A DNA stretch of 64,000 bases from Paramyrothecium sp. XJ0827 (taxonomy: Eukaryota; Ascomycota; Sordariomycetes; Hypocreales; Stachybotryaceae), in the NCBI GenBank assembly GCA_020881915.1, contig JAJFPB010000001.1:248001-312000 (forward strand), given 5' to 3'. The notes under the pieces are model-generated. The model saw nothing but the letters and a program-made list of their open reading frames with translations. It searched no databases and was not told the DNA's origin. Shown here piece by piece: positions 1-64,000 of this stretch (positions are counted from its first letter, which is position 1; every line of letters starts with the position of its first letter). The translations under genes and the position numbers were made by a program.

Positions 1-1869
1 CTTGGGTCATTTTTCTTTTGGAATCTTGGGACTCTGGAGCAAAAGTCGCTCCTTGGCTTATCAAGGTCGATTCTGCATCAAGTATTGGCACAGAATCCTC
101 TGCTCATCTCGACTCTTTTACCTCGGATGTGGAAGGAGGCGTACAGCCATGAATCGTACCCTGATCCGTTCGCTGGTCTGCAATCCCCGTCTTCAGAGGA
201 AATGAGTTCAGCATTCGGTAAACTCCAAGACGTGAGTTTGCCACAGCATTATTGCCTGTTCCTCGACGGTCTCGATGAATTCGATGGGGACCTGAACGAT
301 GGAGTAGCGTTCGTCCGGGAACTATCTCGACATCCCGAAATCAAAATATTGTTATCGAGCAGACCGGTTCCATTGTGCTGCGACTCATTCTCCTTGGTCC
401 CGTCTCTCCGGCTCCAAGATGTGACGCGCGCAGACATCCAAAATTATGTACAACAGACCGTGGGCTCTCACAGATACATGGAAATACTCAGATCATCAGA
501 CACGGCCATCGCCGAAACCATTCTCAGACAACTCGTCGATAAATCAGCAGGCGTCTTTTTGTGGGTCATTCTCGCATGTCGTAGTATCCTCAACGGATTC
601 GCTGCGTACGACACCGCCGTTGAGCTTGTGAAACGAATTGATGAGTTGCCGCCAGAGCTTGAAGGCATGTTTCGTCACATGCTGTCGATGGTGGAGCCCA
701 GATACTTCGAACATGCCGCAAAAATGCTCAGGGTATGTTACCAAAGACAAAGCATTTTCCGAGAGCATGATCGCGACCAGGACCGATCCAACGAGATTGA
801 TGCTCTCTCATGGGATATACTTGATCGAGCGGGAATGGACTTTGAAAACGTTCCACCATTCGATGCAGCTCCCCATGACATCCGTGTAATCTGGGATCGT
901 GTTGAAAGGCGCCTTCGCAGTCGTTGTGGTGGCCTACTGGAGCTGCAAATTGTCAGACTGGCCCCGACTGATAGCGATAATTACGCAACTATCGCATTCA
1001 TCCATAGAACGGTGTTTGAGTTCTTGGACCACCCAGATGCGTGGAAACTCGATTGTCTTCGCGTTCAAGATCAAAGGTTCAACGCCAATGCAGCACTGTC
1101 TTTCATGTCTATACAATCATGGTATTGGAAGCTTGATTCACGATGGTACAAGGCTATGGCGGACGCAATCTTTTGTGCGTGCGTTGCTGATACAGAAAAT
1201 GGAGACCTCAGTTTTGCGCTCCTGGAGAGGATAATGCTTGTCCTACTGCATGAGGAAGCAGCAAACTCTTCGCTAAGAGATGGAACCACACCTTCTATAA
1301 TCATAGGAGAATACGGTCGAGATGTCTTCATATTTCTGCTTGCCGTGGAAGTAAACATGGTTACAAATGTGTCAAAACTCATGCCAGGGTTCGAAGAGGT
1401 GAGCCTGCCTTATCCATTACTCTATCATGCTTTGGTGAGACCCATGCTTGGGGTATTTACACCGTCACCATCCGCCACGCATTTGATGGTACGCTGCCTC
1501 CTAGGTATGAAATGTCAGCCGAATGAGACATTCAACAAAGAAGGATGCATCATTACGCCTTGGGAGAGCTGGGTGTCGCAGTTGATGAGAATGCCACGAG
1601 TGGAAGTCTTCCAAAATCTCGCTGTCACTGAAGCACTTCTTCGTGCAGGTGCTCGGTGTGACAAGGACCAGTTACTGCAAAGCTTCCTGGCAGGTCATTT
1701 AGAGTCGACTCGCGGTGTAGGCACCCAAAAGTCCAAGACTATCGAGGTAGGAACCCGGGTGGCAAAACTTTTGGATCAGGCGAATGAAAGGCATTCTTTT
1801 CACGAACCAAGCGACGGAAATTTTGGGTTGGTCACAGGAGTATTGAGAAGACTTCCATCTCTATGGTAG
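1..1869 (+). CDS. NACHT-domain NLR-like protein, 3' part (5' end outside window)
   Basis: The frame is open from base 1 to the TAG at 1867-1869, about 622 codons, so the gene starts upstream. The first residues (FFFWNLGT, then LLGLSRSILHQVL) match the segment after the P-loop of fungal NACHT NTPases. A Walker B-type motif, LFLDGLDEFDG, is coded near nt 256-290 and is followed by a sensor-like stretch, KILLSSRP. The next part (SAGVFLWVILACRSIL, LPPELEGMFRHML) is the winged-helix linker typical of HET/NACHT proteins that lack C-terminal repeats (DUF7791-like). Such proteins act in fungal allorecognition and programmed cell death as signal-transducing NTPases. No WD40, ankyrin or TPR repeats are seen before the stop. 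The N-terminal effector domain and P-loop are outside the window. The NACHT call is firm; the physiological role is inferred. Confidence 0.85.
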   Translation, partial: LGSFFFWNLGTLEQKSLLGLSRSILHQVLAQNPLLISTLLPRMWKEAYSHESYPDPFAGLQSPSSEEMSSAFGKLQDVSLPQHYCLFLDGLDEFDGDLNDGVAFVRELSRHPEIKILLSSRPVPLCCDSFSLVPSLRLQDVTRADIQNYVQQTVGSHRYMEILRSSDTAIAETILRQLVDKSAGVFLWVILACRSILNGFAAYDTAVELVKRIDELPPELEGMFRHMLSMVEPRYFEHAAKMLRVCYQRQSIFREHDRDQDRSNEIDALSWDILDRAGMDFENVPPFDAAPHDIRVIWDRVERRLRSRCGGLLELQIVRLAPTDSDNYATIAFIHRTVFEFLDHPDAWKLDCLRVQDQRFNANAALSFMSIQSWYWKLDSRWYKAMADAIFCACVADTENGDLSFALLERIMLVLLHEEAANSSLRDGTTPSIIIGEYGRDVFIFLLAVEVNMVTNVSKLMPGFEEVSLPYPLLYHALVRPMLGVFTPSPSATHLMVRCLLGMKCQPNETFNKEGCIITPWESWVSQLMRMPRVEVFQNLAVTEALLRAGARCDKDQLLQSFLAGHLESTRGVGTQKSKTIEVGTRVAKLLDQANERHSFHEPSDGNFGLVTGVLRRLPSLW

Positions 1870-3090
1870 GATTCATCCTTCCTGTGAGGGTCTCTATCTC
1901 CACTCGTGCATAGACATGTGGCTCCCACCACCCGCCAGGACAAGTGCCTCCGGCTCAAGCTTCATGGCGCTTGGTTTGGTCCGGAAACATAGCTTAAAAT
2001 ATAACTTGTGAAATTCGATATCTAGCTTGTTCGTGTTTTCTTAATTCACGTCCGAGGTCAACCATCATCATCGGATGAATCCACGAGTCCAAACACCGAT
2101 CCGATCTAAATTATCACTTTGCTTTTAGCACCCAAGCAAGGCCTCTCTTTTTTTCATGAGCCTCTGAGTATGGTCAGTTTCAGTGTGATATTTGATTAGC
2201 AGTCGAAGAGCTTTGGATGATTGGATCCTCAACACAAGCAGCGTGTATTTCGAGCCCCTCACTGGCATCCCAAGACGACAGACTGTTGGTTTCAAAATGT
2301 TTTCAACCATCTCATAACTGAGAGCAAGGATTTTTCCCCACGCGTGACCCAATTATCTGTGTCTCCATATCTGCCTCTCGAGCATCTAATCTTTAGCTGT
2401 AAGGCGACTCGCAGATATATTGAGCGAAACAATTCCGTCCGAGAGACGTTCTGCTGCATGATCCCGTACTCATTAAGGAGTTGTCACATGATTAATCACA
2501 GGATTTGAAAAAGACCTTCAGCGGAATATGAAGGATGTTGGAAGGAATGGGGCAAAAGGTTCAAGTTGGGGGCCGGTACCCTGCAAGGGTTCAAAGATCA
2601 TGTAGCCCCTCTCCCATATTGATAGCTTCTTCCTCTTCAATCATTTACTCTCCTTACCTAATCATAACGAAAGGAATCCTGGGCCTTTTGGTATTAATAA
2701 GGATACCCCCATTTGTCACATGCATGTAATCCTTTATATCCAGGTTTTCTTGGTGTAGGCCGGGAGTATCTCCGGACATTACAAGCGTACCCCGCAGGAA
2801 TGGCACTTAACAGCCGCTGCAATATTCCTGTTACAGCAACAGCTGAAGTTGGCCGCTTATTGCAGTGCATGATGCAGTCATGGCTGTTGCACAATGGCGC
2901 GGGAACTGGATGCCAATCACTGTCCGGCAACCTCGGGAAGTTTCATGGTCGCCGCTGGATCGGCGAGCTTCGCTGCTAGCAAATGAGAAATGTGCAGTGA
3001 CCAACAGCATATAAAGCAACACTTTCCTCGCCAAACGATTTTCAGAAAAGCAAACTAACCGCTGAGCATTCTCATTTTGGGTCCATCTTC
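1870..3090. other. intergenic, no gene seen
   Basis: About 1.2 kb with only short unrelated open frames and no recognisable protein similarity. The last 80 bases (ATATAAAG near 3009, then CATTCTCATT) look like the promoter and 5' leader of the epoxide hydrolase gene that follows. Confidence 0.5.
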
Positions 3091-4532
3091 ATGATGTTAT
3101 TTTCCAGTGTTTGTGCCTCATCATGGCTGACCACCTTGCTGGTTACTGTTGGAGTCCATGCAGCGCCTCAGCCTGCCCCTGCGAACAGTATCAGACCTTT
3201 CAATATCGACCTTTCTAAACAAGCCACACGAATGATCGACTTAATAAAAGGAACCAAATTACCCCGACGACCAGTTTATCCAGGATTGGGGGCCTCCGCT
3301 GGCATTGACCTCGAAGTTCTAAAGCAGCTGCAGAGGGGATGGATCCATGATTTTAACTGGGAAACCGAGGAGAATGAATTTAACAAGTGATTTTCCCTAG
3401 AGACTATTTTTTTGGATACTTGAAAATGTTATCTGACGAAAAAAAAGATACCATCATTTTACGACTGTTCTGGAGGGTCTTGAAGTTCACTTCATCCACG
3501 AACGATCTAAGGACCCTGACGCCATTCCACTCTTGCTACTGCACGGCTGGCCAGGCTCATTCTTGGAGTTCCTACCAATTATTAAACCTTTAATACAGAG
3601 GTCGAAGACATCCAGTGGTAAATCCGTATCATTTGAGCTCATTATTCCGTCACTTCCGGGATTTGCATTCTCTGAAGCCGCCCCCGCAAATTGGACCATT
3701 TCAGACACTGCCCGGATTTTTAATACGCTCATGACTGAGAAACTAGGGTTTAAGAAGTACGCAGTTCACGGCACGGATTGGGGCTCCACCGTTGGCTACT
3801 CCTTGTATGAACAATTCAACACCACCGTACGGGCCTTCCATGCCGCATTCGTCCCATTTTGGGCCCCTACAGCCGAACAAATAGCGGCGGCCAATGTCAC
3901 ACTTTCACCAAGCGAGCAGTTCCAACTGCAACGATCCGAAGAATGGCTCGCTCCCAAATTTGGTAGGCCAACACAATTGGGCTTGCCCTTCAAGACAACC
4001 CTGTTGGTCAGCTAGCCTGGATAGGTGAAAAAATGATCGAATGTAGTTGCCCCAACCCTCGGCCACAAATCGGTCTAACTTTCGCCAGGGTCGGATCCAC
4101 GAGCTGGAATTCCTCCTTCTGTTCTCAACTATCGAGAGATTCTTCGTTGCACCTCGCTCTATTACCTGACAGAATCGTTTACCTCAGCCGCATTCATCTA
4201 CTTTGCCAATCCCAATGCGTTCAGGTCTGAGTTTGTGAAACCTTTGACGGATGCACCACTGTTGTTCAGTAGCTTCAAATACAACGTAGCATTCTGGCCG
4301 CGGGCATTTATCGAGAATATTGGGAATCTCGTTTACTACAAGAGTAAGATACTGCTTGATTCGAGTGCTCATAACTGTTATCGAGTGTTGCATGAGGGAC
4401 TATAAGCTAACTACCCTTCATTGTCTAGGCCACGATTTTGGTGGTCATTTCCCCGGCATTGATAATCCTCCAGCTTTGATTGCAGATATTCGAGAGATTC
4501 GAGAGCACTGGCTGTACCAGAAGGGAAATTAA
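3091..4532 (+). pseudogene. secreted epoxide hydrolase (EHN + alpha/beta hydrolase), one frameshift
   Basis: Four exons can be read: 3091-3386, 3448-4042, 4089-4343 and 4429-4532. The introns have GT..AG ends and CTGAC or CTAAC branch points. The protein starts with a hydrophobic signal peptide ending about VGVHAAPQ. Next comes an epoxide hydrolase N-terminal (EHN) domain with the family pattern FNIDLSKQ..., GWIHDFNWETEE, then HGWPGSFLEF, the nucleophile segment HGTDWGS (catalytic Asp) and a terminal HDFGGHF (catalytic His). Such enzymes hydrate epoxides to diols. Near 3975-3985 the frame slips by -1: GLPF is followed by LQDNPVGQLAW only if one base, probably a G in GGCTTGCCC, is restored. 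Everything downstream is intact, which fits a recent mutation or an assembly error. Without the lesion the product would be about 416 aa, normal for the family. Confidence 0.8.
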
Positions 4533-5229
4533 ACATATCTTACGGTTACTTATGGTCAATGTGCATTTTATGTGGAGGAGGTAAAACAATGATGACCAAG
4601 AATTTGTTTGGAATATGACCACTTTTATCTAACCTCAAGGGTGGAGACAAATGACTTGGCCATGATTCTTGAATAAAACATTGACACCACTGATCTATAA
4701 GCCTTATGCAAGTTTTATTCAAATGTTGAGGATATGACATAGAAAGCTCTCTTACATGCCATCTGTCTGTCCATCTGTCTGTCTTTTCTTAAGTTGCTAC
4801 GGTCTGGATCCGTGTCTTCCAACGGGCTATTGATGGCGGTGCTGAACGCAGGCTTATCCACCGCCAGATGCTGATCACGGCTTGAGGATTCAATTTAACG
4901 CTCCATCGGGTGCTGAACGCATTTGTATGAGCCGTTCCTAAATTTGTGGAGTTTGCGCACGGCGGGAAGACCTATATTCCTTCTTATCCGCTATTAGCAG
5001 TCGCAATACGCCTTTAACGGGCCCTTCATCGCGTTAGGCAGAGAATTGATGACTACAATCTTCAAGAACCCCGACAGCCTGAATAGTCCTAGCTTGAACT
5101 GATTTATTGAAGGCTTTATTGTTCCCTGTCTGTAGGGGGCTTGGTTGTTAAGGAATTCGGTTATCGGTGGGTTCCTGGCTTGTATCACTAGGTTTGCTCG
5201 CGAGAGGCTTGAACCATCGCCAGCCGTCC
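4533..5229. other. intergenic, no gene seen
   Basis: No convincing coding sequence. A short CTGTCTGTC-type simple repeat lies near 4760-4785. The direct repeat GGTGCTGAACGCA occurs at about 4837 and recurs, imperfectly, near 4909. Confidence 0.4.
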
Positions 5230-5700
5230 CTGAAGGTTATTCCATTCTTTGAGAGGGCAATTCCACAAAGGAACATCTCGTTAAGTTGGCCACTTTGAAG
5301 TTCGTGATTTCACCTTCCTTGTCAGTATCAGACAGCAGGTAGAAAACGAGGGATATCTGGAGCTGGCCCAAATAGTCCTCTTTGGTACCGTCGGTGGCGT
5401 AGATGGTATAACCACCGTCTAAAGCGAGATGACAGTACGCGCCATGCGGCTAGCTCAAACTCTGTCCATCTAAGAAGCTACATTGCTATGAAATGGTGGT
5501 GTTTCCAGCTTGTCATCAGCCGGGTTAAATCGTTCTTCGCCAGCACGGAGCTCGTGGGTATCTGAGAGGCAATCACGCGCAAGTATGGCCTTGACACACC
5601 GAGAGGCGGCCTTGTACCATGAAGGATACAACATGCCTGCTCCAGGTCATCAGCCTTTTCGGACCACATCTTTCTGGTTGCTGAAGGCATTTGATTCATA
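5230..5700 (-). pseudogene. unrecognised gene relic downstream of the MFS transporter
   Basis: Two minus-strand stretches look like former coding sequence by composition and reading frame. One, around 5480-5650, reads YKAASRCVKAILARD and then GEERFNPADDKLETPP before a stop. The other, around 5245-5425, reads ALDGGYTIYATDGTKEDY and continues to a stop. They are in different frames with stops between them, and no domain is recognised. They could be the eroded 3' end of an unknown gene, or they could be chance. Confidence 0.25.
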
Positions 5701-5749
5701 GTTGGTACATTAGAGTTGCGTGGATCTAAAAGCGTCTGCCGTTGTTGTC

Positions 5750-7619
5750 CTAAAGAATATACCTAAAGCTCCTGTTCTCAACATCTGTTTCATCTACTTG
5801 TAGTAGTGTCCCATCAGTGCCAAGATCCACATGTCGAATCTCCTCGGGGTTGACATGAACGCCTTGTTCCTTGTCCCGACATCCATTTTCCCAAACAAGG
5901 TAAAAGCGGAAGCCAATCACTAGCGCAATAGTGATAGCAAAGCAGATCAGGATGGTAGTATATGCGGTCTACTTAGTTAGCATCCTCGTTGCTCGTTCAA
6001 TCTGATAGCAATCACTCACGTGGTATACTGGTGCCTCAGTGGATATGAAGAATTGAGGCCCCGCAAGATTTCCTGCACAATAACCCAAGAAGATCATGGC
6101 CATGACAGTTGACTTTTTCGTGAATCCTGCTATATTGCTCGACGACAAAGAAAGCATGAGCGGGAATGCGGGAGCAACTGCCATTATCAACCAGAAACCG
6201 GCAAGACGCGAGAGCTTTTCTGTTGCTGGGAGAAGTTTGATCATAAGGATTCCCGCGACGGCCATCAAGTAAATCAGAACAAGAGCAATGAGCCGAGACT
6301 TTCGGATATATGAAGTGCCGAAAGCCGCGAGAATGACGGTTGTGAGCTGGAATGCAGAAGCAGGAAGGCCCATAAGGATAGTTTGGAATTCATCGTAACC
6401 GAAGCTCTTGATGATGATAGTGCTGAACTATCAGAACTAGTCAGCACTCAAACGATGCAGAGTCACACAGTATATGGCTTACGCTAGTCGTTCCTCCATT
6501 GGGAACACAGATGATGAAAGAGAAGAGGAAGAACCACCAAGACTTTACATCTTTCATCGTTTCTATGAACTGGCCGCGGTCCCATTTCTTGGTTTGTGTC
6601 GTTCTCTGGAACTTCTTGGGACGAAGGGAGGCGAATTCGCGCTCCAGAGGAGTCAGGAATTTTGCGTTGGCGGGGGAGTCGGGCAAGTAGAAGAACATAA
6701 AGACCGACCAAGCAATGGTGATGAGGCCAAAAATAAGGAACAGCATCTACATGGTCAGCAATGCGCCTATTTGGAACGATCAACAACTGACCTTCCACGG
6801 AGCCAGAGGTCCATTATATGAAAGAATTCCGTATGCAATCATCGCTCCAATGATGCTGGCCGAGGCATTGCCGGCGAACCAGAACGAGTGACGCGAGACG
6901 TGTTCGTGGGGCGTGTACCACATTCCAGTTATGAGAGAGAACCCAGGGCTGATGGCGCTCTCAAACACACCGAGCAGCGTTCTAAGTACCATGAGGCTTG
7001 GGTAGTTGGCTGCAACAGCGTGGAGGGTGAGGACAATGCCCCAGATGAACCTTGGGATGTCAGACAACTCGACGAACACAAACTTGGTAATGCTCACATC
7101 AAGATACTGAGGTATTTCCCGAGTGGAAACTTAACAAATCCAAGCGAAATAGGATATGAAGCGACAAGGTATCCGATATAAAAGATGCTCGACGCCCAGC
7201 TGAATTGCTGGCCGACCAGGTGCTGTTACCCATTGGTAAATGATTGGGAAGTCGAGCAGTGATGGGTCTTACCAGGTCTTCTCTAAGTCCCAAGATGGCA
7301 CTGTATGCCAGGCTTGTTTCTGTTCGCCGTTAATGATTGACGCAAGTACAAATCGTAGACACGTACTATCAAGATACTGGAGCCCATAACTGACGATAAG
7401 AAGGGGCATAAGTCTAGGGGCTGTTAGCCTTGAAGAATGGAGCGTGAGTCAGGGAATAGCAAACCGCATATCGATCTTCCGGACAAGCTTCTTTTCTTCC
7501 TCGGCACTGAGGGTTTCAGTCGATCCCAGCTCACTCTCGTGGCCCATGTCGCAAGATGACTTTGAGGGCTGTTCAACCTTGGGCTTGGTATCCACGGGCG
7601 ATTGATGTCTGCCTGCCAT
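5750..7619 (-). CDS. MFS transporter, allantoate permease (DAL5/ACS) family
   Basis: Eight exons join into an intact frame of 507 aa: 7465-7619, 7367-7413, 7273-7319, 7098-7222, 6792-7050, 6483-6746, 6020-6427 and 5750-5968. Most introns have standard GT..AG ends; the first donor, GTTTGC, is weak. The protein has a hydrophilic N-terminus (MAGRHQSPVDT), then the family pattern YGLQYLDKTSLAYSAILGL, HLVGQQFSWASSIFYIGYL, and FLLGVFE-like and FSLITGMWYT motifs typical of the anion:cation symporter family. About 12 membrane segments are expected. Members carry allantoate, ureidosuccinate, vitamins or organic acids at the plasma membrane. The substrate cannot be told here. The ATG at 7617-7619 was chosen because it opens the conserved frame and precedes a typical charged tail (LSAEEEKKLVRKIDMR). 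Confidence 0.88.
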
Positions 7620-8005
7620 AATGAACCGTGGTTGTAGATAGGTATGATAAGGAGTTGTACAAGCAGAATACGATCTCCCTGAGGGACATGGTCGAGATGG
7701 AAGGCCACTCTCACTTATATCATGAAATGCGTATCATTCTTATCTCAGACGATGATGGAGGTATTGGTAGAAATCTGGGTCTTGACTTGTGCCCCATGCA
7801 TTACCCCAGGTTTTCCCGTAGCGAAGCCCCACCCTGATTGGCCAGATTAATCGACGAGATTAGTAGTGAAACTGAGATACCGCCCACGGTTGGGTGCGTT
7901 ATCCGGGGATTGCCGAGTGTATACTGTGTCCGGGTCCGCACCAGTCATGTGGCGTCATGTGGCAGTACCACAGGGAGGATTGATAAGGAAGTTGGCACCA
8001 TTGAG
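7620..8005. other. intergenic between MFS promoter and regulator 3' end
   Basis: 386 bp. It must hold the promoter of the MFS gene (reading left) and the terminator of the regulator. No specific site could be supported. An ATGTGGCGTC/ATGTGGCAG near-duplication lies at about 7948-7966. Confidence 0.4.
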
Positions 8006-9901
8006 CTATAGTTCTCCGCACCGTCTACTGACCAACTCCCGGACTGCCCTCATTGAAATGCCCGAAGGTCCCTTAGCCGCTAAAGCAGCGTGACAGATGC
8101 CTTTGATCATGGGATCTGAAAGACTCGCCAAGATCCAGTTCCGATGTATCGGGTCCCGTGTCTCAATGCCGGCTATCAGTAGCGCCCACTGAAACCGTTC
8201 TAGCAGCTGCACCGATCCAGCTGCAATCGCGTAGTACGCCGCGGTTATCAACTCGCTCAAAGATCCTTGCACCGGAACTGGCACTGGGCACTCGCCAAGC
8301 GAAGAACCCCGACTGCGGTACAAGTAGATTTCCAGAGCATGGAAAAACGTAACTGTCACCAGGCCCATGAGAGGGGACGCGTTTTGTTCGCAGGTTGCGG
8401 CCAGGTTGAAGAGAAAGCAGTGCTCCTAGGTCTTTTCTTAGCAACTACTACAATCCTTTTGAGACAAACTCACCTCTCGTATTTTGTCCAATTTTCTCTG
8501 GATATCTGCTTCCAAACCCAATGTCTGCGCTTCGCTACCTTGGCTGTAGAAATTGATCTCATGCTGAACCGTAATCAAGGTAAAATATAAATCCAGAATC
8601 ACCCTGTCCTGATTATTAGAACCCTGCAGATTCTTTACATACATTGCGCCGTGACTGTCGAATGGTGAAAGCGGTGCTCGTGAGAGCTGCCAGATTCTAT
8701 GCCGCTTCTCGTGGTTCTCGCTCACGAATCCTGCAAAGACCTCGCCACTGCCGAAAAAGCCACAAAACACGTCTCGGTCGTAAATGTATGTCAATATTCG
8801 TGCGAGCAGCTCCGGTTCATGCGTGGCAGAGCCCTCGGGGGTCGACCGAGCGCACAAATCGTCCAGACCAAAGTTCCTAACATAGAGAAGGATAAAGGTG
8901 CTGAGGTCTCTCAATTTGACCACGTCCAGCGGGTCCCGTCGCATCCAGAACATGTACAAGTACAGAAATGAAATCATCATGGCAAGGTGGTTGCCTGAGC
9001 CAAGTGCTTGGCCAAAGAGCCACGACCCTTGCTGAAAATGCCGGTATGACTCTACTGGAGGCCAGTGACTGAAACCCTGGTGGATGGCGAGCTCGCTGTA
9101 GGAGAATGCAAGCAGAAAATGAAGTGCCATGCGATCGCGAGCGGCGAGGTCGTGAAAGAGGGCATGGGCCGACAAGGTAGCCGCCCGTGTTGATTTCAGC
9201 GGGGCAAAGACGCTGCGGTGGAAAACTATAGCTTGAGAGTCGGTGCAGCCTATCGAGGGAGTCGGATTGAATAGACTCGTAAAGGACAGCGGTGCCATGG
9301 AGCAGAGAAAGTTAAGTGGTAGGAATGGGCACATGGTCAGAGGGCTTGGAGGAAGGAGGCTGAAGTCGTCATGAAGTCTCGACACATCATCAGAGAAAGA
9401 CGCCAATTTGTAAAGACCAACTGCTGATAAGACTGATCCATTGTCCTCAACTGACGGAAGTTCAGCGGGAACAACAGAGAGGTGAGTAATGTCTTGGCCG
9501 TCCAGCTCTGGAACTGGCGTATCTGTCAGAATGGTCGGCATGATTTGGCCACGAGCCAATGAATCATCAATGTGCAGTGTGTCGCTCTCACGCTCTCTCG
9601 GTAATAGTTCTTGGGGTTTCCATTGGGAGCGATCCTTGATAGGACCAGCGCCTCGTCGTCGTGAGGCTAAAGGCGGTTTTGAAGGCGCCCATTCGCAAGG
9701 CAATTTGAGCCGGATGCAGCGTCCGCATGCTGGACGTTGCTCATCACATTTTACCTTCTTCCCTATACAAGTCTGGCAGCCTATCAAATCTGTCAGCCAC
9801 GATCATTGACAAAGGCGTAGGACCTCACCTTTCCTCGACCGGGGTCCCCGCTCAATCCGGCGACGTTTCTGGGACCGAGCTTCAACTGGTCCATCCTCCA
9901 T
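8006..9901 (-). CDS. Zn2Cys6 transcription factor with Fungal_trans_2-like domain
   Basis: Three exons (9829-9901, 8474-9789, 8006-8425) join to 602 aa. Exon 1 supplies a basic leader (EARSQKRRRIERGPRSRK) and exon 2 completes the binuclear cluster CQTCIGKKVKCDEQRPACGR with CIRLKLPC after it, six cysteines in the C6 spacing. The C-terminal exon reads LLERFQWALLIAGIETRDP, the signature of the Fungal_trans_2 (PF11951) regulatory region. It probably controls neighbouring metabolic genes: the carboxylesterase is divergent (362 bp between starts) and the allantoate-permease-type MFS gene lies just downstream. The ATG at 9899-9901 was chosen because the zinc cluster needs the upstream exon; the first methionine-like codon in exon 2 would cut into the motif. 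The gene is intact. Confidence 0.87.
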
Positions 9902-10263
9902 GTAGGCCACTCAAATTCAGCCACACCATCCGTCGAATGATGGCGCGAATTCGATCATATCCATATCGAGACACGGTACTGTTGGTGAAAGAACAAAAAG
10001 ATTGGGGAGAACAGACTCGACCCAGTCTCAACGCCCCCGCCCCATATTTGAGACAATCACCTTATCTCGTCGATTAAACATGACGAATCAGAGTCTAGTC
10101 CGTATCCACCAACTAATTCAACTCATGAATGCAAGACCCGACAGTCCGAATACTGGGAAACGTCTTGATTAGCTTTCCCGCTCTCCTTCGTCTTATTCTT
10201 TCTCTGATCTGTCCGTTCCTGGTGTAAGCTTGTCTTAGATTCGATTTGATTTCCATCTCGATC
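9902..10263. promoter_or_regulatory. shared divergent promoter region, regulator / carboxylesterase
   Basis: 362 bp between the start of the Zn2Cys6 regulator (reading left) and the ATG of the carboxylesterase (reading right). Pyrimidine-rich stretches precede the right-hand start (CTCTCCTTCGTCTTATTC near 10180). No CGG-type zinc-cluster site could be assigned with confidence. Confidence 0.45.
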
Positions 10264-11923
10264 ATGGGCAACTCAATTTCATACTCAGCCTCTGAGTGTC
10301 ATGTGAACCTCCCAGATGATGCAGGTACTCTAAAAGGCCAACAGTTTGATTGCAAGTCTCGGAGATTCGCAGGAGTCCCCTACGCTCAACCTCCTGTTGG
10401 TGAGTTGAGATGGCGCAAACCTATACGTTTCCCCAAGAATCACGTCTACTCCGAGGCAGATGGCTCGCCTTACGACGCCACGTGCTTTGGACCTGTCTGT
10501 CCTCAAGCCAACTACTCCAAAACCGTTAGCGAGCATGTTCCGAACCATACATACGACGAAGATTGCCTGAGGCTCAATATTTGGACACCTGTTCCTGACC
10601 CTCAAATCCCCAATCCAAAATGGCCAGTCATGGTCTGGTTCCATGGGGGATGGTTCCAAGTCGGCGACCCAAGCCAAGAGGAGGCCATGAACCCTACCGA
10701 GCTCATATCCACTGGTAACTTACGCGCTGTCTTTGTGGCAGTAGGGTATCGTCTCAATGTTTTCGGCTTTCTAGCTGGCATTGCTTTGCGTGCCGAGGCC
10801 GATGACAAGGCTGTGGGCAACTACGGACTCTGGGATCAGCGACTCGCCATGGATTGAGTGTACGAGAACATTGCCGCATTTGGAGGGGATCCAGACAACA
10901 TTGTGTTATCTGGACGCAGTGCAGGAGCGTACTCAGTGCTGGCGCAGGCTCTCTATGACTTTCGAGGCAAGGAACCCTGTGGTCGCTTTCGGAGGATGAT
11001 CATGTACTCCAACGCTATCCCTACGCAGCCTAAAACACCGGAGACTGCGAATGTCAGTTCGAAGAACTCTGTGCGTACTTTGACGTCCCCGACGACCTCA
11101 CTGGAGCTGAAAAATTGCGAATCCTCAGAGACATCAGCGCGGAGGACCTGTGTTCAGGCATTATGGAATTGAAACATCACACTTTCCGTCCCGTAACTGA
11201 TGATGTTTTCATCCACCGAGGCATCTTCGAATATTATCGAGATGGATCTTTTGCTGCCGAATTCAAAAAGCGCGCCCTCAGGATCTTGATTGGAGAGGTG
11301 AAAGACGAACATACCTTATATGCCGTCACCAACCCACCTGACGCCAATATCCATTCATTGGAGCTGCAAGTTTCCAATTACTACCCACCAGCGACGACAA
11401 AGCGACTCCTCAAACACTACCATCTCCCAAAGTCAAGTGATCAGCGCGATTGGGGAACAAGGTTTGGACACATCATCGCCGACGGTCAAGTCAAGGCTCC
11501 TTCGCGGTACCTTGTAAACAACTTGCTGGAAAACGGCGTTGAGATGAACAGTGTGTGGCGGTATCTCATCGCCTATCGCCTATCATTCATAACAGACGAG
11601 ATCGCCCCAGTCTCGTTTGGGGTGAGCCATGCTATGGACAGGCCAATCTGGAAGTACGTGATCATTGAGATTCATTCTAAGACCCATGCTAACATGAGAT
11701 CAGCTATTCAATCACACACGTCCCGACGAACGCCGAAGAGCAGCTTCTGGATGACTGGATCCGAGATTTGTGCGCCTTTGTGCATAATGAACAAGGCTAC
11801 AGATATGGTACCACGAAGCCAGATGAATTCAAGGTGATGTCGCCAGAAGGGACAATTAGGATTGAGAAGGATGAGCGTTGGGACGAGCTGCTGCGGGTTA
11901 TGGATATTTTCTCTGGCGAGTAA
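10264..11923 (+). pseudogene. type B carboxylesterase/lipase, disabled by a stop and a frameshift
   Basis: Exons 10264-11653 and 11704-11923 read as one carboxylesterase of about 536 aa. It carries the N-terminal RRFAGVPYAQPPVGELRW motif, EDCLRLNIW, the oxyanion-hole segment VMVWFHGGW, the serine elbow SGRSAG and a catalytic-His region GVSHAMD. Two lesions interrupt it. A TGA at 10855-10857 stands where the family has Trp (LAMD-stop-VYENIAAFGGDP). A one-base deletion near 11042 (CCGGAGACTGC for an expected CCGGAAGACTGC) shifts the frame to the one that codes CQFEELCAYFDVP. All other codons are conserved, so the loss is young. The ATG at 10264 is the first in frame and starts MGNSISYSASE. No signal peptide is evident, suggesting an intracellular enzyme. 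Confidence 0.82.
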
Positions 11924-12259
11924 TAGAGGAAATTAAGACTAATGCCTGACTTGTTCAGTGTATCTCCAAGTAACAACTGCTGTAGAATTAATCTTTTTGT
12001 TATTTGCATTTAGTTCCAAAATCAAGATTGTAGTGACGAATGAATTATTAATTTAGTCCCTATCGTGTTTTTACGCAGGACACTAGTTAATGAAAGATGC
12101 TCCATCTTAGGCGTTGCTTCATTGTGCATCGCTCTCATGCTAACGTAAAGGTTCACTGACACATTTAAATAACTTGATTTGGATAGGACTAACTGATAAG
12201 GAATTGGTTTGCTGGATGCGATGAGAAAAGAATTCAGTAGTAGTTCCCGCTTCCCTAGA
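11924..12259. other. intergenic, AT-rich
   Basis: 336 bp between the convergent 3' ends of the carboxylesterase and the MFS fragment. It is moderately AT-rich, with no feature beyond presumed 3' untranslated sequence. Confidence 0.4.
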
Positions 12260-12868
12260 TCACTTAACGCTGGATTTTTCTTCAGTGGAGGGCACCAGGA
12301 CGCCCTCCTCTGTAGTAGGAGTTGGCTTGCCGTCTTTCAGACCAAATTCTGAGTTGTGATGCTTGCGCAGCTCAATGTGCTTCTCGACAAACGTTGCAAG
12401 AAAGCCTAAGCACGAAATCCCTACGAAGACGAGCCATAGAACACTTAAGGCCTTCTCGTAGACCTTGATGACCTGAGTCTTGGCTGGCTCAGATAGGTTT
12501 CCGATACTGGTAGTGCCATCCTCGCTACCGGCTGCGAACGTGTACGCAGCGCCATCGGCGAGATGTTCTCGTAAGATAGCATCGTCTATAGTATTCAAGT
12601 GGCTGTAAACCTGGCCATTGAAGACAACTGATGATATTGTGACACCCCAAACTAGGCCCATAGCTCGCACAAAGGAGTAAGTACCTGTGGCGGTTGCTAC
12701 GTCCCTTTCAGGCAATGCCGCAAGCGTCGAAGGCAATGTTGCTGTGAAGATGAAACCGGTTCCAGCAGATGCAATGATCTGATAGCCAATACAAGCACCA
12801 CGGCTTGATTTCTTCCCGAGAGTAGAAAATAATCCCGTGCCGATAGCACTCATTGCAAAGCCAGCCCA
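12260..12868 (-). pseudogene. C-terminal half of a split DHA2 (drug:H+) MFS transporter
   Basis: The minus strand from 12868 reads in one frame WAGFAMSAIGTGLFSTL, then GYQIIASAGTGFIFTATLP, ALPERDVATATGTYSFVRAM and a cytosolic tail FVEKHIELRKHHNSEFGL before the stop at 12260. These are the last four or so membrane segments and tail of a 14-TM DHA2 multidrug/siderophore-type transporter. The N-terminal half is missing here; it lies at 22655-23782 on the same strand. The junction falls inside a Trp codon: the N-half ends ...RYKYLH plus TG, and this half begins with G GCT GGC. Alone it has no start codon in context and cannot give a transporter. Confidence 0.85.
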
Positions 12869-13066
12869 AGGCCGAGACTACACCAATGTCTCTAGCGGAT
12901 TGGCCATTGTCGACCGTGAACGAACCGATATCAAATACCAACGAAATCATCCTTGCAATATCGTATCATGCAATTTTGACAAGGCCTATGACAGAAAATC
13001 CCAGATTCTGTTACCCAACACCTGGTCCGATCGTCAGGTTGAGGAAAGTCACACACACGTCTCAAA

Positions 13067-14078
13067 ATGTCGGATGCAAACCTAGGGACCAAGATCCTAT
13101 CCAAGCATGTTGCCGTGATTGGAGCAGGGATAAGTGGTGCGCCCGCGGCAGCACATATACTCAACGAAAAGATCAAAGTGACCACCTTTGAGCGTTCTCT
13201 TGCAGCTGGTGGGGTTTGGCTTTATAACAGCTGTGACAATGTGGAGCCTCCATATCCCAACGAAGCGCCGTTGAAAACCAATTTTGATGATTTAATCATG
13301 CCGTCCTAAAGCACGGCACACAGCGCATATATTGACTTACGCACAAGGATCGCTCAAGCATACTCTACCTGGGCCGTGTTAGAAAAGGTTCCAAGACAAC
13401 GTCCCAACTCCGCTCACGTGTAGTACGCCTGTTCTATGGCCCCAAGGAACAACATACTACGTGGATCATGAACGCCGTGCCAACGTACAGATTCAGCATT
13501 GTTCAATACGAGCGTCGAGTGTGTCCGGAAAAATGATGATGGATGGTCCGTATATACATCCACTCTGTATAAAGAGGAGCAAGTAGATAGATACTCGCTC
13601 TGTTACAAGACATGGAACTTTGATGCGGTCGTGGTAGCGAGCGGTCATTTTCACGTACCACGAGTACCGATAAACCGGGACTTACAGAGTGGAAAGTGTA
13701 GCAGCCACGTAACGTACCACACTCGAAGTCGTACTAGTCAGCAGACGACTTAGAGGGAAAACTATATTGCTAGTTGATGTCGGCGTCTCATGTGTGGATA
13801 TTGCTAAAGAGGTTCAAACCATTACCAGGAATACCTATCAAATTGCGCGAAATGAACCTGTTGATATCTCACTGAGCATGATATCGGCAGACATAGAGGG
13901 TGTCCAACCTATTGAGAGGTGTGTACCTCCCAAGGACTCAACTTCAGGTCAGGTAACTTCTATAAATAGCCTTGTTTACCCCAGTAACCAGCCCCATCAG
14001 CTTCGGCAAGGCTTCTCTTTAAACTTAAAGATTGATTTGGAAGTACAGGGGTTTTATATTAATAGTGTTTTTACTTGA
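13067..14078 (+). pseudogene. flavin-containing monooxygenase relic
   Basis: The first 81 codons (13067-13309) hold a Rossmann FAD-binding motif, VAVIGAGISGAPAA, followed by TTFERSLAAGGVWLY, the start of class B flavin monooxygenases. The frame then stops. Later pieces in other frames match the same family: FNTSVECVRKNDDGW, FDAVVVASGHFHVPRVP near 13618-13665, and LLVDVGVSCVDIAKEV near 13767-13815, where the NADPH-binding GxGxSG is expected but broken. Several frameshifts and stops separate the pieces, and the C-terminal part is missing or unrecognisable. It is a decayed gene inside the insertion. Confidence 0.7.
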
Positions 14079-14513
14079 ATAACTTTGCTGCTGCAGTTCG
14101 ATTTGACTTTGTTGAGGCTAGGTAATATATGTTGCTGTAGAACTTATATTGACTTTGGCTTTGCTGCTAGCATTGCCACAGCTGCAGCCACAAGGTTCAT
14201 TTAGACCTTGGTAGTATAGCAATATCTTAATAGCTCTATTAAGTTCCTGTTAGAATAGATGGCTTGAGTCTTATAAGTACCTATAGTATATTATATTTAT
14301 TATAAATATCTTTATTATTAAGTTTATTATTATTATATCTAAGGTTCTAGGTATTAGATCTTCTTATTAAATTATTTATATTATATTTAGGTCCCTATTT
14401 AAAATTCTTAAATTTAGGTTATTTTTAATAAACTTCTTAATAAAGAAAAAGAAATATATAGATTTAATTACTTTTTATAAGGTTTAGGGTGTCTATATTA
14501 TCTTGAATAGTAG
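14079..14513. repeat. AT-rich, RIP-like island
   Basis: The stretch from about 14220 to 14500 is almost entirely A and T with many TA steps and no coding sequence. This is the composition left when repeat-induced point mutation turns CpA into TpA. No source element can be recognised any more. It separates the monooxygenase relic from the sugar transporter. Confidence 0.55.
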
Positions 14514-16302
14514 TTATTTCTCAAGATCTACTTTTGGTATTTCTTTAATACTTTCTCCCGCCTTTGTCTTTGGCAGACCACCGTCCTCGGATGAAATATC
14601 ATCGGCCAGGGTATTAATATATTCACGGCCTTCAAATTTGGCATTGATCTCCTCGAGTTTCAAGCCCTTAGTTTCAACAAAGGCGAAGTAGGCAATGATC
14701 AAGAAAACAAAGTCCCAGGCCGCATTAATAAAGTAAAATTTCCAGCCTAGATCAGCCATCGCGTAGGCCATCGCGAAAGAGGCAAGAAGACTGGGACATG
14801 TCAGTTCGTATACACGGGCAGCGGCATAGACAGACAAGGCTTGACCTACCCAAATCCAGAATCAAGCATGCGGAAGATTGCAATTCCAGTTGCGCGTAAC
14901 TTGAAGGGTGAAACCTCTGTAGGGTACAGACTCGTCATAGGCGTAATTGCAAAAGCATAGAATCCTTGGAAAAGAAATATTACGGCAATAGTGCCATAGA
15001 TGCCAGATTGGTCAGTGCCTTCACCGTATCCTGCCATAAGGATTAGTATAATTGTGCTCAATCTCAAACAGTCTCCAACGTACGCTTGATGAGTCCTCCA
15101 ATCATCAATAAACACGCCGTCATGCCGCCCACGCTGATGAAGGTTTGTGTTCTACGTCCGAGAATGTCTAACATGAAGCTTCCAAATATGGCGATTGCGA
15201 ATGACCAGCAGCTGATGATTACTTGAACTTGAGTTTGAGTTCTTACATTCTTTATCCCAGCTTGGTCAAGAATTTTAGACAGGTAAAATCTAACACAATT
15301 AGCGATCTATTTGTTCCTTCTGCACCGGTGAACGTACGAAATGATGAAGTTGCCGAACATGTTGATCATCGGACCAAATGTACATAGAATTAAGAGTCTC
15401 TTGCGGTTCGCTTTCGTGGCGATGATCTCGCGCCATGGATTGCGAGGATATTCATCGGCCTCGCGTTTGATTGTGCTCCTTATTTCTGTCAATTGCAAGG
15501 CACCCTCTTGCACATCTGTTTTGCCCCTTCCTTGCATGACAAGCAAGACTTCGAGGGCTTCCTCGTCCCGATCGTTGGCGATCAACCAGCGTGGCGATTC
15601 AGGAACGAAGGGGACAATGACGGCAGCCAAAAGGCTGGGGACAAACTGCAAAAGAGACGGAAGGCGCCATGCCCAAGTGCTGTTTATGTTCTGGCTGCCA
15701 TAATTCACAATTGCTGAGGCAAGACTCCCAATATAGTAGCAAGAGAAGAAGAGTCCCAGCAGGAGACCGCGCTTCCGCGGAGGAAGCAGTTCTCCCAGAA
15801 GAGTGGGGGCAGCTCCGTTACTGATGGCTGACCCAACGCCAACAATGAAGCGCGCAACAACAAACATGGGGATATTCTGGGCTGCAGCTTGTAGGATGAC
15901 ACCGATGACAGTGATGACTGAGGCAATATAGATTGCGCGCCGGCGACCGAAATAGTCTGGAATGGGCTGCATGAGGAAGGCACCGAATATGCCTCCTATC
16001 CACATGGCGGCATTGTTCAGGCCTTCAGTGGCAGTGTTGAGTTTAAAGTATTCCGAATATACGGGCAAGATCAAAAGCCCATTCATCACGGAGGAATCGT
16101 ATCCGAGGGTCTGGGAAAATCCTTAGCAATTTGCTCTGCATTTCAAAGAAAGGGATGGGAGCTAGCAAGTAATATTGATGGAAGGCAGGCTTACCGCTGA
16201 ATTTACAATGGTTACGGCCAGCAACAAAGGCATGAGCACTTTGTGGTTGGATGGAATCCATTGCGAAATATGTTTCCGCTCGAAATCTCGTTCAGCAGCC
16301 AT
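14514..16302 (-). CDS. MFS sugar (hexose-type) transporter
   Basis: Five exons (16195-16302, 15338-16110, 15084-15289, 14850-15030, 14514-14790) give an intact 514-aa protein. Sugar-porter hallmarks are present: LGYDSSVMNGLLI after the first helix, the PIPDYFGRRRAIYIAS loop, VGVGSAISNGAAPTLLGEL, the PESPRWLI signature after helix 6, and FVETKGLKLEEINAKF at the end (the PETKG-like motif). Twelve membrane segments are expected. It probably imports a sugar or polyol across the plasma membrane; the substrate is unknown. The gene is divergent from the DUF1479 gene with 605 bp between the two starts, and it sits inside the insertion. The ATG at 16300-16302 opens the typical short cytosolic N-terminus. 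Confidence 0.88.
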
Positions 16303-16907
16303 CGTAAAGCGAAGAAACCGGAATTGGCACAGTAAGGCTGGGAGAATAAACTCAAAGCTGCGTCTCTGAAAGCGGTTGTAGCGCCAGTGTCTCGAACCAA
16401 GTGGTCTGCCCTGCTTTATAGACCATATTCTCAGGCACTACTTAGCAGGAAGTTTGTCGCAATCAAGTCTCAGCTTCGACAATTCAGTTTCTTATCATGG
16501 ACCCTTGATCTATCTCTGAAGCGGGAGGCGCTAACCGGTGCTGCTCTGGCATCTTCGGGCAGCGGCAGTTGATAACAGAATCCACGCTAAGGTCCTCCCT
16601 CCCTCCAATAGGGTGGCTTTACCCATGTCTAGCGCGACCTGGGGCGATAACGAAGACTAAATGTGTTGACGTACGATAACTGGAACGGGCTCGCCCGAGC
16701 TCGGCCGAGGACGAACACTGAAGATTGCGCTGCTAAGCTGAGACCAAATAGGAATTGGTGGTGGCTTGGAACCGGACTCTGAGACGCAGAAAAGATAAGA
16801 TGTTTAGAATCCTGAGATTCCGGGAATTCAACTAATTTCCAAATATTCATTTCCATAATCGACCTCACATCCGTGGGCTCTCTTCTAATTGTTCTACTGT
16901 AAACAGC
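16303..16907. promoter_or_regulatory. divergent promoter region, sugar transporter / DUF1479 gene
   Basis: 605 bp between two start codons on opposite strands. CGGGAGGCGCTAACCGG near 16521 carries CGG triplets in inverted orientation, the kind of sequence bound by Zn2Cys6 dimers. CTCGGCCGAGG near 16698 is a near-perfect palindrome. Both are only suggestive. Any of the window's zinc-cluster regulators could bind here, most plausibly the one at 18320-20314. Confidence 0.4.
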
Positions 16908-18275
16908 ATGCCTTCTCAAGTTCTGGATTGGCCGGCTTGGCCAGAGTTCACGAGTCAGGGAATCAAAGACATGCAAGATCCCGACTTTTTGAACACCAAA
17001 AAGGCAATCATCAAGGAATATGGTGCCGATGCCTTGCAACGAAGTTGGATCCAAGTTTGCAATGAACTGCAAGCGGTCACAGACGAAATCGCCGCCAAGG
17101 GCAACACTATAATACCAATCTTGGACACCGACAAGGTGCTAAAAAATGGCGGCTTCTCAGGTGACGAAGTGGCCGAGATGAAGAGAATTGGCGCCTTCGT
17201 TTTCAGAGAAACAATTCCAAAAGAGGACGCTGGCCAGTTATATCGCGAGCTAAAAAAATATATTGCAGACAACAAGGACCGCATTCAAGGATGGCCAGCT
17301 GCAAGTCCATCAATGCTAATTCTGTATGACTCACCTATTCAAAACAAATTGCGCGCCCATCCCAGCCAACTTCAGCTTCAACGCCTCCTCAATGATCTAT
17401 GGCACGACGACACGAACGAGACATCCCCGGATCCTTTGGTGTATCATGATGGGATCCGAGATCGGGCACCAGGCCAGCCATTCCTTGGGCTTGGTCCCCA
17501 TATCGACGCCGGAAGCCTTTGCAGGTGGGCAGATGCCAATTATCGAAAAGTTTATGACAAGATATTCTCCGGCGCGCCACAGCACCATGATTCTTACGAC
17601 CTCGGGGTCCGCAAGTTGGCCAACCAGGAGCTATTCCCGGGCATGGCGCATTCTTCTGTATTTCGCGCCTTCCAAGGATGGACGGCGCTAACGCCTACAG
17701 CTCCCCGGGAGGGCACTATCATGGTCTATCCAAATGTCAAGGCCGCGATTGCATATACATTGCTTCGGCCATTCTTTAAAGCGCCATCCGACGCCGCCGA
17801 TGTGATGGACCCTGAGAAATGGACGTTAGATGCTACAACAGGGTGGTTTCCGGGGACGACGAAACCAGACAGTCAGCGCTTGAGCCGAACTTCTCATCCG
17901 CATTTGCGATTGGAGGAGTGCTTAGTCCACATGCCGAAGATTGAACCAGGCGACACCGTCTGGTGGCATTCCGATGTAAGCTTCATCATTGTCATATAAT
18001 GAATGGATTCGACTAACTTCAAACTAAAGCTTTGCCATGCTGTGGATACCGAGCACTTGGGCGAGAACAATGCTGCCGTCGCATTCATTGCAGCCTGTCC
18101 TTCCACCCCCATCAACAAGGCATACGTGAAGAAGCAGCTTGCAGCCACACTTTCTGGACGACCCTCCCCTGATTACAGCGAGGGAAATGACTTGAATGAG
18201 ACAACACTAAAGGGGTATGTGGGGCTTGGCGGCTTCACAGGAGAGGCAAGGAGAGCATTCGGATTCGAATTATAA
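16908..18275 (+). CDS. DUF1479 family Fe(II)/2-oxoglutarate dioxygenase-like protein
   Basis: Exons 16908-17975 and 18030-18275 (intron with CTAAC branch point) code for 437 aa with no lesion. The sequence follows the DUF1479 family, a double-stranded beta-helix fold related to non-haem iron dioxygenases. GPHIDAGSL at residues 197-205 gives the His-x-Asp pair (H198, D200), and a second histidine follows in LCHAVD (H359), the usual HxD...H iron triad. A distal Arg for 2-oxoglutarate is likely but not assigned. The substrate is unknown. It lies between a sugar transporter (divergent) and a Zn2Cys6 regulator (convergent, 44 bp apart), next to guanine deaminase, so a part in nucleoside or amine catabolism is possible. 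Confidence 0.85.
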
Positions 18276-18319
18276 GTCAAGAAAACCTCAAAGTAGTCGT
18301 ATGTGCATGCCAGATCAAC

Positions 18320-20314
18320 CTACACGTTAGCTACCATAGACTCGATTTCCCCCTGAAGGACTCGTACAGCATGCCGAGCAACCGCGTTTTGCGACCCAAC
18401 CTGCTCGAGAATGGACAAGGCTGCGTTGATAGCGTCTTGATAATCTGCGCTCCGACCATCACCAGAGTACCGCCATTCCCTCAGTAAGACGATAGAAGCT
18501 CCGAAGAGATGGAACGATAATGCCCTGAGCACACGCGACATGTCAGCATCAGCACCATCTGTGATTGTATCAAGACACACCATTGCTTTCTCATGGATAT
18601 TGGCTGATCCCAATGATTGCTAATCCAGATGGTATCCAGTGCCGACGCAATACAAACAGCTCTTGCTGAAGCGAAATCTTTTGAAGAAGCGAGCCAGTGT
18701 CGCTGGAGTGTACGGTTGATGCGAATTCGGTGGTGTAGGAGAACAAGCGTTATGTCAAAACGCTGCCATTTCAGCCATTGCGGCACCCCATCCCGGTCGT
18801 GAGTCTGCTCGCTCTTGGCAAAATCAGGCTGTAAATGTTCAGGAAGAGTGTCAATCACTTGAGCAAGTTCCTCATCAGCCGCCTTGACTGTGTTCGAGAG
18901 CGATATCGGTTCACGAACAATGGTCTGGCAGAACTTGTTGTATACCCGAGCTATCCTGGCCATAAATAGGTGGTAATGTGCCGGATCAATGATATCAGCG
19001 CTGCTGGATTCCGACGGTTGATAAAGGGTTGGACACGGCAGTGGAACGTCAAAGTCGATCTCTTCCACTTGAGGCGGCTCGTATGGAGCGTTCAGCCTTC
19101 AATGAACAATCAGCATCAGTGTATCCAAACTCGGACAGACATTGTCCTACCATTCACAGATGACGAGAGTCCACCAAAGCCTGGTTTGAGCTTCTCTGCT
19201 TAGGTGACCAGCTTTTTGCGAGTGTGTTGTATCTAATCCGAGCTTCCTAGCAATCCGAATGGCTGAACTTCGCATGTGCTGGCCGAGATCTGCGTCACCG
19301 TACATGTTGAAGCACATGCCAAGTACGGCCACAGCCTGCACAGTGCAGATGTGTGGAACTCTCATAAACCCTGCCCTTTCAAGGCAAAAAAGGGCAGCAT
19401 CGTACCAAATGCGACAAACGTGCGCGGTGCTGACGGACGCACCTAGGCTGGACATCAGTGCAGATTCTTCTTGTAGACTTTGGTTTTGAATTCGGTGAAA
19501 TGCTCTATACCTAAATGCTCAGAGAACATAATCCGTTCAGCATCCTCATCGCTCATCATTGACAATGCCGCCTGTAGAAAGATTAGTTCTGTTCATGGAG
19601 TGTTTCATGGGTTGGAGAGGGGACTCACGCAAAGGACGCTGAAATACAGAGCCAACCAAAAAGGTTCTATTTCATCCAACGAATAATTGCTTTCCATCTT
19701 GTCCATGAATGTGTTGCACTCTTCAGCGAAACGTGGATACTCCAGAGCATAGTGAACCCATGAATTCCAGACGTGGTCGTAGGCAACGAGTCCTTCACTC
19801 ATCCTACGGCTGGGCAAGATGATATCCTCCAATTTCTCTACTTGCGACTTTGTTATCGGAGTTGTTGAAGAAATGCTTTCCCAAAGTGCTCCCTCAAGAG
19901 CATCTTCGTTTTCTGGTCGCCGCTTGAATCTTGGGACCTGAAGAACTTGGTCGTGATTTTGTTTATCAAGTTCTTCTCTGCAGATTGCGAGATCTGTTTT
20001 CAAACGGCTTATTTCACGTAACATGTCGTCGTGCGTTGGTGTGGACGATGAATCGCTCCACCTGTGCAACAATTAACCTCGGTTCATCGCGGCCTGATCA
20101 TGTCTGCAAAAAGGACATATTGACAAGCTGCATACGTTTTCACCTCTCCTCTGACAATTACAGTTTCCCGAACACAAAAGTTTTCCTCTCCCCGACGTAC
20201 ACAGGTTGCGCAGGGAAGAGCCTTATTACACTTGACTTTCCGGGCGGAGCAGGGAATACAGCTTCGTGGAGGTCTCTGCGTCGGCCTGAAAGAAAGGTTT
20301 GGAGCGCCGGCCAT
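18320..20314 (-). pseudogene. Zn2Cys6 transcription factor, probable C-terminal frameshift
   Basis: Exons 20136-20314, 19629-20061, 19511-19571, 19151-19442 and 18320-19096 can be joined. The N-terminus holds the zinc cluster CIPCSARKVKCNKALPCATC plus the sixth Cys in ENFC, then a coiled segment (MLREISRLKTDLAICREEL). The middle matches the fungal-specific regulatory domain (RAGFMRVPHICTVQAVAVLG, ARKLGLDTTHS, TRLWWTLVICEW). Near 18595-18610 the conserved SMRKQW is followed in the wrong frame: the family continuation (VCLDTITDGADADMSR) is read only after a frame change, and some residues appear to be missing. The natural reading ends after about 18 unrelated codons. The protein would keep its DNA-binding part but lose the last ~95 residues. 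This may be a mutant allele or a sequence error. Confidence 0.75.
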
Positions 20315-20786
20315 GGCTAGTGTGTACCATTACTCAAATCGAGAGGTCCACAAAGGTCGATTGAGGTTGCGGCTTTCGCCAATGTTATGTAAGAGGAACC
20401 GGGGTTTTGGACAGCAGGACGATTTGTTGAGGGAAAAACCAGACGCAAAGTATCGGTTATCTTGGGGGCACGCGTAGACTCGCCCGAACTCACCCGAGAT
20501 AAGGGACCCACCCACCTGCTTTGAAGGAAGGCTATCCGTAGTGGCGCCGATACAAGCAGTGCAACCTTCTACGGTGGGTTTGGTTTCAGCGGGTCAAAGC
20601 GCGGCAATCTTCCATTCCGAATAATACTTCTACAGTCCCGGACGGGCATTCTTCCTGGGTATTGACAGCTTTCCTCTTTATTCTTTCTTTTTCCTTGGCG
20701 GCCAAAGATTTCCACGAAGGCTTGAGCTTCTACATCCACACCGGCAAAACTCTAAGGGCAAACGATATTGTTTTCCTGACATCATC
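20315..20786. promoter_or_regulatory. divergent promoter region, regulator / guanine deaminase
   Basis: 472 bp between the start of the Zn2Cys6 regulator (left) and the ATG of guanine deaminase (right). GACTCGCCCGAACTCACCCG near 20475 contains two CCCG triplets 9 bases apart. A pyrimidine tract (TTTATTCTTTCTTTTTCCTT near 20676) sits upstream of the deaminase start. No site is proven. Confidence 0.4.
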
Positions 20787-22157
20787 ATGACCTTGAATCC
20801 AAGTCGTCGTCCTCTTGTCTTTCATGGCGCCGTCATCCACTCTCGGAGTGAAAATGAGCTAGAGATACTAGAGAATGCCACACTCGTTGTCGATGCGTTG
20901 GGCCAGATCGTGGCTTTGCAAAAATCACCCGAAGATAACCAAATACCGATTCCCTCTTTCCCCGATGCACAGGTTCATTACCTCGCACATGGAGAGTTTT
21001 TAATACCCGGATTCGTGGATACGCATAACCATGCGCCCCAGTGGCCTATGCGGGGGCTAGGCCAAGGTCTACATATATTAGACTGGCTAGACCAAGTGAC
21101 CTTCCCTGTTGAGGCTCGCTTTGCAGACAGCACATATGCTCAGAAAACCTATGAGCATATGGTGGCGGGCATGCTTAGCCAAGGTGTTACTACTGCATCA
21201 TATTACAGCTCTAGGCATGCTGAAGCGACCCGGATTCTAGCCAATACCTGTTTGGAAAAAGGGCAGCGTGCTTTTATCGGCAAATGCAACATGGATCGGA
21301 ACGCGCCTGAATATATTTGTGAGGACACTCAGGACTCTCTTCAAGAGACAAAAGAATGTATTACATACATCCGGCGGCTTCCAGGTTGTGCAGATCCAAG
21401 GCAAGCCTTGGTGAAGCCTGTCTTAACCCCTAGATTCGCTATTTCTTGTACGCCTGAGTTGCTTTTGGGATTGGGAGATATATTAAGCCAAGACGATGAT
21501 TTAGCGATGCAGACACATTTCAACGAAGCCCAACAAGAGATCAAAGCCACTCGAGAGCTCTTTCCAAACTCTAATTTCAAGAGCGAAGCAGATCTTTATC
21601 AGCACTTTGGCCTATTAGGGCCAAAGTCAATACTCGCTCACTGTACTATCATGACCGACTATGATAAAGAACGCCTCAAGACTCTAGAGTGTGGTGTCGC
21701 GCATTGCCCTATCGCCAACATGACTGTAGGCGGAGGATTTATGGTTGCCCCTATCCGGGATTTCCTACGCCGTGGGATAAAGGTCGGTCTTGGTACTGAT
21801 AGTGGTGGCGGCTGGGCCTCACAGATGTTATCTGTAATTCGACAGGCTATAATTGCATCTAATGCAAGAGAAGTTATTTCTCAAGGAAAAGATAAAGGGC
21901 TTCTTCTGGAAGAGGTCTTCTATTTATCAACACTAGGGGGTGCCAGGGTTATGTGTCTTGATGATCGCATTGGCAACTTTCAGGTTGGGAAAGAGTTTGA
22001 CGCCTCTTGGGTAACGACTAGCGGCTTGCAATCAGCTATGACACCAATTGAGGATGGAGACGGCCTCAGGACTATCTTTGAAAAGTTCGTAATGACGGGC
22101 GACGATAGGAACATTACTCACGTGTATGTGAGAGGCCGAAAGGTTTCGGGAATGTAA
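20787..22157 (+). CDS. GUD1-like: guanine deaminase (guanine aminohydrolase)
   Basis: Intronless 456-aa amidohydrolase that converts guanine to xanthine and ammonia in cytosolic purine salvage and catabolism. The metal-binding pattern is complete: PGFVDTHNHAPQ (H80, H82), THFNEA (H244), SILAHC (H285) and GLGTDSGGG (D338). Family-specific segments are also present: ILDWLDQVTFPVEARF, GQRAFIGKCNMDRNAPEY, KPVLTPRFAISCTPELL and STLGGARVMCLDDRIGNF. Length is normal (about 450 aa in animal and fungal enzymes). It is the last gene of the insertion and is divergent from the Zn2Cys6 regulator. The ATG at 20787 is the first in frame and gives a sensible N-terminal beta strand (LVFHGAVIHS). Codon use and length show no sign of decay, unlike the genes on each side. 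Confidence 0.92.
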   Translation: MTLNPSRRPLVFHGAVIHSRSENELEILENATLVVDALGQIVALQKSPEDNQIPIPSFPDAQVHYLAHGEFLIPGFVDTHNHAPQWPMRGLGQGLHILDWLDQVTFPVEARFADSTYAQKTYEHMVAGMLSQGVTTASYYSSRHAEATRILANTCLEKGQRAFIGKCNMDRNAPEYICEDTQDSLQETKECITYIRRLPGCADPRQALVKPVLTPRFAISCTPELLLGLGDILSQDDDLAMQTHFNEAQQEIKATRELFPNSNFKSEADLYQHFGLLGPKSILAHCTIMTDYDKERLKTLECGVAHCPIANMTVGGGFMVAPIRDFLRRGIKVGLGTDSGGGWASQMLSVIRQAIIASNAREVISQGKDKGLLLEEVFYLSTLGGARVMCLDDRIGNFQVGKEFDASWVTTSGLQSAMTPIEDGDGLRTIFEKFVMTGDDRNITHVYVRGRKVSGM

Positions 22158-22654
22158 TTAAATGTTACTTCAGGAGAAGCTACGTACGCAAATTTAATTA
22201 TCGGCAATCGCAACTCGGATTTCTTATAGTACAATCATGCTAAATTCGTCGTTCTGGTCTCTCCATCCAAACGCATATTCTCGGAGCTCTGATTTGAACT
22301 GATGGTAGTTTTGGAACGATCTTAAACTGCCTTTTCTATGCTTCTTCGCTTTTTAACAGTTATTTACCAAGTGTCTTGGCCACGTGAGTAGATTTCTGCA
22401 AAATAGTAATAAAATATTTTGCGGATTAATTTAACTCTGCTGTCGTGGTCTCAGTATAGGGGAGGCCAATATGCGATGTGAATATGGCGATATTGTGTTC
22501 TTTTGCACCCTTGCCACTGTTTCTGTAAATCTGGATGCCCCATAGGTTTGGAGAGCCTGACTAAAGATCGAGTCCATTAAATTGGCTATCTGATGCATCC
22601 CACCTTCTGCTCAAAAACCTCGAGACAGCCGGAGATGATCATAATTTGGAAGCA
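22158..22654. other. intergenic tail of the insertion
   Basis: 497 bp after guanine deaminase up to the right junction with the MFS N-terminal half. AT-rich in parts, no gene seen. Confidence 0.4.
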
Positions 22655-23782
22655 CAGTGCAAGTATTTATACCGGCCTATCTTGGAGAGGACGGCACCAG
22701 CTGAACCATCAAAGGGTATAATAGCCAACGTAAATGGTAGATAGTTGATTCCAGACTGGAGAGCCGAACCCCGTTTCACAGCCTGGAAGTAAACTGGGAG
22801 AAAATAGCTTATGACCTGCAAGATAATTGCACCAAGAACGATCAGGAAGAAGCCTGCTGTCGAAGTACGAGATTTGAATAGGTGTGGAGGCATACTGGGT
22901 TCACGGCAAAAGCGAGAACCCTGGTGGAAGTGAAAAGCAACCCAACCAGAAATTCCTAGGACAAGCGGCAAAATGATTCGCCACGAAGACCAAGCATATC
23001 CCGCGGTACCACCCATGATAAGGCCGAAATAGAGCGACATCATAGCAGGAACGAAGATAGCATTGCCAATAAAATCGACGCGACTAAGTGCGGCACGGCA
23101 CCCTGAGTTCAGCATATGCTGTACTTTGAGGACGAAGAATATAAGGAGGTAGCTTACCCCCGAGATGGGGAGGTTCAGCCAAAAGATCCATCGCCAGTCG
23201 CTCTCTGCAAGGGCGCCGCCGATAATGGGCCCAAGTGTAGTGCCAATTGCAGCCGCCGACATGGTGATGCTTAGCCACGGCCTCCTGTAGCGTGGAGGGA
23301 TTAAATCGCAGATAATGATCTCGGGAAGGACGGCGATGCCGCCGCTTTCAAACCCTTGGACAATACGGCCACCAATTAATGCGGCAACATTTTTTGCCGC
23401 CCCCTGCAATGCCGCTACAGAGTGCGAATAGAGCAATGGCACCGAATAACGGGTTACGGCGACCGAATATGTTCGCAATCTGGCCATAAAGCGGTTGAGG
23501 TACGGTCGATGCGAAGAGGTAAGATTGCGCAACCCAAACATATTGGTTTGCGCCGCCGATATCGCGCGTAATTATGGGCAGGGAGGTTGTGATTATGGTC
23601 GCATCGATGACTGAGGTGAGAGACAACAGCATAATCACGCCGAAAATCACCCAAACGCGCCATGTGGCCTTGAAACTTGATTCTGCATCCGGCTCCCCAA
23701 CGACAAGCGTCTCTATAGGAGGGGAGAGATCTGATCTGGCCAGCGGGGTATCAAAATCCTGTAAATTTGCCCGAGAGGTCAT
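22655..23782 (-). pseudogene. N-terminal half of the split DHA2 MFS transporter, also frameshifted
   Basis: From the ATG at 23780-23782 the frame reads a cytosolic tail, then WRVWVIFGVIMLLSLTSVID, NQYVWVAQSYLFASTVPQPL and GQIANIFGRRNPLFGAIALF, the first helices and motif A of a 14-TM DHA2 transporter. A run of five G at about 23400-23404 (four would restore frame) shifts the reading. The other frame then continues KNVAALIGGRIVQGFESGG, AAAIGTTLGPIIGGAL, ESDWRWIFWLNLPISG and GSALQSGINYLPFTLAI to IGRYKYLH at 22655. Beyond this the frame meets insertion DNA and stops within five codons. The missing C-terminal half is at 12260-12868. Confidence 0.85.
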
Positions 23783-24313
23783 CGTGGACGCCTTGGTCTG
23801 AAAACGGCGGTCGCATAGCAGATAGCGTAGAGCAATGAAACAAAAACAAAAGATGAACAGATTAGGATGCTAAAGGCAAATAAGTATGAACCACAGGAGG
23901 CCCTTCTGATTGAGCACTATGGGAGACAAAGGAACGTTTAGGTCTCTAGGAAGGAGAAAGGAAGGTCGTGGATGACAGGAGAGAGGAACAGGCGAGACCC
24001 CTTTGAAAGACTGGGTTGCGGGTTGGTTTGGGCAGTTGGCTTGACATGTAGGCGTTGATTGAGCTTTTAACATAAACCCGTGCCGCGCATGCATGTAAGA
24101 ATGTCTTTAGCATTTTATTGGTTCAGACGTCTGGAACCTCAAGAATACTGGGGGGAAGACTGGACCTTCCCGGCCTACGATAGGCTCATCACACCACTGG
24201 GGGCCAGAAAGGTCGTCCCGTCCCGTGTCACACGGCTACAAGGCTTAGACAACTCGATAATCTGCCAGAATGGGACTGTGGCAATTCTCTCAAGATATGA
24301 TATCCTCCACTTA
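23783..24313. other. intergenic
   Basis: Promoter side of the MFS N-terminal half. Purine-rich AGGAAGGAGAAAGGAAGG near 23948. No gene seen. Confidence 0.4.
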
Positions 24314-24490
24314 TCACATTGAATCAGAGCCACCGACGACGCGTGCAACAGAGGGCAGGAAGCTGGTAATGGTGCTTGAGTCAATAAATATTAGCAAGGC
24401 CATCGTGGAGAGTACAGCTAATATCCTGCACACGCGCCAAGAATGGTTGAAAGCGACATTTGAGTTGACTTGTACCGGATCTTCTACTCC
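24314..24490 (-). pseudogene. small relic of a second MFS transporter N-terminus
   Basis: A short minus-strand frame reads NHSWRVCRILAVLSTMALL and then IFIDSSTITSFLPSVARV-VGGSD before a stop. This is the first helix and following loop of a DHA2-type MFS protein, closely comparable to the WRVWVIFGVIMLLSLTSVID region of the gene 700 bp away. Nothing recognisable follows, so only the first ~45 residues survive. It may be a remnant of a tandem duplication. Confidence 0.5.
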
Positions 24491-24919
24491 GTGCTTGGAT
24501 TTCTTCGGGCTTACATAGTGCGGCTCCGCAATCATGTAAAGTCTATGAGCTGTAATACGTTCGAAGTAGCATTTCCACCTCTGAGCTTTCATTAATACTA
24601 AAGAGGGCCAAGAAATCGCCTTTGCTGACGACACTTTGCAACTACAAAGGGGAACACGAGAATCCGTGCCACGTTCTCATGAGTAGTCGTCATCAAATAG
24701 TACTCTTTATCCTCTGACTAGTGGAACCTTACTTATTTCTGTCTCAAGTAGTACCAGTGTATGTAAACATTGTACAAAGACAAAGGAACACAAAGCACAG
24801 CTAGACTTCCTTTCGTAAGAGTGCATGGGCTGTCCTCCCTTTCTTGTAGCACCGCATGTTCTTCAACAATGCATCCCAAAATTGAAGCCTATCTTGCGGT
24901 GAAGAGACTCCTTTCTTCA
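24491..24919. other. intergenic
   Basis: No coding sequence recognised between the MFS relic and the 3' end of the next regulator. Confidence 0.4.
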
Positions 24920-27312
24920 TCAAGGATAGTTCGGCATGTTCGAAAAATCCGTGGTAAAGTTCGACGAGAATATTTCCTCGAGGTTACTTTGGTACAGTGT
25001 AAAATCGTTCTGAGAAGCACCGACTGGATCTTCCCAGAACATACTATCCAAGTCCCATCTCCAGTCCTGGCCCTGCAGGTCCATGATCTCCTCGATGTCG
25101 AACTGTAAGAGAGAATTGCCAAACATATTGTCGTTTGTGCCATTGTCGCCGGCAGGATCGTCTTGCACCGGGTTATTGGGTTTTACAGGGATGCAGCTGT
25201 ATATATGTTGGACGACATCTCGGCTGCGGTGGGCAGTGATGGACCAATCTTCCATTTTGTCAAAAAGCTCCACCGCCAGCTCTATTGACTTTCGCCATTC
25301 AGTCGCGCGTGGGTTCTCCTTCTGCCAGAACAAACTGACTAGGGGTATCATAACAGCTTGGTACAAGAACCATGCCGCATTCCACCCCAGCATTTGCGTG
25401 CGTGTCCATTCCTTGGAAATATCTTCGATCGTCTCGGTAGCTACCGCCCAACAAGTTTCAACGGAGGCGGTGTTTTCGGGACTGTCATCGATGTTGGCCT
25501 TGGCAGCCATGGCCAGGAGTACGTGGCGGTGCAGAAGCATTCGTAGATTCTGGTAGCGCCATTTCATCACGCATCGTACAATGTACAACGGCTCGGCACA
25601 CGGAGCGGTGGTCTGGAGCAGCCAAGGAAGGTTCTCATACCAAGTCCGCAGCTGCTGGTCCAGGTTTGCTCGAATACTAGAGCTGGGAAAAGGTGTCGAA
25701 CCTATTACATCTTGAATATGCGTGGCAATCTTGCAAAACTTGATATTCTCAATGAGTGGTAAGACTCCTGCGTGTCTGGAAGAGTCTGCAGCCTGTTGTC
25801 TGGTGGTTAAGAATCAAGTATTTGTAGTATGAGACTGTTCACTTACCTGATTCATTCCAAGCTCGGGTGGGTGCACGTTGATGGCAGGACCCCATCTACC
25901 AAAAGACGGGCGCCCCGTGGTGGTAGTGCCCCAAGTGTCGAGGCAAAAAAGCGACCACCAGGTCCTGCGACGGATCTCAGCGGCACGTATGTCGGCGGCG
26001 GATGGATCACGGCTTGGTGACTCTCGATGGAGCCCCAGTGCGCAGGCCATCCTCATTGCCGTGCCGAGGAGCGCATGCGCCAGGTTCGGCTGGTTGACAT
26101 AGTGTAGATACCAACCTCCCATAATGGTCATCGCCTGAACTGTTTCGATGCGGCTGCTAGCGAATGCTTCGATCCCGAGATGCTCCATGGCTTTGTGGTA
26201 GTAAATGACGTGGCTGGTTTCCATCGACTTGCCAGCGGCAATGCTTCCCATCGCGAGCACAGCGTTGAGAAGAGCCAGCCAAGGAGGGTCCTTCCTTTTA
26301 TCATCTTGGAACTCTTGCCGGAAAGCAGCCTCGTCGAGCATGGGAGCGAATACGTGTACGCGCTTGAAGTACGCATCAATAAAGGTTTGAGTCTTCCACA
26401 GGCAGGGTTCCTCCGCAGTGGTCTTGGATACCCTCGATTGTCGCCTTGCAATCAAAGACTGCTTTCTCATTTCGAGTGGGCTTATGGTGGGTTTCAAGCA
26501 ATCTTTGAGTCGTGGTTGTAATATTAACATGACGGTCAGGGCAGCCTTTACAGACGACGCGCCCAGATATGACGCCCGCTTATCCATGGCCAGGGATAAC
26601 GCGTTAATATCGTCAGCCTCGACGGGTATGGGGTCCTTGTCTCGACATTCCTCATCCCACTCAACGTCGCCGGTGGGGATTTGCTCCAAATCAGTCATGC
26701 TGAATTCCGCTTCGGGTCGCGGGGACTGCTCGCAGCCATCCGAGGGTGATGTAACAGGAGGCGGGGACAAGAGAGATATCCTGTCATCGGGCGGTGGCTT
26801 CACGAGAAGTTCAAGCAACTCTTTTCGTGTTAGGTGTAGAAGAGTGCTGACGTCTCGATTCGGATACAAACGATTAAGGACAGACCGACATTCCTCAAGT
26901 GACTGCGAAAGACCCTCGACAGTTCTGCATCACATCAAGTCAGAACAATGTGCCCGTGCAAGTGACTGAAAGGGTTTTCATGGAGATACCCACCTTCTCG
27001 AGGTAATCACGCGAGGCCGCCTCTTGTCGTAAAGGCACCGCTTGGGTTCCCGGCTGAAGAGGCACTGATGGCACGGCTCACGGCCATCGCAACGGATCTT
27101 TCGTCGTTTGCATTCAGCGCATGCTTGAGTGGTTTTGAGAGGTTTTTCCCCGTTCTTCGTAGCCGATGTTTCCTCGTCGGACGACTGTCTCCGGGGGGGA
27201 GCACTCTTTACTTGGACTATTTTGGACCGCGGGTTAGAAAAGGATGATCTGGTGGCAAATACATTCCAGCCCAACGTTCTCTTTGCCGAGATGACTCACA
27301 ATTGTAGAACAT
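24920..27312 (-). CDS. Zn2Cys6 transcription factor with fungal-specific regulatory domain
   Basis: Four exons (27300-27312, 26994-27216, 25847-26934, 24920-25792) give an intact 728-aa protein. The zinc cluster is CAECKRRKIRCDGREPCHQC with the last Cys in EPKRC, followed by a linker and an acidic stretch. The regulatory domain (Fungal_trans, PF04082) starts about FIDAYFKRVHVFAPMLDEAA and includes TVQAMTIMGGWYLHY, GTAMRMACALGLHRE and RRRTWWSLFCLDTWGTTTTG. The C-terminus is acidic and aromatic (WRWDLDSMFWEDPVG), a likely activation segment, as in GAL4/XlnR-type activators. The first exon is only 13 bp (MFYN plus one base). It was chosen because the following exon has no in-frame ATG and a clean GTGAGT...CTAAC...TAG intron joins them. 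That start is less sure than the rest. Targets are unknown. Confidence 0.83.
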
Positions 27313-28502
27313 TCCCCCCTCCCCGGGGCTGTTTCGCTTTGCTGCCATTCTGTGTGTCTCTGGAGCCAAATCTGATATGGGTGTTGGCACGACAGGATAG
27401 TCGGGGCATACCGAAGGACTGGTCGAGTCCAACACTGCCTTGGGTCACACTCTTGGACAAAGCGAGAGGTGGATCGGTTTGCGGTTTGAGCACGCCGAGG
27501 GGCAAGAAAGGACGACGACTGAAGGAACAACGTCTGGCTGCCTGTGGCACAATACATCACCAGGCCTTGCCTACATACAGGGTTGAGAGTCTGTCTTTAA
27601 GTTGCCTGGATTGGCCAATTGAGGATAACAAAAAAAGAAAATCCGGGGAAGAGGTGAAATGCGGAGACGGTCAGGGCCCACCCACACTTTTCGCCTCTGG
27701 TCCACGAAATTGGGGTCGGCCAAAAGGGAGAGACCACTTTCAGTCGGTTCCGGGCATATGAAGACCCGGCGGGATCACAAGAGCCCATCCTTCAATAATG
27801 TCAATGCATCAGCCAGCGTAGGACTTGATGCTGCTCCTTCTTTCCATTGCCGATCTCCTTCTTGCTCTGCTTTGGCAATTTTGCGCTGTTACTCTGGAGA
27901 GTGGCAAGATGGATGAAACATGTCATTTACTATGGCACTTGATCATGGGGTTCGGAGGGAATGCTCTCATGTCTGTTACTTACCTTTCCTCTTGAGGGCA
28001 CGGAAGGGCAAGCTCCGTGGTTAATTCGAGGATAGCGCGATAAAGTGATGCGGCGCAGGGAGGAGTTGTGGGTGCTGTGCAGGGTAGGTAGAGCCTAGCC
28101 TCGGCTCAAAAGGGCAAGCCGCCCACTTAAGGTGGTGGAGAACCTACACCTCAACCACAATACACACGGTCATTCATGCTTGACCCGTCTCTATTAACAA
28201 GCCATAATTCTTGGACTGACCAGTCTAACCGGTGGTGAACCGATATATGGGGCAAAGACATTACCAGACTGAATCGCACACTTTTACAGTCTTTAAATGA
28301 AGCGTAATCATGTAGATAACAATTCCTTAAGGTGGTTAAAAGTTGAAGTAGCTGAGGAAGAAAGAAAAGCACACCCTGGAGCGGGTCGGCGCGGGGAAGC
28401 GGAGCAGGGATAAAAGGCATTTCACAGTTCAACCAGTATCCCGTAAACAAGCACGCTAATTTGGCAGCGTGAAAGTAGTACCATCGCAACACGATGCCAT
28501 CC
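27313..28502. other. intergenic, no gene seen
   Basis: About 1.2 kb between the start of the regulator and the 3' end of the mannanase. GC-rich with long stop-free frames on both strands at 27400-27760, but none resembles a known protein and their composition follows the local GC content. Confidence 0.4.
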
Positions 28503-29876
28503 CTAACCAATAGTTGCGACATGGTCAGTTACCAAGCAAGTCCAATCCGAAGTCCCAACATAGAGAGTGAAGGTATCATCGTGGGTTTGCCCTGTGCTGA
28601 GCGTTGTACCAAGTTGCCAAAAGGTATCGGCTCCCATACCCGTAGTCGCGACGGAGGTTCTTTGCCAGGGTCTCTGCCTGGAGCAGTGGTCGCCAGGGGC
28701 GCCATCTACTACTGTGTTAACGAGGCCATGAATCAGCAAGTGACATGTACTCACATTCTTCCAGGAGACAAGGCTTGCCCGCTTTCGCACATGCAGCGCC
28801 GTGTGCCTGAATCCAGCCATTGCCCCAGTCATACGACGTACCCCAGTGACTAGGATACATGTGGAATGTACCAAAGTCGAGCGTCGATATACCCAAGTTT
28901 TTAACAAAGTCAACACCCTCGGAATATTGGTAGGGATAACTTCCATCCCCGGAAAGACCAAAGCCCTCATCACCAAGCGTTACCATATGGTTCGGATCAA
29001 GGCTCTTCACATACTGGGAGGTAGACAGAGCCCAATTGTAGATAACGTCGGTGCTACAGCCGGGGCAGCGGGGCTCGTTTGCCAGCTCCCATGCAAAGAT
29101 CGCAGCGGAGTTTCGATAACGTGAGACAAGAGCTGAAATGTACCTCCGGTACTGCGCCTGGGCAGCGCTATTACCATACCACGACGTCTTTGAGCCTCCA
29201 AATGCAGAGACATATGCTGCCATGCCACCATAGTCGTCCCAGTAATTGACAAAGGGGATGATAAGCGAAATACCGCGTTTCTCTGCCGCAGAGACGACGT
29301 AATCCAGTCTCTGCAGCCCATTCGCCCCAGTGTTAATTGTAGAACCGCTAGACGAGAGGTGCTGGAAGTAAACACCAGAGCTGCCTGGGTTCGAGGTCAC
29401 ATCGTTGAAGCCCCAGATACGAAGAATCTTGAGTCCGCTCCTGGAAACTTCGTCGAGGGCTTTGTCGACATCAGCTTGATTGGACAGGAAGCTGATCCAG
29501 TAGCTATTAGTGCCGGCAAAATACTTGGTCTGTCCACCAATCGTAAACCTAGTACCGGTCTTGGTGGCAAAGCCGGTGGCTCCAGGCACGGTTGTGCTTC
29601 GGGTGTTGGTTGACGATGCAGTTGATACTGTGCGCGTGCTGGTGCGCAAAGACGTGGCAGAGGTCGCCGCGCCTGTATAGGTCAGCTCCGTATAAGAATA
29701 CAAACTGTCTTCTTACCTGGAACGCATTGCGAGTACCACTCATCGGCGTACCGGCAGTACGACCCCGAGGCGCACGTTGTCGGTCCTGTCCAGTCCCTAC
29801 CACCGCACTGTCCCCAAAGCGGCGCCTGCTGCGCAATTGCGGCGCCGAAAAAGGCAGCGACATAAAAGAATTTCAT
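28503..29876 (-). CDS. secreted endo-beta-1,4-mannanase, CBM1 + GH5
   Basis: Exons 29717-29876, 28755-29672 and 28503-28705 encode 426 aa with no lesion. A signal peptide ([16 protein letters not shown]) leads into a CBM1 cellulose-binding domain ([20 protein letters not shown] with further Cys and Tyr). A Ser/Thr-rich linker of about 35 residues follows, then a GH5 subfamily 7-like mannanase core ([20 protein letters not shown]). The acid/base Glu is in [11 protein letters not shown] and the nucleophile Glu in CLLEEYG, the second Glu falling at the last intron. The protein ends [16 protein letters not shown]. It cuts mannans in plant cell walls outside the cell. The last intron uses the third of three close AGs (CAGTAGTAG), chosen because it restores EEYGAPGDHC. 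Presence of CBM1 fits a plant-associated or saprotrophic life style. Confidence 0.92.
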
Positions 29877-29954
29877 CTTGAGCTCAAAAGCTTTTACAGT
29901 TCATTCTTGTTGAGTGATCGAATCGAATAGAAAGTAAAGGGACAAGTCCAGGCA

Positions 29955-29960
29955 TTTATA
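29955..29960 (-). promoter_or_regulatory. TATA box of the mannanase gene
   Basis: The minus strand reads TATAAATGCC about 80 bases upstream of the ATG, a usual distance for filamentous fungi. Confidence 0.5.
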
Positions 29961-31983
29961 GGCCGAGGCTCATCTATGAATTATCCTTTGAAACAAGCCG
30001 ATGTCAGTGAACAATGACCTTGAACCAGGTCGGACGGATCATCATAGTCCGCGGAGTAATGCTCATGGGAGGGGGAAGAATTGTGGTCAGTCGGCTTGGT
30101 GTGTTCTGCAGACCACGGATACAGGCAATCCGGGATCGAAACAAGACGAACCTGGAATAGTAAGTCTTTCCTGACCTCACGGATGGCTTTTCATTCTCTG
30201 GGTATGAGCTTTCAGCATGGTGACCCGTGTGTACTTTCCCATGCAAGGGTCTCGACCAAACGACAGTGGATGGAGTTCTGGTCAGCACGGAGTAGATGTA
30301 CTGGCAGTAGGAAGTATTGCAGTAACAGAAGTTATGTTCAACATGGAGCCTCACCAGCTAATTGTACATGTGGTACTAGCTCACAGGAACTTTCTCGATT
30401 CAGCTCAGAAGAAAACAAATCAACTCATTTATCGAATTTAGGTAGTACATTGGCCAGTAAGATTACCTGCGAGCGTCCACCCTGTATGTCTGGAATCCTG
30501 CTTACGTAGAATAGCAATAAGTCTTGAACAGATGTAAGTCATCTCATCTAGAGTAAAGAATCATGACAATGAATTTGCAAAACGGCTTCGGTGAACTTGT
30601 TGAATGGCTTGAACCAGGTGCAATGCCTTTAATGAAACAGCTGCCATAGGCTTGATCCACATACGGCCTTGCTGCTAGTCAGGACGAAGACGGGCTTAGC
30701 ATGAAGTCATTATCCTTGGACAACATTTTTGTAGCTCGTGTCGATCAGTGCTAAGAAAACGTGTGTATCTGTACTATAAGTTAAATTCTAATGCACGGAT
30801 GCATTATCCTTCGCAATTTAATAGTACGTTTTCTCCTAAGGGTCGACCCGTGGTTGACGGCGCCAAGACGTCGCATCAGATGCGACGGGCCCTCCTAGCC
30901 CGCTTAGGGGTACGGAAGGTGTCACGCCGAGAGAAAATTGGGCTAAGTGTCAATGCCATAGATTCTAGTGTGAGGCAAGATGCGGCTGTGCCCGGCTACC
31001 CTACTATTGGCTTTGTCCATGCTCGGTCTGGTCTGGTCCTTAGAGCTCGGGTCACATGGCTCCAACAGGCACGAATAATGACGACCATGGACTACTTGCC
31101 GGCGAAATCATGCTCGGCCAGGCTTGGCCCTGAACTATCGGATGAGACGGCTCCAATAGGCAAGTCTCCCACCAACTCTGAGTTCGCATCAAGATGACTG
31201 ACCACGCAATTCATGGACCGAAGACTTGGTTTAGACGGTAGCAATAGATGGCGATGCAGGAGATTCTACAGAGAGATCATCAAGGTCAGCATGCTTGTGT
31301 CACGGCTAATTAATGGCAACACGCTGGACCTTGCCATTGCGATGCTGAACACTGAACATATGACGGCTGAAAGCATACGTTATGGCCGCGACCCGACTGA
31401 ATCTGGGGTATCGTCTTACTAGACTTGTCTTTCTAGGTGACACTGAAATAATTATGCTGTAAACTTGCCGTGTTCAATCAGAACTGTGGCATACGGCGAG
31501 CCTGTGGCTCCCGCATTGGTTTGTTGTCTAGAGACAGAGCCAATGGAACAACGGAGCGAAGTTCAGGTACATTCACGGCTCCTTCTGGTTAAATGTCCAC
31601 TCTTACTTTTGTGGTTCTGTTGGTTATGATCAAAAACATGTAGTGAAGCAGGAGAACATCGACCCCTCACTCAACTCCATCTTGCCTTTGGGCGAAGGTA
31701 TACGCTCATACACGCAGATCCGAGAAATTCGACGGGCTGACTCGAGACTTATTTACCAAAAACTAAGTAGAAACGCGGTTGTTACGATTGCGAACAACAC
31801 TGAGCTTGGTTTATTTCTAGCGAAGGCCTTCACTTAATGACTCTACCCAGTAGAGATGTATTGTCAGCTTTCAATGTGATTATGCCCCGACACCCTCAGG
31901 CGCTGCTCCCATCTGAAAGTAAGGGTATGACTAAATCATTCAGCAGTCCAATTAGAGAATCCTGCTCCCGCGGCAACAACACC
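29961..31983. other. long intergenic region
   Basis: About 2 kb. Open frames of 60-150 codons occur (for example 30081-30509 and 30748-31197 on +), but none resembles a known protein and none shows splice structure. It presumably holds the mannanase promoter at its left end. Confidence 0.45.
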
Positions 31984-33915
31984 CTACCACCAGCTAGGGT
32001 TAGGCTCCCGCCAGACATTTGTCGCGCAGTGGACCTGGCCGAGCTTTTGATGGTGCGTGAACCACGTGTCGATGAAGTGTACTGTGAATCCGAGTGGGGC
32101 GTAAGCATTCGTGATAGCTTCAGCAAAAATGTCAACACCATTGATGACAGGACCCCAGGGATTCGGAGAAAGGTAGTAAGAGTCTCCAAGAACAACACCA
32201 TTAACTGCGGCAGGGTAATGTGCATATACTCTCGCAGTTGCCTGGCGGCGTTGGACTGATTCTGTGTCGTTTTCACCCGCAGCACTGTCAGCGGTAGCAC
32301 GCTCATGTGCATCTTCTACCTTTGGCTTCGCAAACTTTGCACTCACAACCCTGGCCCCTCCGCCGTCATTACTGCAGTCCCAGCGATTAGGGTCCGAAGT
32401 CCAGATTCCAGGCACACGAAAGATCTCGGCGTCAGTGATTCCAGTCTCCTGTTTGATGATATCAATATTGAACTGAATACGCCCGGCAACATATTGCTGC
32501 GTTGCTTCAAAGTTCGGCCTCGCAAGCTCAAAGTTGATTGTGGATCTTGGCACACAAGGTGGTGTTATACCCGAGTATGGGTCCCATGAATAGACTGGAC
32601 GGCTTATGGCTCGTTTAGTACCATGGCCGGCAAGTGTAGCATTTTTCAAGAGCGCCATGCCAGCGAGTGGGTCGTCAGCCATGATGACCCATCCACGAGA
32701 GTTGTTGGCCGGGAGGAATTGAATGAATTCGTCTACGTGGCCGACATGAAGGAAGTCCACGTCAAGCACAAGCGGGCTCTGGGTTTCCTGTAGTTGTAAG
32801 AAGCGCAAGATTAAAGGGAGTCCGTCTCTGCCTTGACCCATGATGATCCGCCCGGCCGGATACTCCTTTCCGTTGAAGGTATACGGTGGGATCGTCTCCA
32901 GATTGCCAGTAGCATCCGCACCTTTCCCATTTTTTGAGTCGCTGATCCACACTTCTGGGAAATTGATGCCTCCGACCTGGTTATTCCTGACGTCTTTGAA
33001 GACGTATTCGCCAGAGCCAGTCCTTTGGTGGGACAATAGCATGAGTCGAATGGTGATAGGTCCATCAGGTCCGGGGATGCTCGCATATCCGGGCTCAAAC
33101 GTATCTTGTACCCAGGAATCGAATCCACCAAGTTGGATTGGGGCCGGTTGAAGCCCAGCTTGGCTGCTATGCGTGGTTACATAGGAGTTGAACTTGGTCA
33201 GCGAGCTGCTGGAACTCTTGGAAACAAACATCTGCTGGGCGTCCTGCAGATGGTTATGTGTCAAGTAAGGTGCGACTCGTAGCTCAATAAAATCGACCGA
33301 AGAAGCAGAACCGTCGGTGATAGTAAAGTGCACCTTTACTCGGCCATCCCACACGTTTGGCCTGCGCACATCACGGCCGTCAATGCCGAGCCGCAAGCCT
33401 GCCCGAATCTCCGTGGCTGTGAACCGGCGGGCATCTTCTACAAAGGAAAAGCCGTTCCCATCGTTGAAGAAGATACGTACGCGTTGCGCAGCCACGGGGT
33501 CGTTCACTTTGATGGTGCCGAATGCGTTATTGCTTATGCCGGTTGCAGGCTTGGTGCGGATAGGGGCCAGATATTGTGGCTGCCGTAAGATGTTGTCTGT
33601 CGCGTCATGGCATAGATGCATTTGACTGCTCTGGCCAATTATATGCGCGGATCCGCAACGATGATCCGTATCTACGACATTGGGCAGGAAGAGAGCTCCT
33701 CGCTCCTCGGTCCAAGTCTGCTTTCCTACGACATCCAGGTTTCCATTAATATCCACGCTGCCGTCTCTGTTCGTATCAGCTAGAATTGTAGCCGTAAAAG
33801 CGCTGATGGTATGGCAGGAGGCTAGTCAGTCGCATAAGTCACGAAGGTCAACTGTGGAAGGGATCTCTGATTTACCAAGGGCCAAAAGAGCGGATTTTCT
33901 GTTTAGAAGGACCAT
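31984..33915 (-). CDS. secreted peptidyl-arginine deiminase (PAD)
   Basis: Exons 33876-33915 and 31984-33821 encode 625 aa. Exon 1 plus the first residues of exon 2 form a signal peptide (LLNRKSALLALASCHTISAF). A DTNRDGSVD loop after it resembles an EF-hand calcium site. The C-terminal two thirds match the PAD catalytic domain (PF03068). All four active-site residues known from animal PADs can be placed: D253 in DSWVQDTFEPGY, H375 and D377 in FLHVGHVDEFIQFLP, and C612 in LGQVHCATNVWREP. PADs convert arginine in proteins to citrulline with calcium. A secreted fungal PAD could act on host or cell-wall proteins. An insert-like hydrophilic stretch with a KxxEDAHERATADSAAGEND region precedes the last 100 residues. 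The gene is intact. The start was chosen because an upstream exon gives a signal peptide and keeps the frame. Confidence 0.9.
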
Positions 33916-35670
33916 GGCATCTAATAAGCTGGGCAGTGAAGCGTAGCACTTTCACTAAGAATCAAGAGATTCAGCTTCATTTATAGTTGTAGTGTTCAGG
34001 AACGTGTTCAAACTCCCAACTCGCTATTCTGCACTGCGGCCCGGATGCCCCGGGATTATAGCCAAAATTGAATAATATTTTCTCCTTTGTCCCATGACAA
34101 AATAATAGCGCGTCGGGGGTCAGGATGGGTTCCTGGCCAACAAGTCTCACGCGCCCTAGTTGATTTCGTGAGCTAGATATGTAGTTGAGAGGCGTAGCAT
34201 GTGTGGCGCTCGCTTCCGCGACACGGGCGAAATTACACCACTCCTCTCCTTTGAGGCCCGAGGCAACTAGATTCACTACACGATGGGAGCCAGAAAATGG
34301 AATGCAATAGTTTCGATACATGGAATCAGGTGGAGACGATAGTCTTGCGAACTCGTGATGAAGCCTGAATGTCAACAGCAGATGCAACCCTTTTGAAGAA
34401 TTGCTCGATCTGAGGTGCATTTCGCTGATGTTTTATTCACCGAGGTGTCAACAGACTCGGTTTAGCGCAACGGCAACGGCCTGGCCAACCAGAACCGATT
34501 TTGCAAGGTTAAGCATAACTTTTCCCATGTAGATTATCAGCGTGCGTCTCACCGCTCCAGAGTCGTGCCTGCGCTGTGAAGCCTCGTGGGATTCAATTCC
34601 CTCCCATGAGCAACACACCCTCTGCCACTGACAGGGGCATTTTGTTAACTAAATGGATCAGCATCGGGCCTTCGGTCCGCGAACTACACACTACGGCCGT
34701 GAGCGTTCATGAAGAGGTGCTGACTAAGGCTTCTAAATCATTCCGAACTTGTCTCATTTTACGCCTTAAACACACGAAAGATGCTGTAGCTTTGTAGCTC
34801 GTAGTTGTGTGGACCAAAGGTGGTGCCTACCCTACAGTTGCGCCGCGAGTTTTAGCGGGTGACATATCTTGGCCAGGTCCATTATCAATTGGCCAGCTGA
34901 AGGACTGCACAAATGGCAATGGATTCAGATGAAAATTGGCCGTATGTGAGTGGAACATGTACGTGTATAGCGTCGGAAGTCGTAAAGTGCCGCAGTCGGA
35001 GAACTTCAGCGCTGAATTGGAACGATGTGCAGGGCGCGAAGGAGGGGGAAATGGTCACTGGTACCTCTTCAACGCACAGAATGACACAATGGTGAGCCTG
35101 TGTCTGTTTTGAGGGGTTCTTGTTATCATTTCTCAAGGTCGTCATCTCCGCTTAATAGACCACATACACTCATCGTGAGCTTGAATGGTGGTTCGGCACG
35201 GTTTGCGATTATTGGAGTTCCTCCTGCCCACCCAACTCAAACGCACCCTCTAGCTAATTAAGAAGTCTGAGATTGTCATGGTATATCGAGTAGGTTGAAG
35301 GGTTGCCAGTTCATTATTGCAAGCAGTTGTGTTATTATCGATGACTTTTATTTCAGGATTCACCACCTTGGCCCGTTGTTCCCCAAGAACTCTTGCGCTG
35401 GCCTTGGCTGTAACACCCATTTTCACCATTGTTTTTGCTGCTTATTATTATGAGTCGAGCCAGCGTTGACAGCTTCATTGTAAGCGCTAGTCTCTAGATG
35501 GCAGGACCTTACAGGAAAAAGCACCAAACCCAAGCGGAATATCATTCTTCCTTTCAAGCCGATGATTTGGATCAATCAGTTAGTCGCTGGCGCTTGGAAT
35601 TACGCAATTGCTGATGGGCACAACTGACCATTACCTGCTTCCCAAGTATCGACTCAGACTCCCCCAATAC
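33916..35670. other. intergenic, no gene seen
   Basis: About 1.75 kb with short open frames only (for example 33977-34420 on minus). None is recognised. Confidence 0.4.
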
Positions 35671-35859
35671 ATGTCTTTCGTAACATTGGACGCTGGGCAA
35701 TCATTGCAGAACAATATGCCAAACAAGGACGAGCTTTGTAGGTCCTGCTCGAAAATTGACCTCTTTTCATTGTTCACTGGTCCCAGGTATTTCCCAGGGG
35801 ATGGATCCGGATGCCGCGTGCAAGTCGATGTTGGCACACTCCACCTCTTTGCAGGTTGA
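35671..35859 (+). pseudogene. out-of-frame N-terminal segment of the HET gene
   Basis: An ATG at 35671 opens 63 codons including ELCRSCSKIDLFSLFTGPRY and FPGDGSGCRVQVDVGTLH, a segment that typically stands at the N-terminus of this class of HET proteins. It ends with TGA just after it overlaps the next frame, which goes on LCRLIKHDIYGHAG. The two pieces belong together in related proteins, so a small deletion near 35840-35850 has probably put them out of frame. Confidence 0.5.
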
Positions 35860-37952
35860 TCAAACATGATATATATGGCCATGCAGGGTCGTTTGCCCCA
35901 GATGATCATGGGTTCGATTGTGATCCGAGTAGAGTCCGGTGTCAGCTGCGGCCAATTCGCACCGATTGCTTCGAGGATTCCAGGTATCTGAATCGCGAGA
36001 CACAAAACATGCTAGCCACTAAACTCGACGTAATCCTGTCAGCTGCGCCGGGTCCTTCTGAAGAGGAGGCTGCCAACATAAAGAAACGTCGAAAAGGCTA
36101 TGGGCTGCAACTACTATCACCCGACTCAGTAGACCCAAGTCGACCACTCTTGAATGGATTTCCTGCCTCCAACCTTCGGAACAGTCTCACGCTGTTATCA
36201 AAATGGATGGAAACTTGTGATCAGCACCACGGGGACACGTGCAGTCTACAACATGCAGAACCTTCACCTGACTGCACTCAGCTACGTGTCATTGATGTTA
36301 GCAATCGAAAACTCATGGACTGCAACATAACCGCCCGGTATGCTGCCCTCAGTTATGTTTGGGGCCAGCGGGAAAATGAGCAAATGCAAAATGATAAGAA
36401 AGAAAGAATGGGCCTTCCTCAGGAACAACCCACTTATTTGCCTTCTGCTACCCCAAAGGTCATTGAAGACGCTCTTCTTGTCTGCAAAACACTGTCAATA
36501 CCCTACCTCTGGGTAGACTTGTATTGTGTGCATCAGGAAGACCCAAAGGTCAAGTCGGCTGAAATCAGAGCAATGGCCTCTATATACCGTCGTTCATACA
36601 TCACTCTCGTTGCAGGCTTGCCTGAGGAAGAGAAATGTTCTTGGGCCGGCCAGGGCCTGTTGAGCATGTCAATGGCAGGAGACCAGACCTCGCTACAAAG
36701 AGTAGAGACGATCAATGGACGAGAATACATCTCGGCAATGAAACCAATTCGACAAGAGATTCAATCCTCGGCCTGGTGCAGGAGGGAGTGGACGTTTCAA
36801 GAAGGCCAGATGGCTCGAAGAATAGCCTTCTTCGGGTCGTATGACGTCTCATTTATGTGCGGTGCTGGGCATTGGAGAGAGAGCCTGCACTCAGGTCCAT
36901 ACGGCCATGAAGCAGACCTTCCCAGTCTGGATTTGAGCTCCGAGGGCTTTTACGCCCTCTCTTCCCTTCGCTGGCTCCGGGACGGGAATTGGGATTTCAG
37001 TGATTACCAGGATATCGTCCTCGCCTATTCTCAGCGGACCTTGTCCTTTGAGTCTGATCGACTTGATGCCATCTCAGGGTGCCTCAAGATTCTAGCCCAG
37101 GCAAAGCGAATCAATTTCATTTGCGGTCTACCTTCTGCGGATTTCCACTACGCACTCCTTTGGTATGGTGAGAGCGACCGTCCTCGCAAGGGCTTCCCAA
37201 GCTGGTCGTGGGCTGGCTGGCATGCTCAGAATCAGTCGTATTTAGTCTGCCCTCGGGGCTCTATTCCTGTGAGCCTGAGTCAGAGAGCGAATGGTGAGTA
37301 CGCACACGACGAACCGACCGCTGTCGATATTCAACTACAAGGTCTCCTACTCCGTTCCGGTTTGGAGCATCCTCACTTGTTCAACAGATGTTCTCAGCGG
37401 CTAGCATCACTGATAGTGTCGGAATCCGACAGAGTGTTGACTGTCAAATCTGGGGTCGCAAGGTTCTTCATCGACATCACTGCTGAGGATAAAAATCCCT
37501 CAGAACCCCGGTCAGAAGAGAATTGGGAAGATGGACAAATTCCTCCTGGTTTTGATACGACATATGGTAGTTTCAGCGAGCTATGGCACCCAGATATGGA
37601 ATATCGTAAGCCTTACGGTCGGTTCCGTTTACGAGATGCGTTCGGAAATGTGTACAAGCAGCACCTCCGCTGGTATGACCATTTGCCCACATTCTTTTGT
37701 GGCTTGCCGGATACTATGCGAGGTTCCACGTTGTCCTGGCTCCTAAAAGACGGGATTGAGTTGATACGTATTGTTGATGTGAAGCTTCTACAAGGCTCTG
37801 CACATCTCAAACCATTTCATCATATGCTCTGTATGGGAATTAACAAACATGAACATGTTCCTGGATACAAGCAGAGGATGGGCATTTTTTGCATCCCGAA
37901 GGATGCATGGGAGAAGACAGGTCCAAGAGATATGGAAGTCAAATTCAAATAG
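35811..37952 (+). CDS. HET-domain protein
   Basis: Single exon of 713 aa starting at the ATG at 35811. The HET domain (PF06985) is clear: RYAALSYVWGQ, IEDALLVCKTLSIPYLWVDL with YCVHQ, then EIRAMASIYRRSYITLVAG. Downstream are the usual SSAWCRREWTFQEGQMARR and FPSWSWAGWHAQ. HET proteins trigger vegetative incompatibility and regulated cell death. The modelled start is probably not ancestral: a Cys-rich leader in another frame lies just upstream (35671-35859). The present product still contains the whole HET domain and could be functional. An ankyrin, NACHT or other sensor domain is absent. Confidence 0.85.
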   Translation: MPRASRCWHTPPLCRLIKHDIYGHAGSFAPDDHGFDCDPSRVRCQLRPIRTDCFEDSRYLNRETQNMLATKLDVILSAAPGPSEEEAANIKKRRKGYGLQLLSPDSVDPSRPLLNGFPASNLRNSLTLLSKWMETCDQHHGDTCSLQHAEPSPDCTQLRVIDVSNRKLMDCNITARYAALSYVWGQRENEQMQNDKKERMGLPQEQPTYLPSATPKVIEDALLVCKTLSIPYLWVDLYCVHQEDPKVKSAEIRAMASIYRRSYITLVAGLPEEEKCSWAGQGLLSMSMAGDQTSLQRVETINGREYISAMKPIRQEIQSSAWCRREWTFQEGQMARRIAFFGSYDVSFMCGAGHWRESLHSGPYGHEADLPSLDLSSEGFYALSSLRWLRDGNWDFSDYQDIVLAYSQRTLSFESDRLDAISGCLKILAQAKRINFICGLPSADFHYALLWYGESDRPRKGFPSWSWAGWHAQNQSYLVCPRGSIPVSLSQRANGEYAHDEPTAVDIQLQGLLLRSGLEHPHLFNRCSQRLASLIVSESDRVLTVKSGVARFFIDITAEDKNPSEPRSEENWEDGQIPPGFDTTYGSFSELWHPDMEYRKPYGRFRLRDAFGNVYKQHLRWYDHLPTFFCGLPDTMRGSTLSWLLKDGIELIRIVDVKLLQGSAHLKPFHHMLCMGINKHEHVPGYKQRMGIFCIPKDAWEKTGPRDMEVKFK

Positions 37953-39120
37953 TTTGCAGTTCAAGTTGAGTCAACCTCACCGTAAAATATGAGCCTCGGT
38001 CAATGTCTATTGTTCAAAAATGCGTCCAGAAAGATAACTCAATTCGTCATGCTAGCCTGAACAAGGCGCAACTTAGCGAGCAGCTGAACCCGATTTCCTA
38101 CTTCTTTTGCCATGGTAATCTGCGGCATAAAGGGAGGTATCGTCACTCATCCATGGAAATCCACCAAATAAACGATGTGTCTTCTTTCTTCGGATGATTA
38201 AAGCCAAGGACACCCGGTAATGGCTTGTTTGGTGTTTCAAAGCTACCCAGGACAATCTAGTGTTGCGATTACCACCCTTGCTAGTCTTTTCCTCAGGTCT
38301 CCGATCGAAAGAATTGGAAGTAAGACTGAACCCACTCCATCTGAAGTGGTGAGGTTGGCTCTGCACTGATGATTGCTGATCTTTATACAGATCATTAGCC
38401 CCTTTCCTGTAGTGAATTGGATTTGAGTGCTTGTAGATGGTGCCCCAAGAGAATTCTGCAAAACAGATTCTTTCATATGTAAGTACGGCCTTATCCAATT
38501 CACGGCTGAGATCATAACACTGGTACACGCTTGTGAGTGAAGTATTTCCGTCCATCCTGGTACACTGTCTTAGAGCCAACAACAAAAGCTCGTGAAGATG
38601 TCCATGCTCCAGTGCCGCGGCCACGAGTGGTGGATGACCGCATTGGCTTTTTGTTGCTGTCGTATATACTGGTTGTAATTGTCCACGTAGTCCCATCCAC
38701 CATTCCTATCAGAATACGGGCCATGACCCAACAGGAGAGGTTGAAGTCAAATCAACTGCAGAATGAGCTTGGAACCGATTCGCTGGACTATCACACTGGA
38801 TGTGGAAGTGACCCAATCAACAATCAACCCTGCCGGTCATTTTGTGGGTCATTCAGATTGGGACGCAATTGCGCTTGTGTTTGATGGGTCAGGACTGAAA
38901 CTGCGGCCTAACCGGAATTGGCAGGAGTCACGTTACCCAACCATCCCTCCTAGGCAACATCATTAACTCCCACCCAGAATGCTGCACTCTACTCTATTTT
39001 ACGTACTCTATTCTATCCTACCCGCCTCATACTTGCTCAACTCCGCCCTTAGGCTTTTGGCTCCCAAATAACAAGTACTGAGGTTTGATTCTGACCAAGA
39101 CATTCGTGCAAACAACAAAC
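37953..39120. other. intergenic, no gene supported
   Basis: About 1.2 kb. A 207-codon minus-strand frame at 38073-38696 is open but not recognised. A second frame overlaps it (38512-38724, reading GGMVDGTTWTITTSIYDSN-like). Neither is supported enough to call a gene. Confidence 0.35.
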
Positions 39121-40173
39121 ATGCGGTTTGTGCAACCCCACCTGATTCATCGCCCACCTGAGGATTCTCCGCTAATGATGCCTCGATCCACTGCATCGGT
39201 TGATAGCACAGTCCCAGTATTGCCAACCTACGCGGTGGGTGATGTATTGCCTCTACAGACTCCTGGCGGCGGCAATATCAAAGTTACCGTCATACGCATG
39301 ATCTCGATATCTATTTCGCCAGTCTTGGTGGTGCAACTTCACGAGCCGCAATGCTATGAAAAGGCCATCCTCAAACTCTATGATCGACGCACAGGGGGGT
39401 TACGGATGAGAGCTCCATACACTCAACAGGCCGAAGCTGCCTGGCAAGATTGTGTACGCTCTGGCTTAGCTAAGGAGCTAATTGAGGGTTTCCATTACGA
39501 AGACGAAATGAGAATAGCACGACGGCTCAGCACTGCGAACGAGTGTGATGAAGAAGAAAACAGCAGCGACGATGAAGAAGATGACTTGGACGAAGCGCAA
39601 AGGAGGGAGGCTTCCATCTATGACACCCTTCAGATAGCCTATACAACGGAAGTTAGAGCCTATTCAGAGCTCAAACACCTTCAGGGCCATTGTATTCCTC
39701 AACTTATCACAGTGGTACTGGATACCTCTCCCAAAAGACCGGAAGATCTTCCGGCAGTTTACTTCCAAGTTCCGGGCATCCTGATTGAATACATCGAAGG
39801 CTTTACTCTTGCAACATTGACTACAGATGTTCCAGATAAACCGCGTGAATGGGAAGAAATTATCAAACGAGCTATGGCCGTTGCTGAAGAGATTAATAAC
39901 GCAGGGGTCGTCCACGAAGATTGTCAGCCTAGGAATGTCCTTGTGAAAACATCTGGACCAAACAAATATCAAGCATATTTCATCGACTTCGGCCAGTGCT
40001 CTTTCAAAGCTGAATTTAAGGATACAGAAGATGACATGGATCCTGATGGATTTCTTTATCACCGCCTGTCAAGAGATAATAGGGGTGCTATTGCACTACT
40101 CATGATGAAACGGATTGAGCAAACCACCCCGTACCGGATTAATAGCATCGATGGAATTGTACCATACATGTAG
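39121..40173 (+). CDS. protein kinase-like fold protein
   Basis: Intronless, 350 aa from the ATG at 39121. The C-terminal half has kinase-fold marks: a possible glycine-rich loop LQTPGGGNIKVTVIR, a Lys in YEKAILKLYD, TTEVRAYSELKHLQGHCIP (helix C/Glu region), a hinge-like ILIEYIEGFTLATLT, the catalytic loop VVHEDCQPRNVLVK (H-x-D-x4-N, with Glu after His) and FIDFGQCSF (DFG). An acidic patch (EEENSSDDEEDDLDE) is inserted between lobes. Such atypical fungal kinases resemble small-molecule or RIO-like kinases. No activation-loop APE motif is visible. The substrate is unknown. It lies 1.2 kb from a HET gene, a common setting for these families. Confidence 0.75.
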   Translation: MRFVQPHLIHRPPEDSPLMMPRSTASVDSTVPVLPTYAVGDVLPLQTPGGGNIKVTVIRMISISISPVLVVQLHEPQCYEKAILKLYDRRTGGLRMRAPYTQQAEAAWQDCVRSGLAKELIEGFHYEDEMRIARRLSTANECDEEENSSDDEEDDLDEAQRREASIYDTLQIAYTTEVRAYSELKHLQGHCIPQLITVVLDTSPKRPEDLPAVYFQVPGILIEYIEGFTLATLTTDVPDKPREWEEIIKRAMAVAEEINNAGVVHEDCQPRNVLVKTSGPNKYQAYFIDFGQCSFKAEFKDTEDDMDPDGFLYHRLSRDNRGAIALLMMKRIEQTTPYRINSIDGIVPYM

Positions 40174-40859
40174 CTTATTGTCCCTGAAAGCTTCATAAGG
40201 AACCCTTTCGGATTAGATAGGAAGTTATTGAATGTGTACTCATTCGATCATATGCAAGAAGGCGCTGGTCTGCTTTTGAATGGCGCTAGGTCCAGGAACC
40301 GGCTCCTTGTTCCACGACTTGCCTTGACCTAGCAGGGGGCTGGCTCAGTTTTCTCTTGAGGTCTTTGCTTTCAAGATCATCTCTTCAAGATGCCAACTGC
40401 TGCTATCTTATGCTCGTCTAGAAGATGAGGAATATTTTGCCCGTCCAAATATTCACCCTCCGTCATCATGAATGGATGGTTGACGGAAGTGAATACGCTG
40501 GTGAATGATCGCCGCCGTCCGACGTTCTTTCCAAGATCGGTTGATCTTATTTCGCCATCCAGAAAATTCACATTAGTTGGTCCACGACAGCGTGACTATG
40601 CCATTCTCGCGATATTCTGTCAATGTCATGTGATGAGGAGGGCTCAAGGTAGCCTAGTGCTAGTTGGGAAGTCAAATTGGTAACAGGCTTGCGCCCAGAC
40701 TGGATTGAATGTTCTTGTCACTCGCATAGGTTTCGCGTTGGCCGCGTAGAGAAAAGGACATGGGAAATCGGCATTGACTCTCCTCTTTTCGACAGATTCT
40801 TACTTGCGAGGTCCTCCATGGCTTCTCCAAACCGCTAGACTGCTTTAGCCAGCTTAGCT
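40174..40859. other. intergenic, no gene seen
   Basis: No coding sequence recognised on either strand. Confidence 0.4.
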
Positions 40860-41120
40860 TTGACTATATTTAGATTGGGGTTACAATATATAATGAGTAC
40901 TACTACTCCTACCTAATTGCTAGATAGTACAGCATACCTAAACTAATAGTTAAATTAATTTAGAATAAACTAATTAAGTACACTTAGTCTAAATTATCTT
41001 CATTCTAATTATATTCTAACGTAGCGTAGACCGCGGAAACCAATTTCCTACGTAGGTTAAAATATTACACGGCTACTACTGCAGCTTCTTATCATTACCA
41101 CCGATGCAGCTACCTTGCTC
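40860..41120. repeat. AT-rich RIP-like tract ending in a mutated copy of the viperin 3' locus
   Basis: About 40860-41010 is strongly AT-rich with many TA steps. From about 40978 to 41120 it aligns by eye, almost without gaps, with 57066-57208. Shared stretches include GCGTAGAC, ATCATTACCACCG and ACTGCAG. In the first 41 aligned bases I count 15 differences. Eleven are C-to-T or G-to-A with the A/T base in this copy, the RIP direction. On the minus strand it reads QGSCIGGNDKKLQ followed by a TAG where viperin has its terminal Trp (TGG). It is a decayed duplicate, not a gene. Confidence 0.75.
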
Positions 41121-42554
41121 GCCCATGTTCGTCGAGACTTCTGATATGCCTATTATTAGATCACTGCGAGTTTTATGAACCTGTCGATGAAAATCCAGAA
41201 GCGCTCACAACTTCGGCGAGGTCATTAACTAACGGGTGTTCAAGTACCATGGATAATGCTGCATACTCGGCGAGGTGAATGATAGGTCTGAGAATGTGCT
41301 CAAAGCGATTGAATATGGCAACAATGAATCTCGCCCTAGCTATTTTCACAGTAGCTCATGTCTTAAGCTCTCGGCCTTCTCAGTATGTACCCGCCAAGAA
41401 CCTCGGTACCAGACACAATTGACTGGTCCGAAAAGCATGATGTGTTGATCAGGGGCGATGACTTTCGTCTTCGGTCGAACGAAGGTAACCTCTACCCCAA
41501 ATGCTTTTCCTTCTCCACAATGCCATGAACCTCACTCTTATTCCTGCATACAGCTATTCACGGAAATACCGGCTAAGAATACATGTGAAAAGGCAATTCA
41601 GTATTCGAGCTTACGTAGCATACGACTCTTGCCAACTCTTGAAGATACAATTCCACTACAAGAAAATCTTAATATTTAATGTAGCGGGCGATATAGCAGA
41701 AGTAAGCACCACCTCGGATTATAGTAAAGATACTTCTAAATTAAAAAGATGCCATGAGCCAAAGTTACAGCCGAAGTTGAAGTTCAAGGTTGTCATCGCT
41801 CTCAAACAGTGGACAGCGGGTTCTCAATGGTTTCACTCCTGGAGTGTTTCCACAATCCATGGGACACTGGCTTTCGATATTGCTATGATCGTGCAGTCGG
41901 ATCCGAAACAGCAACCGTTCCTCTTTCTGGCCCAAATTTTCCGATCACTATTAAAGATATCAGCATCGGCTCGCTCAACTAAAGGTTGTGAGTATCAGGG
42001 CACCAAAGCTATAGTAGGCACTTTTAGCTGTCCTGGTTTTCCAAGTCCAATGCAATGCCAGGGCCTCGACATGAATCTCATCAATTGTGAGGGGGTCATC
42101 TATGTAATGCCAAAAGTGTTTTGCGCCTAGGAGGTAAATAACCCTCTCAAGATCTAGAGGGGTAGCTTGATGATAGAGGAATGGCATTCACAAATCCATC
42201 AAAAGACATTAACACCAAAATCATCTCGGCTTGGCCATCTTGGTTAGCTCTGCGACGATGCAGCAGGATTATTGTCCCTGTAAGAAAACCCCAAACCAGA
42301 CACTCTCACGACTATCTGCTTAGGTAAGGCATTGCCCCTTTTGCTCAGGGTACATTCAGGAGTGCTCTGACTCCATTCAGTACTAGCCCAGCTCTACTCA
42401 CCTGACCTTGGCGTTTTGCTGACGCTTACACATGCACCGCGCACGCATTGCGAGTAAGGCCCGAATGAGATCCTCTATCAGGAATGCAAAGTTGGAAATC
42501 TTTATTTGTACTGCCCTTGTAACGCTCATTCACAACTCATTGTCTTTGTCTTCC
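41121..42554. other. intergenic, open frames not recognised
   Basis: About 1.4 kb. A 209-codon plus-strand frame (41501-42130) and a 70-codon minus-strand frame (41975-42187, reading LDLERVIYLLGAKHFWHYID) overlap. Neither matches a family I know. The minus one has the more protein-like composition and may be a gene relic. Confidence 0.35.
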
Positions 42555-42995
42555 TTAATCCACGCAATGGAATTTCTCAAAGTTCATACCTTGCGGCCTC
42601 TGGAGGCATCCTCCATTAAAGTAAACAGGGCGCCAATCGTTCGCCGCCCAAACATAGCAAGTTCTGCCAGCCAATGTCCTGACCGCATTGGCTGTGAATC
42701 CAGGGTTTGGTCCGTCGCATCGAAATGGCCCTTGACGTCCGCCGTCGAAATAATAACTACATTCCTTAATATATCCATTCCAAGGTGGCCCAGCGGAAGG
42801 TTTGAAATCAAAACCTCCGGTACCCTCCACAATATACTATCTTGGATTAGCTGCGAGTCAATGGTCAGAGGACTACTGATCAGTAGGACTAACGTATCGG
42901 GTAGGAGTTTCGCAGTGGCTGCCTTCATGAATTGCTACTTTCCAGGCTGTCGTAGGGCACAGCAAGAGGCCAAATGCCGCTATGGAAATCTTCAT
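42555..42995 (-). CDS. small secreted cysteine-rich protein, candidate effector
   Basis: Exons 42894-42995 and 42555-42836 give 127 aa. A signal peptide (MKISIAAFGLLLCPTTAW) is followed by a mature part with six cysteines, in the contexts SHCETP, KECSYY, FRCDGP, RTCYVW, GGCLQ and FHCVD, enough for three disulfides. The mature part is rich in Gly, aromatic residues and Asn. No known domain is recognised. Size, signal and cysteine content fit an apoplastic effector or an antimicrobial protein, but the function is unknown. The intron (GTTAGT...GATAG, 57 bp) was inferred because it removes three stops and joins the frames; its donor is slightly off consensus. The gene sits between an unrecognised region and a minisatellite. 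Confidence 0.65.
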
Positions 42996-43230
42996 GGTGA
43001 TGGTCGGTTTTAGACACCGGGGTTCGCTCCGGGTCAAGTGGGCAAGCAATATGGTTGTTAGCTCAAAAGATAAAAACTGTACGGAGGATGAGCTTTAAGA
43101 AAAGTTGTGGTGGACCTTTGAAGGGAATTATATGTTCTTAGGACCTTACCTACAATTGAAGTCGATTTCATCGCATATTGCAAAGGGAGGAGTTGGCTCG
43201 GCTTCGGCTTCTTGATTTAAAATCACTCAC

Positions 43231-43724
43231 TCCATGTGCGCTTTCTACTATGTGCGCTCTCTAATGATGTGCGCTTTCTCACGATATGCACTCTCTAATA
43301 ATATGCGCTTTCTACCATGTGCGCTTTCTAACGATATGCGCTCTCTAATAATGTACGCTTTCTAATAATATGTGCTTTTTAATAATATGTACTCTCTAAT
43401 AATGTGCGCTTTCTAATAATGTGCGCTTTTTAATGATATACGCTCTCTAATAATATATGCTTTCTAATGATGTGCGCTTTTTAACGATGTGCGCTCTCTA
43501 ATAATGTGCGCTTTCTAATGATATGCGCTTTCTAATAATGTGCGCTTTCTAATGATGTGCGCTTTCTAATAATGTGCGCTTTCTAATGATGTGCGCTTTC
43601 TCACGATATACACTCTCTAATAATATGCGCTTTCTAATGATGTGCGCTTTTTAACGATATGCGCTCTTTAATAATATGCGCTTTCTAATGATGTGCGCTT
43701 TCTACCATGTGCGCTTTCTACTAT
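43231..43724. repeat. 17-bp minisatellite, about 29 degenerate copies
   Basis: A head-to-tail array of the unit TGTGCGCTTTCTAATAA, with frequent variants such as GCGCTCTCT for GCGCTTTCT, ATGA or ACGA for ATAA, TAC or TAT for TGC, and a 16-bp form ending CTACCA. Many variants are C/T or G/A changes. It lies upstream of a gene relic on the right and downstream of the small secreted protein on the left. Confidence 0.9.
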
Positions 43725-43737
43725 ATTAAGTGTCGAA

Positions 43738-44430
43738 GACATCGGCACGAGGGCATTGCAGGTGGAAGCCGGGGACAATGTCGGGGACACCTGCGGTCGG
43801 CTGAGGCGCGCGTTCTAAGAGAATTTGGACAGGGAATGCGCAGAGTTTGCCGGCAGTAACTGGGACGGCCTTGTGGTTAAATGTGAGTGCATCCTGCCGG
43901 CCCCTCCTTTCGTCAAAAATGCTGAACTCAGAGCGCAGCATTATCTGAGCATTTGGAGTCCAACAGACTCATTCAGAGGAATCGGGCTTGCTGGCCTTCA
44001 GAGGACGAAGAGACCGACCTCACCCTCGTCGCAGCCTTCCGCCGAAACGTAAGTCGCACGTTGTCTTTTCCTTCTTCTTCTTCTTCCCAGTCTGGGGGTC
44101 TAACAGGTCCGGTGTCATAGGTCCGCCTCACATCCTCCACCCCGCCCGAGCTCGATGAGAGCGGTGTGCTCACCCGGTACGGTGTAATGCCCATCCTGAC
44201 CTTCTTCTACCCGAATGGGGACAATCTCCTGCCGAGGCCCGAGGCGTACATGACTTGCATTTAGCCTGTCCAGGACGATGCGGCTCGTGCTCCACCAGCA
44301 AGCAGCGACGACGGCCCGTCATCGGCAGGCGCTCGACTCGGCGTGGGCATGCGGGACTCCGGAATGCTGGTCCTGACGCTGTGGTTGATGGTTGCCCTCT
44401 TTGGAAGCGGATTTCGGTCGCGGCAGTGAG
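43738..44430 (+). pseudogene. relic of a secreted or anchored protein
   Basis: Reading the frame from 43739 gives TRALQVEAGDNVGDTCGRL, a stop, then CAEFAGSNWDGLVVKCEC and PAPPFVKNAELR with paired cysteines. A GTAAGT donor at about 44050 and an acceptor near 44120 join it to VRLTSSTPPELDESG, FYPNGDNLLPRPEAYMTC, a TAG, then a Ser/Ala-rich linker and a hydrophobic tail (MLVLTLWLMVALFGSGF) like a GPI or membrane anchor signal. At least two in-frame stops interrupt it and the 5' end is missing. The VEAGDNV segment faintly recalls LysM domains, but this is not firm. Confidence 0.45.
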
Positions 44431-44853
44431 GATGATAGATCTTTTCAACGAATTCAAATGAGAAATGGAAACAGGAAATTGCAAACGACCCAAGCTAGGA
44501 CAGGCCCTGTTTTTTGTAAGATATTCAGGCACGTTGAGAGGAAACTTGTACTTCTAGAACTTTACAGCGGAACGTAGACTATAGTGATCGTTTGTTCAGG
44601 AGCTTCTACACACTGCTGATAGACGGCTGATGGCATGTGTGGGAGGTCATTCAGACAGTCCCCCAAGATGTAATCCCGTTGGTGATTTCAGGAGTTGATT
44701 TGCGATTATCAGCCTGCCCATGGACAGTTGGGGTAGCTTAGGATAAAAAATTCGTTCAGACATCATCTCCTACTCATGTACAGTATTATCATAACGACTC
44801 GCCGTCGTTAGCCCTCCCCAGGCGCTCTTACCATTACTCCTTTTTGCTTTGGC
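44431..44853. other. intergenic
   Basis: No gene recognised between the relic and the 3' end of the aspartic-protease-like gene. Confidence 0.4.
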
Positions 44854-46624
44854 TTACGGCAGCTCGGCCCGGTTCCCTCGATAATTCGGTGAGACGGACC
44901 TGCTGTCCAGCAGCTGGGCCACTGTCGCCGTCCCCGACAGCTCGCTCGTGGTGCCGACTGGCGAGGGCTGGTGGGGCAGCACGCTGTCCATTTCGGCCTT
45001 ATCGAGGTAGTCGGCACGATGCCGTTGCGCCTCGGAGGCCGATGGAAGCTCTGCTGGTGCTGACGCGCGGCGGCGACGGCGTTGCCGGATGAGGAAGAAG
45101 GCGGCAACGGCCAAGATTGCGAGCGCGACGACTACCGCGCCGACGGCGATGCCGGCTGTGGCGCCGGAAGAGAGCCCGCCGGAGGAGCGGTCGTTGGGAG
45201 AGCCGGGCGGCTCCGGATTTGGGGTCGGGTCTAACCCGGAGGGTGCTTGGCTGCCGCAGAATGTGGAAATGTGCTCGCCGTCCTCGTCCACGCCAACCAG
45301 GTCCTCCGCGGCCGTATCGTTGGCCTCCCAGAGCGTGAACTGCCCCGTGTCATAGTTGGCCATAAGGTAAGCGGCCGACAAGAAGTGCTTGCCCAGGGTC
45401 GGGAGCACCTTCGTACTCCTGCCCAGGCTCTTGGAAGCCAGCACGCGGGCGCTCCCGTTGTTGAGTAGCTCCCCGCTGGCCATATCGATGACGCGGTCCG
45501 GCGGACGAGCTGGTGGTGCGGGATGCGGATTATTGGCCCCCCGCGCACGCTGACTATCAGCTCGCCTTCGAGCGGCGGTGCTGGGGCGCGGACGAACTGG
45601 CGTCCGCTGAACACGAGGCCCGGGCTCGCCGACGAGCCTTCCGCGCCGAGCAGCCCGGCCAGCTTCTCGTACTGCAGGCCGCCCATAGACATGGCAAGGG
45701 GGTAGCTCGGGTCGATGCAGGCGTCTATAGACTGGGTGCCGTCGTCGAACAGGCTGACGTCGGTGCCGTTGGGAAGCCTGACGGCCAGCTTGGTGACCGT
45801 GACCACCATGCGCGCCACGCACCCCCTGGCGTACTCGGTTGTGGCCATGGCCAACGGGTAGCCGCGGCCAGAGGTCTTTGCGCGGTCGTACCCGCCAAAC
45901 ACGAAGATGCCGTCGAGCTCTGTCTCTCGGCTTTCGCCCATCCACCCGTAGACGAGGCTCCACGTCCGGGACGCTATCCTGCCGCCCTCCTTGAGGCTGC
46001 TGAGGATGGTTGAGTTAGGACCGAGGCCGAATCCAGAGAGCGGGTGGTACCCTTCGCCGCTAATGTCGTCGCTAGGTATTCCGATGGGGAAGTTGGGTAT
46101 GGATGTATTTCTATTGATGCTTACCGTGTCGGTGAAGAAGTCTAGGTGTTGGAAAGTGTTGTCGTTGGGCTGCGGCGGCATAGGGGCGCCCTGCAGCGTC
46201 CCGGAGCCGCTCGATGCTCGCCAATCGTACCGGCCACCGCGCCAAGTGACGCACGCGTCCCCGGCGTACTCGGGCGCCGTGCAGTGTCCGTCGATGCCGT
46301 ACACCATAGTGTTATCCGTCGGCCTGTAGTCAAGTTAGATCGGGGTCCGGCCCGCACCGGGTTGCTGGGTGGCCTCTATGAGCCGTCCAATCGGCAAGCA
46401 GTAGTCACTAACCATCGTGGCGTGAATGCCATTTCCTGCGGAGGCTCTCCGATCGAGAAGGCCACGCCTCGAGAGACGGCGCCATTCGGAAGCGTGACGT
46501 TTCGGATCTTGGTGGCGACTGGGTAGGGCACGCAGTCCGCGCCCGCCGCAACATTGACGAAGGCGGCTGTGAGGGATAGCAAGAAAGCCGTTATGCTCCC
46601 GTGCTTGCTGGAAGAAACACGCAT
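44854..46624 (-). pseudogene. aspartic-protease-like (A1) membrane protein, one frameshift
   Basis: Exon 46413-46624 gives a signal peptide (MRVSSSKHGSITAFLLSLTA) and the start of an A1 fold (VAFSIGEPPQEMAFTP). Exon 44854-46323 continues NTMVYGIDGHCTAPEYAG, SGFGLGPNSTILSSLKEGG, the flap-like FVFGGYDRAKTSG, ACIDPSYPLAMS, and later SAAYLMANYDTGQFTLWEAN. A Ser/Pro linker, a single membrane helix (AVVVALAILAVAAFFLI), RQRRRRR and a cytosolic tail follow. The catalytic DTG/DSG motifs are missing (YGIDGHC and ACIDPSY stand in their places), so it is probably a non-catalytic surface protein. Near 45500-45510 one base is lacking: HHQLVRR should continue PPDRVIDMASG in the -1 frame. Corrected length is 560 aa. 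The frame is otherwise clean over 1.4 kb of GC-rich sequence, so a sequencing error is possible. Confidence 0.78.
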
Positions 46625-47690
46625 GGCGCAGAGATGGAGTAGGTGTGAGGGTAGGCGAGCAGCTAGGAGACTGCCGTTCTTGGGATCCCTGAGGCCTTTA
46701 TGGGGGAAGCCATGCCTTATGCCCAGTCACGAGAGATTCAGAACCGGATATCAGTTTCTATTCGATAAGGAACGGCGGCAGCGCCACCCCTGTATATTAT
46801 TAGAGAGGCCTTTGGAGATTGCGGGGGTGGACCGAAGTACCGGTACCCATATAATCAAGGCTGCCACTACTTAAGACACGACTCCAAGGTCGAATGGGTA
46901 TTACTTAGTAGGCAGGCAAGTGTCCTGAGAGGATAAGGGCCCATCGACGCCGGAACAGTGACTGTGGACCGCTCCCACTGCCACTGCCCGGAGGTCGCAG
47001 GGTATGGCTTCCTTCGACGCCCAGTTTGCGCCAGCGCCCGTCCGCGTAGCAGGCGACCGGCCAATGGTGAGCCCCATGATGCACTTCTGGACCCCGGTGC
47101 CTGCTGCCGTAGGGTCGCACCGCGTCGCCTCGAGCGGTTGAATCCGCACGCCGCAAGGCAAGGCTTGGGTGGGGGTGAGGGTCTGTCTGCATCAGTAGGG
47201 CGTTTTGTTGTCTCGGAGGATAGTCTCGATTAAGCGAGGGCATGTATAGAGTATTAGTGCCCTGTTTAGACGGATGGACGAGCAGGCCGTCCGTCTCGGC
47301 CATCCGAGCCTTGCAAAGTCGGACGACTGAATCCTTCCACAGCCAGAAACGGACGCCCGCTGAACCAAGCAGCATCATAATAATCCTTCGGGCATCTTCT
47401 CCGCCAAAGTGCTGCATAAAATGTACAAAATTACCGACCTCTCTTTTCCTCCTTTCCTTATTTTCTCCTCTTTTTTTCCTTCTTTTTTCTTTTGGGGGGA
47501 GACTCTTGTCATTTCATGAGCCTTGTTAGCAAGACTTCCCAGTGACGTATGATACTGTAATATGTAGCTTGCACGATCCGTTACTGGGAGTATTGCATTC
47601 GGGCTCATGTATCGGCTATCGCCGCAGCTAAACAAGAGGAGCACGTGGCATAAGCCATGTGAGAAGGACAGTGTCGCATGTAATCCGATA
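46625..47690. other. intergenic, no gene supported
   Basis: GC-rich in its middle part, with a 170-codon minus-strand frame at 46905-47417 that resembles nothing known. A long pyrimidine tract lies at about 47440-47495. Confidence 0.4.
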
Positions 47691-48062
47691 AACTAATCTC
47701 CTATAGATGTTGCGATTCCAGTATAATAACTATACATCTAATATAGAGTGCTCCTACGCCTTTTGAATTGTATCCCTAAAAATATATAGAGTCTAAGTAT
47801 AAATATAACTAAATTACTCCTATTGTAATTAATAAATACTATTACTACTTTTATTTATTATTTAAAGATTATCCTTAGAGTTACTATACTTATTATTAAC
47901 TTAGATTGCCCTTTACCTCCTATTTATTAAATCTTATACTATAGTTCCCTCGCTCTTATTAGAGAGTAGATTTAGGTTTAGCTTAGTAGGGAAAAAGAAA
48001 AACTTAATGGGATTTTTTTTAGGAAATTAAAAGATTAAATATAATTCTAGTAAATTTAATCT
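47691..48062. repeat. AT-rich, RIP-like island
   Basis: Roughly 370 bp of nearly pure A/T with many TA steps and no coding potential, like the tracts at 14220-14500 and 40860-41010. The original sequence cannot be told. Confidence 0.55.
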
Positions 48063-48698
48063 TCTGTACAATGTGTTCGCTGAGAAGCCGTATGATTTAC
48101 TTCGTGTTATTTCTCATCCTGGGTCTTTCCACCTGGGCCGATAGTGACAAGCTGTGTATTTTAGATTTCTCTGAGTAGGGTATAGCACTGGTCAATTATT
48201 TCTGTTCGGATCATTTTCTTAACAGCGTAAGTTTATAGAGTAGACGTGTATTAAATCAAAAGGACAATTAATCAAGTAAGGGCATTAGTTCTCAGGTAGT
48301 AACATGGCGACTTTTTAGGACGGAAGGGTGCGTGACCTCCAAGTTAATCGAAACTACTATTTTGTACTGCAGGCACGGATTCTAGTCCTCTTTTCATCGA
48401 ATTCAAGCTTTCACCTAATCGAATGATTAAATGCTGCCTTACCCTATCACAGGTTACGTAGGGTGTGGTGTTCCGCTCACAATCTTAATAACTTCTCTAT
48501 CGTTAGAAAATTTGCCCTCCATGACATAATGTCCTTGATGTTACGCTACAGATTACAAAGAGTAAATAGAAGATTAATCATCAAAGGTACTTATGGGATC
48601 CTCCCATTAATCTCAATCAGTTATCCTGTTAGTGACCTGAAGCAATGTGCTTAACAGGCTGTTACGGACCACATGTAAATTCCTTGATTGAGGACACA
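48063..48698. other. intergenic
   Basis: No gene recognised. Confidence 0.4.
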
Positions 48699-50901
48699 TC
48701 ATACTAACTGTAAATACTCCAGATGGACGCCCCTTTCTCTCAGATGACTTGCCTCCCATCGCGGATCATGCTCTGTAGTCCCACCAGTTTCGTGATAAAA
48801 TGTTCCATTCTCACGTTGACTCCAACCACTTGGGAAGTAACCCAAGCGAGCGTCTTCGCGTGCCGTCTCTCCAGTCTCAGTGTTTATAGTGGTCCATATG
48901 TCTCCCTTGGTCGTTCCGCAGTCGATCTTGAGCGCGTGTGGATGTTTGTAGTCTCCCAAGAGGCACTGCGCGTCCATCATATTTTGCACATAAGCTGGAC
49001 CTACGACTTGGAATGTGTTGCCTCCTTTCGGCTCAGGCCGAAGCACCATCACATAGTCGCAGCCGAGTATAATAGCCAGCACATCTCCTGGATAAGCAAC
49101 CCTTTGTTAGAACTGTGGAAAAAATGGGAAAAATGATCCACGAATCAGGGAACGCAACTTGCCTGATTTTGTTCCAGATGGACCGAGGCCAGGCAATCCT
49201 TGGCTGGTACAGAAAAACGTGCAAGTCCTCTCATCCCTCACAATGTTTTGGAGGAGTACGCTCTGAGCCAGCTCATGTTCGGATGGGGGTGTTCCGCTGT
49301 CGGTAAGCTTTAGCCAGTCCTCCACATGTCGGGTCACTGAAATTCCAATGTGACGTCTCTCTGAAGTCTATCCATAGACGAGTGGAGTAATGAAATCCGA
49401 TATCTTGGCACCCGAATGGGCATTCTGCTGCCATATTCCATGCCAGTCTTGTAGCATTGAAAATACTTCGGACATGGTTGAGGGCTGTTCCACCCACTTT
49501 TGATCGCTCATGGCTTCAACTCGAGCGACTCACTCCAAGCGCCAAGAGCGCTCCTGAATTACTCACTGTTGCATCAGCCCGACTCATGCCAGCTGCTTTG
49601 ACAAGCTGCCAAGGTCGAACCGAGGTACTTGTCCAGTCTGGAATCCATGAAGGACCATCCAATGTTCGTTTCTCCAGATCACAGTACTGCAAAAGCAGTA
49701 AGCTCCTATACTCTTCCAGAAATCCAGTAAAGAATTTCTGGTACACTGTCACGGTTCGAAGAGTATAGTCAGGTTGGATCCTCTCTGCGAGGCGCCGATC
49801 ACAGATGCCCAAGAGACCGTATATCCTATCCCGAGGATCGGCACACCCACATTGGGATGTCGATTGCAACAACTTGGACATACTATGCCACTCCCTAGAG
49901 TCTCCTTCGAAGGTGTATGGTAGCCAAAGGAGGGGATTAGGCATCAGACCCTTGCGCATAGCTCCGTCTGAGTAATGCATTTCTCTCACCATGACCAGGC
50001 CCCGGCGCAGGTAATACCAGGATATAGTCTCATGGCCAGCTTGAAAAATTGCATCTATATTTGCGAGGATAATTTCTTGCCATACCCAGAGCCTGTGGAA
50101 CCAAGATCGGTTGAGCAAAGACTTCCAGGCTTGCCAGGTAGAAACATTGAAAGGGAAAGTAGCGATCCACTCAGGGTGACTGCAGATTGGTGAGGGAATC
50201 TTCCCTGTGCTTTTCATCTCAATCTGCTTGCCAAGGAGCTCAAGAGTCTGAAGTGCCAAACTGCTGTCATCCGTCTCCGGGCCAAGCCAGGCAACTACAC
50301 GGGTAGCAAGTTCATAGATGCTGCCCATACGCGCCACATGCCGCCCTCGTTCAGTAAGATTACTTTGATCAATGCATATTGCGTCTACCCAAAGCTTCCT
50401 TGGAGTAGTCTCATGACGAAGATGGCGTAAAGCAGAGGCTAAATTGTTCGTGATTGGCATTGTTGCCAACAGCTCGCCTTGAGCCAGTTGTCGGTCATTG
50501 CCTGGTGCGCTCACTGTGACACTCTCCTCAGACGTGACATCTCCCCAGCAGTAGGAGAGTGCTTCAAACGCGGGCTGGTCCTGTCTTACTCTTCGAGCCT
50601 GTCGAGGTATCCTGGATACATATGCAACGGACTGATCTGGATGAGACCAGCTGGACTTTTGCTTTATTTCATTCCAAAATATGATGCGTCCCTCAAAAGT
50701 TCTATAAACCTGCCAGCCTTCTGGCAGTGAAGTTTGTAGTTCTTCAAGGTCATGATCAACCCCTGGAGATGGCTCGTCCGGGCACGGGGGTAGCATTGCA
50801 TGCTGAAGAGAGATGTGAATAGGCTCGTTGAACTTCCCCGGATGGAGATTGAGTAACCGAATCTCACCATCCTCAAGCTTCAAGGGTTTGTAGGAGAACA
50901 T
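48699..50901 (-). pseudogene. HET-domain protein with embedded WW domain, internal stop
   Basis: Exons 49534-50901, 49163-49484 and 48699-49087. The start is MFSYKPLKLEDGEIRLLNLH, the usual opening of HET proteins. Residues 59-88 form a WW domain (LPEGWQVYRTFEGRIIFWNE, second Trp at 85, Pro at 88) set into the loop before the HET core. The HET core is FEALSYCWGDV, KLWVDAICIDQSN, VARMGSIYELATRVVAWLGP, WFHRLWVWQEI and later ADPRDRIYGLLGI. The C-terminal part (GCDYVMVLRPEPKGG, GPAYV) is typical of the family. Between 49484 and 49370 the correct frame is reached through a 49-bp intron. A TAG at 49368-49370 then interrupts it (LVYG-stop-TSERRHIG, where Gln or Trp is likely). The last intron has a GC donor (GCAAGT). 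As it stands, the product would lose about 190 residues. Confidence 0.78.
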
Positions 50902-51933
50902 TGCTTCTGTCGCTAAGTAGTCGCTACGCGAAGCCAATTGCAGCAAAGAAACAGATGCTAGTAGCTTGCAGAGCGCGGTAGTTCTTTCTAATGAGAAATC
51001 GATGCTTAGATGGCTTCGTGAACAAGCAAAAACTCGTGTAGAAATTGGAACATCACGGGAACATCCTCCGGAGACTTATGATATGTGATATGCCTGATCA
51101 GGATAGCGGGGTTGTCATGCAACGGGATAAGATGACAAGAAAATACCTCACATGCAGGGCTTTGACTGATCTTTGGCATCAAAATCCTTTCATATCGACC
51201 AGGGGCATTTTTTACTCGTCGAGGAGGATACAATCTGCTCTTTGGATGGAAGCCCTCGAGTTATATCATTAACCCCCGGTTGTTCCCAACCCTGGGGCTG
51301 AACGAGTAATGGCGCAGGAGTCGACGAAATCCCCCACCCTTCCCTCGCTTGGCCCGACATATCACTACAGCACGTCATTTGTCGGGTTCACACATAGACT
51401 TAGATTGGAGTTTGGTAAGCAATTAAGCAGCAATATTACCTATGAATCATGCAACTAGCCCCGAGTCTCTACAAGCATTCTCCACAGCGAAGGTTGGTGG
51501 CAATTTCCACTTCACTGGCGTTACAATAAGCAATAACTGCTTTAAAGTACGGCGATGACGATCTCTTCCAACTGACATGATATGTCAGATAACTCGTCGT
51601 TAGGAGTCCGCCAAGATTAATATGTGCATGTGCTTATCCTGCGGTTGAAACGTCCTGCATTGCTTCTGTGGGGCTAAATGCTACACCACATACTAGCATC
51701 TTGGGGGCTGTTGGCGTACGGAACTTTAGGTGGCCAGTCAAATTGAAGACTCCCACACCCTCACTAAGCGATTAATGGATTGAGACAGCCCTATTCATCC
51801 CGCGAGACGGCACAAGATACTTGCCGTGACCTACTTAAGTGGCCAGTCTCCCAGACCACAAAACGGTGATGCCTGACAGCTTGCCAACACAACATCGAGT
51901 ACTTGGACACGCAATAAACCTTCAAACTGCACA
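50902..51933. other. intergenic, no gene seen
   Basis: About 1 kb between divergent genes (HET gene reading left, SnoaL-like gene reading right). It must contain both promoters. No specific sites assigned. Confidence 0.4.
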
Positions 51934-52401
51934 ATGGCCGACGTCCGTTCCATTCTTCAAAATACGATTGATACTTTCGTATCGAATAACACTCAGGCTG
52001 TCAAGACAAAGAATTACTCCTTATTCTCTGCTATCCTGGCGGAAAATTGTGTTCGGATTTACCGCCCGGCCTCCTTTGTGAACCGTTACGCGCAGTTCTT
52101 CAAGGCTGAGATCACTAACTCCGACTATGAGACTCAAATGAAGGTTGAGCTTCAGACCATGCAGGACGTGTCTCAGAAAATCACGAGAACCATTATTGAT
52201 ACGTCACAGTTGGCAGCTGTCATATGGACAGAGCAGACTGTTTTCACCACCAATGGAGATCAGAAGCTGGTCGAAGTAATCTGGGACTTGAGCTTTACGG
52301 AAGATGGAACTCGCATTGTGCAAATTTTGGAATATGTAGATACGTATGAGAGCGCCAAAGTTCTGGAACAGATGTTGAGCAAGGTTGGACAGGCCGAGTA
52401 A
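51934..52401 (+). CDS. SnoaL/NTF2-like small protein
   Basis: Intronless, 155 aa. The sequence has the build of the NTF2-like cone-shaped fold: an N-terminal helix (RSILQNTIDTFVSNNTQAVK), a short helix with YSLFSAILAENCVRIYRPAS where SnoaL-like proteins have a conserved aromatic loop, and then alternating strands ending in VQILEYVDTYESAKVLEQML. Proteins of this type in fungi are small, cytosolic and mostly uncharacterised; some act as cyclases or isomerases in metabolite pathways. No pathway gene is adjacent, so no role is proposed. The frame is clean and the ATG at 51934 is preceded by ACA (favourable fungal context). Confidence 0.7.
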   Translation: MADVRSILQNTIDTFVSNNTQAVKTKNYSLFSAILAENCVRIYRPASFVNRYAQFFKAEITNSDYETQMKVELQTMQDVSQKITRTIIDTSQLAAVIWTEQTVFTTNGDQKLVEVIWDLSFTEDGTRIVQILEYVDTYESAKVLEQMLSKVGQAE

Positions 52402-52960
52402 CTTTTGGAGCGGCAGTGTTTGTTAAGAGTCCTGAGCTTCGTCTAATGGTACCATATGGGCTGCAAAGGCTTCTTAAGAGTTCATTTATGGCTGAGACAA
52501 ATTATCAATGGGCCGAAGACTGGCTTGCAGCTCAGCTATGTCTGCAGGCTGTGTCATTGTGCCCGCTCTTCAGTCCCCCGGAGTTGGCTGCAGGCCAACT
52601 TAAAATGCTATTTCCCCTCCCTCATCCCACTTCTCAGGACGCTTGAGCGTGTGCCATATTAATATGAGTTTCGGTTCTAGCATCGGAGAATCGTCGCAAT
52701 CATCAGGCATGAGTAACTGATTGTCTTTGACATGCTGTACTTCATTGTACTCCGCGTATTACTAGCTGCATTACGTACTCAAATGCTTATCAGAAGCTGG
52801 GAATGTTCAGCTGAGTGCACATTCGGACGCCACAACACTAGGCGCGTGAATTGTGATAAGTAGAGGCGAGTCTCCTTGTGTGAAATTGTGTCGTTTATTT
52901 GCAGTTTCTTCTGCAGATAAAAATCGTATTGCGAACGATTTCGATCTATATTTGCCTATC
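52402..52960. other. intergenic
   Basis: 559 bp between two same-strand genes. No gene recognised. Confidence 0.4.
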
Positions 52961-55260
52961 ATGGATGAAGCAGGCATCTATCTCTCGGTGCCTTTATTAT
53001 CCTCTCGTTCAGTCCGCTTGATTGAATTTGAGTCCAAAAACAGAACAAATTCTATATCAATCTCACTCAAGAGTTTCGAACTGGATAATCTACCTCACTT
53101 CGATGCATTGTCGTATACGTGGGGTGATCCAAATTGTCCTTTTATCGAAGCTCCTTTTGTCGCAAGGCACGAATGCTACAGCAAAAAAATCCATCGGATA
53201 TTATGCAACGGTTTCGAAATGAAGATTCAAGCAAACTTGCTGGATGCCTTGAACATGCTTTCGCGGCCCCAGCTTCCAGATGCTTGTTTCCACCGACAGA
53301 GGTATTTCTGGATCGACGCTATCTGCATCAATCAAGCGAATGACGAAGAAAGATCTTCGCAAGTAATATTGATGACTACGATCTACAGCACTGCAATGCA
53401 TGTTATAAGCTGGCTCGGTCCTGAAGACCTGACAACCTCAGATGCCCTTGCCGTCATCAAGAAGCTGGCTCGGTGGGTTGATACGTCACTCCCCACATTT
53501 GATATCCAAAGAACCAAGGAGGAATTAAAGTGGGTGACGGCAGAGGATTTCCATAACTCAAACACGCAAATCTCGAAACTAGGTATCCAACCGATAAACA
53601 TTAACAACTGGTTGGCTTTCGCGTTTTTCTGTCGCCGGCCATATTTTAATCGAGTGGTAGGTGGTTTGCATTGTCCTTTCGCGTATTTATAAACCTGTGC
53701 AGATACTAATTGACAATGAAGTGGATCGTGCAAGAAATCACCTTGGCCAATTCGATTGTTCTGATATGCGGAAGCACTGTTATTTCATGGACTGACCTTT
53801 CTAATACTTTGTTTTTCCTCCTAATCACGCCGTGGTATGAGCAGCTAGGGAGCTACGATTTAACAAGAATTCCAGAATTCCACCATCCTTTATACTCCAA
53901 ACTGCTAAGCGAGCCAGGCTCGAAGAAGCATCTATACTCAGCGTGTGAGCTTGTGCTTAGCAGACACTGGACCCGTAACGGTACAGGATACAACTTGAAA
54001 AATTTGATACAGCGCCATCGTTTGTGCGATTCGTCAGACCCACGGGATAGAATCTTTGCACTTCAAAATATCTCGAACAAAAAGTACCATCCACTAGCGA
54101 CTCATGGTGCTCTTCTCAGTCCCAACTACTTATTGTCAGTGGAGATATTATATACCAGAACTGTCAAAGCCATGATAGACTCGAAGAGGAATCTATCAAT
54201 ACTGTCCCTTAAGGAAGATGAAACCTTCCGAGCTTTGAAGGCCTTACCGTCCTGGGTGCCTGATTTCTCGGTGCATAAATATGGCGAATCTCTTACAACG
54301 CGTATCCAAAATGCCGGTTGGGATGCAGATGGTTCCCTAGGATTCAAAGGACGCATTGATGATTTTGACTCGCCCAAACTGGAAGTGAATGGCTACTTTC
54401 TGGGACTGATTGGGGAAACAAGTACGGACACTATTCGTAAGGAAGGTGACTTTTGGATGGCCTGGATCAGCACTTTTAGGTTGGTTCTGAAGACTGCAGC
54501 CACTCGTCCAGCCGGGGAAGGCTTGTAAGTGTCTGAATATCTCAAAAACGTTGAATAACTCACTTTCTAACCTTGGATTCGAAGAGCTGATATGGTATCT
54601 GAGTCTGGAGATTCTCAGTCCGTGTCAAAGCAGAATGCGGTAACACGAGTAGGGGTATTCTGGAGAACGATGATCAATAACACCTTTAACGGGTCACACC
54701 CAGCTCCATACGAAGCAAGAGACCAGTTTATGAGTTACGTTGGCCTCTGGCTGAGGATGTTTATTGACAAAGGCTACGAGGAAGAAATTATGGAAATTTG
54801 GGACGAACTTATTGGCAAGGAACCACCAGGATCTCCTTACACGTGGGAGAACATAACACCCAGAGCAAAAGAATATAACGGCTGGCTTGAGGAGCAAGCG
54901 GCAAATCTGGAAGGCAAAGGGTTATCCAAGAACGAGATCAGACATGTGCAGGTGTCTTGGGCGAAAAGCAATCCGCTACATGGTCAGTTCCGTATTGATA
55001 TTGATAAAGCTGCAACAGGGCGTTATTTCATAGCTTATGTTGATGTCATGCCTGGTGGAGTCCTAGGGTTGGGACCAGAAACTTGCATAGCAGATGATGA
55101 GCTATGGATTATCGGAGGATTCCCGTTGCCGGTCGTTCTCCGAAGATGTTCTTCTAATGAACAGGAGAGACAGTTTGTTGGGGAGGCATATGTTTATGGT
55201 GCCATGCATGGCGAAGTAGGAAACTGGGGGATAGAATTAAGGGATATAATTTTAGTATAA
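52961..55260 (+). CDS. HET-domain protein
   Basis: Exons 52961-53656, 53722-54524 and 54585-55260 encode an intact 724-aa protein. The HET domain runs from VRLIEFESKN through HFDALSYTWGDPN and RYFWIDAICINQANDEERS to VILMTTIYSTAMHVISWLGP. The next exon starts WIVQEITLANSIVLICGS, the usual continuation. DSSDPRDRIFALQNIS and LPSWVPDF mark the conserved middle. The C-terminal module (GLGPETCIADDELWIIGGFP, then QERQFVGEAYVYGAMHGEV) is the beta-rich end shared by many HET proteins. The first 36 in-frame codons upstream of the ATG at 52961 are open, but the first is GTG, so the ATG was taken as start. It is the only fully intact multi-exon HET gene in the 48-62 kb island. Expected role: trigger of incompatibility or regulated cell death. 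Confidence 0.88.
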
Positions 55261-55303
55261 GTTGCTATTCAGATTGCAGTACATGCAAGTAAATTTCTTT
55301 TAT

Positions 55304-56061
55304 TTAATAGTATATAGTAACATGATTTGAAGGAACGAAGAGAAAGAGACTGAAAAGGATCTTCTTCAGCGCCCTCTCCCAGACCAGGAACGAGCTCTGC
55401 TCACCTAACGCCTTATGTCTTCTCGGCCTGGCATTGAATAAAGCCGCAGCACTTTGGCTGTGTTTTGTATCGATGGGACCTTCGAAGCGAACACGCGGCG
55501 CGATGGTGGGAACGTAACCACCTGCAAGCCTCAGAGATCTCCCTGCGATGCTGAAACGAGTGTCAGCCATCGAAAGATTGAATTTTCAAGGGGGGTTACT
55601 AAATAAGGTTGCACGTACGGTTGAAGACACATCTGTCCACGGACTTGCGCCAACCTTTCATACAAATCTTCCCACCAACCGAAGACTGACTCGTCTCTAT
55701 CGATAACTTTACGACGGAAGCGTAGTTCATAAGGATGCAGATATACATCGAAAAGAAAGCATTGACCATCCCATCCTTCAGTTTCGGGGAAAGGGTATGC
55801 GTGCATCGACAGCGGTATGTCGAGGTCGTTTTACATGCCCAAGACTTCAACATGCTCTTCCCTTTGTACATTAAAGTATGCCGGCCTAATAAATTGCAGA
55901 CGAACCGCTCCAACGAGGTTATGAACTCGGATGAGCTGTCTATTGGCGGATGTGGTTATTTCAAGTCCTTCTAGGCAGGAGAAGAACTGTACACATAGAA
56001 CATTCAGGGAAGCCCGTCCGTAACTATGACGTGGCGGTGATGACGGTGATAGCCCTGCCAT
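55304..56061 (-). pseudogene. unrecognised gene relic
   Basis: The minus strand from about 56061 reads FFSCLEGLEITTSANRQLIR, VGAVRLQFIRPAYFNVQREE, then a TAA, and in the same frame NDLDIPLSMHAYPFPETEGW, CFLFDVYLHPYELRFRRKVI, ESVFGWWEDLYERLAQVRGQ before a stop at 55531. A further frame (55304-55570) continues with IAPRVRFEGPIDTKH. The composition is that of a real soluble protein, interrupted by one stop codon and a frame change or an intron. I do not recognise the family. It lies between two HET genes and may belong to the same defence-related set. Confidence 0.45.
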
Positions 56062-56335
56062 ATGGTAATGGTAGAAGAGACAGATATTGTAGATGTATCT
56101 CAGATCGAATTAGGGTCTCCCAAGAGCTATTTCACTTTTCCATTGGGCCCTTTGAAAAGGGAAAAGAGGTAGGTCAACCAGCACCGGTATCATTTCTAAT
56201 CAGATAAAAAGATTCAGAAGAGGGAAAAGGAAAGAGAAATTGTCTAATTGAGAGACTGACCGACGTGAAGGAACCGAACCGCGTCCACGTATATCCAGCA
56301 ATACACTGTCTTCCTACCGAACGTCATCCCTTTAG

Positions 56336-57154
56336 ATGCCTCCCTCGACCACGGGAATGTCGCAGCCAACCATGATAAAACAGATACAAGGTCCTCCTCG
56401 AGCGCCTTCCACAAAGCGCCCTAGAGAAGAAGATGGTCTGTTAACTCCTCCGTCCACATGGTCGGGTCGCCGCTCCAAGAGGCCGCGTGCGGCGGGTCAC
56501 GTCGGGGAACTTCAGCGAAAAATTATCGTGTCCATGACGGATTTCTACCGGTCTCAATTCCTCGATAAGCAGAAGGCATCGGCACTGAAATCTTGGTGCA
56601 AAGAAGTGCCGCTCACTGTGCAAGCGGATGCGGCCAGATCGTCCTACCAAGCGTTCACGAATGAGACTACCTTCTCAATCCCCCATTGCGTCTTCTGCTA
56701 TAAGAAACAGTCACCCGGAGATCTTCCTACAGTCCGATGGAAACGACTACCAACGCCATCCTTGCTGGAGGGCTTTTGAGAGAATCAGTCACTATTACAC
56801 TACAGTGGAAACAAACGATTGCGGTAGTTTGCACCTGCAGAGCTGCTATGGCTTTACGGGAATCTGCAGCTGCCTTCGCTTTGCGGCACCATAGCCGATC
56901 CCCAAGAAGAAGACTACCGAGCCCAAGTGATACGTTACGTTGACTCTGTATTCCACGAATGCCTAGATGAGGGGGTTGAAAAGATGACGCCAAAGGAAAG
57001 AAAGCCAATAGAACCTGTCGAGAGCATGATGGCAAGCGCCGAGACTCTTGCCGCAGCCCAAGTTAGTACGCCTGGTCTGAACGACCTCGATCGTGACCCT
57101 ATTCTAGGGGAGCGTAGACTGCGAAAATCCATTTTCCTGCGTGGGTCAAAATAA
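56336..57154 (+). pseudogene. unrecognised gene, two in-frame stops or unseen introns
   Basis: The ATG at 56336 opens 147 codons: a basic, Pro-rich N-terminus (STKRPREEDGLLTPPSTWSG, RRSKRPRAAGH, a possible nuclear localisation signal), a helical segment (ADAARSSYQAFTNETTFSIP) and a Cys pair (HCVFCYKKQ). The same frame, after a TGA at about 56777 and a TAG at about 56828, continues LPSLCGTIADPQEEDYRAQV, IRYVDSVFHECLDEGVEKMT, and ends GERRLRKSIFLRGSK at 57154. This leaves 7 bp before the 3' end of the convergent viperin gene. A spliced form without the stops was not found. The 3' end of this gene is included in the degraded copy at 41 kb. Confidence 0.45.
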
Positions 57155-57161
57155 CAGACGG

Positions 57162-58217
57162 CTACCACTGCAGTTTCTCATCATTACCACCGCTGCAGCC
57201 ACCCTGCTTCAATATGTCCGACCTCCCCCAATCGTAGATACCTCCGCGGTCAACAAAAGCCGCCTTGTCCCAGACAACCTGCTTCATTGCTTCCTGAACA
57301 CCCACCTTAAGAATGGATTCGCTCTTTGTCATCATGCCCTCTCCCTTGTCCAGAAAACACATGTACTCGTCCAGAAGCAAGTAGCTGCTTGCCATGGCCG
57401 TGGTGTCCTCTGGGACGTAGCATGGCAAATGTTTATGCCGGTCGCGGAACGTCTTCCACTGGTTGTCGGTCACGAGGAAAGTCCTGGCATCCCGCAGCCT
57501 AGTCGCGTCTTCGTTCTCGCCGGCTACGATGAGGCACTGGAATACTTTCCATCGAAATGGCGCGAGCCTCTCAATATCAGCTGCCATGTCCTCATCCCAA
57601 TTGTGAACGTTGACAACGGTATTCAACTTAAACTTGATGCCATATTCTCTGCACCAGTCCGCGACCCGGAAGAGTCGAATCACGTTCCCTCCGTCATCGC
57701 CCCGTCCAATCTTCTTGTTTGTCTCGGGTTGGAACGAATCACACGACACTGCGAGAATGTCCAGCCACTGACAATTCTCTCGAATCCATCTCTCCGTGAT
57801 TTTACTGCCGTTACTCACAATGCTGGTGCTTTCGATGCCAAGCTCCTCCTTGACATACTGAAGTAATTCGCTCAGGAGGCGCGGGTAGAGAAATGGCTCT
57901 CCACCAGCAATGTTGAGTTTTCGCATGCCGGCTTCTTTCAGCAGCCGCAAGCCGCGCTTGGCTTCATCGATCGGGAGGACGAAGGACGAGGTATCAGTGT
58001 GGAAACAAAAACCGCAGGTGTAGTTGCATTTTCGTGACGGAAAGTAGTTCACGGAAACTGGGATGTTGGGTTCCTTGCCAAGGTCCTTGGGGGAGTGGTC
58101 GACGCCCTCCGTCTTTGAGCGTCTGTGGAGTCTAATAAAGGCAAAAGTAATAGATAGCGCACTAATGAGCAGGCAATGCCACACGGGAAAGTCCCGTAGG
58201 AACGAAGTAATCGCCAT
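57162..58217 (-). CDS. RSAD2-like: viperin homologue (radical SAM ddhNTP synthase-like)
   Basis: Intronless, 351 aa from the ATG at 58215-58217. The upstream in-frame extension has only a GTG start and is not used. An N-terminal hydrophobic or amphipathic helix (FPVWHCLLISALSITFAFIR) precedes the radical SAM core, as in animal viperin, where it anchors the protein to ER and lipid droplets. The [4Fe-4S] motif is CNYTCGFC (C64, C68, C71), preceded by SVNYFPSRK and followed by HTDTSSFVLPIDEAKRGL. NIAGGEPFLYP binds SAM. SIVSNGS, LAVSCDSF, FRWKVFQCL, GENED and SYLLLDEYMCFLDKG are viperin-specific. The last residues LQW recall the C-terminal Trp through which viperin recruits the cytosolic iron-sulfur assembly factor CIAO1. 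Viperins convert NTPs into chain-terminating 3'-deoxy-3',4'-didehydro nucleotides with antiviral effect. The substrate here is unknown. Divergent from a nucleotide kinase. Confidence 0.95.
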   Translation of the reverse strand: MAITSFLRDFPVWHCLLISALSITFAFIRLHRRSKTEGVDHSPKDLGKEPNIPVSVNYFPSRKCNYTCGFCFHTDTSSFVLPIDEAKRGLRLLKEAGMRKLNIAGGEPFLYPRLLSELLQYVKEELGIESTSIVSNGSKITERWIRENCQWLDILAVSCDSFQPETNKKIGRGDDGGNVIRLFRVADWCREYGIKFKLNTVVNVHNWDEDMAADIERLAPFRWKVFQCLIVAGENEDATRLRDARTFLVTDNQWKTFRDRHKHLPCYVPEDTTAMASSYLLLDEYMCFLDKGEGMMTKSESILKVGVQEAMKQVVWDKAAFVDRGGIYDWGRSDILKQGGCSGGNDEKLQW

Positions 58218-58473
58218 TTTAGCGGCCCGTGGATGAAAATAAGACTGCAAGCCCCGCACGATGGGCTTCTGATATTCGGCTCCTCCAGGAGAAGGTTTCA
58301 GATTTTGTGTATTCACGCGCCTGCTGTGGGTATTTGTAATACTTTGGGCTTCATTGGGCTAATTTTGTACAACCCGAGGACGTGCCTGCCTCCTCCATTT
58401 CACCATCAAAAATTAAGCGCCACCAAGTTAACTCAACATCATCATCACAACACTTTGCCCTGCGCCATTCAGC
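58218..58473. promoter_or_regulatory. shared divergent promoter of viperin and kinase genes
   Basis: 256 bp separate the two start codons. An inverted CCAAT box (ATTGG at 58353-58357) sits near the middle, and the right half is CA-rich (CATCATCATCACAACAC near 58437). The close head-to-head arrangement suggests co-regulation. Confidence 0.6.
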
Positions 58474-59285
58474 ATGGGGCCACTTGAGTCTCCGCGCGAA
58501 CACCGTCGCAGCTTTGCGATTGTGTTTGTTATTGGTATCGCTCTCAGCCTATTATCTTACTCTATGCTAATCATATACTCTAGGGGCTCCCGGTGCGGGG
58601 AAAGGAACCCTTTCGACACACCTTGCGCAAGCACACAACCTCGTGCACTACTCGGTTGGCGATGGTCTGCGTGCTTGGATGCGCGAGAACCGCTCCACCG
58701 CACTTGCCGCCAGGATTCAAAGCAAACTGGAAAATCAGGGCTTCCTCACCTCTGAGGATCTGAACCCTTTCATTTATCGCCAAATACTGGCCACAGCCAA
58801 CGGCGACGAGCCTCGTGCCACGGGCATCGTAATCGATGGATATCCGCGATGTATGGAGCAGCTGGAGTCCTTCGGGCCATGGCCCTTTCAGAACACGTTC
58901 CCACTTGCACCTTCCAACGACAGTGGATTGGGGCTGGAGATGAAGCCAGACCTTGTGCTCTCGTTCGAGGTTACGAAGCAAAATGCGAAGGAGAGGTATC
59001 TGGCCCGGGCCCGGGATACCAATGACAGCACGGACAAGTTTGAAAGACGGTTCGCGGAATACGAGGTGGAGACTAAACCAGTAGAAGAAGCGTATCGGCA
59101 GCGTGGCATCTTGATATCGGTCAGTTCAAATATCTATCCACGGACCTGGGTGCTAATGTGTTCAGGTCGATGCCAACGGAATGAAGGAAGAAAACGTGGA
59201 GGCGCTTACTCGCAAGCTTCGAGAAAGCAACTTGTGGGGCAAGACTATTGAAGAGAGAAATACAAGAACCCGATTCCTTATCTAA
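58474..59285 (+). CDS. nucleoside monophosphate kinase (UMP/CMP-adenylate kinase type)
   Basis: Exons 58474-58534, 58584-59119 and 59166-59285 encode 238 aa with no lesion. The P-loop GAPGAGKGT (residues 21-29) is split by the first intron. It is followed by the NMP-binding region (HYSVGDGLRAWMRENRS), GIVIDGYPRCMEQLESF (the DGFPR-like motif) and a lid with RYLARARDTNDSTDKF-ERRF, then YEVETKPVEEAY and ISVDANG, the order found in UMP/CMP kinases. It should phosphorylate a nucleoside monophosphate with ATP. The base preference cannot be told from sequence. Being head-to-head with viperin it probably feeds the nucleotide pool used by that enzyme, as CMPK2 does for RSAD2 in animals. The extended loop around FPLAPSNDSGLGLEMKPD is an unusual insertion compared with short UMP/CMP kinases. 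Confidence 0.9.
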
Positions 59286-59554
59286 ATGGACCGAGTGTTT
59301 CTGCAAGAAGGTTGATACAATACCAGCTCAGAAATGCCGCCAGAAGCATAATTTTTCTCTCCATCACATGGGTTTATTGGTCTCATCAACATTTATTGGG
59401 GCTGGCCGGTACTAAGGAGAAACACAACAGCAAGAGAGGGTGGAGCAGGAGGTTAGCGGTTGGGTCGGCTCGCGGACTGATTTGTGTCTTTACACCCTTG
59501 TGACCTGTCTCTCGGAAAGCTGTGAACGGGAGCTTACACCGCCTCAAGTAATAT
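59286..59554. other. 3' intergenic between convergent genes
   Basis: 269 bp between the kinase and the HET gene that reads towards it. No gene seen. Confidence 0.4.
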
Positions 59555-61842
59555 TTATATAAGCTCGATAGATGATAGAAAAGATTTACCCCCCTCTTCC
59601 CCTTCCAAAGATAACGATCCATGGATATAGGCTTGGCCGACAAAGGCAAACTGTCCACTTCCGACAGGCCGTAATATAGCTGGTACTTTTGACCCAACGA
59701 GCAGCCACAGCTGGTCATTTACCGCAAGCCCTGGCGCAGCCATCCCGAAGTAGTCTCTTTTCGTTCGGAAAGATGTAAGTGCTTTTGTGGTAGAAAGACG
59801 ATCAATAAGCTTCTCAGGCTCTTCATTTGCCTCGGGCAGGTACCGCGGGCTTGCATCCACGATATGTTTTAGCCGTCTTTGCCTTTCAGCACTCTCTTCC
59901 ACTCCAGAGACACAGTGCTCTTGGTCCTTGAAAGAATCATCGTACAAGCAAGCGTCCTTTTGCAATTTGCTCTCTCTTTTATATCGTCGTCTCGGCCTGC
60001 AGATGGGAGATTTGACTGGTCTTCGATTTCACCCACAGCGGCGTCCTCGGGGAAGAGTATGAAGTGCGCATCGACGTACGCATCCCAGACTGCCTTCCAC
60101 TCTGGGTTAATGGCACCATTCTCGTGTGTATGCAGCTTCCAGCCTATCTTCATCGTGTAAATCCATTGATGCTTGAAGTGGATGCTATAATTCTTGGGTG
60201 CAGGGGTTTGTTCCTCAATCGTGTCCAATATCAGGGACCGCCATAAAACTTCGAAACGCGACTGCGAATCAGCCGACCAGGGATACTGAGGTGGAAGTTT
60301 GCACGCAACACTGGCTGCTTCCGGCAGCAAGGTAAGCAAATTCGATTTGTTCGCTCCTCGTTCAATGACGCGGTCAATCAGGATGCCAGCTGCTGGCAAG
60401 ATGGCGCCGAACATCTTGCCAGGGGATGGCGGATGCCATTCCCAGCCCTTTTCATTGGCGGGAGTTGAGGCGCTCCAAGGAACGGAAGAGTTACTGGTGG
60501 AAACACTCCAGTCTGGAGCCCAAGACGGCAGCCCTTCCATCTTGTTCTCTGGTGTGACATATGTGAGCAGATCAAGATTTCTCGATTCAAAGAGGGTATG
60601 CCATGCGAAACTCAGATATACTTGTGCCGCCGTGTCGCGGTGGTCAACGACAAACTCTGTTGGGGGTTTACGCAAGTCAAGCTTTTGTTGATAGAGACCA
60701 AGAATCCCATAGACCTTGTCGCGCGGATCCGTAACGTCAAGGTGCCGAAGAGAGGCTACGACCTGCAGCAGCGAAGGTCGTGACGAATCTCCACTGGCCT
60801 CACATGTCCCGCTGCACTGATGCGGTATGACGGAAGAACCCATCCCAGAAAGCTGTGCGAGTCGAAATATTGCGTGCTGAGGATACGGATCGACCTTCTT
60901 CATGGTCGTGAAAAGAACAGGCTGCCCCTTTCGGCAAAGTAATGAGCTCGTATCCGTGTTCAGCTGAAGTTTGTGAAGAGCCTGCTCCATAATCTCGTGG
61001 GCGCTACCCATCGTCTCCAACACGGACACAGCGTAGACCAAGAGTAGCCAGTCGAATGCAATGTCGCCACATAGAATTTGTGCAGATGGAGCTAGACAGA
61101 GTTCTTGGACGACCCACATGCGTCTGAACCACGATCGGAGCAGCAAGGCGTAGACAGAGCACCATCTGTTTGATTCCGGAGGCGGTAAACCAGCCTTTCT
61201 GCAGGCTTCTGGGCCAAACCCCTCGACAGACTTTAAGCGATCGTCCGGGATCTTGGCAATACGGATTAATTGCGCGACAGCAGGCTTCGTGAATTCGTCC
61301 TGTGGTCCTAGCCAGACGGTGACGCGGCGGCATTGTGCGTAGATGCGTCCCATGATGGAGATTTGCACGTTCTTCTCGTCCGAATTGGTTTGATCAATAC
61401 AAATAGCATCAATCCACATATCCTCCAGAGGTGCATGAGGATTTCGCTCGGACTCTTTTGTGGTAGATAATTTGTTTGTTCGTAGCCTGTTTCGCCATGT
61501 TTTCAGGAAATGCCACAGATTCGGGGTCACTTGAGCTCTCCTGTTATTGCACAAGATACTTTTTTCGTTGTCATCCCAGCCATTGTCGCGCTTCTCGGCC
61601 GAGCTATAGACCGTAATGGGTGAACCCCATGTGTACGAGAGAGTGTCGTATCTGGGTTTAGACTCTAAATCCACCTGTCGCACTGAGAGTTCGGGGATAT
61701 TATCATCCTCCCAGTCGAGACGAGCGATGCTCGCAACTCGAATACCCGTTGGGGAGGCTAAGACTGTGTGGGTGAAGACGTCATGAGACTCGTCGGATGC
61801 TGTTTCATTTGACACCACCAATTGAGATTCTAGCGTCAGCAT
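59555..61842 (-). pseudogene. HET-domain protein, C-terminal frameshift
   Basis: From the ATG at 61840-61842 the first 650 or so codons are open. HET motifs are IRVASIARLDWEDDN, RYDTLSYTWGSP, EDMWIDAICIDQTNSDEK, SIMGRIYAQCRRVTVWLGPQ and WFRRMWVVQELCLAPSAQI. VTDPRDKVYGILGLYQQ and GLPSWAPDWSVS follow. The frame stops at 59869. A second frame overlapping it from about 59965 carries the expected family ending: YFGMAAPGLAVNDQLWLLVG, then KVPAILRP and FAFVGQAYIHGS, to a stop at 59555. The slip is -1 and lies between about 59870 and 59965. No intron could be found that joins the frames. The truncated product would keep the HET core. Corrected length is about 762 aa. Confidence 0.8.
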
Positions 61843-62600
61843 CGCTACCACGGCCAGTGTCTAGAGAATAAAGTGCCGGGGCGGAATGATAAGCAAAAGT
61901 TGTTTTCTTGCTTTCAACAATTTAGAGAGAGAGCTTTCAATGCAAAATTACAGCTTGAAATTGTGTTTTATTCTAGCCACCTCGTTGCGAAGCCGCGTTC
62001 ATCAGTGGCGATGTACCGCCACGCCGATGGTGATCAATACTTGAAGGAAGGGACCAAGGCTGGAGAATGTGGCTCAGCCACAGGTACCCAACAAGGATGT
62101 TAATATAAGCTTGACAAGGTGTTTCGCAAGAGCTGCATCGTGCAAAGTGGGGACGCCTAATCCTCCATCCTGATCCCTGAGCTGGCAAGCCTCACGGGCC
62201 AATGCAGCCACTGGAGCCGCCGACAGGTTACCAGTGAGCTCCTGTCCCCGATGCGTCGCATCGCCAGACGGGTCATTAACTGAGCCATTGAAGTCACTCG
62301 GGGTAAGTACAAGAAGGAAATCTATAAGCATGGTTAGCTCGCAGACCCGCTCGTCCCTTTTCGCCCTGGCGAGCTGCTTCCCCGAAGGCATTACTGTTAT
62401 AACCACACGATAACCCTGCGTGAGGCTGAATGAAAGGGCACAGGGCAGACACGAAGAATACGAAACATGTGAGCTTTGTTGTAAAACCTTGTGGTGCTGG
62501 AGTTTCCATTTCATTTGATGCCCAAATCTTGCGCCGGCACCAAGAGGCTTGGCCGTGAAACTTGAACCGTGTAGCCAAGAGCCATCTTCAACCACCATCC
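61843..62600. other. intergenic between divergent genes
   Basis: 758 bp containing the promoters of the HET gene (left) and of the membrane protein (right). A minus-strand frame at 62074-62598 is open but unsupported. Confidence 0.4.
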
Positions 62601-64000
62601 ATGAGCGAGTCGCCGACGAGAGACCCTCGCCAGGTCCCGCTCCTGAACCAGTCCGACAAGCCGGCTCCCCAGGCGCACATAATGCCAGACAAGACGGCTC
62701 CCGAGGCCGGCGGCTCCCCGCGCGGCGCCGCCATTTGGTTCAACCTCATAGCCGCCCTGCTCACAGCGGCACTTATTGGCGGCGGCGCCTTTGTCTCGTC
62801 GCGCGTCCTGATCATTGACGAACGCCCCGACCAAGAGCCCGGGCGGCACTACCAGTTTGTCTGGGGCACGTACATCCCCTCGCAACCGTGGAACATTGGC
62901 GTCACCCTCATCGGCACCGCCATTGGCATCGTGGCCTCGCTCGCCTTCTCGGCGCAGGACGAGTTTATGACCCGCCGCGCCCTCGCCTCCGACGCTGGCT
63001 GCCCGGCCATGTTCTTGCGTCCCCTCATGGCCAAACGCGGTGTGCAACAGCTTTTCCGCGGAATGCTTTCCCCAGAGCGCACCCTGCTCTTCCTCCTGAC
63101 AACCGGCACCGCCATCATGTCGGCCACGACCATCGCCGTCTTCTCTATCCAGCAGAGCACCATCGCGGTGTTCAACCCGCGCGCTTCTTACCCGCTGCAA
63201 GACTTCAACACGACCTTCTTCCAGCAGGGTCTGGGTTTCTTCAGCCCCGTCGGCAGTGTAGGAACCAACCAACTCTTAGAACCGTCGAGATAGGGCCATT
63301 ACTGACTCTATGGTGATAGTTTGGCACCGGCACCGGTGCCCTCGGCTTATTCATGTACAAGAGCGCATACATTAACGCCTTAATCGAGAAAGGTTCGTAC
63401 GACCGCCGCATCCAGAGCGCTGGCACCGACCTCGAGTGGATTGCGGAAGGCGGCCAGCTCGGATTCACCAATTACCCTAATATGTCGACCGGGGGTGTTG
63501 GCCTCAACGTCGCTTCGTACTCCCACCGCAGCGGTGACCCCGTCGGCTTTGCCCTGCCGGTCAGCTCACGGTATAGGCTTGACAGCTTGCAGGGCGACGT
63601 GTATGGCACGCGCATCCAGGTGACGTGCACGGATGCCACCAGCGATTACGTCGTCGCTCGAGGCTCGTCGGAGGATGTTGAAACACGCTTCGTGAGCCGG
63701 CCCGGTGGGCCCAATATTACCGTCATGTGGGATGACGGCTTTGGCAAGACGTTCCGCTCGCTGGCCATCGGCTCCTCCGTCTGGGGCATCGATGACGAAG
63801 AGTCGCACCCAACATTGACCCTCGCCTTCGGCGGTAGCTACAGCGATGTGTGGGTGACCGAGTGCACCTACACTGGGTACGAGTACCTGACGGAGCTCAC
63901 CCTCGACTCGGCCGACGGCTATATTCAGGCGGGCTCCGTCGAAAAGGCCAGGTTTTCGGACATTGGTCCGCGCTTCAAGCAGGACGTTGCCAACGCCACG
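62601..64000 (+). CDS. unrecognised membrane protein, 5' part (runs off window)
   Basis: Exons 62601-63257 and 63320 onward (62-bp intron); the frame is open to the last base, so the 3' end is missing. The first 446 residues show a Pro-rich cytosolic tail, then a membrane segment (AAIWFNLIAALLTAALIGGG), a second (WNIGVTLIGTAIGIVASLAF), a third (TLLFLLTTGTAIMSATTIAV) and a fourth after the intron (FGTGTGALGLFMYKSAY). A long extracellular part follows with SVWGIDDEE, VWVTECTYTGYEYLTEL and several Asn-linked glycosylation signals (NMS, NIT, NAT). The architecture resembles uncharacterised fungal plasma-membrane proteins with a large C-terminal ectodomain. I do not recognise a named family. GC content is higher than in the genes to the left. 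The first ATG was taken as start. Confidence 0.7.

Follow-up and report, generated by a model that had tools for sequence, protein, structure and literature searches.

Partnerships between viperin and a nucleotide kinase have been described in animals and in bacteria. In one paper, chicken CMPK2 adjoins the viperin gene in the opposite direction, and animal CMPK2 is a protein with a thymidylate-kinase domain that is mitochondrial in mammals (PMC9132166). The support of viperin by CMPK2 is described in a review, where 15% of bacterial viperins are said to adjoin a CMPK2-like kinase (PMC11249213), and the viperins of eukaryotes are described elsewhere as ancient and widespread (PMC10732462). No description of a viperin-kinase pairing in fungi was found in the literature searched, although the likeliest papers lie outside that search and absence is not claimed; likewise, the literature on viperin and mycoviruses, judged from its listing, contained nothing on a fungal viperin. 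The 2024 study of Shomar et al. in Nat Ecol Evol is said to report that eukaryotic viperins are partnered by genetically linked genes, notably nucleotide kinases, and its sample may include fungi.

The pair considered here lies in a window of 64 kb, the whole stretch of DNA that was analysed, which corresponds to positions 248,001-312,000 of contig C7 in a genome of 51.8 Mb and 15 contigs. A viperin-like radical SAM gene on the minus strand (57162..58217) and an NMP kinase gene on the plus strand (58474..59284) are arranged head-to-head, with 256 bp between their start codons (58218..58473). The earlier note had described an intact viperin and an intact NMP kinase on opposite strands, 256 bp apart and between HET-domain genes. 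The coordinates and open frames agree with this description, and the pair is indeed flanked by an open frame that is part of a HET-domain gene on the plus strand (52853..53692) and a 660-aa HET-domain open frame on the minus strand (59869..61851), both neighbours being outside the proposed module. The gap between the start codons is a candidate for a shared divergent promoter. Repeats of 10 bases or more were not found in the interval 58150-58560, and a scan of the gap for bacterial promoters and terminators, which is not meant for fungi, returned one match of each, near the mean for shuffled sequence. If 15,000 genes per genome are assumed, the chance that a viperin and one of four ADK-family genes would be adjacent in a single genome is approximately 5e-4, and chance becomes negligible because the pair recurs in other genomes.

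The viperin gene is a single intact open frame with no introns, encoding 351 aa from the ATG at 58217 to the stop at 57162. The protein scores 238 bits with the NCBIfam viperin model NF038283, exceeding the cut-off of 180, and 381 bits with the viperin model TIGR04278, below the strict cut-off of 450; it is also matched by the PADLOC pVip model, and its closest solved structures are the viperins of T. virens, mouse and Nematostella. The CxxxCxxC cluster motif corresponds to C64, C68 and C71 and is kept in 110-111 of 113 aligned rows, the C-terminus reads LQW, and the N-terminus carries a hydrophobic helix (residues 10-37 in a structure model). Five further residues (K100, R172, K197, K224 and Y279), to which we ascribe triphosphate and catalytic roles, are common to the mouse, T. 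virens and window viperins in the alignment. Judged by its radical SAM motif, its profile match and this Lys/Arg/Tyr set, the gene belongs to the viperin (ddh-synthase) family, with synthesis of a ddhNTP as the predicted activity. A search of the genome with the window viperin found no second copy. Seven radical SAM matches were counted genome-wide, among them MoaA, lipoyl synthase, biotin synthase and Elp3-like proteins, as named from their translations.

The kinase gene is also intact, and its three plus-strand exons encode 238 aa starting at the ATG at 58474. Exon 1 (58474..58534) covers the N-terminus up to the P-loop, exon 2 (58584..59119) encodes the P-loop GAPGAGKGT, the NMP site SVGDGLR, the segment DGYPRCMEQ and the lid RAR, and exon 3 (59166..59284) runs to the stop. 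Both introns are of the GT..AG type, with lengths of 49 bp (58535..58583) and 46 bp (59120..59165), and the exons joined after their removal form an open frame throughout. The Pfam family PF00406 (ADK) matches the protein at 71.6 bits, exceeding the cut-off of 26.8; PF13207 is likewise over its cut-off, PF13238 and PF13671 are under theirs, and PF02223 (Thymidylate_kin) is absent among the Pfam matches. The P-loop, the lid arginines and the arginines that we assign as catalytic are intact, and the short-lid PF00406 fold is predicted for P0001, a relative that is 80% identical to the window kinase. Taken together, sequence and fold model identify the protein as a short-lid member of the adenylate/UMP-kinase superfamily (PF00406). 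An N-terminal targeting region is not evident on inspection of the sequence. Four ADK-family genes were found in the genome, namely the window kinase and three genes named from sequence as URA6, ADK1 and ADK2, and the window kinase is therefore an addition to the housekeeping set; the PF02223 thymidylate-kinase-family gene of this genome is on contig C3.

The fungal pair resembles RSAD2-CMPK2 in having a viperin beside an NMP kinase, in the opposite orientation of the two genes, and in the substrate supply that can be proposed for both. The kinases themselves are different, however, with a TMK domain and, in mammals, a mitochondrial location for CMPK2, as opposed to a short-lid PF00406 protein with no evident targeting region in the fungus. 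The claim that the same enzyme pair is found in animals and in this fungus thus had to be abandoned; by kinase family the two pairings are analogous, not orthologous, and the fungal partnership was therefore probably assembled independently. A similar distinction holds for prokaryotes, which resemble the fungus in combining viperin with a kinase. Among 19 bacterial viperin loci that were scanned for P-loops, including the adenylate-kinase type (four of the loci having a short flank on one side), a single one shows a kinase gene immediately 3' of the viperin gene. This is Nostoc L018, in which the thymidylate-kinase-family gene (PF02223, 4957-5514) is on the same strand as viperin, whereas the fungal kinase belongs to PF00406; the other P-loop match, in L015, is a 681-aa ATPase-like frame. 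The animal pairs and the one bacterial pair here therefore have partners of thymidylate-kinase type, and the use of another family in fungi suggests that the fuelling of viperin by its own kinase was assembled more than once, and therefore that it probably answers a real functional need and is not a historical accident.

Linkage of the two genes is not confined to this genome. Among the best 120 of 1,487 viperins, 47 share a contig with a relative of the window kinase, where contigs of equal size in both lists served as a proxy for the same contig; 38 of these came from the first comparison of lists, which used the best 120 of 151 kinase relatives, and nine from a search with a Colletotrichum kinase, for which 59 of 59 matches were used. 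Proximity itself was seen only in 13 pairs with consecutive locus tags and in eight further pairs on contigs of at most 15.2 kb. The 13 are drawn from 15 pairs in which both tags could be read; in the remaining two the viperin and kinase are 7 tags apart (F. oxysporum LZL87) or on one chromosome but 1,094 tags apart (Diaporthe batatas). Organism names accompany 38 of the 47 pairs, with agreement between viperin and kinase in all 38. When the 43 organism names that occur in both lists are considered, the contig is shared in 38 and different in five (Colletotrichum cereale, Daldinia loculata, F. proliferatum, Pyrenophora teres and P. tritici-repentis), and the mismatched records for the last three derive from different strains, forms or assemblies. 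The other 73 of the 120 listed viperins are without a listed kinase partner, which in a database clustered at 90% is no evidence of absence, and for which the listing and the clustering may or may not be the cause.

The linked pairs span three classes of Pezizomycotina. They are found in the Xylariales, Diaporthales, Botryosphaeriales, Pleosporales, Mytilinidiales, Mycosphaerellales and Orbiliales, with one species checked in each order, and in the Hypocreales and Glomerellales as well; metagenomic rows with no name were treated as fungal because of their similarity, as was one pair of records bearing the label Quercus suber. The nearest listed relatives of both window proteins are mostly from Fusarium. 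Two members of the kinase family are present in some genomes, as in Arthrobotrys conoides (P0052 and P0054) and Elasticomyces LTR56 (P0076 and P0080), and P0054 (TWF506_003061, Arthrobotrys conoides) has no viperin partner among the matches listed. Fusion of kinase and viperin was considered and rejected, the P-loop motif being present in none of the 120 listed viperins. In viral contigs, two motif patterns confirmed no relatives of viperin, and the candidate relatives of the kinase proved to be generic adenylate kinases of 23-30% identity.

Viperin and kinase distances are correlated (r = 0.60, a value reached by none of 2000 permutations) among the 38 of the 47 pairs that were used, nine having been dropped for short sequences and the non-adjacent D. 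batatas pair having been kept. Such a correlation is expected for joint inheritance, and a shared species history contributes to it in part. In some instances, both genes are similar across classes, as for Lepidopterella (Dothideomycetes) with Monosporascus (Sordariomycetes), and such similarity of both sequences at once hints at joint transfer. If this is true, the almost equal degree to which both genes are alike in different classes of fungi would imply that the two travel together from one fungus to another.

The earlier note had staked the idea of a nucleotide-based module on three outcomes, that the pair would be adjacent in other fungi, that the kinase would not group with housekeeping adenylate kinases and that the radical SAM protein would act on a nucleotide. 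The recurrence of the pair in three classes of Pezizomycotina, with consecutive tags in 13 cases, agrees with the first, and a tree bears on the second. In this tree, which is midpoint-rooted such that support labels near the root may shift by one branch, and whose references included the generic adenylate kinases from viral contigs, the viperin-linked kinases form a separate long-branch clade apart from ADK1, ADK2 and AK1 and from the three housekeeping genes of the genome itself. The module idea is consequently strengthened as regards a conserved pair of viperin and nucleotide kinase in fungi, and is corrected as regards sameness with the animal pair. The description of the kinase as UMP/CMP-kinase-like, by comparison, is not established: URA6, CMPK1 and a Dictyostelium sequence form a clade of their own (support 99-100), with the viperin-linked kinases outside.

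Position 113 of the kinase, which we take to be the base-contact position, is Gln in 41 of 41 members; AMP kinases also have Gln here, and so does fungal URA6, although Asn is otherwise typical of UMP/CMP kinases. Position 45 in the NMP site, which we place near the base by analogy with known enzymes, holds Val or Ile in all 41 members, compared to Thr or Ser in AMP kinases and Ala in UMP/CMP kinases. The Gln residue would be in keeping with an AMP kinase that serves general energy or nucleotide balance and that is co-located with viperin by inheritance, without a shared pathway, as would the best NCBIfam scores, which are higher for adk (92.8 bits) than for UMP_CMP_kin_fam (73.1 bits). This explanation is nevertheless improbable, as both scores are far under their cut-offs (168 and 207.6, respectively), Gln is also found at that site in URA6, a UMP kinase, and linkage kept across three classes is not easily given by neutral co-location.

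Since residue 45 matches neither class of kinase, a non-standard substrate is possible, and the genome already has a full housekeeping set to which this kinase is surplus. Both observations would fit a kinase that mainly recycles, re-phosphorylating the ddhNMP that is set free when RNA has been terminated or repaired or when ddhNTP is hydrolysed, and preferring this product analogue over the normal NMP. We consider recycling as the main role unlikely, though deserving of mention; the unusual residue is one that we place near the base, not near the ribose where the ddh form differs.

The reading that we favour, and consider probable, is that viperin and kinase constitute a two-gene ddh-nucleotide defence module of Pezizomycotina with its own substrate kinase, in which both the activity and the antiviral role are predicted. 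The family catalytic residues are present in both enzymes, which are conserved as a pair and diverge together. Expression of both genes from one divergent promoter would follow from the head-to-head layout. The N-terminal helix would hold viperin on a membrane, on its cytosolic side, and the enzyme, as expected for its family, would use SAM and a 4Fe-4S cluster to convert an NTP to the 3'-deoxy-3',4'-didehydro form, the ddhNTP then acting as a chain terminator of viral or mobile-element RNA polymerases. The dedicated short-lid NMP kinase would locally increase the supply of the corresponding NDP, and hence of NTP, and/or recharge spent ddhNMP. Such a pair would represent a simple two-protein system in which to study substrate matching, and fungi that carry mycoviruses offer a direct route to its antiviral effect.

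The base on which the module would act can be approached through the diagnostic residues of viperin. An alignment was made of 112 of the 120 listed viperins (at least 290 aa) and the window viperin, giving 113 rows, to which the five of 19 bacterial viperins recovered by a frame search were added. Position 59, before the cluster motif and at the site of the His in NYH, is Phe in the window and in 101 of the 113 rows, His in 11 and Val in one, a count that the listing biases to close relatives; His is found in mouse, in T. virens enzyme 1 and in five of five bacterial rows. Position 232, in the putative base pocket, is Ala in the window and in 79 of the 113 rows, with Glu in 23, Thr in nine, and Val and Gly in one each. 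The window viperin, with Phe59 and Ala232, thus differs from mouse RSAD2 (His59 and Glu232) and from the two T. virens viperin-like enzymes, which share its fold and are 53-55% identical to it over the core: enzyme 1 (6b4c, 7n7i, 9dgw) has His and Thr at these positions, and enzyme 2 (9dfn) has Phe and Glu. The Phe of enzyme 2 is natural, at the site of its F40H variant (the form used in the alignment), which aligns with position 59 of the window viperin, and His before the cluster motif is therefore not a defining criterion of viperins.

Forty-three of 46 linked viperins are included in the alignment, with D. batatas scored as unlinked, and 42 of the 43 have Phe-Pro at positions 59-60, the exception being His-Ala in Pyrenophora seminiperda (P0225). 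Kinase linkage is seen in none of nine His/Thr-type viperins and in 43 of 103 others among the listed rows (p = 0.012, Fisher), but the searches for kinases began from Phe-type partners, and the resulting bias in the lists affects this value. Such bias could by itself give rise to the contrast, and the association of viperin type with kinase linkage is best taken as a lead.

With regard to the substrate, structure 9dfw is an engineered T. virens enzyme 1 with CTP, carrying mouse-like residues at the site of position 232 and in a later loop; judging from these residues, its makers evidently regarded both as substrate determinants. The substrate cannot be read from the pocket residue by itself, since crystals of wild-type T. 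virens enzyme 1 contain CTP and those of mouse viperin UTP. UTP has been reported as a substrate of a fungal viperin, and eukaryotic viperins are described as limited to CTP or UTP, in two reviews (PMC8124187, PMC11249213). Our guess would be a pyrimidine, perhaps UTP a little more than CTP, and the Q113 of the kinase also fits AMP. A more speculative extension, offered tentatively, is that a viperin subfamily of Pezizomycotina whose active site has been remodelled (Phe in place of His before the cluster motif, and in most members Ala in place of Glu or Thr in the putative base pocket) has become locked to a dedicated kinase outside the CMPK2 family, produces some ddh-nucleotide that is not ddhCTP, and is served by a kinase matched to that nucleotide or recharging its spent monophosphate. 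Positions 59 and 232 lend themselves to predictions of base choice, which can be checked with purified proteins. To the known linkage of viperin and kinase, the fungal pair adds a partner from a separate kinase lineage, one tied to viperins that are altered at the diagnostic positions.

The position of the pair between two HET-domain genes could also be taken to mean that viperin and kinase belong to a HET/allorecognition cluster with a role in programmed cell death rather than in nucleotide chemistry against viruses. In addition to the flanking genes, a Pfam scan found HET-domain open frames at 35811-37952 (plus strand) and 49516-50946 (minus strand), bringing the total to four of the 19 frames scanned in the window, one of them with a WW domain; this exceeds the genome mean of approximately 0.2-0.4 HET frames per 64 kb, calculated from at least 150 matches. 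The four frames are approximately 300 kb from the start of contig C7. However, HET neighbours carry little meaning in a genome with at least 150 HET matches, HET genes are clustered toward chromosome ends, and in the gene lists the recurring neighbour of viperin is the kinase, making a role in allorecognition highly improbable. Carriage as cargo of a Starship (a giant mobile element) was likewise rejected, since DUF3435 matches are found on contigs C8, C9, C12 and C14 and none on C7. Apart from the HET genes, a 147-aa open frame adjoining viperin (56336-56779, plus strand) has no Pfam match. Two more distant frames in the window are of separate interest, namely a 590-aa open frame on the minus strand (31984-33756) with a protein-arginine deiminase match (PF03068, 333 bits), here in a fungus, and a 363-aa open frame on the plus strand (16908-17999) with a Gig2-like match (PF07350, 313 bits), a family name that, as we understand it, recalls interferon-induced genes of fish.
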